Assembly (NCBI GenBank): GCA_944325705.1
Contig: CALVBB010000012.1
Coordinates: 1 to 60,024, forward strand
Reading direction: 5' to 3'
Length of the DNA stretch: 60,024 nucleotides
Source of the DNA: Candidatus Gastranaerophilales bacterium
Lineage (GTDB): Bacteria; Cyanobacteriota; Vampirovibrionia; Gastranaerophilales; Gastranaerophilaceae
The translations under genes and the position numbers were made by a program. The notes under the pieces were generated by a model. It searched no databases and was not told the origin of the DNA. It saw nothing but the letters and a program-made list of their open reading frames with translations. Below, in pieces: positions 1-60,024 of this stretch. Position 1 is the first letter of the stretch, and the number at the start of each line of letters is the position of its first letter.

Positions 1-134
1 GCCATTCCCATAGCATGTTCCCTTTCGTTTTTTCCCTTATGTTTTTATTTACGGCTTTCCGGTGAAAAAACTTTAATCATGGCTTGCATGTTGCTTAACA
101 ATACTTAATATAATAGTTAAAATGCGCATGAATA

Positions 135-165
135 AAGGGCGCTTTGAATAATTCATAGCGCCCTT
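135..165 (-). terminator. stem-loop after rplT
   Basis: A 9-bp perfect stem (AAGGGCGCT with AGCGCCCTT) around a 13-nt loop lies just past the rplT stop. The U-run on the minus strand is poor, so it may be a weak terminator or a 3'-end stabiliser. Confidence 0.55.
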
Positions 166-190
166 ATATTTGACAAAAAGATTAACTTTA

Positions 191-541
191 CTATTTAGCA
201 GCCTGTGCAGCTTCAAAAACTACATCAAAGGCTTCTTTATCATTAACTGCAAGTTCTGCAAGCATTTTTCTGTTAACCATAATATTTGCTTTTTTGCAGG
301 CATTAACGAATCTTGAATAGCTCATGCCGCGTTCTCTGACAGCTGCATTAATTCTTACAATCCATAATCTTCTCATATTACGTTTTGTAGTGCGTCTGTC
401 CCTGTAAGCATATTTCAATGCTTTCATAACGGCAGTATTAGCAACTTTAAAAATTCTGCTTCTTGCACCGATAAAGCCTTTAGCAAGTTTTAATATTTTT
501 TTGTGTCTGTTACGACTTACATTACCACGTTTTACTCTCAT
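191..541 (-). CDS. rplT: 50S ribosomal protein L20
   Basis: Ribosomal protein L20 binds 23S rRNA early in large-subunit assembly. The 116-residue product has the usual family length, with the conserved very basic N-terminal region ([16 protein letters not shown]) and the GFIGARSR and [11 protein letters not shown] segments. A GGAG motif sits a few bases before the ATG. It lies 11 bp after rpmI on the same strand, the standard rpmI-rplT pair. The usual upstream partner infC is absent here; the next gene upstream is a pilin-like locus on the other strand. In other bacteria L20 represses this operon by binding its leader. Confidence 0.97.
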
Positions 542-552
542 TTTTCACGCTC

Positions 553-762
553 CTATCTTGAATACTTCTTGTATGGTAACTCGTGAGATACCAGTTTTAA
601 GTGTGCGTCTGACAAAGTCACCATCTTGAAAATCTTACGTTTTCTTGATTCAGACTTGTGCTGGAGCAAGTGGCCTATACCTGCATGTCGTTTCATGATT
701 TTGCCGGTTGCAGTAACTTTATAGCGTTTTGCAGCGGCTCTGTGTGTTTTCATTTTTGGCAT
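553..762 (-). CDS. rpmI: 50S ribosomal protein L35
   Basis: Ribosomal protein L35 is a small basic large-subunit protein. The start is placed at the ATG of MPKMKTHRAAAKR, preceded by AAGGAGAAGAAA. A longer reading from 813 would add 17 residues that are not family-like. The product is 69 residues and carries the KTHRAAAKR and HLLQHKS signatures. It is the first gene of a two-gene operon with rplT. A short 5' leader with a hairpin lies upstream. Confidence 0.96.
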   Translation of the reverse strand: MPKMKTHRAAAKRYKVTATGKIMKRHAGIGHLLQHKSESRKRKIFKMVTLSDAHLKLVSHELPYKKYSR

Positions 763-794
763 TTTCTTCTCCTTTTCAGTTAAGTAGTTACTTA

Positions 795-839
795 GAAATT
801 TCAGGCATACCAAAGCCTTAAAATTTCCGTAAAATTATA
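795..839 (-). promoter_or_regulatory. rpmI-rplT promoter and leader hairpin
   Basis: On the minus strand a TATAAT box (839 to 834) precedes a predicted 5' leader of about 65 nt. The leader folds into an imperfect hairpin: GAAATTT...AGGC pairs with GCCT...AAATTTC between 795 and 827. In Firmicutes and E. coli the L35-L20 leader is the site of L20 feedback control. Whether this small hairpin serves that role is inference. Confidence 0.45.
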
Positions 840-859
840 CTACACCACAAAAATAATAA

Positions 860-888
860 TTGCAAGAAATTATTAAATAATGTATAAT
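860..888 (+). promoter_or_regulatory. sigma70-type promoter of pilin locus A
   Basis: TTGCAA (860-865), a 17-nt spacer and a perfect TATAAT (883-888) precede the AAAGGAGATATTT ribosome binding site and the ATG at 914. Locus B has a closely similar arrangement. Confidence 0.6.
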
Positions 889-913
889 AATATACATAAG
901 AAAGGAGATATTT

Positions 914-1810
914 ATGCAAAACACAGTTATAGCTTCAAAACTCAGAAGGGGGGGGGGGTAAATTTACTTCCGCTCAGGACAAGGGGTTCTGGCACACTTT
1001 TTTAGAAAATATTAAGCGCGGAGATTTTTTTAAATCTTTTTCCATTGCGGGCGCTATACACTCTCCCGAATTTGTAAATTCGCTATCACTCACTCGGCGC
1101 CCTTCCGAAAATCCGCTTTCACTCTGGCTGAGGTCTTAATTACCCTCGGAATTATCGGTGTGGTCGCTGCTATGACACTGCCGACATTGGTTCAAAACCA
1201 TCGAAACACGGAATTACAAACCGGATTAAAAAAGGCATATTCCGTATTAAGTCAGGCGCTTGACCTGTATTATGCTAAAAACGGAGAACGGATTAAAGCT
1301 GATAGCACAACAGCTTCACAAAGTCTATATAAAACGCTTATGCCTTATTTTACAAATGCTAAAGCATGCGGTACAGGCTCTGGAAGCAGTGAGAATGCCG
1401 CAAAAGCATGTGTACCTAATAACAGCTATGTAGACGAAGACAGACGTAATGCAGATATTTATAAAACGTATAACGGGCAAAAAGCATACATGACTTATAT
1501 GGATGACGGTCAATTCCTGGTAAATGACGGAATACTTATTCTCATAGAGAATACCGTCAACAGCAGCAGCTTATATCTCTCTGTTGATGTTAATGGATAT
1601 AATAATAGACCGAACAGATTCGGTCAAGATGTGTTTGTCTTTCAAATAGATAAAAATGGAGCGTTACGACCAATGGGAGCACCATCCACTGACTATTATT
1701 CAGAAAATGATGATTTTTGCTCCAAAACATCAACAAATATATACAACGGTTTTGGCTGCACATACAAAGCTTTAACAAACAAAGATTTTTTCAAAAATCT
1801 ACCGAAGTAA
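914..1810 (+). pseudogene. long-leader type IV pilin-like gene, locus A (G-tract, second frameshift)
   Basis: This encodes a type IV pilin-like protein with the N-terminal helix motif FTLAEVLITLGIIG, which would be cut by prepilin peptidase. The ATG at 914 follows AAAGGAG. After MQNTVIASKLRR comes a run of 11 G and then an immediate TAA (959). With 10 G the frame would continue as GGGKFTSAQDKGFWH... to a TAA at 1137. The pilin helix itself lies one base out of that frame: relative to locus B one base is missing around 1108-1118 (CGGCGCCC here, CGGCGGCCC there). No G number can therefore restore it alone. No ATG, GTG or TTG lies in the pilin frame before 1160, inside the helix. The C-terminal domain (to 1810) is intact and ends at a terminator. 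Probably a recently broken family member, unless the second shift is a sequencing error. Confidence 0.75.
948..958 (+). repeat. poly-G tract (11 G) in pilin locus A
   Basis: Eleven consecutive G lie 34 bases after the start codon. Ten G would join the start codon to the leader frame; eleven gives GGG-TAA. Confidence 0.9.
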
Positions 1811-1835
1811 AGCCTGCAAAATGCGGGCTTTTTTA
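1811..1835 (+). terminator. terminator of pilin locus A
   Basis: AGCCTGC/GCGGGCT stem (one G-U pair), AAAAT loop, followed by TTTTTT. It begins one base after the pilin stop codon. Confidence 0.8.
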
Positions 1836-2627
1836 TTCCCATCTGTATTTCTGTCCGGTGCTGACATCCTCAATTTTTACGTATTTTGAAAGAATAATTT
1901 TGGCCTCTAAATCTGTACAATGGCATGGGAATATACGCTGAACGCTTTGATCCCGAAGGTATTCCCCGAGTCTGTTAATTTCTTCCTCGCTTCTATTTAT
2001 AAGATAAAGTCCGCCGATAAGAGTATTCACACGGCTTTCGCCTGTAACATACTTTGCGTGCTCTATAATATTTTCCACTCCGCTATGGGAACAGCCGGAA
2101 ATTATAACAAGCCCGTCCTCTGATTTATAAGCAAGTGCTGTTTCATCAGGTGCATAATCCATCTTCACAACATCAGGAACAGGGATTTCGCCAAGATACA
2201 TCAATTTAGGCGTAATAGACATCGGCTTTGTTGTCAAAATAAGATTAAAAAACTTGTCCATCTCATCTTTTGAAAGATGGTAACTCTCATTATCAAGAAT
2301 ATTGCTTTCACTCTGCTTGAACACATCAGGATGAGCTATTACGTCCTTTGAATTGAAATCAATACCAACATACTTAAACTTCTGATACAATGACTGCAGT
2401 CTTAAAAACCCGCCAATATGGTCTATATGGCTGTGAGAAAGCACTATATGCGTAACCAATGATAAATCAATGTCCATTTTATAAGCATTTTTTATAAAAG
2501 CATCACTGGAGCCGCAATCAAAAAGAAGTTTCAAATCATACTCTTCAATAAAAAATGATAGCCCATGTTCAGAAATTAGACAATTTCCAGCATGAGTATT
2601 GTTATCCACCAAAACCGTCAATTCCAT
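1833..2627 (-). CDS. MBL-fold metallo-hydrolase
   Basis: Metallo-beta-lactamase-fold hydrolase of 264 residues. The metal-binding motif HSHIDH is at residues 65-70. Further ligand regions GCSHSG (about 178) and PCHCTD (about 237) fit the two-metal site. The N-terminal VDNNTHAG and the overall pattern resemble the subgroup annotated as RFA-phosphate-synthase-like or DUF4-type hydrolases, which act on small molecules, but the substrate cannot be read from sequence. It converges on pilin locus A. No Shine-Dalgarno precedes the ATG. A strong promoter lies almost on top of the start, suggesting a leaderless transcript. Confidence 0.85.
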   Translation of the reverse strand: MELTVLVDNNTHAGNCLISEHGLSFFIEEYDLKLLFDCGSSDAFIKNAYKMDIDLSLVTHIVLSHSHIDHIGGFLRLQSLYQKFKYVGIDFNSKDVIAHPDVFKQSESNILDNESYHLSKDEMDKFFNLILTTKPMSITPKLMYLGEIPVPDVVKMDYAPDETALAYKSEDGLVIISGCSHSGVENIIEHAKYVTGESRVNTLIGGLYLINRSEEEINRLGEYLRDQSVQRIFPCHCTDLEAKIILSKYVKIEDVSTGQKYRWE

Positions 2628-2635
2628 ATATATTT

Positions 2636-2664
2636 ATTTTATATTATGTTTCAAATTTTGTCAA
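2636..2664 (-). promoter_or_regulatory. promoter of MBL hydrolase, near-leaderless
   Basis: On the minus strand TTGACA (2664-2659), a 17-nt spacer and TAAAAT (2641-2636) are consensus-like. The expected start is about 2629, two bases before the ATG at 2627. Confidence 0.7.
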
Positions 2665-2687
2665 TGGTTAGAAAGTATTAGATACAC

Positions 2688-3554
2688 TTATTCAAGTTTC
2701 AGATAATTTACTTTTTCCCAGCTTAAATCAAGGTATTTTACCTTTGAATCCACGAGTTTTACCTGCGGAAGAATTGACGGGATACGCTCAATCCGTTTAA
2801 AAACATTTTCATCAATCTTGCCTATTCTGATTGGAACCGTTTTTATTTTAACATACACATCATTAGGATTGCGGAAGTCTATATACTCTACAGGCTCCTT
2901 TGAATAAGTTTCAACGTATTTTACAATTTTTTCTATCTGCTGGACTTTCTTTGCGTTCCATTTTGTGTAATCATCGCCCTTGTTGCCGTACGAAAGCACA
3001 AGAATAGTCTTGAACTTTTTATCTAACGGCAGAAACTCTTTCCCGATAATCTTGCCGTCCTTTGTGAATGCCGCAACAGGAGGAACTTTGACATCAGGAG
3101 AAATTGTCAGCACAGGAACCCGTTCTTTCAGAATTATCTGAAGCCTTGCCGGAAAAGCGTACCTTCTTATATAAACATCCTCAACCGGCGCAAGACTCTT
3201 TATCTGCTTTTCAATAGCCGAGGTATTTGCCATATAAATAGGAACATTCGGAACTTCACTCGCTTTCAGGAGTGCAAGAATTCTATAAGATTTTACAATA
3301 TTATTATTATATATTACAACGGAATTACTGCCGGTAGTTGTAAACACACGTTTATCAAGATACCACTGGGGCATTTTCGAAATATAAACAAAACCCATAA
3401 GAAGCACAACTGTTACAACAAAACGGAAAAAGCGGCGAAAAACCCCTTGCGTTCTTCTGACTCTCCTGATTTCACGCTTTTTCCGAACTGTTTTAACCAG
3501 TCTTTTCGGATCGATTATTTCTTCTTCCTGATTTTGCTCAAAATCTTCTTCCAT
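2688..3554 (-). CDS. ftsQ: cell division protein FtsQ/DivIB
   Basis: FtsQ is a bitopic divisome protein that links early and late division proteins. The 288-residue product has a charged cytoplasmic N-terminus, one membrane segment at about residues 42-58, then a POTRA region (ALLKASEVPNVPIY...VEDVYIRRYAFPARLQIILKE in sense) and the beta domain. Sequence conservation of this family is low, so the call rests on architecture, partial motifs and position. It is the last gene of murC-murB-ddl-ftsQ, 8 bp after ddl, a classic dcw-cluster neighbourhood. Confidence 0.88.
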   Translation of the reverse strand: MEEDFEQNQEEEIIDPKRLVKTVRKKREIRRVRRTQGVFRRFFRFVVTVVLLMGFVYISKMPQWYLDKRVFTTTGSNSVVIYNNNIVKSYRILALLKASEVPNVPIYMANTSAIEKQIKSLAPVEDVYIRRYAFPARLQIILKERVPVLTISPDVKVPPVAAFTKDGKIIGKEFLPLDKKFKTILVLSYGNKGDDYTKWNAKKVQQIEKIVKYVETYSKEPVEYIDFRNPNDVYVKIKTVPIRIGKIDENVFKRIERIPSILPQVKLVDSKVKYLDLSWEKVNYLKLE

Positions 3555-3562
3555 TAGTTTCC

Positions 3563-4516
3563 TTATTTATTTAGTCCGGCACTATTTAATATATTAAGCA
3601 CCAGATGGTCATAATCTATACCCATAGCGGCAGCCTGCGCCGGCAAATCGCTGACTGCGGTCATTCCCGGACTTGTATTGATTTCAAGAAGGTATGGAAT
3701 ATTATCCTTCATCATAAAGTCAATTCTTGAAACTCCGCGGCAGCCTGCAGTTTCAAACGCTTTTACAGCAATTTCTTTTACATGTTTTGTGACATCCTCA
3801 GGAAGCCTTGCCGGAACTATAAAGTCAGACATTCCGCTTTTATATTTTGCTTCAAAATCGTACCATTCGTTTTTCGGTCTGATTTCAAGAATTTCTGTTG
3901 CAAAAGGTTCGCCTTCACACTCCAGAACACCTACGGTTACAAAAAATCCATCAATGAATTCTTCAACTAAAACATCATCATTGTATTTTGCAGCAAGTTC
4001 GTAAGCGGCCGCTAAATCCTCCGGTTTATCAACCTTTGTCATCCCGAAGCTTGAACCTTCACATACAGGTTTTGTAAAAAGAGGATATTTTAAATCCTTT
4101 GTTTTTTCCATAACATCTTCGCCTTTGCGGACAAAGGCTGATTTTGCCATAGGAATATCAGGACAGGTTGAGAGGATTCTTTTTGTGAATTCTTTATTCA
4201 TACAAAGAGAACTTGCCATAACGCCGCAGCCGGTATAAGGAATTTGCAAAATTTCAAGAATTCCCTGAATACAACCGTCCTCGCCGTATTTTCCGTGAAG
4301 CGCGTTGAAGGCGTAGTCATAATTGCCTTTTTTAAGAGTTTCTGCAATATTTTTGTCAACTACAACGAGTTCTGCATTCTCAAACCCGAACCGCTTTAAA
4401 GCATCATAGCAACCTTTGCCGGAACGCATTGAAACCTCGGCTTCTGAGGACATTCCGCCGCATAATACAGCGATTTTTGCATCTTTTTTTATTTTATCAT
4501 TTTTAATTTTCTGCAT
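3563..4516 (-). CDS. ddl: D-alanine--D-alanine ligase
   Basis: ATP-grasp ligase that joins two D-alanines for the peptidoglycan precursor. The 317-residue length matches the family. Recognisable segments are the N-terminal CGGMSSEAEVS, HGKYGEDG (the HGxxGEDG motif), YTGCGVMAS, EGSSFGM in the ATP-grasp loop, and the metal-binding LLEINTSPGM near the C-terminus. It overlaps the 3' end of murB by 28 bp and is followed by ftsQ, so these wall and division genes are co-transcribed and probably translationally coupled. Confidence 0.97.
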   Translation of the reverse strand: MQKIKNDKIKKDAKIAVLCGGMSSEAEVSMRSGKGCYDALKRFGFENAELVVVDKNIAETLKKGNYDYAFNALHGKYGEDGCIQGILEILQIPYTGCGVMASSLCMNKEFTKRILSTCPDIPMAKSAFVRKGEDVMEKTKDLKYPLFTKPVCEGSSFGMTKVDKPEDLAAAYELAAKYNDDVLVEEFIDGFFVTVGVLECEGEPFATEILEIRPKNEWYDFEAKYKSGMSDFIVPARLPEDVTKHVKEIAVKAFETAGCRGVSRIDFMMKDNIPYLLEINTSPGMTAVSDLPAQAAAMGIDYDHLVLNILNSAGLNK

Positions 4517-5388
4517 ATTTCAACCTCTTTTTCATTATTTCCTCCAAGGTATCTGACCTCGGGTTTTAATTCAATTCCGAACTTCTCTTTTACTCCATTG
4601 TACATCTTGTACATAATTTGCAGAATATCAAGGGAAGTTCCTGCTTTATCATTAATTATAAAATTCGCGTGTTTTTCATAAACGTGAGCCCCGCCGACTG
4701 CGATATTCTTTGCGCCCGACGCTTCCAAAAGGCGCCCTGCGGAATCCCCTTCAGGATTCCTGAACACGCTTCCGCAATTCGGCAGCGCAAGCGACGGCTG
4801 CTTTGAATGCCTGAAATCCAGATTTTCTTTCATTTTAGCATTTATTTCTTCTTCCGGCGCGGGTTTTAAGTTAAATTCCGCGGACAAAATGATGAAATCT
4901 TCCTTCTGGCAGATTGAGGTTCTGTATGAAAACTCCATTTCCTCTTTTGATAACTGGAAAACACCTCTATCCCGCGACCAGCAGGTAACTTGCATAAGAG
5001 TATCACTTATCGACTGACCGTGCGCGCCGGCATTCATAAAGACTTCTCCGCCGATGGAACCCGGGAATGCAACCATAAATTCAAGCCCGCTTAAACCCTC
5101 TTTTGCAGCTGCCTGTGAAAGTTTTGGCCCTTTCAAGCCGCATTCTGCCGTAACTTTTGTACCTTCAATCGAAAAATTCTTCATGCCTGTTGTAATTACG
5201 ACAACACCATCATAGCCGTCAGAAGATACCAGCGTATTTGTAAGGTTTCCAAAAACTTTGAAATCAGATTCTTTTTCTGTGATTTCAAGAAAATCAGCAG
5301 AACTTTCAGGGAAATAAACCTTTGTTATCTTCCCGCCGGTTTTAAAACTCGTCAATTTTGCAACTTCAAAATCTTCCTCAACCCGCAA
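4489..5388 (-). CDS. murB: UDP-N-acetylenolpyruvoylglucosamine reductase
   Basis: FAD-dependent reductase that completes UDP-MurNAc. The product is 299 residues. It shows the FAD-binding motif PGSIGGEVFMNAGAHG and the YRTS segment, and a conserved GSVFRNPEGDSAGRLLE region with the catalytic serine, all typical of the compact type IIa/b MurB. It overlaps murC by 11 bp upstream and ddl by 28 bp downstream, so the four genes form one tight operon in biosynthetic order. Confidence 0.96.
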   Translation of the reverse strand: MRVEEDFEVAKLTSFKTGGKITKVYFPESSADFLEITEKESDFKVFGNLTNTLVSSDGYDGVVVITTGMKNFSIEGTKVTAECGLKGPKLSQAAAKEGLSGLEFMVAFPGSIGGEVFMNAGAHGQSISDTLMQVTCWSRDRGVFQLSKEEMEFSYRTSICQKEDFIILSAEFNLKPAPEEEINAKMKENLDFRHSKQPSLALPNCGSVFRNPEGDSAGRLLEASGAKNIAVGGAHVYEKHANFIINDKAGTSLDILQIMYKMYNGVKEKFGIELKPEVRYLGGNNEKEVEICRKLKMIK

Positions 5389-6760
5389 CTTCGCTCAACT
5401 CCTTATCTAAGGCAATCAGCTCTTTTCCGAGTGCCGTAATTGTGCCTGCACCGAGCCCTATCACTATATCGTCCGGCTTAAGTTCTTCAAAAAGGACTTT
5501 TGCAACAGCTTTCATATCACCGGAAATGTATTCACAAGGAATGCCTTTTTTCTCAAGATCCGCTTCAAATGCAGAGGAATTTACTCCCTCAATAGGGTCT
5601 TCAGACGCTGCATAAACATCTGTGACAACAACCTTGTCAACCCCTTCAAAAGCGTTCAAAAACTCATTCCAGAGGTTTTTAAGTCTTGTATATCTGTGCG
5701 GCTGGAAAACTGCAATAACGTGTTTATCTTTAAAACTTAATGCAGATGAAAGCGCCGCCTTGATTTCGGTCGGATGGTGTGCGTAATCATCATAAATAAC
5801 TGCACCTTTTGCCGAGCCGACCTTCTGGAAGCGTCTGCCCATGCCGGTAAATGTAGCAAAATGCGGTTTTACAAGAGATAAATCTATTCCTGCCTGATGA
5901 AGGCTTGCGAGAACCGCAAGCGAGTTATAAACATTATGTCTGCCTTTCAGAATAATTTTTAAATCCGAAAGAAATTCGTTCTTATAGTAAATATCAAACT
6001 TGGTATATTCAGAATTATACTCAATATTTTTCGCCTGATAATGCGCGCCATCAGAAAGCCCGAAAGTAACAGTTTTATGGCTGTGAAGTTTTCTTGTCGC
6101 TTCACAATCATTATTTGCCAGAACGACTCCATCCTTCGGCATTTTTGCAATAAACTCTTCAAAAGTTTCTAAAATAGATTGAAGTCCGTTTTTATAAAAA
6201 TCAAGGTGGTCTGCCTCAAGATTATTTATAACAACGATATTCGGAACATATTTAACAATAGTACCGTCGCTCTCATCCAGTTCCGCCGCAAAATACTTCC
6301 CGTCCTGACAGTGTGCGTTTGTATCCAGTTCCGGAATTATGCCGCCTATTACATAAGAAGGCTTTAATCCAGCTTTTTCCAGTACATAAGCGGAAAGTCC
6401 GCTGGTTGTCGTTTTTCCGTGGGTGCCTGAATACCCTAAGAAGAATTTCCCTTCCCTTGAAATCTCCGCTAATAAATCCGACCTGTGATAAATCGGAAGT
6501 CCAAGTTCTTTTGCTCTTACCATTTCAGGATTATCCTGACGGATTGCCGTACTTGCAATCACAACACAATCTTCCGGAACATTGTCCGCACGGTGCCCTA
6601 TATGAACTTCTGCTCCCATTTTCTTTACTTTTTGAACATATTTCCCGTCGCAAACGTCAGACCCTGCAACTTCACAGCCGTTTTCCAGCAAATACTTTGC
6701 AAGCCCGCTCATTCCGACTCCGCCTATTGCTATAAAATAATATTTCTGCTTCTTCAACAC
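5378..6760 (-). CDS. murC: UDP-N-acetylmuramate--L-alanine ligase
   Basis: Cytoplasmic Mur ligase that adds L-Ala to UDP-MurNAc. The product is 460 residues. The N-terminal Rossmann motif IGGVGMSGLA is at about 12-20, the P-loop GTHGKTT at 112-118, and the Mur-family DDYAHHPTE motif at about 323. The reading begins at a GTG (6760) with a TTG next to it; AGGGATAGAGAG upstream is the only Shine-Dalgarno-like stretch. First gene of murC-murB-ddl-ftsQ. Confidence 0.97.
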   Translation of the reverse strand: MLKKQKYYFIAIGGVGMSGLAKYLLENGCEVAGSDVCDGKYVQKVKKMGAEVHIGHRADNVPEDCVVIASTAIRQDNPEMVRAKELGLPIYHRSDLLAEISREGKFFLGYSGTHGKTTTSGLSAYVLEKAGLKPSYVIGGIIPELDTNAHCQDGKYFAAELDESDGTIVKYVPNIVVINNLEADHLDFYKNGLQSILETFEEFIAKMPKDGVVLANNDCEATRKLHSHKTVTFGLSDGAHYQAKNIEYNSEYTKFDIYYKNEFLSDLKIILKGRHNVYNSLAVLASLHQAGIDLSLVKPHFATFTGMGRRFQKVGSAKGAVIYDDYAHHPTEIKAALSSALSFKDKHVIAVFQPHRYTRLKNLWNEFLNAFEGVDKVVVTDVYAASEDPIEGVNSSAFEADLEKKGIPCEYISGDMKAVAKVLFEELKPDDIVIGLGAGTITALGKELIALDKELSEVAG

Positions 6761-6895
6761 TCTCTATCCCTAATCATCTGTATTTAACATCTTTTATTAT
6801 AATACAGAAAAACTATAAAATCCGTAATTTTACTATTTGTAAATTTAATTATTAAAAATTAGGCAATTAATTTTTTCAGGGACTTTCATAATTGT

Positions 6896-7507
6896 ATGAT
6901 AAGAATAATCTCACCTAAAACCCCAAGTATTTTATCAAGACATTTCCCGGAAAAAATGCCTAAATATCTCATATACACAAAACGGGATGTCAACCTTCTG
7001 GACTTAATTTCAATGAAAAGCTTCAAGGCTGATATATCCCGTATGGCAGATACCGAAACCGGTGAATATGCAGGAGAAATGATTACCCGAACAATGAGGG
7101 ATGTAAATCTTAACGAAATATATCCTGAAGAAAAGACCGTTGATGCGCTAAAAATCGAGCGACTGATTGTAGAAAATAAAAGACAGGGTTACGGAAGCGC
7201 ATTTTTAAGGTTCGCACAGGCAGAAAGCGAACGAAAAGGATGCGGCGGAAAAGTTTTTCTTGTTGCAAGCAGAATTTATGCTCCCAAACACCCCTGCCAC
7301 ATTTTTTACAGAAAACAGGGATACACTTCAACAAATAATTTTATCAACCGTATTCTGGACAAATGTATAAAAAACCAAACAAAACTTGCCCCGGAATACG
7401 CTGATAATTTACTTATGTTCCGTCCGATTGATGAAGCAAAACAGCCTCAACATCAAGAGTCAAGGCTGCTTAAATTTCTAAAAAAGTTATTTAATATTAT
7501 TACTTAA
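6896..7507 (+). CDS. GNAT-family N-acetyltransferase
   Basis: Acetyltransferase of the GNAT superfamily, 203 residues. The acetyl-CoA loop is visible as ENKRQGYGSAFLRFA (the R/QxxGxG/A signature), followed by a C-terminal FYRKQGY segment typical of the fold. The substrate is unknown. The ATG at 6896 lacks a Shine-Dalgarno; an alternative ATG at 6956 follows GGAAAAA, which would shorten the protein by 20 residues. It converges on leuS and overlaps its 3' end by 8 bp. Confidence 0.75.
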   Translation: MIRIISPKTPSILSRHFPEKMPKYLIYTKRDVNLLDLISMKSFKADISRMADTETGEYAGEMITRTMRDVNLNEIYPEEKTVDALKIERLIVENKRQGYGSAFLRFAQAESERKGCGGKVFLVASRIYAPKHPCHIFYRKQGYTSTNNFINRILDKCIKNQTKLAPEYADNLLMFRPIDEAKQPQHQESRLLKFLKKLFNIIT

Positions 7508-9986
7508 CAACGATATTGACCAGTTTTTTCGGAACTACAATGGTTTTCACAATTGTTTTCCCTTCGGTCAATTCTTTTACCTTTTCGCTGTTCATAGCTA
7601 AGGCTTTCAGTTCATCTTCCGTTGAAGCCTCGTCAGCCTCGATTTTATCCTTAACTTTTCCGTTAACTTGAACAACAAGAGTTATGGAACTTGCTTTTGC
7701 AAGTTTTTCATCCCACTCACACCAAGGCTCATCATGGATTGAACCTTCCGCGCCGAGGTCGTGCCATGCTTCTTCTGTAAGGTGAACCGCAACCGGCGAC
7801 ATGAGTTTAAGCAAAGTCACAATCGCAAAGCTCATTACAGATTTATCCTCAGCATCAAGCTGCGACTTTTTGCCGCGCCATTCGTAAATTGCGTTGGTAA
7901 GTTCACGGTATTTGGAAATTACAGTATTAAACTGGAAGTCGTTTGAAATGTCGTTTGTAATTCCCTTAATCGCGATATGAACATTACGTACAAGATCATC
8001 ATTTTCTTTTTTAAGCGGGAATTTCAATTCGTATTTCAAATTAATATCATCCGCATTTGAAGCAACAAGTCGCCAAACCCTATTCAGGAATTTGTAGCAG
8101 CCTTCAACACCTGCATCTGACCAGTCAAAATCTCTTGCCGGCGGTGAATCGGAGAGAATAAACAATCTTGCGGTATCAGCCCCGTAATTTTCAAATATTT
8201 CGTCAGGATCAACCGTGTTACCTTTTGATTTTGACATCTTAGAACCATCTTTCAAAACCATGCCTTGTGTAAGAAGATTTTTGAACGGTTCATCAAAATC
8301 CAGCAAACCTAAATCACGCAAAGCTTTTGTGAAAAATCTTGAATACAAAAGGTGGAGAATTGCGTGCTCAATTCCGCCGACATACTGATCAACAGGCAGC
8401 CAGTGATTAACTTTATCTTTTGCAAAAGGCATTTTATCATTCTTTGCATCTGCATAACGCAGGTAATACCAGCTTGAACAGATAAATGTATCCATTGTAT
8501 CGGTTTCTCTGACTGCTTTTCCGCCGCAGCAAGGACAGGTGGTTTCAAGGAATGTCTTTGATGTGAGAAGCGGGGATTTCCCGACAACACTGAAATCAAC
8601 GTCTTTCGGTAGCAAAACAGGAAGCTGATCTTCCGGAACAGGTTGAATACCGCACTTTTCACAATATACCACAGGAATAGGCGCGCCCCAGTATCTTTGG
8701 CGTGAAATTAACCAGTCACGGAGTCTGTATTGGGTTTTGAATTCACCGAAACCTTCTTTTACGGCTTTTTCCGTAATTGCTTTTTTTGCTTTTTCATTGC
8801 TCATACCGTCAAATTCACCTGAGTTTACCAGAACACCCGGCTCTGTATAAGCAGCATCCTTACAATCTGAAGGATTTTCAGGGTTTTGTATTACAACCTT
8901 CATTGGCAGATTATATTTTTTAGCGAAATCAAAATCTCTTGTATCATGTGTCGGAACAGCCATTACTGCACCCGTTCCGTATTCCACAAGCGCATAATCA
9001 GCTGTCCAGAGCGGGAAAATTTCGCCGTTGAAAGGATTTTTACAGTGAGTTCCCAAAGGCACTCCGGTTTTTACACGTTCTGTTGAAAGTCTTTCGATTT
9101 CTGTCATCTTACGAGCGTTTGCGCGGTATGCATCAACAGCTTCTTTATTTTCAGAAGTTGTAAGTTTTTCAATATCCTTATATTCAGGTGCTACAACAAG
9201 GTAAGTTATACCGTGGACAGTATCAGGTCTTGTTGTATAAACTGGAACATCAATTTTCTCACTATTCGGAGCATCTACAACCGGGAATCTGAAAATTGCG
9301 CCCTGAGATTTTCCAATCCAGTTAGCCTGCATAGTTTTAACGTTATCGCCCCAGCCCGTAAGCTTATCTAAATCATCCAGCAGAACTTCCGCGTAATCAG
9401 TAATTTTTACAAACCACTGGGATAAATATTTTTTCTCAACTTCGTGGTCACATCTCCAGCATTTGCCGTCGATTACCTGCTCGTTTGCAAGAACTGTCCC
9501 GCATTCGTCGCACCAGTTTACGGCAGCCTCTTTCTTATAGACAAGCCCTTTTTTATATAATTGCAAAAACAGCCACTGCGTCCATTTGTAATAATCCGGC
9601 TTGCAGGTGGTAACTTCTCTATCCCAATCGTAAGAAAGCCCAAGCATTTTTAATTGTTTAGTCATATAAGCGATATTTTCCACAGTCCATTTTTCAGGAT
9701 CCGCGCCGTGTTTCATTGCGGCATTTTCTGCAGGAAGCCCGAAACTGTCCCATCCCATCGGATGAAGAACATTATACCCCTGAGCCTTTTTAAATCTTGC
9801 GATTACATCTGTAATTGTATAGTTTCTGACGTGCCCCATGTGAAGCTTGCCGGATGGATACGGAAACATAGAAAGCGCGTAATATTTCGGCTTATCGCTC
9901 TCGTCAGGCGTCTTAAAAGCTCCTGTTTCTTCCCATACTTTCTGCCACTTCTTTTCTATTTCCTGAGCAAAATAACTTTCTTTCAT
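7500..9986 (-). CDS. leuS: leucyl-tRNA synthetase
   Basis: Class I synthetase that charges tRNA-Leu, 828 residues, a bacterial-type length. The HIGH motif appears as PSGKLHMGH (about 44-52) and the KMSKS loop as DGSKMSKSKGN. The CP1 editing domain with GTGAVMAVPTHD removes misactivated amino acids. Zinc-binding cysteine pairs are visible (WCDECG...CWRC and CEKCG...CPCCG). The anticodon-binding and C-terminal domains are complete. A GGAG lies about 12 nt before the ATG. Single-gene unit convergent with the GNAT gene. Confidence 0.98.
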   Translation of the reverse strand: MKESYFAQEIEKKWQKVWEETGAFKTPDESDKPKYYALSMFPYPSGKLHMGHVRNYTITDVIARFKKAQGYNVLHPMGWDSFGLPAENAAMKHGADPEKWTVENIAYMTKQLKMLGLSYDWDREVTTCKPDYYKWTQWLFLQLYKKGLVYKKEAAVNWCDECGTVLANEQVIDGKCWRCDHEVEKKYLSQWFVKITDYAEVLLDDLDKLTGWGDNVKTMQANWIGKSQGAIFRFPVVDAPNSEKIDVPVYTTRPDTVHGITYLVVAPEYKDIEKLTTSENKEAVDAYRANARKMTEIERLSTERVKTGVPLGTHCKNPFNGEIFPLWTADYALVEYGTGAVMAVPTHDTRDFDFAKKYNLPMKVVIQNPENPSDCKDAAYTEPGVLVNSGEFDGMSNEKAKKAITEKAVKEGFGEFKTQYRLRDWLISRQRYWGAPIPVVYCEKCGIQPVPEDQLPVLLPKDVDFSVVGKSPLLTSKTFLETTCPCCGGKAVRETDTMDTFICSSWYYLRYADAKNDKMPFAKDKVNHWLPVDQYVGGIEHAILHLLYSRFFTKALRDLGLLDFDEPFKNLLTQGMVLKDGSKMSKSKGNTVDPDEIFENYGADTARLFILSDSPPARDFDWSDAGVEGCYKFLNRVWRLVASNADDINLKYELKFPLKKENDDLVRNVHIAIKGITNDISNDFQFNTVISKYRELTNAIYEWRGKKSQLDAEDKSVMSFAIVTLLKLMSPVAVHLTEEAWHDLGAEGSIHDEPWCEWDEKLAKASSITLVVQVNGKVKDKIEADEASTEDELKALAMNSEKVKELTEGKTIVKTIVVPKKLVNIVVK

Positions 9987-10108
9987 ACTTATATTTTTCT
10001 CCCTAACTCTTCTGCCGCGGGGGGTTAAGCCAATAGCGGCGACTTAATCTTATTTCTGTTAAAAGGTTAGCATAAAAATATGCCACACGCAAATTATATT
10101 GCATTATA

Positions 10109-10136
10109 TTGCAATTTCTAAAAAATCATTTATAAT
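10109..10136 (+). promoter_or_regulatory. promoter of pilin locus B
   Basis: TTGCAA (10109-10114), a 16-nt spacer and TATAAT (10131-10136) sit upstream of the same AAAGGAGATATTT-ATG stretch as in locus A. The motif ATATTGCA is repeated at the -35 region. Confidence 0.55.
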
Positions 10137-10166
10137 AATTAATATAATAAAAGAAAGGAGATATTT

Positions 10167-11079
10167 ATGCAAAACACAACTATAGCTTCAAAACTCTCAG
10201 GGGGGGGGGGGTAGATTTACTTCCGCTCAGGACAAGAATTTCCGGCGGACAATTCGAGAATATATTAAGCGCGTTGATTTTTTCAAATCTTTTTCCATTG
10301 CGGGCGCTATACCCTCTCCCGAATTTGTAAATTCGCTATCGCTCACACGGCGGCCCTCCCGAAAATCCGGTTTCACCCTCGCGGAAGTCTTAATTACCCT
10401 CGGGATTATCGGCGTTGTTGCCGCGATGACCATTCCCGGTCTTGTCGGAAAGTACAAGGATAAAGTCATGATTACACAGACTAAAAAAACTTATGCAACT
10501 ATACTTAGTGCTCTGGACAAGCTTAAGTACGAAATGGGCGCTTCCGACTACACAGGAGTATTTCTGCAGGATAAAACCGAAAAAGAAAACGCAAATCTGT
10601 TTTTATCAAAATTCAAAACTCTACAAATATGTGACAGAGGGAAAAAAGGATGTACCGTATCAACTTTCAAATACCCTTCCGTAAAAAATGACGGCAAAGG
10701 GAAAAATGGTTCATATAACGCTACATCTTTTTACAGAGGAATACTCTCGGACGGCTCAGTTGTCGGGATAAATCCTTACGTCGGGGGAGATTCAGAATGC
10801 GGCAGAATTTTTAATAACAAAAAAACAGATGCTGACGGAAACTGGATTTCCGACGGAAAAGGCGGCTACGAAACAGTAGCATCTTACTCAAAACAATGCG
10901 GAGTATTAATGATTGACGCAAACGGAATAAAAGCGCCTAACCAGCTGGGAGCCGATGTGTTTTTCTTCATAATCGGCCCTAAAAAAATCAGCAATTATAT
11001 AACAAAAATTGATACCGTTTTAACTGATGAATCCCTGCAGTACACAGATTATCAGGTAGGAGGCGACTTTGGTCAATAA
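10167..11079 (+). CDS. long-leader type IV pilin-like protein, locus B (G-tract phase variation, OFF as read)
   Basis: The ATG at 10167 follows AAAGGAG. As read, MQNTTIASKLS runs into 12 G and a TAG at 10212. With 11 G (or 14) one uninterrupted frame runs to 11079: an unusual 68-residue basic leader containing DFFKSFSIAGAIPSPEFVNS, a G|F prepilin peptidase site (RKSG|FTLAEV), the hydrophobic helix, and a globular part with cysteines and VLMIDANGIKAPNQLGAD, a segment shared with other pilins here. Between the TAG and the helix this frame has no ATG, GTG or TTG, so the G-tract is the only visible route to expression. A start at the ATG at 10426 would delete the leader and half of the helix. Ordinary pilins have leaders of about 6-25 residues. 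Function in adhesion or secretion is inference. Confidence 0.8.
10200..10211 (+). repeat. poly-G tract (12 G) in pilin locus B
   Basis: Twelve consecutive G, 33 bases after the start codon. Eleven or fourteen would be in frame with the pilin; twelve creates a stop directly after the tract. Confidence 0.92.
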
Positions 11080-11160
11080 TTACAATATGTTAAAAGTTTG
11101 CCTGTTTTACATGACAAATACATTTTCTTATTCTATTATTAACCTATCTACGGGGGTACC

Positions 11161-11643
11161 ATGATAGAAGAAATTACTACAGCAAAGTCTAATTTTGATT
11201 TAACTAAAAAAAGCGCTTTTTCAAAAGAGGATGAAGTATTTACATCCCGCTCTTACGCAGCGCTTCTGGCTAAAAATACTATTCCGTATTCTCACAAAAA
11301 ACTTGCTGATAATTATATGATTATCAAACGGATTTTCCAGTTTCAGGCTGTCCAGAGCAGAATTACCGCCGCTGAAAAACAGCTGCTTGCAAAATATGAC
11401 TTTAATACCCTTGAATACACTACAATGAAGCAGATGTATGAAGAACTTGCACTTCTTCAAAAATGGTCTGCCTCAAATGACGAAAAACTCAAAACAGATG
11501 CGGACGCTATTATGGAAATCCGCACAAAGGAATTAAAATTCATTGACGCAAACAGTTATGTAACTATTTCAAATGAAATTTACCGCGGATATGTTGCACT
11601 GGAACACTATTTTGAAGAAATCAGCAAATTCAGAGATAAATAA
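11161..11643 (+). CDS. uncharacterised helical protein
   Basis: A 160-residue protein that I do not recognise. It has no signal peptide or membrane segment and is rich in Lys, Glu and Ala, with long predicted helices (about 40-110), so a small helical or coiled-coil protein is likely. A GGGGGT ribosome binding site lies 5-6 bases before the ATG. It starts 80 bp after pilin locus B and ends in a strong terminator, so it could be co-transcribed with the pilin or have its own promoter. Function unknown. Confidence 0.7.
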   Translation: MIEEITTAKSNFDLTKKSAFSKEDEVFTSRSYAALLAKNTIPYSHKKLADNYMIIKRIFQFQAVQSRITAAEKQLLAKYDFNTLEYTTMKQMYEELALLQKWSASNDEKLKTDADAIMEIRTKELKFIDANSYVTISNEIYRGYVALEHYFEEISKFRDK

Positions 11644-11668
11644 AAAACGCTTTTAAAAAGCGTTTTTT
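11642..11668. terminator. bidirectional terminator
   Basis: AAAAAACGCTTT pairs with AAAGCGTTTTTT around a very short A loop. The symmetric A and T runs let it serve both strands. Confidence 0.85.
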
Positions 11669-11716
11669 ATGTTAAATCAACTGGCTCTGCCTTTTGCATC
11701 TATTATGCCAGACAAA

Positions 11717-12061
11717 TTATTCTGCTAACACAGCCTTTACAAGTTTGTATATTGTTTCTACTTTTTCCCTGTTTTTAATTTTGTGCAAATCCTGAATTAT
11801 TTCCCTGATTAATTCTTCCTGAGGCTTTAAATGATCAAATGCAAAAAGTTCACCTGCTGAAATATTCAATACTTCAAAAATTTTCTCAAGCGTATCTGCT
11901 GTCATAAAATTTTCACCGTTTTCAATCCCGCAAAGTGTTCGTGTTGCTATATCAATTTTTTCCGCAAGCTGTTCCTGCGTCATGCCACGTTTCTGACGCA
12001 GTCGTTTTATTTTTAGACCTAACTGCTTTTTTATATTCACGAAACTTAACCTCTGTTTCAT
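11717..12061 (-). CDS. XRE-family transcriptional regulator
   Basis: A 114-residue protein with an N-terminal Cro/C1-type helix-turn-helix (about residues 12-68: LGLKIKRLRQKRGMTQEQLAEKI...TLCGIENGENF) and a C-terminal helical tail (about 75-114) for dimerisation. Its layout resembles the XRE gene at 18169-18492 in length and in the tail (K-VETIYKLVKAVL versus KKIIYKLLKAGF), so the two are paralogues. Each sits close to a pilin gene (locus B here, 18745 there). A regulatory link to pilins is inference. Confidence 0.85.
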   Translation of the reverse strand: MKQRLSFVNIKKQLGLKIKRLRQKRGMTQEQLAEKIDIATRTLCGIENGENFMTADTLEKIFEVLNISAGELFAFDHLKPQEELIREIIQDLHKIKNREKVETIYKLVKAVLAE

Positions 12062-12316
12062 TCTAAAAGATACTTTTAAATTTCAGAACGATAAAAAATA
12101 GCTTATAAGAACATATATAAGAGATTAAATACCATAAATCGCAACATTGTATTAAGAGTTGTAAAGCTGATAAAGTATTATTATATCTTATTTTATACAT
12201 AAACAAGAAATTTAATTTCCTCTAATTGGCAATTTTTATTCACTAAATGTTTTTATAGAAATATGAGATGTTAATTGCAATTACACGAGTGATATAAGAA
12301 AAGAAAGGAGATTATT

Positions 12317-12805
12317 ATGGCAGAACCGCTTAATATCGGAGGTGTAAGCTTCTCAAAAACTGAAGTTGCAAAACAAGAGGTTAAAACAAAAGAAAGAACA
12401 AATGATAAAGGTACCTGGGAACAGTACAAAGAATACACTGTAACCCTGAAAGACGGGACTAAAGTGACTTATGAGCAGCAGAATGCAGAAAGAAAAGCTG
12501 CTGTTGACATTCAAGATGACGGTTCAGTTAATTTCTACGGATTGAGCGACGCTGTAATCAAGGATACTGAAAAAGATGATACATACAGACTTATGGGATG
12601 TGAATTTACGTCTGTTCAGGCACGTCGTGAGCCCAAAGGAATTATTTTTAAAGACCCGGCTGATCATGATAAAATTTCTACCTATAACAGAGAAATGCCT
12701 GACGGCTCAATTCAAGAATCAAAAGAAAATGTTGCAAGAGTTAATGCAGGTGACATGATTAATAATAGCCGTGCCCAAAATACTTTCTACCCTAAGAATA
12801 TTTGA
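12317..12805 (+). CDS. uncharacterised protein, likely lineage-specific
   Basis: A 162-residue hydrophilic protein I do not recognise. It begins MAEPLNIGGVSFSK and has a beta-rich middle with VTLKDGTKVTYEQQ and DIQDDGSVNFYGLSD repeats of strand-turn type. No signal peptide, membrane segment or cysteine pairs are seen. It has a strong AAAGGAG ribosome binding site, like the pilin loci, and its own terminator. Its N-terminal style (short beta motif such as GGVSF) resembles the 113- and 187-residue proteins near 55 kb. Function unknown. Confidence 0.7.
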   Translation: MAEPLNIGGVSFSKTEVAKQEVKTKERTNDKGTWEQYKEYTVTLKDGTKVTYEQQNAERKAAVDIQDDGSVNFYGLSDAVIKDTEKDDTYRLMGCEFTSVQARREPKGIIFKDPADHDKISTYNREMPDGSIQESKENVARVNAGDMINNSRAQNTFYPKNI

Positions 12806-12837
12806 CGGTTCAACATAGTTTTATATAAGGATTATAG

Positions 12838-12868
12838 AAAAAGACCTGACTTAATGTCAGGTCTTTTT
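12838..12868. terminator. bidirectional terminator between 12317 gene and rpsP
   Basis: A 13-bp perfect stem AAAAAGACCTGAC/GTCAGGTCTTTTT with a TTAAT loop separates two convergent genes. Confidence 0.92.
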
Positions 12869-12888
12869 CATTTGTATAAATCTTATAC

Positions 12889-13284
12889 TTATGCTTCAGT
12901 CGGAGCTTCTTCTGCCGGAGCAGATGCGGCAGCTTCTGCAGCTGCTTTAGCTTCTTCTTCAGCCTTAGCTTTTGCTTCGGCTTCAGCAGCAGCTTTTGCC
13001 TGAGCCTTTTTAGAAAGCTTAACTGTTTCTTTTTTCTGGTAATTCAAAGTACCGTCTGCGTTACAGTTTTTCATAAGGTAAGCAACTGTTTCTGTCGGCT
13101 GGGCACCTTTTTTAACCCAATCCTGTGCTGTTGTGAGGTCTAATTTCATAACTTTAGTTTTCGGGTTATAGTAGCCTAATTCCTGAATTGGCTTGCCTTC
13201 TCTTTTTGTTGTGGAATTAATAACAACAATTCTGTATGAAGGGTTCTTTTTTGCACCCATTCTTTTTAATCTAATTTTTAACAT
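12889..13284 (-). CDS. rpsP: 30S ribosomal protein S16
   Basis: Ribosomal protein S16 of the small subunit. The N-terminal 80 residues match the family (MLKIRLKRMGAKKNPSYRIV, YNPKTKV, W-KKGAQPTETV). The total of 131 residues is long for S16; a low-complexity Ala/Glu/Lys tail follows from about residue 90. AAGGA lies before the ATG. It stands alone here, without the usual rimM or trmD neighbours. About 110 nt of possibly structured leader lies upstream. Confidence 0.96.
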   Translation of the reverse strand: MLKIRLKRMGAKKNPSYRIVVINSTTKREGKPIQELGYYNPKTKVMKLDLTTAQDWVKKGAQPTETVAYLMKNCNADGTLNYQKKETVKLSKKAQAKAAAEAEAKAKAEEEAKAAAEAAASAPAEEAPTEA

Positions 13285-13479
13285 TTTGTTTTTCCTTCTT
13301 TATTTTTAGATATAACCTGCGGACTTTCAGACAATGCAGCCGCGCCTTGAATGCCAGCCCTTGAACAAGGCTAAAGAGGAATTGCCCGTTCCGATTTTAT
13401 CAAATCACAAAGACACAAGTCACGCAAGTATAATTTTAATATTTCTACATAATATATGTATCGGAAGGGGTTTATAATC

Positions 13480-13940
13480 GGGGCTTGTGCAGCCCCAAAC
13501 CCCGCACCGGATATTCTTTCTTTTTGTTGCTACGCAAAGCGTATTGCCGCCAGAGTGCATAAGCATACACAATGTGTATGCTTGCCCGTTTAACGGCTAC
13601 AAACACGCAAAGAAAATCGGCTAAGATAGAAAAACACGCTTGTTTACAGCGCTGCTACGCAGCGCAAAGACCGAATGGATTGAGTTAAATGCTGACGCAT
13701 TTAACCTTTTTGGTCTCACTATCGCACTTCGTGCACGTTCGGCGACCGACCGCAGGTCGGTTTTAATGCGAGCGTGCGGCTCTGCCGCGATAGCGAGCAA
13801 GAGAGGTGAAAAGCTTTGCTTTTCACAACAGCCATTCTATCTTGCAATGCGCTAGCATTGCTGTTTCTTTTGCGTGTTTTTCTTTTTCGGTTCACTTTTT
13901 CTTTTTTCTTCGCAACAAAAAAAGAAAAAGTGAACGTAAA
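13480..13940. repeat. palindrome-rich island between rpsP and the SctN-like gene
   Basis: The 745-bp gap (13285-14029) has no credible gene; open frames there are short and of atypical composition. It contains many perfect hairpins: 13480-13496, 13561-13583 (10-bp stem, AAT loop), 13649-13665, 13684-13705 (9 bp), 13724-13734, 13745-13761 (7 bp), 13776-13788, 13806-13826 (9 bp), 13844-13861, and a long one starting GTTCACTTTTTC at about 13890-13935. Long-range arms also pair: 13629-13639 with 13872-13882, 13623-13631 with 13835-13843, and 13715-13725 with 13787-13797 (one mismatch). The whole could fold as one multibranched structure. It may be a structured RNA or nested repeat insertions. Confidence 0.75.
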
Positions 13941-13994
13941 AAAGAAGTTGGATAACTCCTCTCTCCTTCCGATAACATATTTTATGTAAAAAAT

Positions 13995-14023
13995 TTGCTT
14001 AATTGCCCTGTTAACCATATAAT
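13995..14023 (+). promoter_or_regulatory. promoter of SctN-like ATPase, leaderless
   Basis: TTGCTT (13995-14000), a 17-nt spacer and TATAAT (14018-14023). The expected +1 is 14030, the A of the ATG. There is no Shine-Dalgarno. Confidence 0.6.
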
Positions 14024-14029
14024 TCAATT

Positions 14030-15376
14030 ATGAATGAAATTGACACCTCCAACATCACTGAACTCAGAAATAAAGTTAAAGCAAAACTGGACGCCACCCA
14101 GTTGTTTAAGTTTAAAGGAACTGTTTCCAAACTACTCGGGCTTACTGTTGAAGTTAAACTTCCCGGCTTAAAAATCGGTGATTTATGCTACATTGAAACC
14201 GCAGACGGCAGGAAAAAACCCGCCGAAGTTCAGGCTTTTAAAGGAGATGTTGCCCAGTTGCTTCTGCTCTACGACGGTGAAGGCATAGGGCAGGGAAGTC
14301 TTGTGACAAGTACAGGTCAACCGATTATTATTCCTGTCGGGGATTTCCTTCTCGGCAGACTGATTAACCCAATGGGCGAACCCATTGACGGGAAACCTCT
14401 TGATACAACAGGTGCCTCATGGCGCTCCATTGAAGGCCCTCCTCCGGGTCCGTTTGAAAGACCTATTATCACAGAAATGTTTTCAACGGGAGTTCGCGCA
14501 ATTGACAGCTGCATGACTATGGGCTGCGGCCAGCGTCTTGGACTTTTTGCAGGCTCCGGCGTCGGTAAAAGTACCCTTCTCGGTATGATTGCACGAAACT
14601 CTGATGCCGATGTTAACGTTGTTGCTCTAATCGGAGAACGCGGTCGCGAAGTTAAAGAATTTGTTGAGGACGCACTCGGAGAAAAAGGTATGGCAAAATC
14701 CGTACTTGTCTGCTCTACCGGCGACCAGCCTCCGTTGATTCGTCAAAAAGCACTGCTTGCCGCAACTGCTGTATGTGAATACTTTAGAGATCAGGGCAAA
14801 AAAGTTTTCCTTATGACAGATACAGTAACCCGCTGCGCCATGGCAGGACGTGAAGTAGGCCTCTCACTCGGTGAACCGCCTACAATGAAAGGGTATCCGC
14901 CATCAATTTTTTCTTGGCTTCAAAAAGTTCTGGAAAGAGCTGGAAACAGTCCTAAAGGCTCTATCACCGCTCTTTATACGGTTTTAATGGAAGGCGACGA
15001 CATCTCGGATCCTATTGTTGATATTGTGCGCGGTATTGTTGACGGTCACATTTTCTTATCAAGAAAAGTTGCCGAGATGAACCATTATCCAGCGATTGAC
15101 GTACTTGGAAGTATTTCAAGGCTTATGTCCGCAATTGCAACACCGGAACATAAAGCTGCTGCCGGCAAGATGCGCCAGCTTCTTGCTTTATACAGAGAAA
15201 ACAAAGACTTAATTGATGTCGGAATGTACCAGCCGGGTTCCAACCCGAAACTTGACATTGCAATTGAGATGAACCCTAAAATTAACGCGTTTTTACAACA
15301 GAGGACTTCCGATATTGTAAGCATGGACACTACAATCAGCACCCTTATTGATATGATGAAAGACGTCGATATTTAG
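14030..15376 (+). CDS. FliI/SctN-family export ATPase
   Basis: Hexameric ATPase of the flagellar/type III secretion family (F1-beta-like), 448 residues. It has an N-terminal beta barrel (about 25-100), the INPMGEPIDG segment, the Walker A motif AGSGVGKST (174-182), ALIGERGREVKEFV, and SALYTVLMEGDDISDPI-like sequence (here ITALYTVLMEGDD). These distinguish it from F1 subunits and Rho. It would energise unfolding and export of substrates at an export gate. No other flagellar or injectisome gene is in the window, so whether it is FliI or a different export ATPase is undecided. Its 3' end overlaps the convergent TPR gene by 4 bp. Confidence 0.9.
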   Translation: MNEIDTSNITELRNKVKAKLDATQLFKFKGTVSKLLGLTVEVKLPGLKIGDLCYIETADGRKKPAEVQAFKGDVAQLLLLYDGEGIGQGSLVTSTGQPIIIPVGDFLLGRLINPMGEPIDGKPLDTTGASWRSIEGPPPGPFERPIITEMFSTGVRAIDSCMTMGCGQRLGLFAGSGVGKSTLLGMIARNSDADVNVVALIGERGREVKEFVEDALGEKGMAKSVLVCSTGDQPPLIRQKALLAATAVCEYFRDQGKKVFLMTDTVTRCAMAGREVGLSLGEPPTMKGYPPSIFSWLQKVLERAGNSPKGSITALYTVLMEGDDISDPIVDIVRGIVDGHIFLSRKVAEMNHYPAIDVLGSISRLMSAIATPEHKAAAGKMRQLLALYRENKDLIDVGMYQPGSNPKLDIAIEMNPKINAFLQQRTSDIVSMDTTISTLIDMMKDVDI

Positions 15377-16212
15377 AGTTTATATCTGATAACGGAATTT
15401 GTTCCCTGAGAAGAAATGAAAAGCAGGTTTCCTGCAATATGAAGGCAGTAAGGCTTTTTAACATTGCCGATTAGAACGGAAATTGCGCCTTTGTTTGAAA
15501 TTTTCAGGACATTATCCCCGTTATAGTTTGCGACATAAAGGTTTCCGGCAGAATCACACTCAAGCCCGATAGGGCCGTTAATCCTTGCATCTTTTGCAAA
15601 AAGCTTTTTAGTTCCGTCCGGTGAAATTTTCAGGATTGAATTATCCGAAAATCCTGCAATATAAAGGTTTCCGTTGCTGTCTGTCGTCATGCCGGTCGGG
15701 CTTGCAAGATTCTGGTAAACCCCGTTAGTCTGCGTAATAGTTTTTGATTTATTAATTTTATCCTGCTGCTCTTTTTTGATTGTCTGAAGGTCTGTTTTCA
15801 TAGAATTTGCAAGCGACTGGGCCTTGTCAGCAACAACTGCTGTAGGCGGTATAAGCGACAGATACTCTTTTGCCTTATCTGTCTGTCCGAGTTTCTGGCT
15901 CAAAACAGCCGCTTTATAAACAGCATCATAATCATTAGGGTTTCTGACTATTATCTGCTTAAACACCACCAGCGCAGCTTCGTCCTGTTTTATAAATTCA
16001 AGGATTGTTCCGAGATTGTAATACGCATCAATATAATTCGGTTCAATTGCAATAGCCTGACGAAAAGCAGCCATGGCCTTGTCATACTGTCCGAGTCGGT
16101 AATAGTCAACCCCCTGATTATACTGAAGCTTTGCTTCGTTAGAAATTTCAGCCGCAAAGGTTATATTTACGGCTGAAATTAATATAATCAATGTTAAAAA
16201 CAGTTTCTTCAT
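15373..16212 (-). CDS. exported TPR and NHL-repeat protein
   Basis: A 279-residue secreted or periplasmic protein. A signal peptide (MKKLFLTLIILISAVNITFA, cleavage near residue 20) is followed by two to three tetratricopeptide repeats (about 28-130, with the NYIDAYYNLGTILE type of helix pairs), a charged linker, and an NHL/SMP-30-like beta-propeller segment (about 165-279, repeats such as DSNGNLYIAGFSDNSILKIS). Such proteins act as protein-interaction scaffolds. It lies 5 bp downstream of malQ on the same strand, so they may be co-transcribed. Specific role unknown. Confidence 0.85.
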   Translation of the reverse strand: MKKLFLTLIILISAVNITFAAEISNEAKLQYNQGVDYYRLGQYDKAMAAFRQAIAIEPNYIDAYYNLGTILEFIKQDEAALVVFKQIIVRNPNDYDAVYKAAVLSQKLGQTDKAKEYLSLIPPTAVVADKAQSLANSMKTDLQTIKKEQQDKINKSKTITQTNGVYQNLASPTGMTTDSNGNLYIAGFSDNSILKISPDGTKKLFAKDARINGPIGLECDSAGNLYVANYNGDNVLKISNKGAISVLIGNVKKPYCLHIAGNLLFISSQGTNSVIRYKL

Positions 16213-16217
16213 AAACT

Positions 16218-18080
16218 CTATACTTCACCCAATTCTTCAATAAGTTTGCTGTTTTTATCCGCAAACTCTTTCCCTCTAGCTATTATAGCAAGTTTAAGAA
16301 TTTTGGCAAGATTTATTGCATTCAGGTCTTTAAAATTATCCGGAAGTCTAAGGCTCCAGTTTTCATCGCCTGATGTTCCAGGTCTGTTGTAGACATCGTA
16401 GATATTGAAGAAATCTGTAAAGAATATCTGGATATTTTCAGCTTTTGAAGCAAAAATTTCAACAAGCTTTGTCTGAGCAAGGAGTTCAGCATTTTTAGTT
16501 AATTCAACAATCAAAGCGTCCTTATCTTCCCACTCAGGGAAATCCAAATCTTCAACAAGATTTTTTGCATGCAGGTAGCCTTCATGAGTATTAATCATTG
16601 AATCTGCCCACATTTTAATCGGTTCGTTATCGTGAGTGCCGACCATAGCCCATGTTTTTTCAGTAATATTTTTACATCTGTAAGGGTGTTCCGGCTTTTC
16701 AGGAACAACAAACTGTGTAAGCTTCATACCCTGCAGCCCGTACTCTTCCATAACCGCAGCAACCGGATTTGTCAGAGTACCCAAATCCTCGCAGACAATT
16801 GCGTCTTTATCAAGACCTTCTTCTTCGGCTGCGGCAATAACAATTTTCTCAATAAGTCTGCCGTACTTTCTGATTTGTTCTTTTGAGAGTGTCTTAACTC
16901 TTTTTTCTTTGTCAGCCTCAAGAGTTAAGTCAAGATCCTCCATTGTTGCAATAGCGAATTTAGAAAGTTCCGGATGTTCAGGAGAGGAGAATAATCTTCC
17001 CGCGCCCTGTTCGATTTTCGGTTTTTTGCCTGCTTTGTAAACCCAAGGGTCAATAAGCCCTACAATATGGTCAATTCTCACACCGCCCGGATTTTCCCTG
17101 AACATTTTTTTGTAAAGATTTTTCATCAGCTTGCCGCCTTCATCAAGAGAGCCGTCAGCTTTATAAAGTTTTTCAGGGTTCATTGCAGGAAAGCCCCATG
17201 CCTGACCGTCTTTTGAGAAGTAATCCGGAGGGCATCCGAGCATCCAGCCATCAAGGAACAAGGACTGGTAAGCCCAGGTATCTCTGTCCGAGAAAGCTAC
17301 CTGACGGTCTGCAATCATTTTAATATCTTTTTTCTTAGCGTATTCCAGAGTTTTCTTATTTTGTTTATCCAGAACAAACTGTACAAACTTGTAGAAATCT
17401 ATTTCATCAGCGTATTTTTTGGAGATTTCTTCTATACGTTTGCCGTATTCAAGACCTTCTTCAATAGACTTAGGGTTAAAGAGGTTTTTATCCATTTCTC
17501 TGTCCCACAACGGCCAGTAATCATTTCCATGTTCAATTGAAAGTGCTTCGTAGAGGCTGTCTTTATCGAGCCAGAAGTCATTTTCTCTCTTGAAATGTTC
17601 AAACTCTTTCACAAGCTTTTTGTCATCTTTAGCTTTAAAATTATTCCAGGCTTCTCTTAGAGCCTCGCCCTGTTTGAAATAAATATAGGAATAAGCAGTT
17701 TTATTAGTATTTTTATTAGGATTACCTTCAACAATTTCGTTGTAAGTTTGTTCAGACAGAATATTATCCCATTCTTTTTCTGTTAACTGTTTGAGGTCAA
17801 CGAAAAGCGGATTTCCGGAAAAAATTGTTCCGGTATAAGGGGAAGAATCACAGCTTTTTGTTTTGCCGGCAGGCCCGAGCTGAATACAGTTAAATATACC
17901 TGATGCAAAATCAATAATTTCTTTCCCGCCGTTGGAATTAATTGTACCGAAACCGGTATTTTCACCTTCTGCAGCAGGAAAACTTCCGCTGTGCATTATT
18001 AGAGCAAAATTCTTTTTACCCAGAACTTTTAATGCTTTTTGAATTGATTTAGTCGCTTTTTTCTCTAAAGTGCAAACCAT
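16218..18080 (-). CDS. malQ: 4-alpha-glucanotransferase (GH77)
   Basis: Glycoside hydrolase family 77 amylomaltase, 620 residues, which disproportionates maltodextrins or glycogen-derived glucans in the cytoplasm. The catalytic centre is visible: VRIDHIVGL (nucleophile Asp), VCEDLGTL (acid/base Glu) and GTHDNEPIK (transition-state Asp). SGSFPAAEGENTG-like sequence near the N-terminus replaces the usual SLPG.YG entry motif. The family is usually about 500 residues; the extra length is an insert between about 120 and 210. It probably serves glycogen metabolism, but no other glycogen gene is nearby. Confidence 0.93.
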   Translation of the reverse strand: MVCTLEKKATKSIQKALKVLGKKNFALIMHSGSFPAAEGENTGFGTINSNGGKEIIDFASGIFNCIQLGPAGKTKSCDSSPYTGTIFSGNPLFVDLKQLTEKEWDNILSEQTYNEIVEGNPNKNTNKTAYSYIYFKQGEALREAWNNFKAKDDKKLVKEFEHFKRENDFWLDKDSLYEALSIEHGNDYWPLWDREMDKNLFNPKSIEEGLEYGKRIEEISKKYADEIDFYKFVQFVLDKQNKKTLEYAKKKDIKMIADRQVAFSDRDTWAYQSLFLDGWMLGCPPDYFSKDGQAWGFPAMNPEKLYKADGSLDEGGKLMKNLYKKMFRENPGGVRIDHIVGLIDPWVYKAGKKPKIEQGAGRLFSSPEHPELSKFAIATMEDLDLTLEADKEKRVKTLSKEQIRKYGRLIEKIVIAAAEEEGLDKDAIVCEDLGTLTNPVAAVMEEYGLQGMKLTQFVVPEKPEHPYRCKNITEKTWAMVGTHDNEPIKMWADSMINTHEGYLHAKNLVEDLDFPEWEDKDALIVELTKNAELLAQTKLVEIFASKAENIQIFFTDFFNIYDVYNRPGTSGDENWSLRLPDNFKDLNAINLAKILKLAIIARGKEFADKNSKLIEELGEV

Positions 18081-18168
18081 AATATTTACCCCTTCTTCCC
18101 TAATCTATATACTATAACAAACAGATGGTAGCATAAGAAAAAAATTTTTACAAGGGATAAAAGGGGGA

Positions 18169-18492
18169 TTATATTTTAGAAAAACCAGCTTTCAACAATT
18201 TATATATAATTTTTTTGTTATTAGAATCCTGAGAAGAAATTATATCGGAGATTTCATCATCAAGATTGTCTGGTATATCAACAGTGAAAAAATTAAAGAA
18301 ATCAGCAAGCTGTATATGAAGAACATTCGCCATTTTTTCAAGCACATGCAGCGAAGGGAAAAAGCGTCCTGATTCAACTCCGCTCAGAGAAGATGTTTCT
18401 ATCCCTATAAGCTCTGAAAGCTGCTCCTGTGTGTAGCCATTATTTTTACGGATTTCTTTTATTCGTCTGCCTAAAAGTTTTTTATTATCCAT
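18169..18492 (-). CDS. XRE-family transcriptional regulator
   Basis: A 107-residue regulator beginning MDNKKLLGRRIKE; an upstream GTG at 18513 would add 7 residues. Helix-turn-helix at about 6-60 (RRIKEIRKNNGYTQEQLSELIGIETSSLSGVESGR), then an acidic linker and a C-terminal helix. It is a paralogue of 11717-12061. It is divergent from the pilin gene at 18745, with the pilin promoter between them, so the pilin is its obvious candidate target. That is inference. Confidence 0.85.
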   Translation of the reverse strand: MDNKKLLGRRIKEIRKNNGYTQEQLSELIGIETSSLSGVESGRFFPSLHVLEKMANVLHIQLADFFNFFTVDIPDNLDDEISDIISSQDSNNKKIIYKLLKAGFSKI

Positions 18493-18585
18493 AATGATAT
18501 ATATTTTACACACTCCACCCGCGAAAAATAAGCGAGAATATTACGCACTTTAGCTAACAATTAAGTAACAATCTATTAAAACCAC

Positions 18586-18614
18586 TTGACAATCACTTAG
18601 TTATAGTTTAAAAT
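18586..18614 (+). promoter_or_regulatory. strong promoter of pilin 18745
   Basis: A perfect TTGACA (18586-18591), a 17-nt spacer and TAAAAT (18609-18614) give a predicted start near 18621 and a leader of about 125 nt. Confidence 0.8.
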
Positions 18615-18651
18615 AAGTGTATAACAAATACTTTTGTAAAATAACACTCTT

Positions 18652-18689
18652 TTAGTTAAGCCTGAAAAGGCTATCTTTGAACACTAACT
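18652..18689 (+). promoter_or_regulatory. structured 5' leader of pilin 18745
   Basis: In the predicted leader AGCC-TGAAAA-GGCT (18659-18672) forms a hairpin enclosed by TTAGT (18652-18656) pairing with ACTAA (18683-18687). GAGGGGTTGG follows. I could not match it to a known riboswitch class. Confidence 0.4.
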
Positions 18690-18744
18690 GAGGGGTTGGA
18701 AGATATTTGTACATAGTTAAATTAAGAGAAAGGTGAAAAGAATT

Positions 18745-19395
18745 ATGACAAAACGATTTGGTTTTACTCTTGCAGAAGTGTTGATTACACTCGGTATTAT
18801 CGGCGTTGTAGCTGCCATGACAATGCCTACATTGATGAACTCAACAAACGGTGCTCAGTACAAAACTGCTTATAAAAAAGCATTGTCAGTACTTTCACAG
18901 GCTGTAGTTTTGAACGTAGCACTTGATGACTATGATATGTCTCAGGCTACTGTAACAGATGGAACTGCTACAAATGGTTCTTCAGCTTCTTTGTATAACC
19001 TGTTCAACAACCGTATGAACGTTGTTAAAACTTCTAGCGGTGCCACAGACGATACAGGCTGGGAATCTGGAACGGCCCAATTCGGAAGTAAGGGATCAGG
19101 CAACTACACGTTGTTCTTTAACGATGGTATTGTATTTACATTCCCGAAAAATGGATCCAACTGTACTGAAGGCAACGCCACTACTACTGAAGATAAATGC
19201 TACGGTGTAATCGATGTTAACGGTGAAAAGAACCCGAACAAAGTCGTTAACTGTGACGGTAAAGCTTGGAATGCCGGAGGTGAGGATTGTAAAGTATCAA
19301 ACCCTACAGATATTTATCCTGTAGTTATGTACGATCAGACAATTCTTCCTGCTACTAGAGCTGGTGAAGCTGTTCTCTACGGCGCAGGAAATTAG
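18745..19395 (+). CDS. type IV pilin-like protein with short leader
   Basis: A 216-residue pilin or pseudopilin. The leader is short (MTKRFG|FTLAEV, prepilin peptidase site after Gly6), followed by the hydrophobic N-terminal helix and a Gly/Ser/Asn-rich globular domain. Conserved family elements are NDGIVFTFPKNG, CYGVIDVNGEKNPNKV and cysteine pairs. The ATG at 18745 is preferred over the GTG at 18733 because AGAAAGG sits about 9 bases before the ATG. With its strong promoter and long leader it looks like the major pilin among those in the window. It lacks the G-tract and long leader of loci A, B and C. Confidence 0.9.
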   Translation: MTKRFGFTLAEVLITLGIIGVVAAMTMPTLMNSTNGAQYKTAYKKALSVLSQAVVLNVALDDYDMSQATVTDGTATNGSSASLYNLFNNRMNVVKTSSGATDDTGWESGTAQFGSKGSGNYTLFFNDGIVFTFPKNGSNCTEGNATTTEDKCYGVIDVNGEKNPNKVVNCDGKAWNAGGEDCKVSNPTDIYPVVMYDQTILPATRAGEAVLYGAGN

Positions 19396-19543
19396 CCGGA
19401 TTTTCGTCAGGGCGGAACGCAGCGAGCCCGTAAGGCGGCGAAAAACGTTGAGTTTCCCGACAACCCGAATAATCCGGAAGTGAGCGAAAGGCAAACATTT
19501 AATGCCGGAGACTCAAATACAATTTATCTTTTTGTTATAATCT

Positions 19544-19571
19544 GCGGAGGCTATGACTTCCGCTTTTTTTT
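19544..19571 (+). terminator. terminator of pilin 18745
   Basis: GCGGAGG/CTTCCGC stem (one G-U pair) with a CTATGA loop, followed by eight T. It lies about 150 bp after the stop. The 3' UTR between is GC-rich and itself foldable (CCGGATT near 19397 with AATCCGG near 19470). Confidence 0.85.
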
Positions 19572-19602
19572 GCCGACTCACACAACTCTGAATTCAATGC
19601 GC

Positions 19603-19773
19603 AGTAATGACGGTCGGATTAGTAAATCCGACCGTCATTACTTTTGCTCCCTTTGTAAGGGAGGTGGCGCGAATGCGCCGGAGGGTTTACCCTCACCCGA
19701 ATTTGTAAATTCGTCCTGCCTATAACTCACTGCCCCCTCTCCCGCCTACGGCACCCTCCACAGCAGGGGGAGG
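19603..19773. repeat. composite palindromic repeat element
   Basis: No gene lies between 19396 and 19813. This stretch is a chain of adjacent palindromes: an 18-bp perfect stem (19603-19620 with 19625-19642), then CTCCCTTTGTAAGGGAG, GGCGCGAATGCGCC, GAGGGTTTACCCTC and CGAATTTGTAAATTCG (19698-19713), and a last arm pair GCCCCCT/AGGGGG around 19732-19771. A partial second copy lies at 37330-37376. The 16-mer at 19698 also occurs inside all three G-tract pilin leaders. Confidence 0.8.
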
Positions 19774-19813
19774 AATATGGTAACTTATTCAATGTTTGTT
19801 ATATAATTATCCT

Positions 19814-20638
19814 ATGAAAAAATGGCGGATGGTTTTAGGATATTTTATTTTAATCCTCATTGCAATAAGTATGCTGTACCCTTTTTTTGCAATGATTAAC
19901 CTTTCCTTTGTGAATGATGATGCTATCTTTTCACAGGCAGGCAGAGTGTTTTACTCAGGCTTCACACTTGATAATTACAAAAACGTTTTTACACAAATTC
20001 CACTCTGCAGATACTTTTTGAATAGTCTGATTGTAGCTTCCGTTACGACTGCCGGACAGGTCATTTTTGCCGCCCTCGCAGGTTACGCGTTTGCAAGGTT
20101 TAATTTCAAATACAAAAATGCTATCTTTTTAATTATTCTCATAACAATGCTTGTTCCTCCGCAGGTAAACATTATTCCGCTGTTTTTCCTTATGCGTGAA
20201 CTTCATTTGATTGATACGTATTCAGCATTGATACTGCCGGGGCTTTTCGGCGGCTTCGGAATATTTCTTATGCGCCAGTATTTTCTCGGTTTTCCGAAAG
20301 ATCTGGAAGAAGCTGCTAAAATCGATGGATGCAATCTGTTTGAAACCTTCTTTAAAATTGCACTTCCGCTTGCGTTGCCAACTGTGGCTACACTTGCACT
20401 TTTCACTTTCGTAACAACATGGAACAGCTTTATGTGGCCGCTTATTGTTACAAATTCCGAAAGTATGCGCACTCTGCCTGTCGGGCTTGCCATTTTCAAA
20501 GGAAGTTTCAGAGAACTAACCATGTGGGGCGACCTGCTTGCCTGTTCCGTAATCTGCACAATTCCTGTTATCGGAGTTTTCCTCGCCGGTAAAAAATATT
20601 TTATAAATGACATTATGCAGGGCGGCGTGAAAGAATAA
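19814..20638 (+). CDS. sugar ABC transporter permease (MalG/UgpE type)
   Basis: Inner-membrane permease of a carbohydrate (CUT1) importer, 274 residues with six predicted membrane segments. The EAA loop that docks the ATPase is EEAAKIDGCNLFETFFKIALP, as in MalG-like subunits. The ATG at 19814 begins MKKWRMVLGYF. There is no Shine-Dalgarno, and TATAAT at 19802-19807 places the likely transcript start on the ATG itself. Its usual partners (second permease, binding protein, ATPase) are not adjacent, so it must pair with subunits encoded elsewhere. Substrate unknown. Confidence 0.9.
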   Translation: MKKWRMVLGYFILILIAISMLYPFFAMINLSFVNDDAIFSQAGRVFYSGFTLDNYKNVFTQIPLCRYFLNSLIVASVTTAGQVIFAALAGYAFARFNFKYKNAIFLIILITMLVPPQVNIIPLFFLMRELHLIDTYSALILPGLFGGFGIFLMRQYFLGFPKDLEEAAKIDGCNLFETFFKIALPLALPTVATLALFTFVTTWNSFMWPLIVTNSESMRTLPVGLAIFKGSFRELTMWGDLLACSVICTIPVIGVFLAGKKYFINDIMQGGVKE

Positions 20639-20697
20639 TTCATGCAATATAGCGCCTTTCTTAAGTGATACTGAACTTTATATGGACAGGCTCACTC

Positions 20698-20745
20698 AAA
20701 ATTTTTAAGATCCTGAAATAAATTCAGGATGACAAAAATTTTGGT
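20698..20745. repeat. imperfect palindrome (ATCCTGAA...TTCAGGAT)
   Basis: ATCCTGAA (20710-20717) pairs with TTCAGGAT (20723-20730), flanked by an outer AAAATTTTT/AAAAATTTT pairing. It may terminate the permease transcript or be a dispersed repeat. Confidence 0.55.
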
Positions 20746-20868
20746 TCGCTTTGATAGACTACTCCAGCATTAAACTATTACCGGTATTGAGTGTATACTT
20801 GAAGGTAACGCCATTTAATTTTGTCTAAAAAAAATGTTTGTGCTACCATAAAATCGGAGATAATTTCT

Positions 20869-21663
20869 ATGCCGGAAAATTATGGAATAGCACTTTTAAT
20901 AACACTTTTTGCAGGACTTGCAACCGCTATCGGGGCTGTAGTTGCTTTCGTAACCCAAAAAGATAATATGAAGGCACTCTCTATAGGTCTTGGATTTTCT
21001 GCAGGTGTTATGATTTTTCTCTCGTTTGTAGACATAATCCCAAGTGCTGGCGAGATGCTGAAAGAAGTTTTCCCGAATGATTTTGAATGGGTCGTGTACG
21101 CCGGGTTTATTCTCGGCTTGCTGATTGCTATTTTAATTGACTACTTCCTGCCGGATCACGTTGAGGAAGAAGAACTACTTAATCCTGAGGTCGAGTATAT
21201 TAAACATAACCACATGATTAAACGTGCAGGACTGCTGACAGCTGTCGCAATCTGTATTCACAATTTTCCGGAAGGCATGGCAACATTTCTCGCTTCCACC
21301 CACAATTTAACACTCGGAATTTCTGTTGCTGTTGCTATCGCAATACATAATATTCCTGAAGGCATTGCAGTTGCCCTCCCGATTTACCACGCAACAGGCA
21401 AAAAACGATATGCAATGCTCTATGCCGCACTTTCCGGAATTTCGGAGCCTATAGGTGCAGTAATCGGTATGTTTTTAATCCAGCTTTTTATGCCGGAAAT
21501 TATGGTTGGCGTTTCTATGGCTGCTGTTGCAGGTATTATGATTTACATCTCCTTTGATACCCTGCTTCCGCTTGCAAAAGAATACGGAAACTGGCACCTT
21601 TCTATGGTCGGGATTATGACCGGTATATTATTTATCTGGCTAAGTCTGCTGCTGCTGCCATAA
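20869..21663 (+). CDS. zupT: ZIP-family zinc transporter
   Basis: ZupT-like importer of zinc and other divalent metals, 264 residues with eight predicted membrane segments. The two metal-binding helices show HNFPEG and HNIPEG, the hallmark of the ZIP family; a short acidic and His-containing loop (EEEELLNPEVEYIKHNH) precedes the first. The start is placed at MPENYGIALL after CGGAGATAATTTCT; a longer reading from 20821 has no ribosome binding site. Located alone between the permease and trpD-like genes. Confidence 0.94.
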   Translation: MPENYGIALLITLFAGLATAIGAVVAFVTQKDNMKALSIGLGFSAGVMIFLSFVDIIPSAGEMLKEVFPNDFEWVVYAGFILGLLIAILIDYFLPDHVEEEELLNPEVEYIKHNHMIKRAGLLTAVAICIHNFPEGMATFLASTHNLTLGISVAVAIAIHNIPEGIAVALPIYHATGKKRYAMLYAALSGISEPIGAVIGMFLIQLFMPEIMVGVSMAAVAGIMIYISFDTLLPLAKEYGNWHLSMVGIMTGILFIWLSLLLLP

Positions 21664-21713
21664 AACTTCCACCCCTTTTCCGGATATTGATATTTTTGAG
21701 GTAATATATAATT

Positions 21714-22748
21714 ATGAAAGATTGTCTTAAAAAACTTATGGCAAAAGAAGATTTAAGTTTTGCTGAAATTAACGATACAGTCGAAAAAATTGCGAATAAT
21801 GAAGCCTCTGATGCTCAAATCGGCGCGTTCCTTGCCGCAGTTACGGCAAAAGGCGTTTCTAAAGACGAATTTTACGCATTCGCACGCGCTATGAGGAATT
21901 TCGCACTCAGAGTCCAAACTGATAAATACGTTGTTGATGCCTGCGGTACCGGCGCTGATATGTCCGGAACAATTAACATATCAACGGCAGCATCAATAAC
22001 TGCAAACGCTTGCGGGGTTAATGTTGTTAAACAGACAAACTCCTCAATAACAAGCGCCTGCGGAAGCACAGATTTCTTAAGCGCGCTGGGTATTGAAATA
22101 ACCAGAACCCCTGAAAAAGCACTTGAAAACTTTAGCAGAAACGGCATAACCTTTGTCCATTCGCCGTATTTTAACAACTTTGCTAAAGTGAATAACCCTA
22201 TCCGGCAGCAAATCGGAATTAAAACAATATTTAACTACCTCGGTCCGCTGATTAACCCATCGTTTCCAGATGCACAGCTTTTAGGGGTATCGTCTAACGA
22301 AATGTGCGACAAAATGGCTTACGCATTATCAAAACTGGGAACTGACAGGGCGCTTGTTGTAAACGGGCTGGAGCCTAATCTTGATGAAATCAGCATCTGC
22401 TCAAAAACACGTGTGCTCGAATTAAAAAACGGCGAAATATTTGAGTATACCCTTTCACCTGAAAATTTTGGAATTAAGCGTGCACAGCTCAGAGAAATTC
22501 AGGGCGGCAACGGCATTGACAATGCAAAATTTGTAACAGAAGTTTTTAAAGGCGAAAGGCAGGATGCAATGTTTGATATTATCAGTCTTAACGCCGGAGC
22601 AATGATTTATCTTTCAGGACTGAAACCTTCTATTGTTGAAGGTTTTGAACTTGCGCGCGAAACTATTTTAAGCGGAAAAGTATTTAAAAAGTTACAGGAA
22701 TTACAGAAAAACGGAGCTGAAAAAAGTGAATTTATCAAATCTGTTTGA
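21714..22748 (+). CDS. anthranilate phosphoribosyltransferase family protein (TrpD-like)
   Basis: A 344-residue member of the TrpD/nucleoside-phosphorylase-like transferase family. The helical N-terminus and the PRPP loop ACGTGADMSGT with NISTA are clear, as are NPIRQQIGIKTIFNYLGPL and LDEIS. It differs at the substrate motif: the usual KHGNR appears as KQTNSS, so the His and Arg expected next to anthranilate are missing. The protein may be a divergent TrpD or a paralogue acting on another aromatic base. No other trp gene is nearby. Its 3' end overlaps the radical SAM gene by 23 bp. Confidence 0.85.
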   Translation: MKDCLKKLMAKEDLSFAEINDTVEKIANNEASDAQIGAFLAAVTAKGVSKDEFYAFARAMRNFALRVQTDKYVVDACGTGADMSGTINISTAASITANACGVNVVKQTNSSITSACGSTDFLSALGIEITRTPEKALENFSRNGITFVHSPYFNNFAKVNNPIRQQIGIKTIFNYLGPLINPSFPDAQLLGVSSNEMCDKMAYALSKLGTDRALVVNGLEPNLDEISICSKTRVLELKNGEIFEYTLSPENFGIKRAQLREIQGGNGIDNAKFVTEVFKGERQDAMFDIISLNAGAMIYLSGLKPSIVEGFELARETILSGKVFKKLQELQKNGAEKSEFIKSV

Positions 22749-23793
22749 TTTTGGAAGAAATCTCTATGCACTGCCGGCATACAAAGATAGAAGCGGAAAA
22801 GCACCCATGCCGCTGCGGTACTTCTTTGAACTGACTTACCGCTGCAATCTTCAATGTCCGTACTGCTATGTAGGCAATGAACGCAACAGAGAAGAACTTA
22901 CAACTGATGATTGGTTCAGAATTATTGACCAGATACCTTTTTACTCCTTTGTAACTCTTGTCGGCGGAGAACCGCTTATCAGAAAAGATTTTGTTGATAT
23001 TCTTATGCACACTGCAAAAAAAACTTTTGGCAAGCTGAATGTGGTTTCCAACGGGATTTTGATTAATGACGAGATTATAGATGCCTTTATAAAAAGCAGG
23101 ATGATGCTTTTGTCGGTATCGCTTGACGGTTACGGTGAAAATCACGACAAAAACCGCGCAAAAGCCGGCATCTGGGATAAGATTATGAACAATTTCGAAA
23201 ACATGAATTCCCGTAAAAAGCGTCCGATGGTTGATATTAAGACAATTGTTCTCGAAAATAATCTCGATGATTTAGTGAAGCTTTACAAAATGTGCGATGA
23301 AATGAGATTTAATTTCCTTTCAATTTCCTTTTTGCGCAACAACAATCTGAAACAAAATTCCGTACTTTTTGACAGTTTTGTGCCGGAGTTTAATATGAAT
23401 TACCCTATTCAAAAATACTTTGATATGGAGCATTTCAAAGAGGTTTACAGGGAACTTGAAAGCCTCAGCAAAAACTCAAATGTCAAAATCAGGTTTTCGC
23501 CAAAGTTTGAGTATGCAAAAAATCCGCTCGAAAAAATTGAAGAATTTTTCAACACTCCTGCGGACAAGCCTGTTTATGAAATTTACAAAACATGTATGTA
23601 TCCGTTTTCAAATATGATGATTAACCCGTCAGGCGATGTCTATCCTTGTCTTTCCCAGCGCATCGGAAACGTTAAGGAAATGCCGCTCAAAGAAGCATTT
23701 AATCTGCCGCACTACCGGTGCTTCAGAAAAAATCTTCAGGCAGCAAAAGTTTTCGGAGCATGCCAGATGTGCTGCGAGTTGTGCGTCAAATAA
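22726..23793 (+). CDS. radical SAM protein with SPASM-type C-terminus
   Basis: A 355-residue radical S-adenosylmethionine enzyme. The [4Fe-4S] motif is CNLQCPYC (Cys40, 44 and 47), followed by VGGEPL (the GGE SAM-binding motif). The C-terminal part has TCMYPFSNMMINPSGDVYPC and a terminal CQMCCELC cluster, the pattern of a SPASM/twitch auxiliary iron-sulfur domain used by peptide- and cofactor-modifying enzymes. It starts with GTG inside the trpD-like gene (23-bp overlap), so translation is coupled. No precursor peptide was recognised close by. Substrate unknown. Confidence 0.87.
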   Translation: MNLSNLFDFGRNLYALPAYKDRSGKAPMPLRYFFELTYRCNLQCPYCYVGNERNREELTTDDWFRIIDQIPFYSFVTLVGGEPLIRKDFVDILMHTAKKTFGKLNVVSNGILINDEIIDAFIKSRMMLLSVSLDGYGENHDKNRAKAGIWDKIMNNFENMNSRKKRPMVDIKTIVLENNLDDLVKLYKMCDEMRFNFLSISFLRNNNLKQNSVLFDSFVPEFNMNYPIQKYFDMEHFKEVYRELESLSKNSNVKIRFSPKFEYAKNPLEKIEEFFNTPADKPVYEIYKTCMYPFSNMMINPSGDVYPCLSQRIGNVKEMPLKEAFNLPHYRCFRKNLQAAKVFGACQMCCELCVK

Positions 23794-23865
23794 TTACCAT
23801 GGGTAATCTCTTTTAAACTTCCACCGGACCAGTCCGGCTCTTCTCTGGCAGAAATGTCCGTTAAA
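23794..23865 (-). pseudogene. scrap of a pilin 3' end
   Basis: On the minus strand a 23-codon piece ends in RWKFKRDYPW and a stop, nearly the same as the C-terminus of the neighbouring pilin (GWEFKRDYPW, stop at 23926). The DNA around both stops is also alike (ATTACCATGG-TAATC-CTTTTAAACT). It looks like a remnant left by duplication or recombination between pilin genes. Confidence 0.6.
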
Positions 23866-23925
23866 ACTTTACGGCTACCGCTGCTGTTGACGGCTGGGAG
23901 TTTTTATATAACAGACCCAACCGGA

Positions 23926-24648
23926 TTACCATGGATAATCCCTTTTAAACTCCCAGCCGTCATACATCAAAAGACAGCCGCAGGTCTGGGGATCAGTTTT
24001 GCAGGCTGAAACAAGTTTCTCTCTTTTATCTGTCATATAAACAGTACCACCTGTTATATTCTTATGAGTATCACAGGTCATATAATGAAATTTGTCATTG
24101 ATATTCAGACGAAATGAAAATATATCCTGCCCGTAGGTATTAGGTTTTTTATATCCGTTTGTGTCAAATCGAACATGCAGGGTCAACGAGGTTGCAAGTC
24201 CGGTTTCCTCGTCTAGACCACCACCTGTTATAGCTGTAATCATACTCCCGTCACCGAAAATATATAAAACGGAACTTGAAGAAATATAATTACTGCTTAC
24301 ACACTTGCTAGGAGTTATACAGTATTTATAATCCCCAATACATGAAACATTTGCATCCTTACATCTTTTTACCACAACCATATACTTCATTATGTATTTA
24401 TCAAACCAGGAGTACAAAGAATCTGGGTCATGATATACCAGAGTTTCAATCCAGTAACGGGGCTCACCATTATCGACGGTAGACCGGTTTATCGCCTGAT
24501 TCATCGCACTGTAAAATTTTTTCAACCTTGCTGCAGTATCCCTCTTTTGAATTTTATTCATCAAAGACGGAAGTGTCATGGCTGCGACAACACCGATAAT
24601 TCCAAGAGTTATCAGCACTTCCGCCAATGTAAAGGCCCTTATTTTCAT
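23926..24648 (-). CDS. type IV pilin-like protein with short leader
   Basis: A 240-residue pilin or pseudopilin: leader MKIRA|FTLAEVLITLG, hydrophobic helix, then a globular domain with the family elements RFDTNGYKKPNTYGQDIFSF and a Cys-rich C-terminus (CKTDPQTCGCLL...WEFKRDYPW). GAGGA lies about 8 bases before the ATG. It is divergent from the XRE regulator at 24747. Its promoter is overlapped and followed by a palindromic operator. A copy of its 3' end lies just downstream. Confidence 0.9.
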   Translation of the reverse strand: MKIRAFTLAEVLITLGIIGVVAAMTLPSLMNKIQKRDTAARLKKFYSAMNQAINRSTVDNGEPRYWIETLVYHDPDSLYSWFDKYIMKYMVVVKRCKDANVSCIGDYKYCITPSKCVSSNYISSSSVLYIFGDGSMITAITGGGLDEETGLATSLTLHVRFDTNGYKKPNTYGQDIFSFRLNINDKFHYMTCDTHKNITGGTVYMTDKREKLVSACKTDPQTCGCLLMYDGWEFKRDYPW

Positions 24649-24676
24649 AGTTAAATCCTCATTATAGTTAACAATA

Positions 24677-24708
24677 AACTACTATAGTAGTTATAAAACT
24701 ACTATAAG
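24677..24708. promoter_or_regulatory. palindromic operator between pilin and XRE gene
   Basis: AACTACTATAGTAGTT (24677-24692) is a perfect 16-bp palindrome. A half-site AACTACTATA follows at 24697-24706 and overlaps the pilin -10 box. This is a plausible binding site for the adjacent XRE protein, which would repress the pilin. Confidence 0.7.
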
Positions 24709-24729
24709 AGATAGCAAGGAAATTGTCAA
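24701..24729 (-). promoter_or_regulatory. promoter of pilin 24648
   Basis: On the minus strand a perfect TTGACA (24729-24724), a 17-nt spacer and TATAGT (24706-24701). The expected start near 24694 lies directly next to the 16-bp palindrome. Confidence 0.8.
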
Positions 24730-24746
24730 TAATATAAAATTTAAAA

Positions 24747-24974
24747 ATGCTAAAGGATGAATTTTTAAAAGAACTGGGGTTTGCAATAAAAATGAAACGC
24801 ATGAGGCAGAAACTTTCACAGGAAAAACTTGCAGAACTGTCCGATTGCAGCCTTTCTTATATAGGGTTTGTAGAACGCGGAGAAAAAAGTATTTCACTAT
24901 ACAATTTTTTAAAAATAGCATCCGCTCTGGAGCTGGATACAGGCGAATTTCTAAAAGAATTTACAACCCCATGA
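24747..24974 (+). CDS. small XRE-family regulator
   Basis: A 75-residue single-domain Cro/C1 helix-turn-helix protein (FAIKMKRMRQKLSQEKLAELSDCSLSYIGFVERGEKS). It carries no extra domain, the layout of phage-type and toxin-antitoxin repressors. No Shine-Dalgarno is seen. A TAAAAT box at 24735-24740 puts the expected start exactly on the ATG, so the mRNA may be leaderless. It is divergent from pilin 24648 and precedes the phage-like module. Its likely operator is the palindrome at 24677. Confidence 0.88.
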   Translation: MLKDEFLKELGFAIKMKRMRQKLSQEKLAELSDCSLSYIGFVERGEKSISLYNFLKIASALELDTGEFLKEFTTP

Positions 24975-24992
24975 AAACATGGAGGTATTTTC

Positions 24993-25058
24993 ATGGCGGC
25001 TGAAATGGCGTCTTTTATTATTTTTCAAATGAGTTATACTCATAATGTAAGCGGTTAA
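24993..25058 (+). CDS. possible 21-residue peptide
   Basis: A strong GGAGG lies 8 bases before an ATG that opens a 21-codon frame (MAAEMASFIIFQMSY...). It sits between the XRE gene and the zinc-ribbon gene. A leader peptide or chance frame; coding not proven. Confidence 0.25.
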   Translation: MAAEMASFIIFQMSYTHNVSG

Positions 25059-25117
25059 GGCTCACACCCTTTGATGGTAAAGCTGTTTGCCGCAGGATAC
25101 AGGGGAGAAGTGTCCGG

Positions 25118-25480
25118 ATGGGATATATTCACTGCTGCGGAACCCTTCATAAGACTAAAACTTATAAGGTAGTTCCTCAAGGAGATTTTGTGCTGTGCGA
25201 ACTTGACTTTTTAAAAAAGTGCCCCGTTTGCGGACACACAATTGTACAGCTTACAAGGATAGATAAAGATGACAATATTTCTGTTATCAGAAAAACAAAT
25301 TCTAAGGCGAAAGAGTTTTTTCACCGGATGCAGAAATTTATCCTCTACGAAAAAACATCGCAAACATACAATAGATGCGGAAAATTCTATCTGAATTACA
25401 ACGAATACGGAGTAAAAAAACGATGTTATTCAAACTTAAGCTCTTTAAAAATCGGATTACATGAGAATAAATTCTTGTAA
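25118..25480 (+). CDS. zinc-ribbon protein, phage-module edge
   Basis: A 120-residue basic protein with two cysteine pairs, HCCGT near the N-terminus and CPVCGH at about residues 36-41, suggesting a zinc ribbon. The C-terminal half is rich in Lys, Tyr and Asn. GGGGAGAAG lies before the ATG. I do not recognise the family. It is the first gene after the XRE regulator and is followed by a terminator, so it may be an early or regulatory gene of the module. Confidence 0.65.
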   Translation: MGYIHCCGTLHKTKTYKVVPQGDFVLCELDFLKKCPVCGHTIVQLTRIDKDDNISVIRKTNSKAKEFFHRMQKFILYEKTSQTYNRCGKFYLNYNEYGVKKRCYSNLSSLKIGLHENKFL

Positions 25481-25567
25481 AATTCAGGAATTACCTTTCT
25501 TAAATTTATTACAGCTATCACACTTTAATAATTTACAATCCTTTTAAATTATCTTACTCTCTTAACC

Positions 25568-25597
25568 GGGATGAAATTGCTTCATCCCTTTTATTTT
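25568..25597 (+). terminator. terminator after zinc-ribbon gene
   Basis: GGGATGAA/TTCATCCC stem with an ATTGC loop, then a T-rich tail. The 265-bp gap 25481-25745 shows no gene. Confidence 0.8.
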
Positions 25598-25745
25598 TTT
25601 ATATAAGACGTATTGGCCTGCCAGTGCAGGATTCGACAGTCTTTTGTTAAAAATTTTAAAAAGGAATTATTATTAAAATAAAAAAATTTGATTAATGTAA
25701 TATTTAAAAAGACAATTAACCAGATACCAGATTAAGGAATTAAGG

Positions 25746-25955
25746 ATGAAATTAACACCAAAGGAAAGTGCTGTTATAACTTTGGTTGCATCGGGGTATT
25801 CTGATAAAGAAATTGGGGTAATCTTAAAAATTTCTTACGGAACGGTAAGGGATTATATAGATAAAATTGTTCTGAAACTTCAAGCCAGAAACCGAACCCA
25901 TGCAGCAATTTTATACGCGAAGATACACTCGGATTGGCTTTATACAATTAAATAA
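25746..25955 (+). CDS. LuxR/GerE-type DNA-binding protein
   Basis: A 69-residue protein consisting almost only of a LuxR-type helix-turn-helix: LTPKESAVITLVASGYSDKEIGVILKISYGTVRDYIDKI fits the LTxRE...G.s.keIA..L.iS..TVk.h...i pattern. No receiver or ligand domain. AAGGAA precedes the ATG. It is the first gene of the rightward run that includes the virion genes, so it is a candidate activator of late gene expression (inference). Confidence 0.85.
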   Translation: MKLTPKESAVITLVASGYSDKEIGVILKISYGTVRDYIDKIVLKLQARNRTHAAILYAKIHSDWLYTIK

Positions 25956-25975
25956 ATATAAGATTGGAGCTATTT

Positions 25976-26473
25976 ATGAAAAGAATTATTTTACACTGGA
26001 CGGCAGGAAGTTATTATCCTAATGCCTGCGACAAATCGTGTTACCATTTTCTGGTTGACAAAGACGGCAGCGTTCACACCGGGAAGCACAGACCGGAAGC
26101 AAATTTAAACTGCAATGACGGAGAATACGCAACCCATACAGGAGGGGGCAACACCGGCTCCATCGGGGTGGCACTCTGCGCAATGGCCGGCTTTAAGTCA
26201 AAAAACAATACCGGCGCTTACCCGATTACACCTGAACAGTTTGAAGCTGCAATGAAATTATGCGCGGAATTATCGCTCAGATATAAAATTCCGGTCACAC
26301 CTGAAACAATTATGACTCATTATGAATTCGGCAAAAGACATCCCCAAACAACCAGCGCAGGCAAAATTGATATTACATACATTCCTCCCTATCCATGGGT
26401 TGAAAAAGATGATGCAGGGTCTTTTATTCGCTCAAAAATCAAGTGGTACAGACTTAAATTACAGGGGGAATAA
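25976..26473 (+). CDS. N-acetylmuramoyl-L-alanine amidase (endolysin type)
   Basis: A 165-residue zinc amidase of the Amidase_2/PGRP fold that cuts the MurNAc-L-Ala bond. It begins MKRIILHWTAG with the first zinc His, then YATHTGGGNTGSIGVAL and IMTHYEFGK, which hold the remaining ligands and core strand. There is no signal peptide and no separate wall-binding domain, as in small phage lysins. The ATG at 25976 follows TTGGAGC; a TTG at 25964 is less likely. The next gene starts 3 bp after its stop. Confidence 0.9.
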   Translation: MKRIILHWTAGSYYPNACDKSCYHFLVDKDGSVHTGKHRPEANLNCNDGEYATHTGGGNTGSIGVALCAMAGFKSKNNTGAYPITPEQFEAAMKLCAELSLRYKIPVTPETIMTHYEFGKRHPQTTSAGKIDITYIPPYPWVEKDDAGSFIRSKIKWYRLKLQGE

Positions 26474-26476
26474 CTT

Positions 26477-27997
26477 ATGGAAATTTCATACTACGACCTT
26501 TCAGGAGGCATTAACCAGTCGTTAACAAAAACAGAACTGGGACTTGATACAAAAAAGCTTTACTGGTCAGATTCTCAAAACATTGAAATTCTGCAAAACC
26601 GCGGGATTATAAGGCAAAACGGCAATACGGAATTTTTACAGCTTCCGGTTGAAGAAAAAATTACCGGACTTTGCGAGATGAAAAAAGGCAACGTTTATAA
26701 TCTTGTAATCACAACGGTTTCAGGGGGTATTTACATATACACTCCGTCCGGCTCAAAACTTACCAAACTTCCAAAAACAATTAAGGGGGAACATCCTGTT
26801 TTTGCAAACTTTCTTGATGGAGTGCTGATTTCAAGCAGTTCTGACAGTCTGTTTTATATCAAAAACAATGCTGACTTTGATGTTGTTGACTGTAACCTTA
26901 AAGACGGAGATGAGAACCCCGTATATTCAGATGTGATAAGCATATACAACGGACGGGTCTGGGTTGCAAGCGGAGCGACTCTTTACTATTCAGCACTCGG
27001 AACTTACGACGACTTTTCATCCGAAAACGACGCAGGGTATATTAATAATTTCCACACGAATACGGATTCTATCACCGCACTGAAACCTTACAAAGAATAT
27101 CTTGCAATCTACAAAAGCAATTCTGTTTATCTATTAACAGGCATAAGTCAGGATGACTTTGCAGTTACGCCGTTTGCCGATAAAGGAGCATATTCAACAC
27201 GGAGCATTGTAAATGTTGAAAACAAACAGTATTTCCTGAGCAGCGGAATTTATGCACTTGAACAATCTGGACAGCTAAATCAGATACAGCTCGGCTCTGA
27301 AATCTCCAGAAAAATCAGCCCGGAATTTTCAAACTTTAACAAGGTTGCAATGCCTTATGCAATAAGCCTTCATTATGAAAGCAAAAATCAAGTCTGGTAT
27401 TTTATTCCATATATTGATAACGAATATTTCAATACAATCTGGATTAACGATTATATAAATAAAGCATGGTACAAAAGAGTTGTACCGCAAAACATAACAA
27501 CCGCCTGCATGTTTAACGGTTATATTCTGACAGCAGACGACTGCGGAAAAATTTACAGAGAGGACTACGGAACGAGTTTTGCCGGAGAAGCAATTGAATT
27601 TATGTGGAAATCGCCTTTCCTTGCGCTGAATTCCGCCCACCACAGAAAGCTTATTGACGAGTTTTACTTTATTCTTGATCAGGCTTACGACAACAACTTT
27701 GATTTTTCTGTCTATAAAGACTACGACAGCGAATACTCCGATGACACCGAAAAAATATACTCAATCCATCTTGAACACCTAATCTGGGCGGACGAAGAAA
27801 TGTCAGAAAATCTTCCCTGTGTCTGGGCTCCTGATGACCAACCTGTTCCAGTATGGTCTATAAGTACTGACACCCTCGAAAAAGCCGAAATATCCGGCGC
27901 AAATTATTCAGTACAACTATGCGTCCACGGAGCTTTAAGCAGCAACAACTGTGCAATTATAGGACTTCAATTCCGTGAAATTTACAACGATGACTAA
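26477..27997 (+). CDS. phage tail-hub/DNA stabilisation protein (P22 gp10-like)
   Basis: A 506-residue protein with repeated beta-strand blades (SDVISIYNGRVWVASGATLYYSA..., YFLSSGIYALE, MFNGYILTADDCGKIYRED) that fit the beta-propeller-like packaged-DNA stabilisation proteins of P22-type podoviruses. The N-terminus (YYDLSGGINQSLTKTELG) is typical of this group (GGIN..). It would plug the head-tail channel. Assigned by fold pattern and by neighbours (coat, adaptor, portal), so moderately confident. AAGGGGGA-type ribosome binding site overlaps the amidase stop. Confidence 0.7.
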   Translation: MEISYYDLSGGINQSLTKTELGLDTKKLYWSDSQNIEILQNRGIIRQNGNTEFLQLPVEEKITGLCEMKKGNVYNLVITTVSGGIYIYTPSGSKLTKLPKTIKGEHPVFANFLDGVLISSSSDSLFYIKNNADFDVVDCNLKDGDENPVYSDVISIYNGRVWVASGATLYYSALGTYDDFSSENDAGYINNFHTNTDSITALKPYKEYLAIYKSNSVYLLTGISQDDFAVTPFADKGAYSTRSIVNVENKQYFLSSGIYALEQSGQLNQIQLGSEISRKISPEFSNFNKVAMPYAISLHYESKNQVWYFIPYIDNEYFNTIWINDYINKAWYKRVVPQNITTACMFNGYILTADDCGKIYREDYGTSFAGEAIEFMWKSPFLALNSAHHRKLIDEFYFILDQAYDNNFDFSVYKDYDSEYSDDTEKIYSIHLEHLIWADEEMSENLPCVWAPDDQPVPVWSISTDTLEKAEISGANYSVQLCVHGALSSNNCAIIGLQFREIYNDD

Positions 27998-28057
27998 AAT
28001 TTAAAACTGCACCGCTCATATATTTACACAAAAACTAAAAAGGAAAGGACAGAAACT

Positions 28058-28939
28058 ATGACTGAAAACACACCAACTTCCGGAACAACAACAAACGGCT
28101 ATTCCGCATTTATTCCGGAAATCTGGAGCCAGAAATTAAACAACATGCTCTCAAAAGAATGCGTAATGCTTCAGTGCGTAAACAGAAACTATGAAGGTGA
28201 AATTAAAAATCAGGGTGACACCGTAAAAATTATAACCCCTGCCGCCGTAAGCATTTCTTCCCTCGGTACAGGAAACATTACTTACTCAGAACTTGAACCG
28301 ACATCAACAGACCTTGTTATTGATCAGAAAAAATTCTTTGCGTTCAAAATTAACGACGTTGCTCAGGTACAGTCAAATACAGATATTATGGTAGCCCATC
28401 TTGAAAATGCAAAAAATGCAATCGAGGAAGTTCAGGATGCTTATCTTCTCGGAATGCACTCGAATGTTCCGGAAGCCAACACTGTAGGCTCGGACAGCGC
28501 AGCTGTTGAATTAAGCAAAACAACCATCTACGAACAGTTTGTAAAACTTGCACTCTGCTTGAAAAACTCAAATGCAGTTTCCGCTGCAAAACGTCCGTGG
28601 GTTGTAATTAACCCGACAATTGAATCTTACCTCCTTCAGAGCACTGAGTTTATCGGTGCGCATAACGTTGCGGACGAAACATTAAGAGAAGGCGCTATCG
28701 GCAGAATTGCAGGTATGGATGTTCTTGTCAGCACAAATCTCACCGAGGTTGACGGTAAATACTATGTTCTTGCAGGCACCAACGACGCAATAACTTTTGC
28801 CTCACAGCTTGCAAAAATCGAAAGTTTGAGAGATAAAGACAGTTTCTCAGACTTAATCAGAGGCTTATATTTATACGGTGCCAAAACAGTTCAGCCGAAC
28901 GCTCTGGCTAAATTAGTCGTAAAAAAACCGACTGCTTAA
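28058..28939 (+). CDS. major capsid (coat) protein
   Basis: A 293-residue protein with the layout of P22-like/HK97-fold coat proteins: N-terminal FIPEIWSQKLNNMLSKE, then GDTVKIITPA, DLVIDQKKFFAFKINDV, and a C-terminal core with RIAGMDVLVSTNL and AITFASQLAKIESLRDKDSFSD. These short motifs are typical of that coat family. AAAGGAAAGG lies before the ATG and a strong terminator follows, as expected for a highly expressed structural gene. Confidence 0.85.
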   Translation: MTENTPTSGTTTNGYSAFIPEIWSQKLNNMLSKECVMLQCVNRNYEGEIKNQGDTVKIITPAAVSISSLGTGNITYSELEPTSTDLVIDQKKFFAFKINDVAQVQSNTDIMVAHLENAKNAIEEVQDAYLLGMHSNVPEANTVGSDSAAVELSKTTIYEQFVKLALCLKNSNAVSAAKRPWVVINPTIESYLLQSTEFIGAHNVADETLREGAIGRIAGMDVLVSTNLTEVDGKYYVLAGTNDAITFASQLAKIESLRDKDSFSDLIRGLYLYGAKTVQPNALAKLVVKKPTA

Positions 28940-28960
28940 AGCCGGATAGTATTACCCCGA

Positions 28961-29002
28961 AAAAAGTACCTTTATTCCAATTATAGCGTTTAAAGGTACT
29001 TT
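28961..29002 (+). terminator. terminator after coat gene
   Basis: A 13-bp perfect stem AAAAGTACCTTTA/TAAAGGTACTTTT with a 16-nt loop and a T-run at its 3' arm. Confidence 0.8.
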
Positions 29003-29027
29003 TATTAATAAACGCGAAAGGAAATAA

Positions 29028-29291
29028 ATGTTAGGCAGTTTAAAAAATACAATAAAACAGCTTGCGCAAAGTGCTGTCGCCATAGCAGAAAAGGCTCTCG
29101 GCTCCTCTGCCGGCAAACAGAAAAAGCAGATGGCTGTTAAATATGTTGTATCACATCTTCCGGTTCCTGCAATATTCAAAGGTTTTATTGCCGCCCTTCT
29201 TTCCAATTTTATAGATGAAGCCGTAGAATTTGCAGTTGTGTATATGAACTCGCTGGAAGATAACAATACAGGAGAAATAATTTATGAATAA
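29028..29291 (+). CDS. small phage protein, possibly membrane-active
   Basis: An 87-residue protein with an amphipathic, Ala-rich N-terminal half and a hydrophobic stretch at about 45-75 (AIFKGFIAALLSNFIDEAVEFAVVYM). The pattern EKALG...KKQ...IDEAVE weakly recalls LLH-type phage holins, but a clear membrane hairpin is missing. It overlaps the next gene by 8 bp. Holin is a guess; a small virion or scaffold factor is equally possible. Confidence 0.5.
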   Translation: MLGSLKNTIKQLAQSAVAIAEKALGSSAGKQKKQMAVKYVVSHLPVPAIFKGFIAALLSNFIDEAVEFAVVYMNSLEDNNTGEIIYE

Positions 29292-29949
29292 CGAAGAATT
29301 ACAAAAATTAATTACAGGTAACGCGTCTTATGCCGGTATCCGTCCGGAGGCTGCAGCGCAGCAAACTCTTATGAACACCGGAGGATTACAGCAGCAATAC
29401 CCGCAGTATGATGTTAGAAGTATTGCCGAGAAAGATATTTTAAATATCAAAAACCTTGTTGAAACAGGGAAAATCGACAGTACGCAAGGACAATATTTAG
29501 TGAACTATGTTATGAATAAGGCGTATAACATGGTTAAAAATAACCAGAATACGGGTAATGCAGGCTATTTTCCCGACGGGATTCAGGAGTTTGAAAACGA
29601 GCATCAGGGATTTTTTAACCGTGAAGGAAGAGCCGATGTGCTTAACTATTTAAAAAATTCCAACTCCGTGCTGGATAAAGACGAGGTTTCCAGAATATCA
29701 CAGTTAATCGAAACCATCGAAAGATGTGCGGTTGACAGATATTTAAAACAAACAGCTCACGCAAAAACATTAAATGACGAAAACGAAATCGCAAAGCAAA
29801 GATTAAGAGCAAATGCTCAAAATGCAAACTTTGACGATATAAAGACAAGGGGTTTTACGCGCGAGCAAATCGGCAAAATGAGCGGAGCAGAATTTGCCAG
29901 ATATGAAAATGCGATTATGGAACAGCTCAGACAGGGGCTCATTCGCTAA
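29284..29949 (+). CDS. uncharacterised phage-module protein, scaffold-like
   Basis: A 221-residue, highly charged, mostly helical protein rich in Gln, Asn and Lys. No membrane segment or enzyme motif is visible. Helical charged proteins next to the coat gene are often scaffolding or internal virion proteins, but in P22-type phages the scaffold lies upstream of coat, not downstream. The C-terminus (TREQIGKMSGAEFARYENAI) recalls short repeats in phage internal proteins. Function inferred only from position. Confidence 0.5.
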   Translation: MNNEELQKLITGNASYAGIRPEAAAQQTLMNTGGLQQQYPQYDVRSIAEKDILNIKNLVETGKIDSTQGQYLVNYVMNKAYNMVKNNQNTGNAGYFPDGIQEFENEHQGFFNREGRADVLNYLKNSNSVLDKDEVSRISQLIETIERCAVDRYLKQTAHAKTLNDENEIAKQRLRANAQNANFDDIKTRGFTREQIGKMSGAEFARYENAIMEQLRQGLIR

Positions 29950-29968
29950 TCCGGCAATGTAATCATTG

Positions 29969-29991
29969 TGCGGCAGAATTCTTCTGCCGCA
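29969..29991 (+). terminator. hairpin after 29284 gene
   Basis: TGCGGCAGAA/TTCTGCCGCA, 10 bp with a TTC loop, extended by AATCA/TGATT outside an internal loop. The T-run is short, so termination or mRNA protection are both possible. Confidence 0.6.
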
Positions 29992-30055
29992 TTGTGATTA
30001 TTAATCCGAAACACGCTTTACGTAATCTCTAAAAACCGGAACAAGGAGAACAACA

Positions 30056-30694
30056 ATGAACTACTTTGAACTTATAAATAAATGTCTGACCGAACTTAAT
30101 TACAAAACAGTTACGGCATTCAACGAACTTACGAAAAACGACCACAAAAAAATTAAAAATATAATTAATTCAATCAACACGGAAGTCTGCAATTCGGAAA
30201 AGTGGAACTTTCTTTTAAGAAAGACCTCCATCACATTGCCCGCAAAAACTTCTGAAATTACGAATCCCGTAAAAGGCAGAATAACCCTGCTGTCAATTGA
30301 CGGTGAACGCTATCACTATGTTGAGGATTTTGAAAAATTTTTCACCTCTTCTAAACCCGCCCGCGGATATACATCTTTTAATGACAAACTACTTTTCCCC
30401 GTATTTGAGGAGGACAAAACAGTCGATATTATCTACTACACCTCAAACTGCGCAAAAAATGCTGATAATGAAGAAAAAATGGTGCTTGATGCAGAAAACG
30501 ATGAAAGTTTAATCCCTGAAATATTTGCGGAACCTCTTCTGGTTTACGGAACCTGCATGCGCTTAAAAGGCAATCCCCAGCATATTAGATTTAACTACTG
30601 GTACGGCATGTATAAAGATGCCCTTCTGAACATGCGCTCAAAACTATCAGTTGATGCAGACGCGGCACCGGTTGTAAAACTTTTCAGGAAATAA
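30056..30694 (+). CDS. head-tail adaptor (P22 gp4-like)
   Basis: A 212-residue protein that fits the tail accessory/adaptor family: the N-terminal INKCLTELNYKTVTAFNELTKNDHKKIKNIINSINTEVCN helix region (in sense, 6-45), a beta domain, then a C-terminal helical part LLVYGTCMRLKGNPQHIRFNYWYGMYKDALLNMRSK, a pattern common to podovirus adaptors. It would sit under the portal. AAGGAGAACAACA precedes the ATG. The gap after it (30695-30869) holds only a weak AACAGG/CCTGTT hairpin. Confidence 0.7.
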   Translation: MNYFELINKCLTELNYKTVTAFNELTKNDHKKIKNIINSINTEVCNSEKWNFLLRKTSITLPAKTSEITNPVKGRITLLSIDGERYHYVEDFEKFFTSSKPARGYTSFNDKLLFPVFEEDKTVDIIYYTSNCAKNADNEEKMVLDAENDESLIPEIFAEPLLVYGTCMRLKGNPQHIRFNYWYGMYKDALLNMRSKLSVDADAAPVVKLFRK

Positions 30695-30869
30695 TTCATT
30701 AAGCCATTGCAGAATACACATAACCAAACTACGCATAAAAAAAACAGGAAGTTTTTTCATTCCCCCCTGTTAAGATTTACACTAGCCGAAATATAAATAG
30801 CATGTTTATTATAGCACATGTTTTTGAAAAACACAAAATTTTGATAAGAAATGTTAAAAATACGAAACA

Positions 30870-31304
30870 ATGAAATACCTTACCAGCCAGCATAAAAAAT
30901 TTATAACTGAATACATAAAGACCGTCAACGGCGAACTTTCAGCCGAACTTGCCGGTTACAAAAACAACAATTTGAAAGAAACTGCCCAGAGGCTTCTTTC
31001 AGAAAAAATTGTAATAAAAGAAATCAAATCAAGATTAAAAGAACAAATAATATCACTGCAGGTTGAAAAAGCTTACGTAATCCAAAAACTTTTGCAAATA
31101 GCGGAATTTTCCCTTGAGGAGGAGGATATTTTGGATAAAGAAGGCTGCCCGACCGGCAAAAAAAAGCTCCGTGACACCTCTACAGGATTGAAAGCTCTGG
31201 AAAGCCTCTGTAAATATCTGGGGCTTAACAATTCTTCAGAAATTGAAGCCGAAAAACCTGTAAAAATTATTACAATCTCAAATCTTGATGAAAACAAAAT
31301 TTAA
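30870..31304 (+). CDS. terminase small subunit
   Basis: A 144-residue DNA-recognition subunit of the packaging motor. LTSQHKKFITEYIKTVNGELSAELAGYKNNNLKETAQRLLSE is the Terminase_2 N-terminal helix-turn-helix with the typical A-AGY signature, followed by a region with LQIAEFSLEEEDILDKEG and DTSTGLKALESLCKYLGL, also family-typical. No Shine-Dalgarno precedes the ATG. In most phages TerS is beside TerL; here two genes and the portal separate them. Confidence 0.88.
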   Translation: MKYLTSQHKKFITEYIKTVNGELSAELAGYKNNNLKETAQRLLSEKIVIKEIKSRLKEQIISLQVEKAYVIQKLLQIAEFSLEEEDILDKEGCPTGKKKLRDTSTGLKALESLCKYLGLNNSSEIEAEKPVKIITISNLDENKI

Positions 31305-31319
31305 GCTTAAGGAGATACA

Positions 31320-31685
31320 ATGAAAAACAAAGACGAAATAGAACAGATACTCATCAGCGAAACATCCATTGATGATCTAATAAAAAGGAAGATAGAGGAA
31401 GAATTTAAAACAGAACTTGAAAATTCCAAACACACACCTGTAACAAGAATAGAAACAGACATTTCAAAAGTTCCAGCAAAACTTATTTTTTCAAAAGATG
31501 CCGTGTATAAAGTTTTTAACAGGAACACAAAAGTTCAGACATATATAAACGGAATTCAGGCAGAAGCACTTACAGGAATGCAGACAGGTGTAAGAGAAAA
31601 AATGCTGAAAGGTAAACAGAGTGCTTTTACGACTTCTGATGCTTACGTAAAATTTGAGAGGATAAAGTTAAATGTGCCGGCTTAA
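31320..31685 (+). CDS. uncharacterised phage-module protein
   Basis: A 121-residue charged protein with a helical N-terminus (DEIEQILISETSIDDLIKRKIEEEFKTELE) and a more compact C-terminal part (KDAVYKVFNRNTKVQTYINGIQAEALTGMQ). I do not recognise it. AAGGAGATACA precedes the ATG. It overlaps the acetyltransferase gene by 14 bp, so it belongs to the same transcript as portal and terminase. Confidence 0.6.
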   Translation: MKNKDEIEQILISETSIDDLIKRKIEEEFKTELENSKHTPVTRIETDISKVPAKLIFSKDAVYKVFNRNTKVQTYINGIQAEALTGMQTGVREKMLKGKQSAFTTSDAYVKFERIKLNVPA

Positions 31686-32214
31686 GCCTGTAATAATAAA
31701 CCGGCGCCGCGGAATATTTAAGAATTGCCGGTACCTGCCGGAGATTATGTTTCTTTATCTAAGGTATGCAAAGTATCTGGAAGATGACTTCACTGACAGA
31801 AAAGGTTCATTTTTAGCCTCTTTTACGGATTTAGTTGAAAGACTGAGTCCTTTTTTCTGGGCTGTTGTGGATAAAGAGGACAGACTTGCGGGCTTTATAT
31901 ACCTTGAAAACTTTACAGGCTCCGGAAAAACCCTCTACAGCGCAGAGATAAATACCTGCTTCAACAAAAAATACTGGGGGAATTTCACCTACCTGACAGG
32001 CGTAATATTTTTGAATTACTGCCGCGACGCTCTCGGCTTGAGGAAGCTCAAGGCGGTAATATACAGGGAAAACTTCCGTGTAAAAACTTTACTAAAAAAA
32101 TTAGGATTTCAAAAAGAAGCCCTCCATCCCGCAGAAACCGTCAAAAACGGCAAACTGCAGGATATTGAAGAATGGGGTTTCATAACCGAAAGGAACTGCA
32201 ATTATGAAAATTGA
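31672..32214 (+). CDS. GNAT-like acetyltransferase in the phage module
   Basis: A 180-residue protein of GNAT-like fold: AVVDKEDRLAGFIYLENF, then CFNKKYWGNFTYLTGVIFLNYCRDALGLRKLKAVIYRENFRVKTLLKKLGFQKE (in sense, spread over about 95-150) match the RimJ/RimL pattern of strand, helix and N-x-x-(S/V)-x-x-L-x-x-L-G-F. Acetyltransferases between packaging genes occur in some phage genomes; the substrate is unknown. It overlaps both neighbours (14 and 11 bp), so it is translationally coupled to the portal gene. Confidence 0.75.
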   Translation: MCRLKPVIINRRRGIFKNCRYLPEIMFLYLRYAKYLEDDFTDRKGSFLASFTDLVERLSPFFWAVVDKEDRLAGFIYLENFTGSGKTLYSAEINTCFNKKYWGNFTYLTGVIFLNYCRDALGLRKLKAVIYRENFRVKTLLKKLGFQKEALHPAETVKNGKLQDIEEWGFITERNCNYEN

Positions 32215-33871
32215 ACAACAAGACTTAACACAGGAAATAAGACCGGATGAAGAAATTATGCTTTTATCTGAAATCTGCGAAAAATACGACAGGTTTGAAT
32301 CGCTGAGAACACAGCAGCTTAGCGATATAAAAGCCGTCCGGAACGCTATTTACAATTCTGACACCCCGCATTTTAACGGCTGGAACAGCAAAATAAACCT
32401 GCCTGACATTTATGAGCTTGCCCAGACGTTAAAATCACATCTTTCCGAAAATCTATATTCACATCCGGATGCGATGTTTGATGTTTCGGGAACTACTCCG
32501 GAGACACAGGGTTATGCCAACAAACAAAAGGCAATGCTCGTCAACACATTTGAGCAGATGAATATTGAAAATGAACTGGAAAAGGTTATTGATAGTATTG
32601 TAGAAACAGGCGAATGCACACTTTTTGTAGGCTGGGAGACTCTCATAAAGCAGGTCAGACGCGCCAAAACTTTTGAAGAACAGCTTTCAATGACCGACCG
32701 GCAAAGCTTTGTTACAGAGGACAAGGTCGTGTATGACAACGCAAAAATTAAATTTATCAAACCCGAAGATTTTGTTTTTGACAAAACAAACAGGGATAAA
32801 TGGGACAGTTGTGCAAAGATTTACAGAACTTACTCAACCATTGACGAAATTTTCTGCGACAAATCAAACAACTTTCTCACAAAAGAAAAACTTGAAAAAC
32901 TGAAAGGAGTGGTGGCAAACAAAAAGCAGAGAGGAAACGACTGTACACCGGAGGGCAGCAGGCTGGAAATTCTGGAATTCTGGGGAGATATAGAACTTTC
33001 TGACGGTAGAATACTGAAAAATAGGCTTGTGACAGTAGCAGGAAGATGTGAGATTATACGGCTTGAGGCAAACCCTTTTGTCATAAATCCTTTTATTCAC
33101 GCAAATATAATTGAATCTCCCGACACCGGCAGAGGGGTATCGCCTCTGAGGGTAGCACTTGTTTTAAACGATATTTCATCAACAATTCTGAACAAACAGA
33201 TAGACGCGCTGGCATTAATGATGAATCCGCCTTATCTTGCGCCGAAAGGATGTTTCAAAGGAGAACAGGAAGTAAGACCAGGAAAAATTATAGAATACGA
33301 TTCTGCGCTTATGACAACTGCCCCGTCGCCTTTGAGTTTTGACAAAGCCATGACCGGCTGGGATTTTTTGAATTACTTCAAATCTACAATAGAAAGCGCC
33401 ACCGGTATTTTCAAAAATATGGCAGGGAACATCCAGTCAGCGCAGAGAACCGCAACAGAACTCAATTACTCAGTGAGCGGGCAGGAGGCCCGATTGAATA
33501 TGATGCTGGATGCGGTTTACCGGAAAATTATTATTCCTATGGTAGAAAAAACCGCCGAAATAATCTCAAACTTCAAACTCGGTGAAGAATTAATCATGAT
33601 GGATGACAGAGGAAAAGTTGTTTTTGCAGCGATTGACGACAGCATCAGAAACGCAAATTACATCTACAGATACGGTGACAGAAAAGCGACATTTGAGAGA
33701 AAATCAAGGCTGAAAGAACTCTTTGAAGTTGTTCAGTCGTTTGCAAATGTTCCGGAAGTCGAAGAAAAAATAGACTGGCTGGAATGCTTTAAATTTGCGC
33801 TTGAACAATACGGGATAGAAAACGCCAACAACTTTTTACTGAACGGAACAACTGAAAACCATGGAATATAA
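32204..33871 (+). CDS. phage portal protein (P22-like)
   Basis: A 555-residue portal, the dodecameric DNA channel at one capsid vertex. Recognisable elements are NGWNSKINLPDIYELAQTLKSHL near the N-terminus, IKPEDFVFDKTNRDKWDSCA, IIESPDTGRGVSPLRVALVLNDISSTILNKQIDALALMMNPP (in sense, clip and wing region), and RTATELNYSVSGQEARLNMMLD, typical for P22-like portals. It is shorter than P22 gp1 (725 residues), lacking the long C-terminal barrel. It overlaps the acetyltransferase upstream and TerL downstream by 11 bp. Confidence 0.85.
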   Translation: MKIEQQDLTQEIRPDEEIMLLSEICEKYDRFESLRTQQLSDIKAVRNAIYNSDTPHFNGWNSKINLPDIYELAQTLKSHLSENLYSHPDAMFDVSGTTPETQGYANKQKAMLVNTFEQMNIENELEKVIDSIVETGECTLFVGWETLIKQVRRAKTFEEQLSMTDRQSFVTEDKVVYDNAKIKFIKPEDFVFDKTNRDKWDSCAKIYRTYSTIDEIFCDKSNNFLTKEKLEKLKGVVANKKQRGNDCTPEGSRLEILEFWGDIELSDGRILKNRLVTVAGRCEIIRLEANPFVINPFIHANIIESPDTGRGVSPLRVALVLNDISSTILNKQIDALALMMNPPYLAPKGCFKGEQEVRPGKIIEYDSALMTTAPSPLSFDKAMTGWDFLNYFKSTIESATGIFKNMAGNIQSAQRTATELNYSVSGQEARLNMMLDAVYRKIIIPMVEKTAEIISNFKLGEELIMMDDRGKVVFAAIDDSIRNANYIYRYGDRKATFERKSRLKELFEVVQSFANVPEVEEKIDWLECFKFALEQYGIENANNFLLNGTTENHGI

Positions 33872-35150
33872 GTTATTAAAAGCGCAGCGGGAGTTTCTTG
33901 AAATTCCGCACAACTACAGTCTGGATGTAGCTGTATATCAGGGGGGATACGGCTCCGGAAAAACATTTTCCGGCTCCCTCCTCGGTATTCTGCTTGCAAT
34001 GAAATATCCTGGTATTAGAGGGCTTGTCGGAGCACAGACCTATACGCTGGTAAGAGATACAACGCTGCAGTCGTATTTCGAGCATCTTGAAAATATAAAT
34101 TTCCGTGAAGGGGTTGACTACGAGTGGTCAGGTTCGCTGCAGAAACTCACTTTCAAAAACGGCTCGGAAATCCTTTTCAAGCATTTTGACGAGCCGAATA
34201 AACTTAAGTCACTGAACCTCGGGTTTGTAGAAATTGAAGAGATGTCCGATGTTCCTTATGATACATTTAAGGTACTTCTTTCAAGAATGCGCCAGTACAA
34301 GAAAAAGGAGTGGAAAAACTTCACCTACAGAATTTTCGGACACACAAACCCTGAAATGCAGCGCGGATGGATTTATAAAACATTTGTAGAAAGCCCCGCG
34401 CCAAATTACAGACTTATTACAGCCCCGACAACCGAAAACATCTATCTGCCCGACGGGTTTTGCGATGAATTAAAAAAAATCTATGATGAACAGTATTACA
34501 GAATATTTGTGCTTGCACAGAACGGGGAATACAACAACGGGCTTGTAATAAAAGACTTTACCGATGCAAATATTAAAGAGATTAAATACCAGCCGGAAAT
34601 GGATTTGCATATATCCTGCGACTTTAACGTGGATCCTATGTGCTGGGTTCTGGCACACAAGACTGAGGATAAGGTTTTTTATTTTGATGAAATCGCAATG
34701 GAAAACACCACAACTGCAAAGGCATGCGAAGAATTTTGCAGGCGCTATCCGGCGCATAAAGGCAGAATTATCATTAACGGCGATGCCTCGGGCGACAACA
34801 GAAGCTGTATAAGTGAATATACAAACTATGTCATAATAAAGAAAAAACTTCTGCACTACGGATATGATGTTGATATTCAGATAAAGGCTTACAACCCGCC
34901 GGTGAAAAACAGAATTGCCGCATTTAATGCAAAAGTGCGCAACGCAGAAGGCGAAGTCTGTCTTTATGTAGACAAAAAATGCGATAAGCTTTTATACAAT
35001 ATTTACAATTTGAAGTATAAAGAAGGCACCTCAAGAATAGATGTTCCGACCTATCAGCAGATAAAACAGACAAAAGAACTGAAATTTTTGTCCCACCCGA
35101 TGGATGCTGCATCATATCTTGTGGACTTTTACTGGCCTATAACTTTATAA
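33861..35150 (+). CDS. terminase large subunit
   Basis: A 429-residue packaging motor with ATPase and nuclease domains. Walker A is QGGYGSGKTF (about 28-37); the Walker B-like segment is FVEIEEMSD (about 118). The RNase H-like nuclease begins at about 240 with SCDFNVDPMCWVLAH, continues with INGDASGDNRS and ends near SHPMDAASYLVDFYWP, giving the expected acidic residues. It is of the PBSX/P22-like Terminase_3/6 type. It overlaps portal by 11 bp and appears intact, including its catalytic residues. Confidence 0.92.
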   Translation: MEYKLLKAQREFLEIPHNYSLDVAVYQGGYGSGKTFSGSLLGILLAMKYPGIRGLVGAQTYTLVRDTTLQSYFEHLENINFREGVDYEWSGSLQKLTFKNGSEILFKHFDEPNKLKSLNLGFVEIEEMSDVPYDTFKVLLSRMRQYKKKEWKNFTYRIFGHTNPEMQRGWIYKTFVESPAPNYRLITAPTTENIYLPDGFCDELKKIYDEQYYRIFVLAQNGEYNNGLVIKDFTDANIKEIKYQPEMDLHISCDFNVDPMCWVLAHKTEDKVFYFDEIAMENTTTAKACEEFCRRYPAHKGRIIINGDASGDNRSCISEYTNYVIIKKKLLHYGYDVDIQIKAYNPPVKNRIAAFNAKVRNAEGEVCLYVDKKCDKLLYNIYNLKYKEGTSRIDVPTYQQIKQTKELKFLSHPMDAASYLVDFYWPITL

Positions 35151-35165
35151 AAATAAGAGGGAAAA

Positions 35166-35399
35166 ATGGAAAAATTACTGCAATACTCCCCGATACTGAT
35201 TGCTGTTTTGATATTTTTAATACAGGAACGGATTGTAGTTACGCCGGAACAGCTTGAGAAAAAGCACCGCGAAATAATCGACGATGTAGGGAAAAGGTTT
35301 GTGACAATCCACAGTTACAAAGATTTGAAAGAACAGTTCAGCGAAATGAAAGAAAAAATTGACAAAATCTATGACTGCGTAATCCAGAATACTATGTAA
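35166..35399 (+). CDS. small membrane-anchored coiled-coil protein
   Basis: A 77-residue protein with an N-terminal membrane segment (about 6-20, PILIAVLIFLIQ) and a charged, helical cytoplasmic or periplasmic tail with heptad spacing (LKEQFSEMKEKIDKIYDCV). GAGGGAAAA precedes the ATG. It is the last gene of the phage-like run. A lysis accessory or spanin-like role is possible from size and layout, but not shown. Confidence 0.6.
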   Translation: MEKLLQYSPILIAVLIFLIQERIVVTPEQLEKKHREIIDDVGKRFVTIHSYKDLKEQFSEMKEKIDKIYDCVIQNTM

Positions 35400-35513
35400 A
35401 TATTTGTTACATAAAATCCATGTTATTTTAAAGTTTTAGCTTAAAAAAGCCGTAGACATGAATAATAGGACTACATGTATCAGAAATAAATCGAAAGGAA
35501 CGCGTACAAAACA

Positions 35514-37250
35514 ATGGGATTGGCAGCATCACAGGCAAGATTTTTAGCCATAACTTCCAGAAAGGCGCGCTGTGAATTTGAATCAATGCAAATTGCACAG
35601 CAGAAGCTCTCATTGTCGCGCGAACTTGAACAGGCAACCGCTGATTATCAGGCAAGCCTTAACCAGACTAATCTGATATTTGATCCGGACGGTTCCGGAG
35701 AAACTCCGTTTGATGTAACCTATGATTTATTAATGCGCCCGACAGAAGTGAACGATTATACACCGTTCCTGCTCTCCAGACGCGACGGAAGGATTGCATT
35801 GAGTTCTTCAATGGCTCAGGCTGCTAAAGCGGCAGGTATTAAGGAGGATGGTTCCATAACCGGAAGCAAGCAGGAAGTTTATATGGCATTTCTTGATGCA
35901 ATGGTTGCAACAGGAGGCATGTCAGAAACCGCAGCCCGCTCTGCAAAAGCTATCGGCTTGAATGAATCTGCAGGGCTCGGCGGTGAACTTCTTGATAAAA
36001 CTACCGCATACGAAATGACTCTCGGAAACTTGATTAACTTCATTGACCTTAAGGCTAATACAGATCCTAGTTATTTGACAGAGGACGAAAAACGTGTTCA
36101 CGATGCGTTGAATATTACAATCAATTCAGTCAACAGCGGGGCTATTGAATTCAAGTCAAATCTAGATGCCAGTTCAAACTATTTAGTAATAAACGGAACA
36201 AACCAAAGCAACTCCGGTGATAATGAAATTAATTTTACTCTATCTGATCTGTTAACTGAAGATGTAACATTTGCATATACAACCGAAAAAAACAGGAATT
36301 CTATATGGAAAAAGATTGGTGCGGCACTTGGTTCCGTACTTACTGGTACTGTACTATTTGGCGGATATAAAGGTTTGTTGGATTTAATGAACTATAAGAT
36401 GGGCGGTTACGGAGATTTATCAGCCCAAGAACAACAACTTGTCACAATCCTGGACAAGATGTTCACAGGTTTCTCTGAAATTCTTGATACCAGCCAGAGT
36501 GAGATGGATGTAACAGCATTTAACTATGCAGTTCAGGAAACAATGAACCTCCTATCTCAAACAAAGGATTTAGGAAGCAGGAACCATTCTAATGACGCAT
36601 TCAATGATGCTATAAATGAAGCAAACAACTATAACGGATTTGTTACAAAAGCAGCGTCAAAAAATAAAAACTTTGGAACAACCGCAATAAGTATTTCAGG
36701 TCTTGCAGAAGCATTCCTGACATTCTATGCACAGGCTAAAGGCGGGTTCTCTGATGATTATTACATCAGACAGGACGGAAACAAATCATCTTATGTAACA
36801 GACGATCAGGGTTACTATTACAGGGTTAAAAACGGCGATGCCGGAACAAGCAAAGAAATGTTTGAGTCTGAATTCTACAGTATATTGTTTAACAACATCC
36901 TGTCAAACGGCTGGTACAATAACCTGTATATTGAAGATAAAGAATATCTTGACAATGCAATTAAAAACGGACAACTGTTTGTAACAACAATGAACGGCGA
37001 TGGCTATTATTATCAGGACAGATACAACGCCAACGGATATATCATGGAAGATACAGATGACGATGCAATTGCACGGGCCGAAAGAGAATTTTCTGTTGTT
37101 AAATTAAAGATTGAAGCCAAAGAAGAACAGCTTGACCTTGATATGAAACAGCTTGACCTTGAGATTTCTTCATTAACCACAGAATATGATACTGTTAAGA
37201 GTTTGATTAACAAAAACGTTGAAAAAACCTTCACAATGTTCCAGGGTTAA
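35514..37250 (+). CDS. large uncharacterised protein with helical ends (MGLAASQARFL type)
   Basis: A 578-residue protein without signal peptide. The N-terminus MGLAASQARFLAITSRKARCE runs into a long helix, and the C-terminus (about 525-575, KLKIEAKEEQLDLDMKQLDLEISSL) is a second long helix. A Gly/Ala and Asn-rich middle has one hydrophobic stretch near 275-300 (GAALGSVLTGTVLFGGYKG). Helical ends bracketing a variable middle recall axial proteins of flagella and type III systems, which would fit the FliI/SctN-like gene, but the link is speculative. Ribosome binding is weak (AAAGGAA about 15 bases away). Function unknown. Confidence 0.65.
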   Translation: MGLAASQARFLAITSRKARCEFESMQIAQQKLSLSRELEQATADYQASLNQTNLIFDPDGSGETPFDVTYDLLMRPTEVNDYTPFLLSRRDGRIALSSSMAQAAKAAGIKEDGSITGSKQEVYMAFLDAMVATGGMSETAARSAKAIGLNESAGLGGELLDKTTAYEMTLGNLINFIDLKANTDPSYLTEDEKRVHDALNITINSVNSGAIEFKSNLDASSNYLVINGTNQSNSGDNEINFTLSDLLTEDVTFAYTTEKNRNSIWKKIGAALGSVLTGTVLFGGYKGLLDLMNYKMGGYGDLSAQEQQLVTILDKMFTGFSEILDTSQSEMDVTAFNYAVQETMNLLSQTKDLGSRNHSNDAFNDAINEANNYNGFVTKAASKNKNFGTTAISISGLAEAFLTFYAQAKGGFSDDYYIRQDGNKSSYVTDDQGYYYRVKNGDAGTSKEMFESEFYSILFNNILSNGWYNNLYIEDKEYLDNAIKNGQLFVTTMNGDGYYYQDRYNANGYIMEDTDDDAIARAEREFSVVKLKIEAKEEQLDLDMKQLDLEISSLTTEYDTVKSLINKNVEKTFTMFQG

Positions 37251-37329
37251 TTGAATAGACCGGTGCGCAAATGGCACAGGCTAACAACTTTAGAAGGGAT
37301 TTTATAGTTTCTTCTACGGTTAGATTTTG

Positions 37330-37376
37330 CCTTCCTTTTAAGGGAGGTAACACGTGAGCGACGGAGGGTTTTCACC
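37330..37376. repeat. partial copy of the 19603 palindromic repeat
   Basis: CTTCCTTTTAAGGGAGG, a GTGAGCGAC-like middle and GGAGGGTTTTCACCCC parallel the CTCCC...GGGAGG and GGAGGGTTTACCCTC blocks at 19645-19697. It lies between the 578-residue gene and the convergent glycosyltransferase. Confidence 0.6.
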
Positions 37377-37379
37377 CCG

Positions 37380-38321
37380 TCACGATAAGAACTGTTTCAA
37401 TAAATAATAATATGACAGAAGCACCGTTAAAAGAAATTTGACGGTGTTTTTTTTGCCGAATTTTTCTTCAAAGTATTTATGCTTTTTAAGTATAAATCTT
37501 ATGGCTTCCGGTCTGATTTTGAAGTTATTGAGTAAATTTACTGCTGTTGCAGCATCATTATTGTACTTTTTGTTTCCCGTAATATAATTACAGCCGCCCG
37601 CATTTCCGCTGTGACGGCGGTAAGCGCATAACGGCGCCTGAATTATAGCAGAGCCTCCTATTAAGTTTGCAAAATTAAAAAGAAACTTATCAGGACAAAT
37701 CCGCCACTTATCAGTATTGTCGTACTCAAGAAGAAACTCCAGTGCCGATTTTCTGTACATTGCAGAAGTGTTTGGCGACCAGAACCAGCCGCCAAAGGGC
37801 GCGGATTTTGTATCAAGAATTTTATACTCAACCTTTTCTACATCAATATTTAAAAGTTCCGGAAGCGTCTTTGCCTCAAAACCGACAGATGTTCCAGGCG
37901 AAGCCGGAGAACAGACCGTATGAACAGCATCGTTCTCATCTATTTCCACAATTTGCGCCGAAGTGAACGCAACGCTTACTGCAAGATGAACTTTTATGTG
38001 TGCCCTGGCGTAATCCTTTAAAATCAAATCGTCCGAATCAATAAAACTCACAAAAACGCCCTGCGCGGCCTGCAATCCTGTTTTAAAAGCAGCAAGCTGA
38101 CCTTTGTTTTCATTATGTTTTATCAGAGATATACGCAAATCCTGATTTTCAGCAATAAACCGTTCAACAACACTAACCGAATTATCAGAAGAACAATCAT
38201 CCACTACAATTATTTCAAATTCTCTATAGGTCTGATTTTTAATACTATCGAGCGTTTTCCCGATAAATTTTTCATAATTGTACGATGTAACAATAAAGCT
38301 TACAGGCGGATTTTTAAGCAT
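37380..38321 (-). CDS. family 2 glycosyltransferase
   Basis: GT-A fold transferase of about 313 residues. The N-terminal nucleotide-sugar domain is clear: VSFIVTSYNYEKFIGKTLDSI, IIVVDDCSSDNSV, NKGQLAAFKTGL and the DXD-like FIDSDD. The start at 38321 (MLKNPPVSF) follows GGAAAGG; the longer reading from 38354 lies inside the upstream gene. A hydrophobic C-terminal stretch (KFLLTVLLSYYYLLKQFL) may associate with the membrane. It overlaps the DUF475 gene by 8 bp. Likely decorates a surface polysaccharide; acceptor unknown. Confidence 0.87.
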   Translation of the reverse strand: MLKNPPVSFIVTSYNYEKFIGKTLDSIKNQTYREFEIIVVDDCSSDNSVSVVERFIAENQDLRISLIKHNENKGQLAAFKTGLQAAQGVFVSFIDSDDLILKDYARAHIKVHLAVSVAFTSAQIVEIDENDAVHTVCSPASPGTSVGFEAKTLPELLNIDVEKVEYKILDTKSAPFGGWFWSPNTSAMYRKSALEFLLEYDNTDKWRICPDKFLFNFANLIGGSAIIQAPLCAYRRHSGNAGGCNYITGNKKYNNDAATAVNLLNNFKIRPEAIRFILKKHKYFEEKFGKKNTVKFLLTVLLSYYYLLKQFLS

Positions 38322-39384
38322 TTTCCTTTCCTTCGTCAGCAATACATCTTTCAAGCTTTTTATTGTGCAGAATTGAAGAAATCAATGCACAGACAATAAA
38401 GCCGAGTCCGATACCGCCGGTTACGACTTCCGGAATTTCTTTAACTGTTGACACCAGCATCAGGCAGGCAAGCGCCCCTATTGCCCAGTGTGCACCGTGT
38501 TCAAGATAGAGAAACTGCTTTAGGGTTTTCTTTTCAACTAGCATGATTGTTAAAGACCTGACAAACATTGCACCTATTGCAAGACCTATGGAAATAATTA
38601 TAATATCTTTACTTAAAGCAAATGCCCCCAGAACACCGTCAAGAGAGAATGATGCATCAATCAGCTCCAGATAGATAAAGCTAATCAGCCCTGTGCATCC
38701 AGCAGCTCCCGTAACACATTTTGCTGCACGCATTTCCTCATGTTTTTCAAGATAATGAGTAAAGCCGTCAATTGCAAGATAGGTGATAATCCCGCTTATG
38801 CCAGCAATCATAACATGGACTTTCTGCTCCGCAGGTACAAAATTTTGTGTTGCAAGAAGCATTCCAAGAGAAATAATAATTTCAATACCTTTTATATGAT
38901 CAAAATGAGCAAGCGGTGTCTCAATGCAGCGGATCCAGTGAACATCCTTTTCGTGATTGAAAAAGTAGTTAAGAAAGAGCATAATCAGGAACATTCCACC
39001 GAATGTTACAATTGGCGCGTGGGTTTGATGCAAATATTCAGCATACTTATCCGCATTAGTAAGCGCAATTTTGGCAACCTCCAGCATTCCGAGCTTTGCA
39101 AAAATAGAAACAACCAGTATCGGGAACACAAACCTCATACCGAAAACAGCAATTATAATACCCCATGTCAAAAATCTGTGGCGCCACTTGTGCGACATCT
39201 TTTCAAGCTTCATCGCATTAACAACAGCATTGTCAAAAGATAAGCTGACCTCTAAAATTCCAAGAACAATTGCAATAAATACACAGGTTAGTCCAGTTCC
39301 CTGATGAACGTGCTCTCCCCAGAAATATGCCCCGAGAAGTCCTGCTATTGTCACTATATATGAGCCTAAAAAATATTCTAACAT
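38314..39384 (-). CDS. TerC/DUF475 family integral membrane protein
   Basis: A 356-residue membrane protein with about nine predicted segments. The LEVSLSFDNAVVNA motif near residues 44-57 and SFSLDGVLGAFALS later are the paired acidic membrane motifs of the TerC superfamily, linked to metal ion (often Mn2+ or tellurite-related) homeostasis. The subgroup is DUF475. I looked for a Mn riboswitch-like leader in 39385-39520 and saw none. It is followed by the glycosyltransferase with an 8-bp overlap. Confidence 0.88.
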   Translation of the reverse strand: MLEYFLGSYIVTIAGLLGAYFWGEHVHQGTGLTCVFIAIVLGILEVSLSFDNAVVNAMKLEKMSHKWRHRFLTWGIIIAVFGMRFVFPILVVSIFAKLGMLEVAKIALTNADKYAEYLHQTHAPIVTFGGMFLIMLFLNYFFNHEKDVHWIRCIETPLAHFDHIKGIEIIISLGMLLATQNFVPAEQKVHVMIAGISGIITYLAIDGFTHYLEKHEEMRAAKCVTGAAGCTGLISFIYLELIDASFSLDGVLGAFALSKDIIIISIGLAIGAMFVRSLTIMLVEKKTLKQFLYLEHGAHWAIGALACLMLVSTVKEIPEVVTGGIGLGFIVCALISSILHNKKLERCIADEGKENA

Positions 39385-39521
39385 TATACTCTCCTGATTA
39401 AATTTCTTTAAACTATGAAAATTAAACCATAAAAAGAGTTTTTGAAAATCAACCTTCTATATGACAAACTCTGACTTACATAACAGACATTCCGACATCC
39501 AGAAACAGACAGACAGCCCAT

Positions 39522-39549
39522 TTGAAAAAATTTTTGTTCCTGTTATAAT
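39522..39549 (+). promoter_or_regulatory. prfA promoter, leaderless
   Basis: TTGAAA (39522-39527), a 16-nt spacer and a perfect TATAAT (39544-39549). The expected +1 is 39556, exactly the A of the first ATG. Confidence 0.7.
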
Positions 39550-39555
39550 CAGGGT

Positions 39556-40638
39556 ATGAAAGATATGCTAGATAAAATATTACAAATAGAAAAGAAATAT
39601 AAAGAGCTGGGAGAAACTCTCTCTGATCCTGCCGTAATTCAGGACTACAACAGGTTTAGAGATTTATCCAAACAGAGAAAATCAATGGAAGAAACCGTTC
39701 ATCTCTATTACGACTGGAAAAAAGCTACCGATACAATAGCAGAAGCAAAAGAAATGCTGCATTCCGAAAATGATGACGAGATGAAAGCTCTTATTAAAGC
39801 CGAAATTGAAGAAAATGAAGCAAAAATTCCTCAATATGAGGAACAGATGAAGATATTACTTTTACCGCGAGATCCGATGGACGACAAAGATATTATGCTT
39901 GAAATCCGCGGCGGTGCAGGAGGGGACGAGGCAAACATTTTTGCAGGAGATCTTGCAAGAATGTATATGCGTTACGCTGATAAACAGGGCTGGCAGACAC
40001 AGGTTTTGAGCAAAACTGAATGCGAAGCCGGCGGCGTATCTGAAATTATTATTTCAATAAAAGGCGATGCGGTTTATTCAAGATTGAAATATGAGTCGGG
40101 CGTTCACAGAGTTCAAAGAGTTCCTGCAACAGAATCGCAGGGAAGAGTTCACACCTCAACCGCAACCGTTGCCGTTATGCCGGAGGTTGACGACGTTGAA
40201 GTCGAACTTAACATGAATGATATTGAAATTACAACAGCACGCTCTGGCGGCGCCGGAGGTCAAAACGTTAATAAGGTTGAAACTGCAGCCAGAGTATTTC
40301 ACAAACCGACAGGAATTATGATTTTCTGTACGGAAGAACGCTCCCAGCTCCAAAACAAAGAACGTGCTCTACAAATATTAAAAGCCAAGCTTTATGATAT
40401 GGAAGTTCAAAAACAGATGAAAGAAATCACTGATTTAAGACGCTCACAGGTAGGCACCGGCGACAGAAGCGAACGAATCAGGACTTATAATTTTCCACAG
40501 GGAAGGCTGACCGACCACAGAATTAACCACAACCTGAATGTTTGGACAGTTATTGACGGCGACCTTGACGAACTTATAAAATTACTGATGGAATATGACC
40601 AGAAATTAAAACTTGAAAAACTGGCTGAAGTAAATTAA
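39556..40638 (+). CDS. prfA: peptide chain release factor 1
   Basis: Releases finished peptides at UAA and UAG codons. The 360-residue product has the catalytic GGQ motif (234-236, in [11 protein letters not shown]) and the codon-reading PAT motif (190-192) that marks RF1 rather than RF2. A perfect -10 box sits so close that the transcript should begin on the ATG; an in-frame ATG at 39565 is an alternative start. Followed 9 bp later by ylxR and then infB, an unusual but sensible translation operon. Confidence 0.97.
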
Positions 40639-40647
40639 GGATTAATA

Positions 40648-40893
40648 ATGATTGAAAGAAAATGTGCGGGCTGCGGAAAAATTAAAAACAGAAATGAATT
40701 AATAAAAATTACCAGACAGAACCCGCACAAAAACCTTGTTATTAACGGGGATTCAAAAATATTTGGCAGATCTGCATATCTCTGTTATAATAATTCGTGT
40801 ATAGAAGCGGCATTCAAAAAAAATAAATTGCAAAAAGCACTAAAAACTCCTATACCGCAGGAGTTGAAAGGGAAATTACTAAATGAGTTTTGA
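40648..40893 (+). CDS. ylxR: YlxR-family RNA-binding protein (DUF448)
   Basis: An 81-residue protein of the nusA-ylxR-infB neighbourhood. It has ERKCAGCGK (the CxxC and the RxC.GC motif) and GRSAYLC, the conserved core of YlxR, thought to bind RNA and affect RNase P or transcription. The 3' end overlaps infB by 11 bp, supporting coupled translation. NusA is not in the window. Confidence 0.92.
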   Translation: MIERKCAGCGKIKNRNELIKITRQNPHKNLVINGDSKIFGRSAYLCYNNSCIEAAFKKNKLQKALKTPIPQELKGKLLNEF

Positions 40894-43399
40894 TACAATA
40901 AGAATAAATGAACTGGCTAAAGAATTAAAATTAACAAGCAAAGAAGTGATAGAAAAGCTCGCGCAGATTTCTATTACCGGAAAAACTCATTCCAGCACCC
41001 TTACAGTCGATCAGGTAAGACGGTTGAAAGACTTTATCAATGCGGGTTCCGTAAAAGAAGTCAAAAAGCCTAAAGCTTTTGTTGTAAAAAAAGCAAAAAT
41101 TCAGGAAGAAAAAAAAGAACAGGAAAAAACTAAAGAAGCCGAAGAAAAAAAATCCACAGAAGAAACAGAAATAAAACGTCCGAAAATAGAAATTGTTAAA
41201 CCTCAAAGCCGCCTTGAAATTGTCAGACGAGCACCGCGTCCGCAGCCCGGAGAAGCCCAGACACAGTCCGCCAGACCGCCTTTCAAAAAAGACGGCGAAA
41301 GAAAATTCCCGCCAAGAGGAGCTAAACCTGACGGAACTAAAAAACCGTTTCCGGCAAAAGAAGGAGCAGACGGAAAAAATACCGCGGTTAAACGTCCGGA
41401 AAGACCGGAAGGCGCAAAACAGCCTATACAACGCCGCATAATTTCTCAGGACATATATGAAAATAAAGGTTCAGGCAAACGCCGCTCCGACAACAAACGC
41501 AAGGATAAAGAGTTTAACAAAAAGGAAGAACAGGAAAGAATTTCCTTAGAAAAAGCCGCGGCACAAAAACATAAAAAGAAAGTTCATAAAGATGAAGAAG
41601 TAAAAGAAGTCACTTCAATTGTTGTCAATCACGCAATGACAATATCAGAACTTTCAGAAAAAATTCAGAAAACACCGGCAGAAATCGTAAAATTTCTTAT
41701 GATGAACGGGATTATGGCAACAGTTAACCAGCTTATTGATGTTGATGTCATCAAAAAAATCTGTGCGGAATATAATCTGGAAGTGCTTGATGAAGATTTA
41801 GACGCATATATAGAAGAAGAACTCGAAAAAGAACAGGAAAAGAAAGCCCTGACAGAAGTTGATAAAAAATTACTTAAAAAGAGAGCGCCTGTTGTTAGTA
41901 TTATGGGGCACGTAGACCACGGTAAAACAACATTACTCGACAGCATCCGCGCATCAAAACACAAAATTGTTGCAACTGAAGTCGGCGGAATTACACAGTC
42001 AATCGGTGCCTATACGGTTTATTTAGACAACAATAAAGAGAAGAAAATCGTATTTGTTGACACTCCGGGGCACGAAGCTTTTACGGAAATGAGAGCCCGC
42101 GGGGCAAAAGCCACAGATATTGCAATTCTTGTTGTTGCTGCAGATGACGGTATCATGCCGCAGACAATTGAAGCAATTAACCATGCCAAGGCTGCAGATG
42201 TGCCGATTATTGTTGCAGTAAACAAAATTGATAAACCCGGTGCAAATCCTGATAAAATTCTCCAGCAGCTTACAGAACACGGACTTGTGCCAGAAGAATG
42301 GGGCGGAGATACAATTACAGTAAAGGTTTCGGCATTACAGGGCACCGGTATAGATGAATTGTTAGAATATATCCTTCTTGTTGCTGATATTCAGGATTTA
42401 AAAGCCAATCCGAAAGCAGAAGCTTCAGGGGTTGTTATTGAAGCAAACTTAGACAAGGGTAAAGGGCCTGTTGCAACATTACTTGTTCAAAATGGAACAT
42501 TAAGAATCGGCAACTGCGTGGTTGTCGGAACAGCATGCGGCAGAGTGCGCGCCCTTTTATCCGACAGCGGTGAAAAAATTCAAAAAGCAGAACCTTCTAC
42601 TCCTGTAGAAATCTTAGGGTTAACAGAAGTTCCTCAGGCAGGCGACAGGTTTGAAGTTGTTAAAAACGAAAAAGAAATGAAAGCAATCGTTGAAAAACGC
42701 AAAGAAAAAGAACGCGACAAACGATTAGAAGCTATGCTTCCGGCTCATATCAGACGTGAAGCGGTTGCAGGGGATGAAGATATTCCACAGCTTAACCTGA
42801 TTATAAAAGCAAACACACACGGTTCGGCAGAAGCGGTATCACAGGCGATTGCCCAGCTTGAATCCAAAGAAATTACAACAAAAATTATTCACGTAGGGGT
42901 CGGAGATATTTCAGAAGCAGATGTAATGCTTGCCTCAGCATCGGGAGCGCTAATCTTAGGATTTACGGTAAAAACAGACAACAAAGCCGCTGCTGCTGCT
43001 GATAGAGAAGGGGTTACCATTAAAACTTACGATATTATTTATCAGGTTCTTGAAGATATGGAAAAAACAATGTTGTCACTTCTCCAGCCTGAAATCAAGG
43101 AGGTTGAACTTGGTAAAGCCGAAGTTCGTCAGGTATTTACAATAGGCAAGACCACAAAAATTGCCGGCTGCTATGTTACAGAAGGCAAAATTGTAAGAAG
43201 CAAAGCTGCAAGACTTCTCCGTAACGGCGAAGAAATATTTAAAGGTGCAATTGATCAATTGAAACGTTTCAAAGATGATGTAAAAGAAGTTGCACAGGGA
43301 TTTGAATGTGGTATATCGTTCAGCAAATGGAATGATATTGAAGTTGGCGATATAATAGAAGTTTCAACAACCGAAGAAGTTGAACGCGACAGCCTATAA
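40883..43399 (+). CDS. infB: translation initiation factor IF-2
   Basis: GTPase that places fMet-tRNA in the ribosomal P site. The 838-residue product has the IF2 N-domain ([19 protein letters not shown]), a long Lys/Glu/Pro-rich linker (about 55-240), a second IF2_N, and the G-domain with [18 protein letters not shown] and NKIDKP (about 339-460), followed by domains II, III and the C-terminal fMet-tRNA-binding part. All GTPase motifs are intact. The stop abuts a pilin remnant on the other strand. Confidence 0.98.
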
Positions 43400-43749
43400 T
43401 TATAATTTATACGGATAATCGTCTTTAAATTCCCATCTGTCAAAGTCCAAAAGACTTGAACACCTGTATGGGGTATTTGCACAGTTTCTAAGAGCATCTT
43501 CCCGGGTTAATGCTCCATTTTTAGCTGTACAAAAACTTTTTTAAGGTTTCCACAGCGTTGTAACCGTTGAGCTTCGTCTAAACAGAAATAAAAAACAAAC
43601 TGATCACGGCCCCAAGAATTCGGTAACTTCTCCCCGTTAATATCAAATACAACATCCATACAACCGCCATTATTTAAAGCGAAACTTGAGCCATCAGACA
43701 GATGACTGAACTTTCGGGCAAACATTACTCTCAAAGCCTGATTTCCCAC
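43400..43749 (-). pseudogene. 5'-truncated, frameshifted pilin remnant
   Basis: On the minus strand the C-terminal half of a pilin can be read: GSSFALNNGGCMDVVFDINGEKLPNSWGRDQFVFYF (in sense, 43620-43695), typical of the family. After KKVF a one-base shift near 43530 (in GTTTTTG or the preceding A-run) moves the frame; the next frame continues CTAKNGALTREDALRNCANTPYRC and ends WEFKDDYPYKL, matching the end of pilin 24648. The N-terminal helix is missing. The stop is directly next to the infB stop. Confidence 0.8.
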
Positions 43750-43908
43750 AAATTAAAGAGTGAATCTATGCGCTACACAGAAATGAAATTAATCTGCAAA
43801 ATTCTCGGCTACAGGATTTATATTGATTTTGACGAAATTCGTCTAGGACAGTAAGTTATATTCATTTATAATCTTTTTATGCTACAATCCTTTTAAAAGG
43901 AGAAATTT

Positions 43909-44253
43909 ATGACGCTCAGAAACGAACGTGTACGAAAAGAATTAATGCGCGACATCTCTGAAATCTTAAGAAAAGAAATCAGAGGGCTTGAAGGTGTTGT
44001 ATCTATTGTAGATGTAGAAGTTTCTCATGACAATTCTTTTGCAAAAGTAATCTACAGTGTACTGGGTTCAAATGAACAGATTGAAAAATCAAAAGACGTA
44101 ATCGAACGCAGTACCGGAAAAATCAGATACGAAGTCGGTCAGAGAATACGATTGAGATTAACACCGGAATTGAAATTTGTCTACAGCGATTCGCTTGAAA
44201 AAGGTTCTAAAGTAAGCGAAATCATCGATAAAATTTCAAGAGGAGAAATATAG
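43909..44253 (+). CDS. rbfA: ribosome-binding factor A
   Basis: A 114-residue 30S maturation factor of KH-like fold. NERVRKELMRDISEILRKEI, VSIVDVEVSHDNSFAKVIYSVLG and the C-terminal RLRLTPELKFVYSDSLEKGSKVSEIIDKI (in sense) follow the family closely. AAAAGGAGAAATTT is a strong ribosome binding site. It is followed 2 bp later by truB, the conserved rbfA-truB order downstream of infB; the pilin remnant interrupts the infB-rbfA junction. Confidence 0.95.
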   Translation: MTLRNERVRKELMRDISEILRKEIRGLEGVVSIVDVEVSHDNSFAKVIYSVLGSNEQIEKSKDVIERSTGKIRYEVGQRIRLRLTPELKFVYSDSLEKGSKVSEIIDKISRGEI

Positions 44254-44255
44254 GA

Positions 44256-45128
44256 TTGCCTGAGAATTGCAAGCTGCTGTTCGGATTTATCAATATCAAC
44301 AAACCTGTAGGCATGACATCTCATGATGTTGTTTCAGTATTACGTAAACTTACAAAAATAAAACAAATAGGCCACAGCGGAACATTAGATCCGTTTGCGG
44401 AAGGGGTTCTGCCCGTTGCAATAGGAAAGGCTGCAAGGCTTATTGAATACCTAAAAGACGATAAAGAATATCTTGCAACGGTACAATTTGGCTCAAATAC
44501 CGCAACTTACGATATAGAAGGCGATGTAACCGAAACTTTTGACAAAAAAGTTACAGCCGAAGAAGTTAAGAAGGCGCTGAAATATTTTGAAGGCGAAATA
44601 TCCCAGATACCGCCGATTTATTCGGCAATAAAAGTTAAGGGCAAAAAACTTTACGAATATGCAAGAAAAGGGGAGGAAGTTCAGGTTCAGCCGCGAAAAG
44701 TGACTATACTCCGGATTGAACTTAAGGATTTTAATGAAGAAAACCAAACCGCACAAATTCTTGTTTCATGCTCAAAAGGCACTTATATACGTTCATTTGC
44801 CTATGATTTAGGGAAACTTCTCGGTTGCGGCGCTCATTTAACAGGTTTAATCCGAACAAAAGCAGGTAATTTCACAATAGAAAACAGCGTCCGGCTTGAT
44901 GGTTTAGAGGTCAGGACAAACTTAATAAACCCGCTTGAGGTGCTGGATTATCCTGTAATAGAACTTACTGAAGAGGAACATACCAGAATTCTGCACGGGC
45001 AGTTTATTAAAAATAAAACATTTGCATGTGTTGATTTTTTAATTTTAGCTTATAATAATAGCATAAGCGCAATCGGTACTGCTGATTGTGATAAAATTTC
45101 AGCAAAGAAGGTGTTTGATACAGTATGA
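44256..45128 (+). CDS. truB: tRNA pseudouridine-55 synthase
   Basis: Makes the universal pseudouridine 55 in the T-loop of tRNA. The 290-residue product has the family start GFININKPVGMTSHDVV and the catalytic HSGTLDPFAEGVLP (Asp in GTLDP), then the GCGAHLTGLIRTKAG segment. No ATG lies early enough; the conserved N-terminus requires a start at the TTG at 44256, served by AGGAG in the rbfA end. It overlaps the DUF2993 gene by an ATGA. Confidence 0.95.
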   Translation: MPENCKLLFGFININKPVGMTSHDVVSVLRKLTKIKQIGHSGTLDPFAEGVLPVAIGKAARLIEYLKDDKEYLATVQFGSNTATYDIEGDVTETFDKKVTAEEVKKALKYFEGEISQIPPIYSAIKVKGKKLYEYARKGEEVQVQPRKVTILRIELKDFNEENQTAQILVSCSKGTYIRSFAYDLGKLLGCGAHLTGLIRTKAGNFTIENSVRLDGLEVRTNLINPLEVLDYPVIELTEEEHTRILHGQFIKNKTFACVDFLILAYNNSISAIGTADCDKISAKKVFDTV

Positions 45129-45997
45129 AAAAATTAATGTTAGCGTTGGGAATTCTACTGTTTAGTGCAAATGTAACATTTGCCGGCTGTCTTACTTTCC
45201 AGTGCCCGTCAAATCCTGAACTGTCAAATGGTTTTGCAAGAGCACTCAGTAATGCAACAGGTACAAACTTTCTCGCTGAAAAGGCCGCCCAGTCTATAAT
45301 TAAAAGCCAGATAAAAAAAGAAGCTAAAGGCAGCTTTAATGTTAAAGTAGACTCATTCAGCGTTCCTGATTTGAAAGCCGGCAGGTTCAAAGGTCTTGAA
45401 ATTACAGGGAAAGACATTATCACAGACGACATCTACCTTTCTTACTTAAAGCTCAAAACCCTTTGCGATTATAATTATATCGTTGTGGATTCTAAAAATA
45501 ACACAGCAACATTTAAAGAAGATTTCGGCATGGCATTTGCCGCATCGGTTACGGAAAACGATTTAAACAACACAATGAAAGCCGCAGGCTACAATGCTTT
45601 GATTGATGAACTCAACTCAATCGGCGGAAGCTTTAATCTGTTTAAAATAACAACATCACATGTAAAAATCAGAGATAACAAATTTATGTATGTTGTGCAG
45701 GTAGCCTTCCCGTTTGTTAATACTAAAAAAGATGTTGTATTGACTGCTGATATTAATGTTCACAACGGGAAAATCATTTTTTCACACACAAAATTGATAA
45801 ATGATTACTTTGCAATGGACTTAAGCAGCGCGGCTTACGCAATAAATTACCTGAACCCGCTGAATTTCACCCTGAAAATTCTTGAAAACAAAGATGCTGA
45901 TATGCAGGTGGAAGAAGCAGTTATAAAAGATAATCAGATAAATGTGGACGGCACAATTCTGGTGTTAAAAGATGTTGTTACCGAAACTAAGGACTAG
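45125..45997 (+). CDS. exported DUF2993 (LmeA-like) protein
   Basis: A 290-residue secreted protein. The signal peptide (MKKLMLALGILLFSANVTFAG|C) has a FAGC lipobox-like end, so it may be a lipoprotein. The body is the DUF2993 fold: repeated beta-alpha units with GSFNVKVDSFSVPDLKAGRFKGLEITGKDI and ATVTENDLNN-like segments. This family is shared by Cyanobacteria and Actinobacteria and binds phospholipids in LmeA. Overlaps truB by ATGA, so it is co-translated. A role in envelope lipid handling is inference. Confidence 0.82.
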   Translation: MKKLMLALGILLFSANVTFAGCLTFQCPSNPELSNGFARALSNATGTNFLAEKAAQSIIKSQIKKEAKGSFNVKVDSFSVPDLKAGRFKGLEITGKDIITDDIYLSYLKLKTLCDYNYIVVDSKNNTATFKEDFGMAFAASVTENDLNNTMKAAGYNALIDELNSIGGSFNLFKITTSHVKIRDNKFMYVVQVAFPFVNTKKDVVLTADINVHNGKIIFSHTKLINDYFAMDLSSAAYAINYLNPLNFTLKILENKDADMQVEEAVIKDNQINVDGTILVLKDVVTETKD

Positions 45998-46000
45998 AGT

Positions 46001-46627
46001 ATGAAGAAAAAATCATCGTCAAATCAAAATTTATTGTTAGGAATAATAGCTGTAATAATGGTTGCAGCAGCAGTGTTTATGGGATTAAAACTTCTCGGCC
46101 CGGGCAATACCGGAACAGAAATTCCTGAACAGCAGCAGCCGGAACCTCCGGTCGCGGAAAAACCTTCTGAAACACCTGATACTCCGGAGACCGAAAAACC
46201 TAAAGAATACGTGAACGTTGTCTTTATCGGACAGAATGAAAACCATGAAGAAGTTTATAAAATAGTAAAACGCGAGTACGATCCGGACATCGACGGCTCA
46301 AAACTTAAGTACGCTATAAATACACTTATACTCGGGCCGAAAGCCGGAGAAAAGTCAAAGGGAATTTATTCTGAAATACCTTCCGGAACAGAGGTTATAA
46401 ATGTTCAGGAACGCCCTGACAAAGTTATAATCAATCTTTCCTCAAACTTTGAATACGGCGGTGGAACAGACAGCGTTTACAAAAGGCTTTATCAGTTGAT
46501 AAAAACAGCCGGACGCAATACTGAAAAACCTGTTTATCTATATATTGAAGGCAAACAGGCTGATGTAATCGGCGGCGACGGAATTATGATAACCCAGCCA
46601 TTAACAGAAAATTCATTAGGTGAGTAA
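46001..46627 (+). CDS. membrane-anchored GerMN-domain protein
   Basis: A 208-residue protein with an N-terminal anchor (about 11-31), a Pro/Glu-rich linker (about 42-70) and a C-terminal GerMN domain (about 72-200; ALNTLILGP-type signature seen as YAINTLILGPKAGEKSKGIYSEIP, then VINLSSNF). GerMN domains bind peptidoglycan-related partners and are found well outside spore formers. It is 3 bp from the DUF2993 gene in the same operon. Envelope function is likely; nothing here suggests sporulation. Confidence 0.82.
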   Translation: MKKKSSSNQNLLLGIIAVIMVAAAVFMGLKLLGPGNTGTEIPEQQQPEPPVAEKPSETPDTPETEKPKEYVNVVFIGQNENHEEVYKIVKREYDPDIDGSKLKYAINTLILGPKAGEKSKGIYSEIPSGTEVINVQERPDKVIINLSSNFEYGGGTDSVYKRLYQLIKTAGRNTEKPVYLYIEGKQADVIGGDGIMITQPLTENSLGE

Positions 46628-46633
46628 GTCCGG

Positions 46634-46900
46634 ATGGAAAAAGATTTGGATTACTACTTAAACCTTGACTGGACGCTGATTGAAGGCAAGGATTTGGATT
46701 TTGAAGGCAAGCCATATCATTACGTTATGATAGAAGAAATTCCGAGCTTTTGTTTTTGCGCTAAAACTGCCGAAAAGGCGCGTGAAAATTACAAAAAACA
46801 GCTTAAACTTAATCTTATGGTAATGCTGGAAAGCGGAGAACACATAAAAGAACCGGGCGAAGAGGATGATGAACCGGATTGGGAAAGTCTCTGCCCGTAA
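46634..46900 (+). CDS. HicB-like protein without HicA
   Basis: An 88-residue acidic protein. GKPYHYVMIEEIPSFCFCAKTAEKARENYKKQLKLNLMVM follows the HicB antitoxin-like partial RNase H fold (the Y.v.v.eipg....gdT.eEA..n...al pattern). No HicA toxin lies beside it; the C-terminal DNA-binding part is also absent. It may be a degenerate antitoxin or a stand-alone relative. It precedes pilin locus C by 28 bp on the same strand, so the two may share a transcript. Confidence 0.7.
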   Translation: MEKDLDYYLNLDWTLIEGKDLDFEGKPYHYVMIEEIPSFCFCAKTAEKARENYKKQLKLNLMVMLESGEHIKEPGEEDDEPDWESLCP

Positions 46901-46928
46901 CACAAATAAACAAGAAAGGAGAAAATAA

Positions 46929-47922
46929 ATGGGAAACACAATTATAGCTTCAAATCTGAAAAAGGGGGGGGGGCTTTGCTAGCCCAAAATTGGCTCAGAA
47001 CAAAGATTTCTGGCACTCACTTCTAAATAAATTAAGGCGCGGGGATTTTTTCAAATCTTTTTCCATTACGGACGCAAAACCATCTACCGAATTTGTAAAT
47101 TCGCATCCGCTCATTAACAAATTCTTCCATCTGCACAAGACATACAGAGTTACACACTTCGCAGAGTTCAACGGTTCCATTTGTATCCCGCAGGGAAGGG
47201 CATTAGTTGAACGATTCACTCCTCACCCTTCACTCTTCACTGCTAAAAAAGCCGCTTTCACCCTCGCCGAAGTCCTCATTACCATTGGTATTATCGGCGT
47301 TGTAGCTGCCATGACCTTACCGGCGCTTATTCAAAACAAACAGAACAAGGAATTACAAACAGCTCTCCTGAAAAATTACAGTATAATTCAGCAGGTTCTA
47401 GAAAAAATGGCACTTGACAGGGGAGCACGCCCGAAAACCTCTGATTTTGGTTATCTTGAATTTGCACCGGAATTTATGAAGTATTTTAACCACACTGTAA
47501 AATGTTCAGAAAGTCAAGAAGGCTGTGCAAGCAAAACAGAAAATGAAAATGACAGTACAGATAAAACTCTAATAAAAGAATATCTTACTTATAACAAATC
47601 ACGCAATGTCAGCACAACATATTTTGATGACGGGAAATTCCGGACAGTTACAGAATATTATTTGTTTGAAAACCAAAACTCCGACTTGCTTATAATAACT
47701 GTTGACGTTAATGGTATAAAAAAGAAACCAAATATCTGGGGACATGACCTTTTCAGTTTTCAACTTCTGGAAAACGGAAAACTTGTGCCGGCAGGAACAC
47801 CTGATACGAAATTTCATGATAAAAATACATATTGCTCAGCGAATTCATCAAACAAACTAAATGGCATAGGATGCACCTATTACGCAATTACAGATAGAAA
47901 TTACTGGAAAAATCTGCCATAA
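46929..47922 (+). CDS. long-leader type IV pilin-like protein, locus C (G-tract phase variation, OFF as read)
   Basis: The ATG at 46929 follows AAAGGAG. As read, MGNTIIASNLKKGGG continues LC and stops at TAG (46977). Removing one G (9 instead of 10) gives one frame to 47922: GGGFASPKLAQNKDFWHSLLNKLRRGDFFKSFSI in sense, then a long leader of about 100 residues, the helix AAFTLAEVLITIGIIG and the pilin globular domain (TVDVNGIKKKPNIWGHDLFSFQL, Cys-rich end). A TTG at 46990 is in the pilin frame and could serve as a weak internal start, but it has no ribosome binding site. Homologous in its first 50 codons to loci A and B. The leader also includes an extra block not found in A or B (47105-47260). 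Confidence 0.78.
46964..46973 (+). repeat. poly-G tract (10 G) in pilin locus C
   Basis: Ten consecutive G, 35 bases after the start codon. Nine would be in frame with the pilin. Confidence 0.92.
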
Positions 47923-47924
47923 GT

Positions 47925-49091
47925 TTAGTTATTATAAACCTCAGCATACTGCGGGTTAACGGCAAGCCATTTAAAGGCGGCTTCTTCGGTTTCCGGAATA
48001 TCAATAACGAATGTTCCGCCGTATCTTCCTCTGGAAAACGCCAGGTAACCTTCTTTTGCAAGATTTTGAAAAGCTTTCCTTATTGTATTGGGGCTCAAAT
48101 CCATTTCCTTTGACAATTCCATTATTGAAGGAAGTTTTGCGCCTATTTCATAATTCTCGCTAATCATCCGCTTTATGTAGTTCTGAGTTTTTTCATAATA
48201 ATAAAAAGCAGTCTGCTGTGCCGGTGCAAAAATTGAGGTTTCTTTTTTAATACCTGAAGCAGCCTCATCAGGCAGTTTTATTACAATAGTTCCATATCTG
48301 CCGCGTCGCGGAAGCAGAATGCCTTCATCAACCAGCACTTTTAACGCATCATGGATTGTCTTTATGCTGACTTTTAAAAGCTGAGAAAGTTTTGCATGCG
48401 CTGGAATCTTATCACCTGTCTTAAGATTGGCTGTTATATATTTTTTTAAATCATCCTCAACTTTACTAACAAGTGTTTCCTGCTCCGGAACATCTCCTGT
48501 ATTGAATGCAAAATTTGTATTTTTTAGCAGCCAGCCGGCATCTCTTGAGTTCTTAAATCTGTGCTCGATTATTCCTTCAGTACAGAGATACTCCAGCGCA
48601 AGCCGTGTCGTGTTGGCCGAACACCCGATAATTTCCGCAATCTTTCTTGATGAAGGCAGATATTTTCCGGCTGAAAAATTTTGTTCGAGAATATATTTCT
48701 TTATTGCAGAAACAGCAATTTCGCGTTTTGAAGTCAATTTACGCATATTTGAAGTTCCGGAAGCTTTCCCGCTTTTGATAATAGTTCCAATGCACTGCTT
48801 TGATTCCACATATCCTAAATCTTCAATATATCTCAGTGCGTTTTGAATTGTACCTATACTCACCCCTAAAAAGTACGCCATATCAGATTTTGAAGGCAAA
48901 AGTACTCCTGTTAACGGCACACCGCTGCTTATTTCAGCTTCAATCCACTTAATCATCCATTTTGCAATAGCTATGGCTTTTGATTCAGATATATTTTTTA
49001 AATCCGGAGCTTCCGCATTTATTTCGGAAATCTTCAACTTCCTCATTGTAGATTTCTGCGGCAAAATATAATTATCTTCCTTCATATACAC
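47925..49091 (-). CDS. tandem GntR-type winged-helix regulator (four domains)
   Basis: A 388-residue protein made of four consecutive GntR-like winged helix-turn-helix units at about 38-107, 122-190, 204-273 and 298-365. Each has the same signature: G-x-x-(L/I)-P-(S/A), then a recognition helix of the type (V/C)S-x-x-T-x-x-x-A-(L/F), then an EG or LG wing (LGVSIGTIQNAL, IGCSANTTRLAL, LKVSIKTIHDAL, MDLSPNTIRKAF). No effector-binding domain (FCD, UTRA or aminotransferase) follows, which is unusual. It converges on pilin locus C, 3 bp apart. Target unknown; multi-site or looping DNA binding is inferred. Confidence 0.85.
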   Translation of the reverse strand: MYMKEDNYILPQKSTMRKLKISEINAEAPDLKNISESKAIAIAKWMIKWIEAEISSGVPLTGVLLPSKSDMAYFLGVSIGTIQNALRYIEDLGYVESKQCIGTIIKSGKASGTSNMRKLTSKREIAVSAIKKYILEQNFSAGKYLPSSRKIAEIIGCSANTTRLALEYLCTEGIIEHRFKNSRDAGWLLKNTNFAFNTGDVPEQETLVSKVEDDLKKYITANLKTGDKIPAHAKLSQLLKVSIKTIHDALKVLVDEGILLPRRGRYGTIVIKLPDEAASGIKKETSIFAPAQQTAFYYYEKTQNYIKRMISENYEIGAKLPSIMELSKEMDLSPNTIRKAFQNLAKEGYLAFSRGRYGGTFVIDIPETEEAAFKWLAVNPQYAEVYNN

Positions 49092-49185
49092 ACAAATCCT
49101 TTTTGATTTACTAATAATACACTATTTATAAAAAAACATCAATACGTTTTTTGTTATTATATTAAGAAGAATTTACAAAAACAGC

Positions 49186-49215
49186 AAAGGTGCAAGACCG
49201 AAATCTCACACCTTT
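49186..49215. terminator. hairpin between GntR-array and RHH genes
   Basis: AAAGGTG/CACCTTT with a 16-nt loop lies between the two minus-strand genes. Termination is possible but the tail is weak. Confidence 0.4.
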
Positions 49216-49248
49216 TCAACCCAAATCCGTGCCGTCCGCTAAGAGAAT

Positions 49249-49437
49249 TTATTCTAACAACTCTTCAAGGATGCTGGCATTTTTACTTGCTGTAGTAGAT
49301 TCACGAACTCTCTGTTTGTAAATGTAAGTACGCAGCGCCTCCCTGATTAATTCACTGCGTGAACGATTTTCTACATCAGCTACCTGATCAATCTTGTTCA
49401 AAAATTCTTCGGGCATTGAAATAAGTACTCGCGCCAT
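49249..49437 (-). CDS. ribbon-helix-helix (CopG-type) regulator
   Basis: A 62-residue protein: ARVLISMPEEFLNKIDQVADVENRSRSELIREALRTYI is the RHH fold with an N-terminal beta strand and two helices, as in CopG, Arc and antitoxins. AAGGAGAATAT precedes the ATG. No toxin gene is adjacent. It may regulate itself or a neighbour such as pyrH; not shown. Confidence 0.85.
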   Translation of the reverse strand: MARVLISMPEEFLNKIDQVADVENRSRSELIREALRTYIYKQRVRESTTASKNASILEELLE

Positions 49438-49688
49438 ATATTCTCCTTTTCTCTATTGTTATAAAATTCTCTTATACTTTAATAAAAACATTCCATTATA
49501 AAAAAGTGCTAAAATTTATATTCTTTTTATATACTATTTTTTCAAAATCACTCCGGGCAAGGATTTTCACCCCCGCATAATTATTTACATTTTGTAATAT
49601 TTGTTTAATTATAACCTTTTATCTTCTGATAAACCTTTACAACATGTCAGGTTTAATATAATATAGTTAATTATAAAAGAGGTCGTTG

Positions 49689-50414
49689 ATGAAAGATAAT
49701 TTAAAATATAAGAGGGTTCTGATAAAAATAAGCGGGGAAGCGCTTCTTGGGGAACAACAGTTCGGTATAGATCAGAATCCCGTCAGAATGATTGCTGAAG
49801 AAATTAAAAAAGCCCGTGATTTAGGGGCAGAAATTGCAGTTGTTGTCGGAGGCGGCAACATTTTCAGAGGTATGCGCAACAGTTCCAAACTCGGCATGGA
49901 TCAGGCGTCCGGAGATTATGTAGGAATGCTTGCAACAGTTATGAACGCTATTGCACTGCAGAGTGCATTTAATCAAATCGGGGTTCCGTGCAGAGTGCAG
50001 AGCGCGCTTGCAATTAATCAGGTGGCAGAGCCTTACATAAGACACAGGGCAATAAGACACCTTGAAAAAGGCAGGGTAGTAATTTTTGCAGCAGGTACCG
50101 GCAATCCTTTTTTTACAACAGATACGGCTGCGGCATTAAGAGCATCCGAAATTAATGCAGAGGCGCTTCTGATGGCGAAAAACGGCGTTGACGGAGTTTA
50201 TACGGACGATCCTAAAACAAACCCTAACGCAAGAAAGTTGGAAAAAATCACTTATGATGACATTATTAAAAACGGTCTTAAAGTCATGGATACCTCTGCC
50301 TGCGCACTATGCAAGCAGAATAATATTCCGATAGTAGTGTTTGACTTTGACGCACCGAACGGCATCTGCAAAATTTTAAATTCGGAAGAAATCGGCACAT
50401 ACATAAGTTTATAA
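49689..50414 (+). CDS. pyrH: uridylate kinase
   Basis: UMP kinase of the amino-acid-kinase family, 241 residues. KRVLIKISGEALLG, VVVGGGNIFRG, ATVMNAIALQ and AAGTGNPFFTTDTAAALRA are diagnostic. The ATG at 49689 follows GAGG; a TTG directly before it is less likely. A TATAAT lies about 27 bp upstream. First gene of pyrH-frr-cdsA-rnc-rpe; rpsB and tsf, often upstream, are missing here. Confidence 0.97.
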   Translation: MKDNLKYKRVLIKISGEALLGEQQFGIDQNPVRMIAEEIKKARDLGAEIAVVVGGGNIFRGMRNSSKLGMDQASGDYVGMLATVMNAIALQSAFNQIGVPCRVQSALAINQVAEPYIRHRAIRHLEKGRVVIFAAGTGNPFFTTDTAAALRASEINAEALLMAKNGVDGVYTDDPKTNPNARKLEKITYDDIIKNGLKVMDTSACALCKQNNIPIVVFDFDAPNGICKILNSEEIGTYISL

Positions 50415-50433
50415 ATTAAAGAAAGAGGTAAAA

Positions 50434-51012
50434 ATGTCAGAACAGGCAAATGATTCTTTAGAAGAATTATTTTTATTCGGCGAAGAAAAAATGGAAAAAG
50501 CTATTAATCAGCTAAAAAAAGAGTTTGGCACAATCCGTTCAGGGCGTGCAAATCCGCTAATCCTTGACAAGGTTGTGGTTGACTATTACGGAGCACCAAC
50601 CCCGCTCAGACAAATGTCGCAGGTTGTTGTTCAGGACGGCACAACTCTTGTTATTACACCTTATGACAAATCTATCCTTAAAGAGATTGAAAAAGCTATT
50701 ATCAAAGCTGAAATAGGTATAACTCCGAACAGCGACGGCATCTGTATAAGATTAACATTCCCGCCGCTTACAGAAGAAAGAAGAAAAGAAATCGTTAAAG
50801 ACGTGAAAAGAATCGGCGAAGATTCAAAAGTTGCAATAAGAAACATCCGCCGTGATATGACTGACGATTTGAAAAAAATTGAAAAGAATGAAAAACTGCC
50901 TGAGGATTTGGTTAAAGACAATCAGGACAAAATTCAGAAATTAACCGACAAATATACAGGCATAATTGACAGCAGCGTGGCTGAAAAGGAAAAAGAGGTT
51001 CTTACTGTATAA
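50434..51012 (+). CDS. frr: ribosome recycling factor
   Basis: Splits the post-termination ribosome together with EF-G. 192 residues, with KEFGTIRSGRANPLILD, YYGAPTPLRQM and PPLTEERRKEIVK, all typical; a short N-terminal extension of about 8 residues is present. AAAGAGGTAAAA precedes the ATG. The stop TAA shares one base with the cdsA start. Confidence 0.97.
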   Translation: MSEQANDSLEELFLFGEEKMEKAINQLKKEFGTIRSGRANPLILDKVVVDYYGAPTPLRQMSQVVVQDGTTLVITPYDKSILKEIEKAIIKAEIGITPNSDGICIRLTFPPLTEERRKEIVKDVKRIGEDSKVAIRNIRRDMTDDLKKIEKNEKLPEDLVKDNQDKIQKLTDKYTGIIDSSVAEKEKEVLTV

Positions 51013-51887
51013 TGACTGAAATCAAAGGCTTGAATAAAAACGCAACCAGAATGCTAACCGGCTTTATAATGGGAACAATTGCTATGCTGTGTATTATTTA
51101 CGGCAAACTTGCACTTCTTTTCCTTCTTTTATTTATAATTGTTGTTGCGTCAAAAGAGTATGTAAAAATACTTGAGCACAAAGGTTTTTATCCGAGCCTT
51201 AAGGTCATGATTGCGGCAGAAGTACTGATTGCCGGAATTTCTTATATCCAGAGGGTGGATTTGATAGCGTTTGCGGTTACATTGAGTGTAATCGGCGCCT
51301 TTATGTGGGTGCTTTTCAGAGGCAGACAGCCTTATATTGCAAATGCTGCAACTACAGTCCTTGGATTAATTTACTGCGGATGGTTTCCGCTTCATTTAAT
51401 ATTTTTAAGACACCTGAGTTCCGCTAGATTTCATGACGGACTCGGGTTTGTCGTATTAATGTTTACGGCAATACTTTTAACAGATATAGGATGTTATTAC
51501 GCTGGCAGACACCTCGGGAAACACAAACTTGCACCGGTTGTAAGCCCTAATAAAACAATTGAAGGCTCTATAGGCGGTTCAATCTGTGCAATAATCGGGG
51601 CAATGATTGTGGGCTGGTCATTTGGTCTGGAATGGTATTATTCAATGTCTGCAGGAATACTCTGCACAGCCTTCGCGCAAATCGGCGACCTTTGTGAATC
51701 TTTGATTAAGCGTGATGCCGGAGTAAAAGATTCCGGCGATTCACTTCCGGGCCACGGCGGCTTTCTGGACAGGACTGACAGTTTTATCTTTACAATCCCT
51801 GTAATGTACTATTTCTGCAAATACTTTATATTCTCCGGCGACATTATAAACGGGTTGATAAATATATTTAAAGGATTTTTAGGATGA
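51012..51887 (+). CDS. cdsA: phosphatidate cytidylyltransferase
   Basis: Membrane enzyme that makes CDP-diacylglycerol. 291 residues with about eight membrane segments. SPNKTIEGSIGG and the family signature DSLPGHGGFLDRTDSF (metal-binding Asp residues) are present. TAATG overlap with frr and ATGA overlap with rnc indicate coupled translation. Confidence 0.96.
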   Translation: MTEIKGLNKNATRMLTGFIMGTIAMLCIIYGKLALLFLLLFIIVVASKEYVKILEHKGFYPSLKVMIAAEVLIAGISYIQRVDLIAFAVTLSVIGAFMWVLFRGRQPYIANAATTVLGLIYCGWFPLHLIFLRHLSSARFHDGLGFVVLMFTAILLTDIGCYYAGRHLGKHKLAPVVSPNKTIEGSIGGSICAIIGAMIVGWSFGLEWYYSMSAGILCTAFAQIGDLCESLIKRDAGVKDSGDSLPGHGGFLDRTDSFIFTIPVMYYFCKYFIFSGDIINGLINIFKGFLG

Positions 51888-52567
51888 AACAGGTTCAGGA
51901 TATTTTCGGTATAAAAACTGAAAAAGAAGAACTTTACCGGAAGGCTCTCACACATCCGTCTTACACAAAAGAGAACAACCTTGATTACAATGAAAGTTAT
52001 GAGAGGCTGGAATTTCTCGGAGATGCTGTCCTGAAGCTTATGATTTCTGACATTTTGTATAAAAAATACCCGTCATCAGCAGAGGGTGAACTTTCTAAAA
52101 TCCGTTCTATCGCAGTATCAGATAACACGCTTTCTAAAATTGCAGAACAAACAGGCTTAAGCAATTTAATCATAACCGGCAGGCACGATGAAAAACAGGG
52201 GATTAAGCATCTGGAATCCGTTACTGCCTGTGCTTTTGAAGCCGTCTTAGGAGCATATTACCTTGACGGTAAATTCAAAGAACTTCTGGAATTTGTCACA
52301 AAAATTTTTAATCCCTACATAGAAGAAATAAGAAGCAACTTCGGAAAATACAATGCAAAGGCAATTCTGCAGGAATACACACAGGGGCTTACAAAAGAAA
52401 CCCCTGTATACACCCTCACCGGAACAAAAGGGCCTGATCATAATAAAACTTTTGAGGTAGAAGTAGCCTACCGCGGTGAAATTGTCGCAACAGCCTCCGG
52501 CAGATCCAAAAAAGACGCAGAACAAAAAGCAGCCTACGAAGCATGCCTGAAACTGGGAGCACTATGA
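51884..52567 (+). CDS. rnc: ribonuclease III
   Basis: Double-strand-specific RNase for rRNA and mRNA processing, 227 residues. The catalytic signature ERLEFLGDAVLKL (about 44-56) and a second acidic site FEAVLGAYYLDG (about 115-127) are followed by a dsRNA-binding domain (about 155-225, with GRSKKDAEQKAAYEAC). Overlaps cdsA and rpe by ATGA. Confidence 0.96.
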   Translation: MKQVQDIFGIKTEKEELYRKALTHPSYTKENNLDYNESYERLEFLGDAVLKLMISDILYKKYPSSAEGELSKIRSIAVSDNTLSKIAEQTGLSNLIITGRHDEKQGIKHLESVTACAFEAVLGAYYLDGKFKELLEFVTKIFNPYIEEIRSNFGKYNAKAILQEYTQGLTKETPVYTLTGTKGPDHNKTFEVEVAYRGEIVATASGRSKKDAEQKAAYEACLKLGAL

Positions 52568-53205
52568 AAAATATTATAATATCACCATCAATTCTCTCGG
52601 CGGATTTCGCAAACCTTGAAAGAGATATTAAAACTGTTGAAAAATACGGAGCAGACTGGCTTCACATTGACGTTATGGACGGACATTTCGTTCCGAACAT
52701 TACAATCGGAGTGCCCGTTGTAAAATCCATTAAAGCAGTTGCGTCAATTCCTCTGGATGTACATTTAATGATTGAAAATCCGGAAAAATATATAGAACCT
52801 TTCGCAAAAGCCGGCGCTTCAATTCTCACTTTCCACTATGAAGCGGCAGAGGACAAAGTTGAAGAAATTGTAAAATTAATAAAGAGTTTTGGCGTAAAAG
52901 CAGGACTTTCAATAAAACCCAAAACTCCGCCGGAAAGCATTTTAAAATACATGCCGGTGCTGGATATGGTTCTGGTAATGACAGTTGAACCAGGCTTTGG
53001 CGGACAAAAATTCATGCCAGACTGCGCTAAAAAAATTCCTGTTATAAAAAAACACGCACCTGAAAATCTGATTATTCAGGTTGACGGAGGAATTAACGAA
53101 GAAACGGCAGGAGTTTGCACCGATTACGGCGCAAACTCACTGGTTGCCGGAAATTATATATACAAATCCGCTGACATAAAATCAGCTATCGAAAGTTTAC
53201 GCTAA
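52564..53205 (+). CDS. rpe: ribulose-phosphate 3-epimerase
   Basis: Interconverts ribulose 5-phosphate and xylulose 5-phosphate. The TIM barrel of 213 residues shows SPSILSADFANL, DWLHIDVMDGHFVPNIT, DVHLMIENP, MTVEPGFGGQKF and QVDGGINEET. The start is the ATG at 52564 overlapping the rnc stop as ATGA; a reading from 52543 is not supported. It converges on the 53197 gene with a 9-bp overlap. Confidence 0.96.
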   Translation: MKNIIISPSILSADFANLERDIKTVEKYGADWLHIDVMDGHFVPNITIGVPVVKSIKAVASIPLDVHLMIENPEKYIEPFAKAGASILTFHYEAAEDKVEEIVKLIKSFGVKAGLSIKPKTPPESILKYMPVLDMVLVMTVEPGFGGQKFMPDCAKKIPVIKKHAPENLIIQVDGGINEETAGVCTDYGANSLVAGNYIYKSADIKSAIESLR

Positions 53206-54528
53206 ACCTCTGCGTTCTTTCCTTCTCAGGATTTCATCAGGATCTGTTGTAATAGTTGGATCAGCAAGGGTTACATCCTCCTGTGCTGCTGCACTCTGAG
53301 CCTGTGTATCCCGATCATCCTGACCGGTTGTACCCTGCGCTGTCGCAGCCTGCTCAGGGTTATCTGTACCTGCTGCTGCCTGTTCGGTATTGCCTTCCTG
53401 ATTGTTTTCTCCAGAATCTGTATTGTCAGCAGACGGTTGAGCCTGAACATAGGTTGCATTACTTACAGTATTTTGAGCCTGATTTACAATACCCGAGGCT
53501 GCCTCAATGTCATTCACAGCCTGTGTAATCTGTGTAGTGCCCTGTGCACCCGTATCCATAGCCTGTGCACCTGCTCTTGTTGCATGCATACCTACCCTGT
53601 AGTCAGCATTAAATAAACTCCTGAATTGAGCATGCGCATTGTCTTTAATCGAACCTAAAGCACCGCCTACTTCCCGCTTAAATATTCCAACTCTATGGTT
53701 TGTGCCGGCAGCTGCGGAAGCTTCACCCATGATTGAGGCTCTTTCTTCCTCGCTCTTACCCATCAATTCGAGTCCTATGTCAGTAGTCTGGGTTCCGTAA
53801 TCAGTAGCGGACGCCGGAATTGCGGTATTTGCACTGACGGAAGCACTCAGACCGGCAATCTGCGAGTTAAATCCTGCAAGTGCCGATTGAGCTCTTGTTC
53901 CAGCAGTATTTAACTGCTGGCCGAGTTTTGCCATCCTTGCCTGCTCACCAGCGTCAAGCCCTATTTCATCTTCTTGTTTTGTTCTTGCTTTTTCAAGAAG
54001 TTCATCATACTCTTTTTTCACACCTTCTGTTTCAGATTGTGTCTGTGCAGCCTGTGCTTCAGCCTGTGCTGCAATGCTATTTGCATTTTCAACTATACCC
54101 TGAAGCCCTGATGTTATATTATTTGTTGCAGCAGAAGCCTCTGCGCTTCTGGTAATAAATGTTCTGCCCTGATCCGCAAGCGAAGTGCCTCCGGCTTCCA
54201 TAGATGCGCGTTCTGTCTGAGCCTGCGACATATTCGCCTGAGCCGCCTGAGCTTCTTCACCTTCTGCATTATCTTCCTCCGGCATTTCAAGAAGCTGGTT
54301 TATTTGCTCAATATCTGTACTGCCGTTTGTCATTTCATAAGTGACATCATCCGGCAGACTTTCAAGTTTGGCAATTTCTTCCGCCCATTGGAGAATCTCC
54401 GTCGGAACCGCCTGCCCCTGCCCTTGAAACTCCTTAATCTCATCAACCGTGCATTGTTCCCAGTTAATACTTTGATCCTGCACGAGTTTAACCGGTTTGT
54501 TTGTACTTGCTCCTATTGCATCTACCAT
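53197..54528 (-). CDS. Ala/Gln-rich uncharacterised protein
   Basis: A protein of about 443 residues, very rich in Ala, Gln, Thr and Glu, without signal peptide or membrane segment. The ATG at 54528 is chosen because AAGGAG lies 9 bases before it; the ATG at 54537 is too close. An acidic N-terminal part (about 1-90) is followed by long Ala/Gln heptad-like helices (about 90-230, 290-360) and a disordered acidic tail. Low complexity hides any family signal. It resembles the style of axial, scaffold or effector proteins. Function unknown. Confidence 0.7.
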   Translation of the reverse strand: MVDAIGASTNKPVKLVQDQSINWEQCTVDEIKEFQGQGQAVPTEILQWAEEIAKLESLPDDVTYEMTNGSTDIEQINQLLEMPEEDNAEGEEAQAAQANMSQAQTERASMEAGGTSLADQGRTFITRSAEASAATNNITSGLQGIVENANSIAAQAEAQAAQTQSETEGVKKEYDELLEKARTKQEDEIGLDAGEQARMAKLGQQLNTAGTRAQSALAGFNSQIAGLSASVSANTAIPASATDYGTQTTDIGLELMGKSEEERASIMGEASAAAGTNHRVGIFKREVGGALGSIKDNAHAQFRSLFNADYRVGMHATRAGAQAMDTGAQGTTQITQAVNDIEAASGIVNQAQNTVSNATYVQAQPSADNTDSGENNQEGNTEQAAAGTDNPEQAATAQGTTGQDDRDTQAQSAAAQEDVTLADPTITTDPDEILRRKERRGLA

Positions 54529-54797
54529 GTGTGTCATCTCCTTATTTTTCTGACAATATTTTCTAATACTTCTATTATGACTACGGATTGTTCGCTCAAA
54601 ACTTTAACACACATTTTTTGCAATCCGCTTAAAACCCTGCTACTGCAACAAAAAACTTGATTTTACAAAGGTTAATAATTCCTATTTTATTAAGCAATGT
54701 AACAAAATTTATATAAATTGAATATAAAAAGTCAATATTTTTTTAAGTGGATTTTTTATATAAGTACGAGAGATAAATAAAGAAGAGAGGTTTCCAG

Positions 54798-54974
54798 ATG
54801 GCACAGATGTTATTATTCAACAACACAGTAACAGATACATACAAAGAAACTGCAAAAGCAATAAATTCAATCGATTTAAACAAAAAATTTGTCATAAGAA
54901 AAACCCTTGTAGAAATGATGAAACAGTCATTCTTCAGAGGCCCGAACAAATACGGAAACAACTTCATTGCATAA
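54798..54974 (+). CDS. small uncharacterised protein (58 residues)
   Basis: An ATG with GAGAGG 6-7 bases upstream opens a 58-codon frame: MAQMLLFNNTVTDTYKETA, a middle with SIDLNKKFVIRKTLVEMMKQ, and FFRGPNKYGNNFIA at the end. Coding is supported by the ribosome binding site, by natural composition and by a terminator downstream; the antisense frame at the same place lacks these. The 3' UTR (54975-55050) is a purine-rich run of GGAAAAAGGA-like units. Function unknown. Confidence 0.65.
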   Translation: MAQMLLFNNTVTDTYKETAKAINSIDLNKKFVIRKTLVEMMKQSFFRGPNKYGNNFIA

Positions 54975-55050
54975 TATGTCGTTGGAAAAAAGGATTAAAA
55001 GGAAAAAGGAACGTTGGAAATATAGGAAAAAGGAATTTAGGAATATACAT

Positions 55051-55077
55051 AAGCCGGTTTAATAACCGGCTTTTTAT
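55051..55077 (+). terminator. terminator of the 58-residue gene
   Basis: AAGCCGGTT/AACCGGCTT with a TAAT loop, followed by T-rich sequence. Confidence 0.88.
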
Positions 55078-55157
55078 TTATAAAAGTTAACATAATGTTA
55101 TAATAAATATATATCATGGTATATATTTAATATATAGTAAGTAGAGGAGCAAGTTTT

Positions 55158-55499
55158 ATGTCAATGAATATCTCGTCAGTGGGAGCAATGAATTCACAGG
55201 TTTATATAGACCCTGAGCACCAGAGGATTATGAGAGAGTTAAGAGCACTCGGGTTGGAGCCAACCGGAGATAAAAGTACTGATAAAGCAAAGCTTGAGCA
55301 GGCACGCAACGAAAAGAAGGCAGAGCAGGCACAGGCAGCTTCTCAGATTCAGTTTGTAAGCGGTGTTGAAGAAAGTTCAAAGGCAGAAGCTGCTTCATCT
55401 TCAGATGCGGCTAAAGATACAGCAATTCAGGCACAGAATATGACAGGAGCCGAACAGCTTGCAAAATTAAACAAATTTAAACTTTTAGGTTTATACTAG
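55158..55499 (+). CDS. small Ala/Gln-rich uncharacterised protein
   Basis: A 113-residue protein beginning MSMNISSVGAMNSQVYIDPEH, then RIMRELRALGLEPTGDKSTDKAKLEQAR and an Ala/Ser/Glu-rich tail ending KLNKFKLLGLY. Composition resembles the 53197 protein. The central segment REL..LGLEPTGDK...KAKL looks like a short helical linker unit. AGAGGAGCAAG precedes the ATG. A hairpin at its end overlaps the next gene's ribosome binding site. Function unknown. Confidence 0.65.
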   Translation: MSMNISSVGAMNSQVYIDPEHQRIMRELRALGLEPTGDKSTDKAKLEQARNEKKAEQAQAASQIQFVSGVEESSKAEAASSSDAAKDTAIQAQNMTGAEQLAKLNKFKLLGLY

Positions 55500-55503
55500 G
55501 CAA

Positions 55504-55544
55504 AAAAATCCTTTCACAAAACTTACATAAGTGAAAGGATTTTT
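55504..55544 (+). terminator. terminator that contains the next gene's ribosome binding site
   Basis: AAAAATCCTTTCAC (55504-55517) pairs with GTGAAAGGATTTTT (55531-55544). The ATG of the next gene starts at 55545, directly after the T-run, and its only Shine-Dalgarno (GAAAGGA) lies inside the 3' arm. Folding would both stop transcription and hide the site. Confidence 0.8.
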
Positions 55545-56108
55545 ATGACGGATATTTCATTTACCTCATCAATAAGACCGGTATCTTCAGACAGCTTCTG
55601 CCGGATGACACGTGATATAACCAACAATGTATCAAATTGGAGGCCTGAAGGGGCAAAAAAGGGGCTTTCTGCAAAAACTGACCGGATTCTGGACTGCACA
55701 GCACTCGGACTTACTGACGGAGAAAAGGTATTTTTAATGCACATAATTCCGGAACTGAGTTCAAATAAAAAATTTCTTCCGCACATCATAGAAAAAATAA
55801 AAAATAGTATGGACTTATCCTGTGAATATCTGCAAGGAATACTTATCGGCTCAAAAAGCTACAGCAGAGAAAGTCTGATTGGTTACAATAATTTTGTACG
55901 GTTTTTAAAAGAAAATAAAATTCCCTTTTCGGAACTGAAAGGCGGCAATACCGTTCATAAAATTGCCTACCATACGAAAAATGATGAATGGCTTGTTTCT
56001 AACTTTGATATAGACAGCCTTATCAGGAGCGGTGAAACAGATGCTAAAAAACTATTTGAGTTTGGATTTGACAGAGTAAAAATCAACAAGCTTGACGAAA
56101 TAGTTTGA
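55545..56108 (+). CDS. uncharacterised protein (187 residues)
   Basis: A 187-residue protein with MTDISFTSSIRPVSSDSFCR at its start and a helical middle. GLTDGEKVFLMHIIPELSSNKKFLPHIIEKI and KIAYHTKNDEWLVSNFDIDSLI look globular. No signal, membrane or enzyme motif was recognised. Its ATG immediately follows a terminator-like hairpin whose 3' arm supplies the ribosome binding site, so expression depends on whether that hairpin forms. Function unknown. Confidence 0.65.
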   Translation: MTDISFTSSIRPVSSDSFCRMTRDITNNVSNWRPEGAKKGLSAKTDRILDCTALGLTDGEKVFLMHIIPELSSNKKFLPHIIEKIKNSMDLSCEYLQGILIGSKSYSRESLIGYNNFVRFLKENKIPFSELKGGNTVHKIAYHTKNDEWLVSNFDIDSLIRSGETDAKKLFEFGFDRVKINKLDEIV

Positions 56109-56182
56109 TATATTAACATAAATTATTGAAAGGAGAATACTATCTAATTTACAGATATATCTTTACACTCCGGAGAAAAATT

Positions 56183-56449
56183 ATGAAAATTCAGAATATA
56201 CAATTTACTCACAACAATAAGAAAAATTTACCTGTCGGAATTAAACCAACACACAGATTACAAAGTCCTGTGCAGGATAGCTTGAAAACAGCCGGAGCCT
56301 GGTTTGGCTTCGGAGTCGGGCTGGATTTTGTATGCAGAAAAATTACGTTCTTTAAATCCCCGGTTAAGAACTCACTGTTTGTTAACAGCACCCTTGCCGC
56401 AATCGCCGGAACCTGCACCTATATAAAAAATAAAACCAAATTTAATTAA
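56183..56449 (+). CDS. small uncharacterised protein with two hydrophobic segments
   Basis: An 88-residue protein. The ATG at 56183 follows CCGGAGAAAAATT; the longer frame from 56126 lacks a ribosome binding site. MKIQNIQFTHNNKK is followed by two moderately hydrophobic segments (about 32-52 and 68-82), so it may be a membrane hairpin. The IQFT start resembles DISFT in the previous gene. Function unknown. Confidence 0.55.
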   Translation: MKIQNIQFTHNNKKNLPVGIKPTHRLQSPVQDSLKTAGAWFGFGVGLDFVCRKITFFKSPVKNSLFVNSTLAAIAGTCTYIKNKTKFN

Positions 56450-56644
56450 TTCCGGTAAATATTCATTTTCACCAAACAGAAATTATTATTGCAAATATCA
56501 AAACTTACTCTATCCTCAGCTCGCTCACACAGGAACGAATTGTAAAAGGACATATTGGTTTCATTTCTTATTCCACATAGATTAATTATTACGGTAATTT
56601 AAGTTTTTGTGACTAATAGGCAATTTATTCGTAATAAATTATAA

Positions 56645-57256
56645 ATTACTTTATATTTTCTTAGAAATACTAAAAGTGAAATTTTTGAAAAAAGATTAAA
56701 TGAGTATAATAAAAATTGGCCTATAGATTATAAATTTAAATTTCATTACACAAGTATGAGTTACTATCTTTCATTAGCATCTCAAGCAAAAAAACATCCT
56801 ATGGTAATGCTTGAAAATATTATGAAAACAGGTGACAATGCAAATCTATTAAAATGTTGCGGTACGTATAAAACAAGAACAGAAGTTGCTAAAATAACAA
56901 CTCAAGAACAGTATAAATACTTAAAGGATATTTTTCAGAAGTATCCTAATATTTGGAAACATATAGTTATACCTGAGAATACTGTTTTAATTACAACTCC
57001 AAATTATGTATTTCATCATGAATTAGGGCATATCAATCATAATCTTGTTATACCTGACGACATACATAGAAAATTATCATTTCAACAAAAACTGCTTGAA
57101 TGGCAAAATAATGAAAAATTTCAGAATGTTTGTTCCCGTGTAACTAGATATGCAGGACAAAAACCTTTCGAATTTGTTGCAGAAGTTTATTCAGGTTTAA
57201 TTAATGGTCAGACTTTTCATCCTGATGTTTTAAGTTTATATAAAGCACTTAAATAG
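56645..57256 (+). pseudogene. HELGH metalloprotease-like remnant
   Basis: From the ATG at 56756 a 166-residue frame contains HHELGHINH, the zinc-binding motif of gluzincin-type peptidases, and FVAEVYSGL downstream, which could supply a third ligand. Upstream of the ATG the same frame stays open and protein-like back to 56645 (KSEIFEKRLNEYNKNWPIDYK) without any start codon or ribosome binding site, then hits a TAA at 56642. The gene therefore looks 5'-truncated. The AT-rich DNA here and in 56450-56644 (no gene seen) suggests acquired, decaying material. It could still make a short protein from 56756. Confidence 0.6.
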
Positions 57257-57319
57257 CCTGTTGTATAAAAAGTTTTAAACTTGATGAAAAATTACCGACC
57301 ATTTAAAAAATTCCACCTA

Positions 57320-57356
57320 GTTTTAAATTTTCTGAAAATTTGCAGAACTGGACTGT
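57320..57356 (+). repeat. 37-bp direct repeat, left copy
   Basis: GTTTTAAA...TGCAGAACTGGACTGT; the last 16 bases are identical to the right copy at 58709-58745. The two copies flank both acetyltransferase genes. Nothing else is seen in 57257-57515. Confidence 0.7.
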
Positions 57357-57515
57357 AAAAGAACACACGGTTTGATTTCTTGTTACAGATGGTTTGAGTA
57401 TTTTGGGCAATATAAATTAAAATATTAAAAAATTGAGCAATGTTTTCATTCATTCGTTCTTAAGAAACTCTTAATAATAAAACTTAGCTTTTGATATGGA
57501 ATAATTTTTTTATTT

Positions 57516-58007
57516 TTAAATATTCATAGATTTATATAATTTATAAATCAGATGTGTCATTTTCTTATTTCTGACATTTTTTATGAATTTGCCGCAGATT
57601 TTTGCACCTAAATTTTCAGCAATCCTGCGTGATGGGATATTATTTGGACGAATTTCAAAAATAACCTCATTTAATTTTAAAATATTAAAAGCATATTCTT
57701 TTAGTGCTTTAGCAGTTTCTGTTGCATATCCTTTATGCCAGTAATCATTTTTTAGAATATAACCGATTTCATAATATTGTTTGCCTTCAATTGTATCCGG
57801 CTTCAGTGCCGTTAGACCTATAACATTTCCTAATTGATTTTCAGACATTAGAAAAAATCCGAGATTATATCTTTTATAAAAATCGAAATTCCTGTTAATC
57901 CATTCTTGGACATCTTTATCTTTTAAAATTGTTTTTAATTCTTCAAAATCATCTTGCGTTATATATTTTAAAGTAACTATTTCTGTTTTTAAAAACACAT
58001 TTTGCAT
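57516..58007 (-). CDS. RimJ/RimL-type N-acetyltransferase
   Basis: A 163-residue GNAT of the RimJ/RimL group: ITLTGLTALKP-like core strand, YEIGYILKNDYWHKGYATETAKALKEYAF (the G-Y-A-T-E acetyl-CoA loop) and EVIFEIRPNNIPSRRIAENLGAK. These act on protein N-termini or small amines; substrate unknown. TAAAAT at 58020-58015 on the minus strand puts the expected start one base before the ATG; no Shine-Dalgarno, so a leaderless mRNA is likely. Confidence 0.85.
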   Translation of the reverse strand: MQNVFLKTEIVTLKYITQDDFEELKTILKDKDVQEWINRNFDFYKRYNLGFFLMSENQLGNVIGLTALKPDTIEGKQYYEIGYILKNDYWHKGYATETAKALKEYAFNILKLNEVIFEIRPNNIPSRRIAENLGAKICGKFIKNVRNKKMTHLIYKLYKSMNI

Positions 58008-58229
58008 AAGCTTAATTTTAGCACAAAGATATCTCTGAAAAATTTTTCACATTCCCAAGTCCTTAATAAAAATTAGAAACTCCTAATAAAACTCCGTTCT
58101 TAATACGGATTTTTATAATATTTTATTTCATTTTTTATGGTACATACACATTAACTCTGAAGGCAAAGCATTGTAACCCTATTTCCAACCTTTGTGTCGA
58201 TTTTGTATCAATTATGATATATTTAATTT

Positions 58230-58676
58230 ATGCAAGTTAAAGAAATAACTACGAATAAAAAGGATTATATGGACATTCTATTAATCGGCGATGAAGATGA
58301 AGCAATGATTAACAAATATCTGGAAGCGTCAAAACTTTTTGCTTTGTACGATAATGATATCTTGACATCAATCTGTGCGGTTATGGAGATTGATAAGGAA
58401 ACCGTTGAAATAAAAAATCTTGCAACTTATACGCAGTATCAAAATAAAGGCTATGCCTCAGCATTGATTAATTTTGTCTGTAATAAATATAAAACAAATT
58501 TTAAATATTTAATCCTTGGAACCGGAGAAAATAACAATACCTTGAAATTCTATAAAAAACAAGGTTTTCAAGAAACTCACAGACTAAAAAACTTTTTTAT
58601 TGATAACTACCCGCACCCAATTTTTGAAAATGAAAAGCAGTTGGTAGATATGATTTATTTAAAGAAAATTTTATAA
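58230..58676 (+). CDS. GNAT-family N-acetyltransferase
   Basis: A 148-residue GNAT: IKNLATYTQYQNKGYASALINFV is the acetyl-CoA-binding motif A (QxxGYA), and NTLKFYKKQGF is motif B. It is divergent from the RimJ/RimL-type gene and unlike it in sequence. TATATT at 58218-58223 places the expected start on the ATG at 58230; no Shine-Dalgarno. Substrate unknown. Confidence 0.83.
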   Translation: MQVKEITTNKKDYMDILLIGDEDEAMINKYLEASKLFALYDNDILTSICAVMEIDKETVEIKNLATYTQYQNKGYASALINFVCNKYKTNFKYLILGTGENNNTLKFYKKQGFQETHRLKNFFIDNYPHPIFENEKQLVDMIYLKKIL

Positions 58677-58708
58677 TATTCCAACCTTAAGAAAAAACTT
58701 CCGATTTT

Positions 58709-58745
58709 GTTTTAAAATTTTTAAAAGTCTGCAGAACTGGACTGT
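58709..58745 (+). repeat. 37-bp direct repeat, right copy
   Basis: Second copy of the 57320-57356 repeat, ending TGCAGAACTGGACTGT. An inverted version ACAGTCCAG lies at 58825-58833. Confidence 0.7.
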
Positions 58746-58940
58746 TCCGAAATAATCAAATTATCCGTATAGTTCAAATTTGGTGCGTATCTCACTGATA
58801 ATATACAAATCTCAATCTATCCGTACAGTCCAGAAAAAGTCCATTTCGGCAGTTTGATTTTTTTGGTAAACTTAATTTTCCGACCCGAAAACGCCCTCGC
58901 AGAGCGGGCTGTCCAAAATAATCAAAGTATCCGTACAAAT
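58739..58940. repeat. short repeats with TATCCGTA cores
   Basis: The 396-bp gap 58677-59072 has no gene. It contains GGACTGTTCCGAAATAATC... (58739-58770) and GGGCTGTCCAAAATAATC... (58906-58940), both ending in (A/T)TATCCGTA, plus a further CTATCCGTACAG near 58818. GTTAAATTACA also occurs twice near 58953 and 59021. Nature unknown; possibly debris of repeated cassette junctions. Confidence 0.55.
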
Positions 58941-59037
58941 AAAACCGGTCGTTAAATTACACTTAAACACAAAGCCAACTTTGCCGAATAATATTTTTAT
59001 GCGTTCAGATAAAATGTCCCGTTAAATTACAATCAAT

Positions 59038-59070
59038 AAAAAAGAGATAGAAAAAATCTATCTCTTTTTT
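59038..59070. terminator. terminator of tRNA-Met
   Basis: AAAAAAGAGATAG/CTATCTCTTTTTT, 13 bp with an AAAAAAT loop. Symmetric A/T runs allow use from both strands; on the minus strand it follows the tRNA. Confidence 0.88.
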
Positions 59071-59072
59071 AT

Positions 59073-59146
59073 TAGCAAGGGAGAGATTCGAACTCTCGAC
59101 CTCACGGGTATGAGCCGTGCGCTCTCACCAACTGAGCTACCTTGCC
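59073..59146 (-). tRNA. tRNA-Met (CAT anticodon)
   Basis: Cloverleaf on the minus strand: acceptor GGCAAGG/CCTTGCT (G1-U72 wobble), D-stem GCTC/GAGC, anticodon stem CACGG/CCGTG with loop CTCATAC (anticodon CAT), T-stem GAGAG/CTCTC with TTCGAAT. CCA is not encoded. The lack of a C1-A72 mismatch and of three GC pairs argues for elongator tRNA-Met rather than the initiator; a tRNA-Ile with modified CAT cannot be excluded. Confidence 0.93.
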
Positions 59147-59352
59147 ATTTTATTCAGCCATCAGTCCAATATTTTTTAGTTATACCATTTATTTTGAACC
59201 GATGTTTCTGTCAGATTTTCAACCGTAACTATGGTTTAAACAATCATCTTACAAGTCAAATAACTGACAGTCCTTATTCTCTCATAAAGTATTTTAAATT
59301 TCAAGTATTTTATTATATAATTTTATCGTAATAACAAAACCGTTTAAAAAAT

Positions 59353-60009
59353 ATGATTAAAGACTTAACAAAGGGAGCGCCCATAAAATTAATTCTGCTG
59401 TTTTCGGTTCCGCTTTTAATCGGAAATATTTTTCAGCAGCTTTACAACCTTGCCGATATTGTAATCGTCGGAAGAACTCTTGGTGTGCAAGCGCTTGCAT
59501 CCGTAGGGGCTGTCGCTCCTCTGTTTTTTTTGATTATGTTTGCGGTTGCCGGAATGACTAACGGATTTGCAATAATTACCGGTCAAAAATTCGGAGCGGG
59601 TGATGTCTGCGGAGTACGACGTTCTGCTGCCGTTTCAACTATTTTAAGTTCTGTTCTTACACTGTTCTTTTCAATTCTCTGTGCAATTTTGATGAAACCG
59701 ATTTTGTTTTTGATGAATGTGCCGCAAGAAATTTTCCATGACGCATATCTTTATATTCAAATATGTGTTCTAGGGCTTATTGTCGCAAACTTTTATAACC
59801 TTCTTGCCAGCATCCTGCGTGCGCTGGGTGACAGCAAAACTCCTCTATATTTTCTTATACTTGCTTCTGTTTTAAACATATTTCTTGCTCTTTTGTTTAT
59901 TCTTGAATTTAAATGGGGGGTTCCCGGCTCTGCGGTTGCTGTTGTTCTTTCACAAACTTTTTCCGTAATTTTGTGCTTCTATTACATCAAAAAACGATTT
60001 CCGATTTAA
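59353..60009 (+). CDS. MATE-family efflux transporter, truncated at window end
   Basis: The N-terminal half of a MATE (NorM-like) multidrug or toxin exporter. It begins MIKDLTKGAPIKLILLFSVPLLIGNIFQQLYNLADIVIVGRTLG (in sense), typical of the bacterial family of about 450 residues. About six membrane segments are present in 218 residues, then RFPI and TAA at 60007, directly followed by a run of 14 A that ends the window. One more T before the A-run would keep the frame open (RFPILKKKK), as expected for the family. Frameshift, real truncation or contig-end error cannot be separated here. Confidence 0.82.
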   Translation: MIKDLTKGAPIKLILLFSVPLLIGNIFQQLYNLADIVIVGRTLGVQALASVGAVAPLFFLIMFAVAGMTNGFAIITGQKFGAGDVCGVRRSAAVSTILSSVLTLFFSILCAILMKPILFLMNVPQEIFHDAYLYIQICVLGLIVANFYNLLASILRALGDSKTPLYFLILASVLNIFLALLFILEFKWGVPGSAVAVVLSQTFSVILCFYYIKKRFPI

Positions 60010-60024
60010 AAAAAAAAAAAATCA

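Follow-up and report, generated by a model that had tools for sequence, protein, structure and literature searches.

In a member of Candidatus Gastranaerophilales, an uncultured gut bacterium related to cyanobacteria, dozens of type IV pilin genes stand behind poly-G tracts whose out-of-frame state is non-random: the consensus of the pilin superfamily is OFF, with the tract one G too long. The case in question, locus B, lies in a stretch of 60,024 nucleotides (the window) on contig 12 of a 1.95-Mb genome (G000). Slipped-strand phase variation during replication, with the poly-G tract as a translational ON/OFF switch on the superfamily, is in our judgment the probable explanation; switching and expression are inferred, as no reads, RNA or protein data were at hand. 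A first-pass annotation had proposed that the locus B pilin is phase-variable and OFF in the consensus. This remains the best-supported reading and holds far beyond one locus: the data support extending the single-gene observation to a system that spans the genome and the family and whose OFF state is not random.

The poly-G tract and reading frames of locus B

All features of locus B are on the forward strand. A promoter-like site (TTGCAA-16-TATAAT, 10109–10136), which is only a match to a sigma-70-like consensus and unproven in function, is followed by the Shine-Dalgarno sequence AAGGAG (10155–10160), located within repeat family D5. As assembled, the ATG at 10167 opens a mini-ORF (10167–10214, MQNTTIASKLSGGGG and stop) with eleven codons (MQNTTIASKLS), twelve G (10200–10211) and a TAG at 10212, exactly as the first-pass annotation had described it. 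The pilin frame comprises a long prepilin leader (RFTSAQDKNF...RRPSRKSG, 10213–10371), open and without a start codon, and the mature type IV pilin (FTLAEVLITLGIIGVVAAMT..., 10372–11079).

Among the tract lengths from 8 to 15 G that we tried, only 8, 11 and 14 joined the start of locus B to the pilin. The computed ORF has 15 codons with 12 G and 54 with 13 G. With 11 and 14 G it has 303 and 304 codons, respectively, which bears out the earlier claim that no stop interrupts the pilin frame between the tract and 11079 and that these two lengths join it to the start. The further claim that this frame lacks an ATG, GTG or TTG ahead of the helix was also correct: a scan of locus B found none of them between tract and helix, and the first ATG is at 10426, within the helix and 3' of the cleavage site. 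An internal start codon for the locus B pilin was rejected on these grounds.

The window contains three tracts of at least 9 G (nine overlapping 9-mers), compared with 0.05 runs expected by chance. Locus B meets two criteria of a contingency locus, namely a long mononucleotide tract at the 5' end of an ORF, far above chance, and a frame that is joined or broken by a change in tract length (303 versus 15 or 54 codons). The RNA structure predicted around the tract is ordinary. A flagellar/type III-type secretion ATPase (T3SS_ATPase_C) is encoded near locus B at 14030–15376.

The product of locus B

The locus B product matches PF07963 (N_methyl) with 28.8 bits (cut-off 21.2) and an E-value of 8.3e-7, and it fulfills the criterion of a G/A-F-T-L-x-E cleavage and N-methylation motif. 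The structure model (m92eaaade3b7a, pLDDT 87) has a 52-residue N-terminal helix and a C-terminal β-domain, by which the structural criterion for a type IV pilin is met as well. A Foldseek search of the PDB with this model gave no significant match. In a second look at the Foldseek list with VIA the best match was PilA5 of T. thermophilus with a Z-score of 6.1 and an r.m.s.d. of 3.3 (103 aligned); the comparison with FimA resulted in a Z-score of 4.7. The helix region also shows sequence matches to solved pilins, including geopilin (E = 4e-5).

A prepilin peptidase is encoded in the same genome (PF01478 at G000:C23:17801–18190, 28.8 bits, cut-off 26.5). If the cut occurs between G and F, as inferred from the PF07963 motif, the leader (10213–10371) would be removed by such a peptidase. 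Because the tract is located upstream of the cleavage site, established prepilin processing lets us infer that the mature pilin is the same at every in-frame tract length.

Related loci in the window

Locus B shares a 214-nt leader repeat (D1, 10151–10364, forward strand) with two other loci of the window (copies at 898–1111 and 46919–47132), and all three tracts occupy the same site in it. Locus A (914–1810, forward strand) has 11 G at 948–958, a TAA at 959 and a pilin from 1115 onwards. No tract length links its start to the pilin. Since pilin-frame stops between tract and pilin block every length, we regard locus A as a decayed copy, dead among live ones. Locus C (46929–47922, forward strand) has 10 G at 46964–46973 and a pilin from 47254; it is in frame with 9 or 12 G (330–331 codons), and its assembled tract is off by one G.

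Leader modules such as CCCTCTCCCGAATTTGTAAATTCG (10301–10335, 1048–1082, 47069–47103 and 19679–19713) are not confined to pilin leaders. Long leaders, which reach ~600 nt, resemble mosaics of dispersed palindromic repeats that are open in frame.

Distribution in the genome and in relatives

The 1.95-Mb genome contains 74 tracts of at least 8 G, most of them 24–44 bases 3' of a Shine-Dalgarno sequence and ATG, and about 126 N_methyl matches. Most members of the genus have ~70–150 such matches each. The architecture, searched as GGAG-(4-14)-ATG-(22-42)-G9, was present in 12 of 13 genus genomes and in 19 of 39 relatives; all 15 genomes belonging to other families of the order lacked it. Records with the same leader carry the name Candidatus Gastranaerophilales (an order of Melainabacteria), and a search of viral contigs for the leader pattern gave no match. 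Among the papers searched for a link between Gastranaerophilales or Melainabacteria and pilins, phase variation or homopolymers, none reported this system.

An unselected 446 kb of the genome contained 23 strict pilin motifs, ~8 of which were joined to a poly-G leader while about half had an ordinary Shine-Dalgarno sequence and ATG nearby. Two genomes of the same genus (G005 and G008) have only 8 and 4 N_methyl matches and few or no poly-G leaders. As both are poor in both features, pilin expansion and poly-G switch appear to rise and fall together.

Among the loci scanned, the G run was interrupted in only two copies; all other tracts were pure G. The two copies, L370 (C1 ~48,800–49,264; GGGGGGAGGGGG) and L085 (C22 ~23,302; GGGAGG), are locked out of frame. 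Two genomes of the genus (G003 and G012; L188, L298 and ~45 loci) show a different arrangement, in which a poly-G mini-ORF of ~34 codons (MQK..I.RISGGGGY...) is followed by a terminator-like hairpin and then by a pilin with its own Shine-Dalgarno sequence and ATG (MKKKNAFTLAEV).

Phase of the tracts

For each tract we measured the phase as the frame between ATG and pilin. The analysis was carried out on 139 loci in which no stop interrupts the pilin frame back to the tract and the pilin lacks its own start; loci with their own start were kept separate. One G too many was found in 100 of the 139 start-less loci, one too few in 23, and only 16 were in frame. The tract length follows the frame requirement. 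Where the pilin is ON at 10 or 13 G, the most frequent length is 11 (59 loci); where it is ON at 11 or 14 G, it is 12 (23 loci); and where it is ON at 9 or 12 G, lengths 10 and 13 together (15 loci) exceed length 11 (7 loci). As a control we used 52 pilins that have their own Shine-Dalgarno sequence and ATG behind the same kind of leader. In this set 11 G was the mode in every frame class, so the length shifts only where the start is coupled to the pilin.

When tract lengths were shuffled among loci, a mean of 54.7 loci fell at +1, with a maximum of 76 in 5000 shuffles, compared with the observed 100; shuffling within genomes gave a mean of 67.8 and a maximum of 86. For the window's genome alone the count is 21 of 29, a value reached in 0 of 20,000 shuffles. 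The loci are paralogs and the phase counts are therefore not fully independent. After near-identical leaders had been thinned to one locus per leader type, 99 of 137 loci were at +1 (0 of 10,000 shuffles). Genomes G013 and G021 show little +1 bias.

The phase is also kept by compensating changes around the tract. In MQNT-type leaders the upstream and tract lengths combine as 33+12, 34+11 and 35+10; in MENT-type leaders we observed 30+11+CAAGTAG, 30+10+CAAAGTAG and 29+12+CAAGTAG. Within five codons past the tract a stop occurs in the ATG frame of 94 out of 100 +1 loci, compared with 51 out of 100 for the third frame. In the leaders, the pilin frame runs through 7180 codons without a stop, whereas the other two frames have 967 stops among 14,200 codons. 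These loci were picked for being open, yet only five start-less pilin loci were broken.

Length variation between relatives and glycan genes

The ortholog of locus B in the nearest relative, G004 (L149), has 97% pilin identity and, with 12 G, is likewise at +1. The DNA upstream of the two loci is ~95% identical, yet their leaders clearly differ between tract and pilin, a sequence difference that hints at a possible exchange of leaders between loci. Other orthologs with highly similar flanks differ in tract length. One pilin has 11 G in G000 (OFF, one short of the 12 needed for ON) and 12 G in G004 (ON), and a GT17 gene has 11 G in G000 (ON) and 12 G in G004 (OFF). With 11 versus 12 G in the ortholog pairs L027/L243, L050/L260 and L012/L147, a further criterion of contingency loci, a length that differs between relatives, is met. 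Two contigs of the window's genome, C5 and C1, share an exact overlap of 77 nt that ends in 11 G, to which C1 adds a twelfth. This break of the assembly graph inside a tract is only suggestive of mixed lengths and does not prove them.

The start and poly-G leader are also located 5' of genes for GT17, RgpF, DUF4422, GT-D-like and FkbM methyltransferase proteins (L050, L260, L126, L268, L227, L282 and L093). In this small, hand-sorted set of non-pilin (glycan) genes 6 of 12 are in frame, compared with 16 of 139 pilins (Fisher p = 0.0025). According to the first-pass annotation, a tract that is fixed in length both in deep reads and in related strains, and always out of frame, would refute phase variation. 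As far as relatives are concerned, neither holds for the family, as ortholog lengths differ and pilins as well as glycan genes occur in frame; for locus B itself, however, the tract has 12 G in both genomes.

Proposed mechanism

Based on the reading frames and the phase analysis we propose the following mechanism. Translation would begin at the ATG of locus B and, with 12 G in the tract, run immediately into the TAG to yield a peptide of 15 residues. A tract shorter by one G, or longer by two, would join the start to the long prepilin leader and the type IV pilin. The tract would sit in the part removed by prepilin peptidase, so the mature pilin should be identical whichever in-frame length is present. 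The cassette of Shine-Dalgarno sequence, ATG, ~10 codons, 10–12 G and stop would act in the same way where it lies 5' of other genes, here and in related genomes, namely dozens of pilin genes and some surface-glycan genes. Most pilins would thereby be held with exactly one G in excess: OFF in the consensus, but only a single-base omission away from ON.

The closest parallel is found in the sortase pili of B. breve UCC2003 (bbr_0113 and bbr_1889), where a mini-ORF with G10–G12 is OFF in the annotation and in the consensus, and ON corresponds to -1+3n (PMC9187656). In that species replication slippage has been quantified by Maximum Depth Sequencing, ON variants were enriched in mice, and omission of a single base was the main productive event (PMC9187656). 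B. breve is likewise a gut commensal, and the shared features include a short upstream ORF with Shine-Dalgarno sequence and ATG, a tract of 10–12 G, an OFF consensus with one G too many, a stop soon after the tract and a main pilin ORF without its own start. Since the geometry is the same, we favor replication slippage as the best explanation. The systems differ in that B. breve has LPXTG pili at two loci with a Sec signal, whereas here type IV prepilins at dozens of loci share a leader cassette with the tract inside the prepilin leader.

Random slippage alone predicts that about one third of the loci are in frame and that neither OFF phase is preferred. The data differ from this, so selection or poising must be added. 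As one-G omission is the preponderant productive event in B. breve, we infer that a tract with one G in excess is the OFF state closest to ON. The bias would then probably arise because slips of -1 outnumber other events at such lengths, making +1 a poised state. The reason for the +1 bias, the switching rates in the cell and pilin expression are inferences. MutL is intact in the genome; very high rates as in Campylobacter cannot therefore be assumed, and rates may be lower.

Alternative explanations

The main rival is a programmed slippage without any change in the DNA, in which RNA polymerase drops a G or the ribosome shifts by +1 and every cell makes a fixed fraction of pilin. We think this unlikely, although it is not excluded in the absence of reads, RNA or protein. 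In prfB of E. coli a +1 frameshift takes place at a G-rich, Shine-Dalgarno-like run beside the stop, and the product is encoded in the +1 frame. The G run here also resembles an internal Shine-Dalgarno sequence beside a stop, but prfB is a single autoregulated gene without a long homopolymer. A +1 target frame kept in 100 of 139 loci with compensating indels, the ATG-frame stop just past the tract in 94 of 100 of them and the purity of the homopolymers are what a programmed signal would lead one to expect. The direction of the out-of-frame fusion is not the same in all members, with 100 of 139 in the +1 frame, 23 in the other and 16 in frame. A programmed slippage accounts poorly for the loci that are in frame (16 pilins and 6 of 12 glycan genes), for uncompensated length differences between orthologs and for the varying distance from tract to stop; the ordinary RNA structure predicted near the tract lends it no support either. 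Moreover, known bacterial transcriptional slippage is on A/T runs (PMC1088944), and the same geometry in B. breve was shown to reflect replication slippage (PMC9187656). There is a similarly small chance that the +1 setting is itself a programmed signal, with dozens of pilins made at a low, fixed share in every cell by transcriptional or ribosomal slippage on the G run, and replication slippage adding a second layer.

We consider it improbable that the out-of-frame pilins are silent or decaying paralogs, i.e. pseudogenes or an archive used only by recombination as in the transfer from pilS to pilE. There are many paralogs, locus A is truly broken, and leaders differ between locus B and its ortholog in spite of flanks that are ~95% alike. 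G runs can in addition form G4, which initiates pilin variation in gonococci. The pilin frames and leaders are open, however, and each start-less pilin locus has its own Shine-Dalgarno sequence, ATG and tract, unlike pilS cassettes, so that the pilE/pilS criterion is not met. Conservation of the phase by compensation argues for selection on each locus.

Very little speaks for a mini-ORF that acts as a regulatory leader peptide or attenuator, with an irrelevant pilin frame. The arrangement in G003 and G012, with a hairpin between the poly-G mini-ORF and a pilin that has its own Shine-Dalgarno sequence and ATG, would suit such a role, but the pilins of the 139 start-less loci have no alternative start, and constraint on the phase is confined to loci whose pilin relies on the start of the mini-ORF, with no common preference at the others. 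Poly-G lengths in assemblies are generally unreliable (PMC9187656, PMC4235727), and an annotated G11 in B. breve was in fact mostly G12 (PMC9187656), but that tracts were over-called by one and the pilins are really ON is hardly credible, given that the +1 phase recurs with 10, 11 and 12 G alike, in several genomes whose contig names (SPAdes- and MEGAHIT-style) point to different assemblers, and that 16 pilins and 6 glycan genes are called in frame, neither of which fits a uniform +1 error.

Comparison with known systems

In the opa paralog family and the poly-G gene pilC of Neisseria, the repeat lies in an exported leader and switching leaves the mature protein unchanged, as we propose for the pilins here. 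We know of no +1 bias in either. PilC, unlike the products described here, is an adhesin, and opa differs in having CTCTT repeats and up to ~12 loci (PMC4235727). Campylobacter jejuni resembles our case with G8–G11 tracts in the frames of surface-structure genes at ~29 loci per genome (PMC4965091); these are mostly glycan genes in an organism without mismatch repair, whereas our genome has MutL and its switches sit mainly on pilins. Akkermansia muciniphila is another gut commensal with a surface (EPS) gene, Amuc_1413 (G9), that varies in phase through a poly-G tract, but this is a single locus that is ON in the type strain, in contrast to the many loci here (PMC13055324).

If phase variation by replication slippage is confirmed for these loci, few known organisms would make richer use of phase variation for one structure than these uncultured gut bacteria, and separate poly-G switches on dozens of members of the pilin superfamily would explain why their pilins look broken in annotation. 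The conserved state of one G too long would then amount to a specific, testable claim, namely that the direction of slippage poises the switches.
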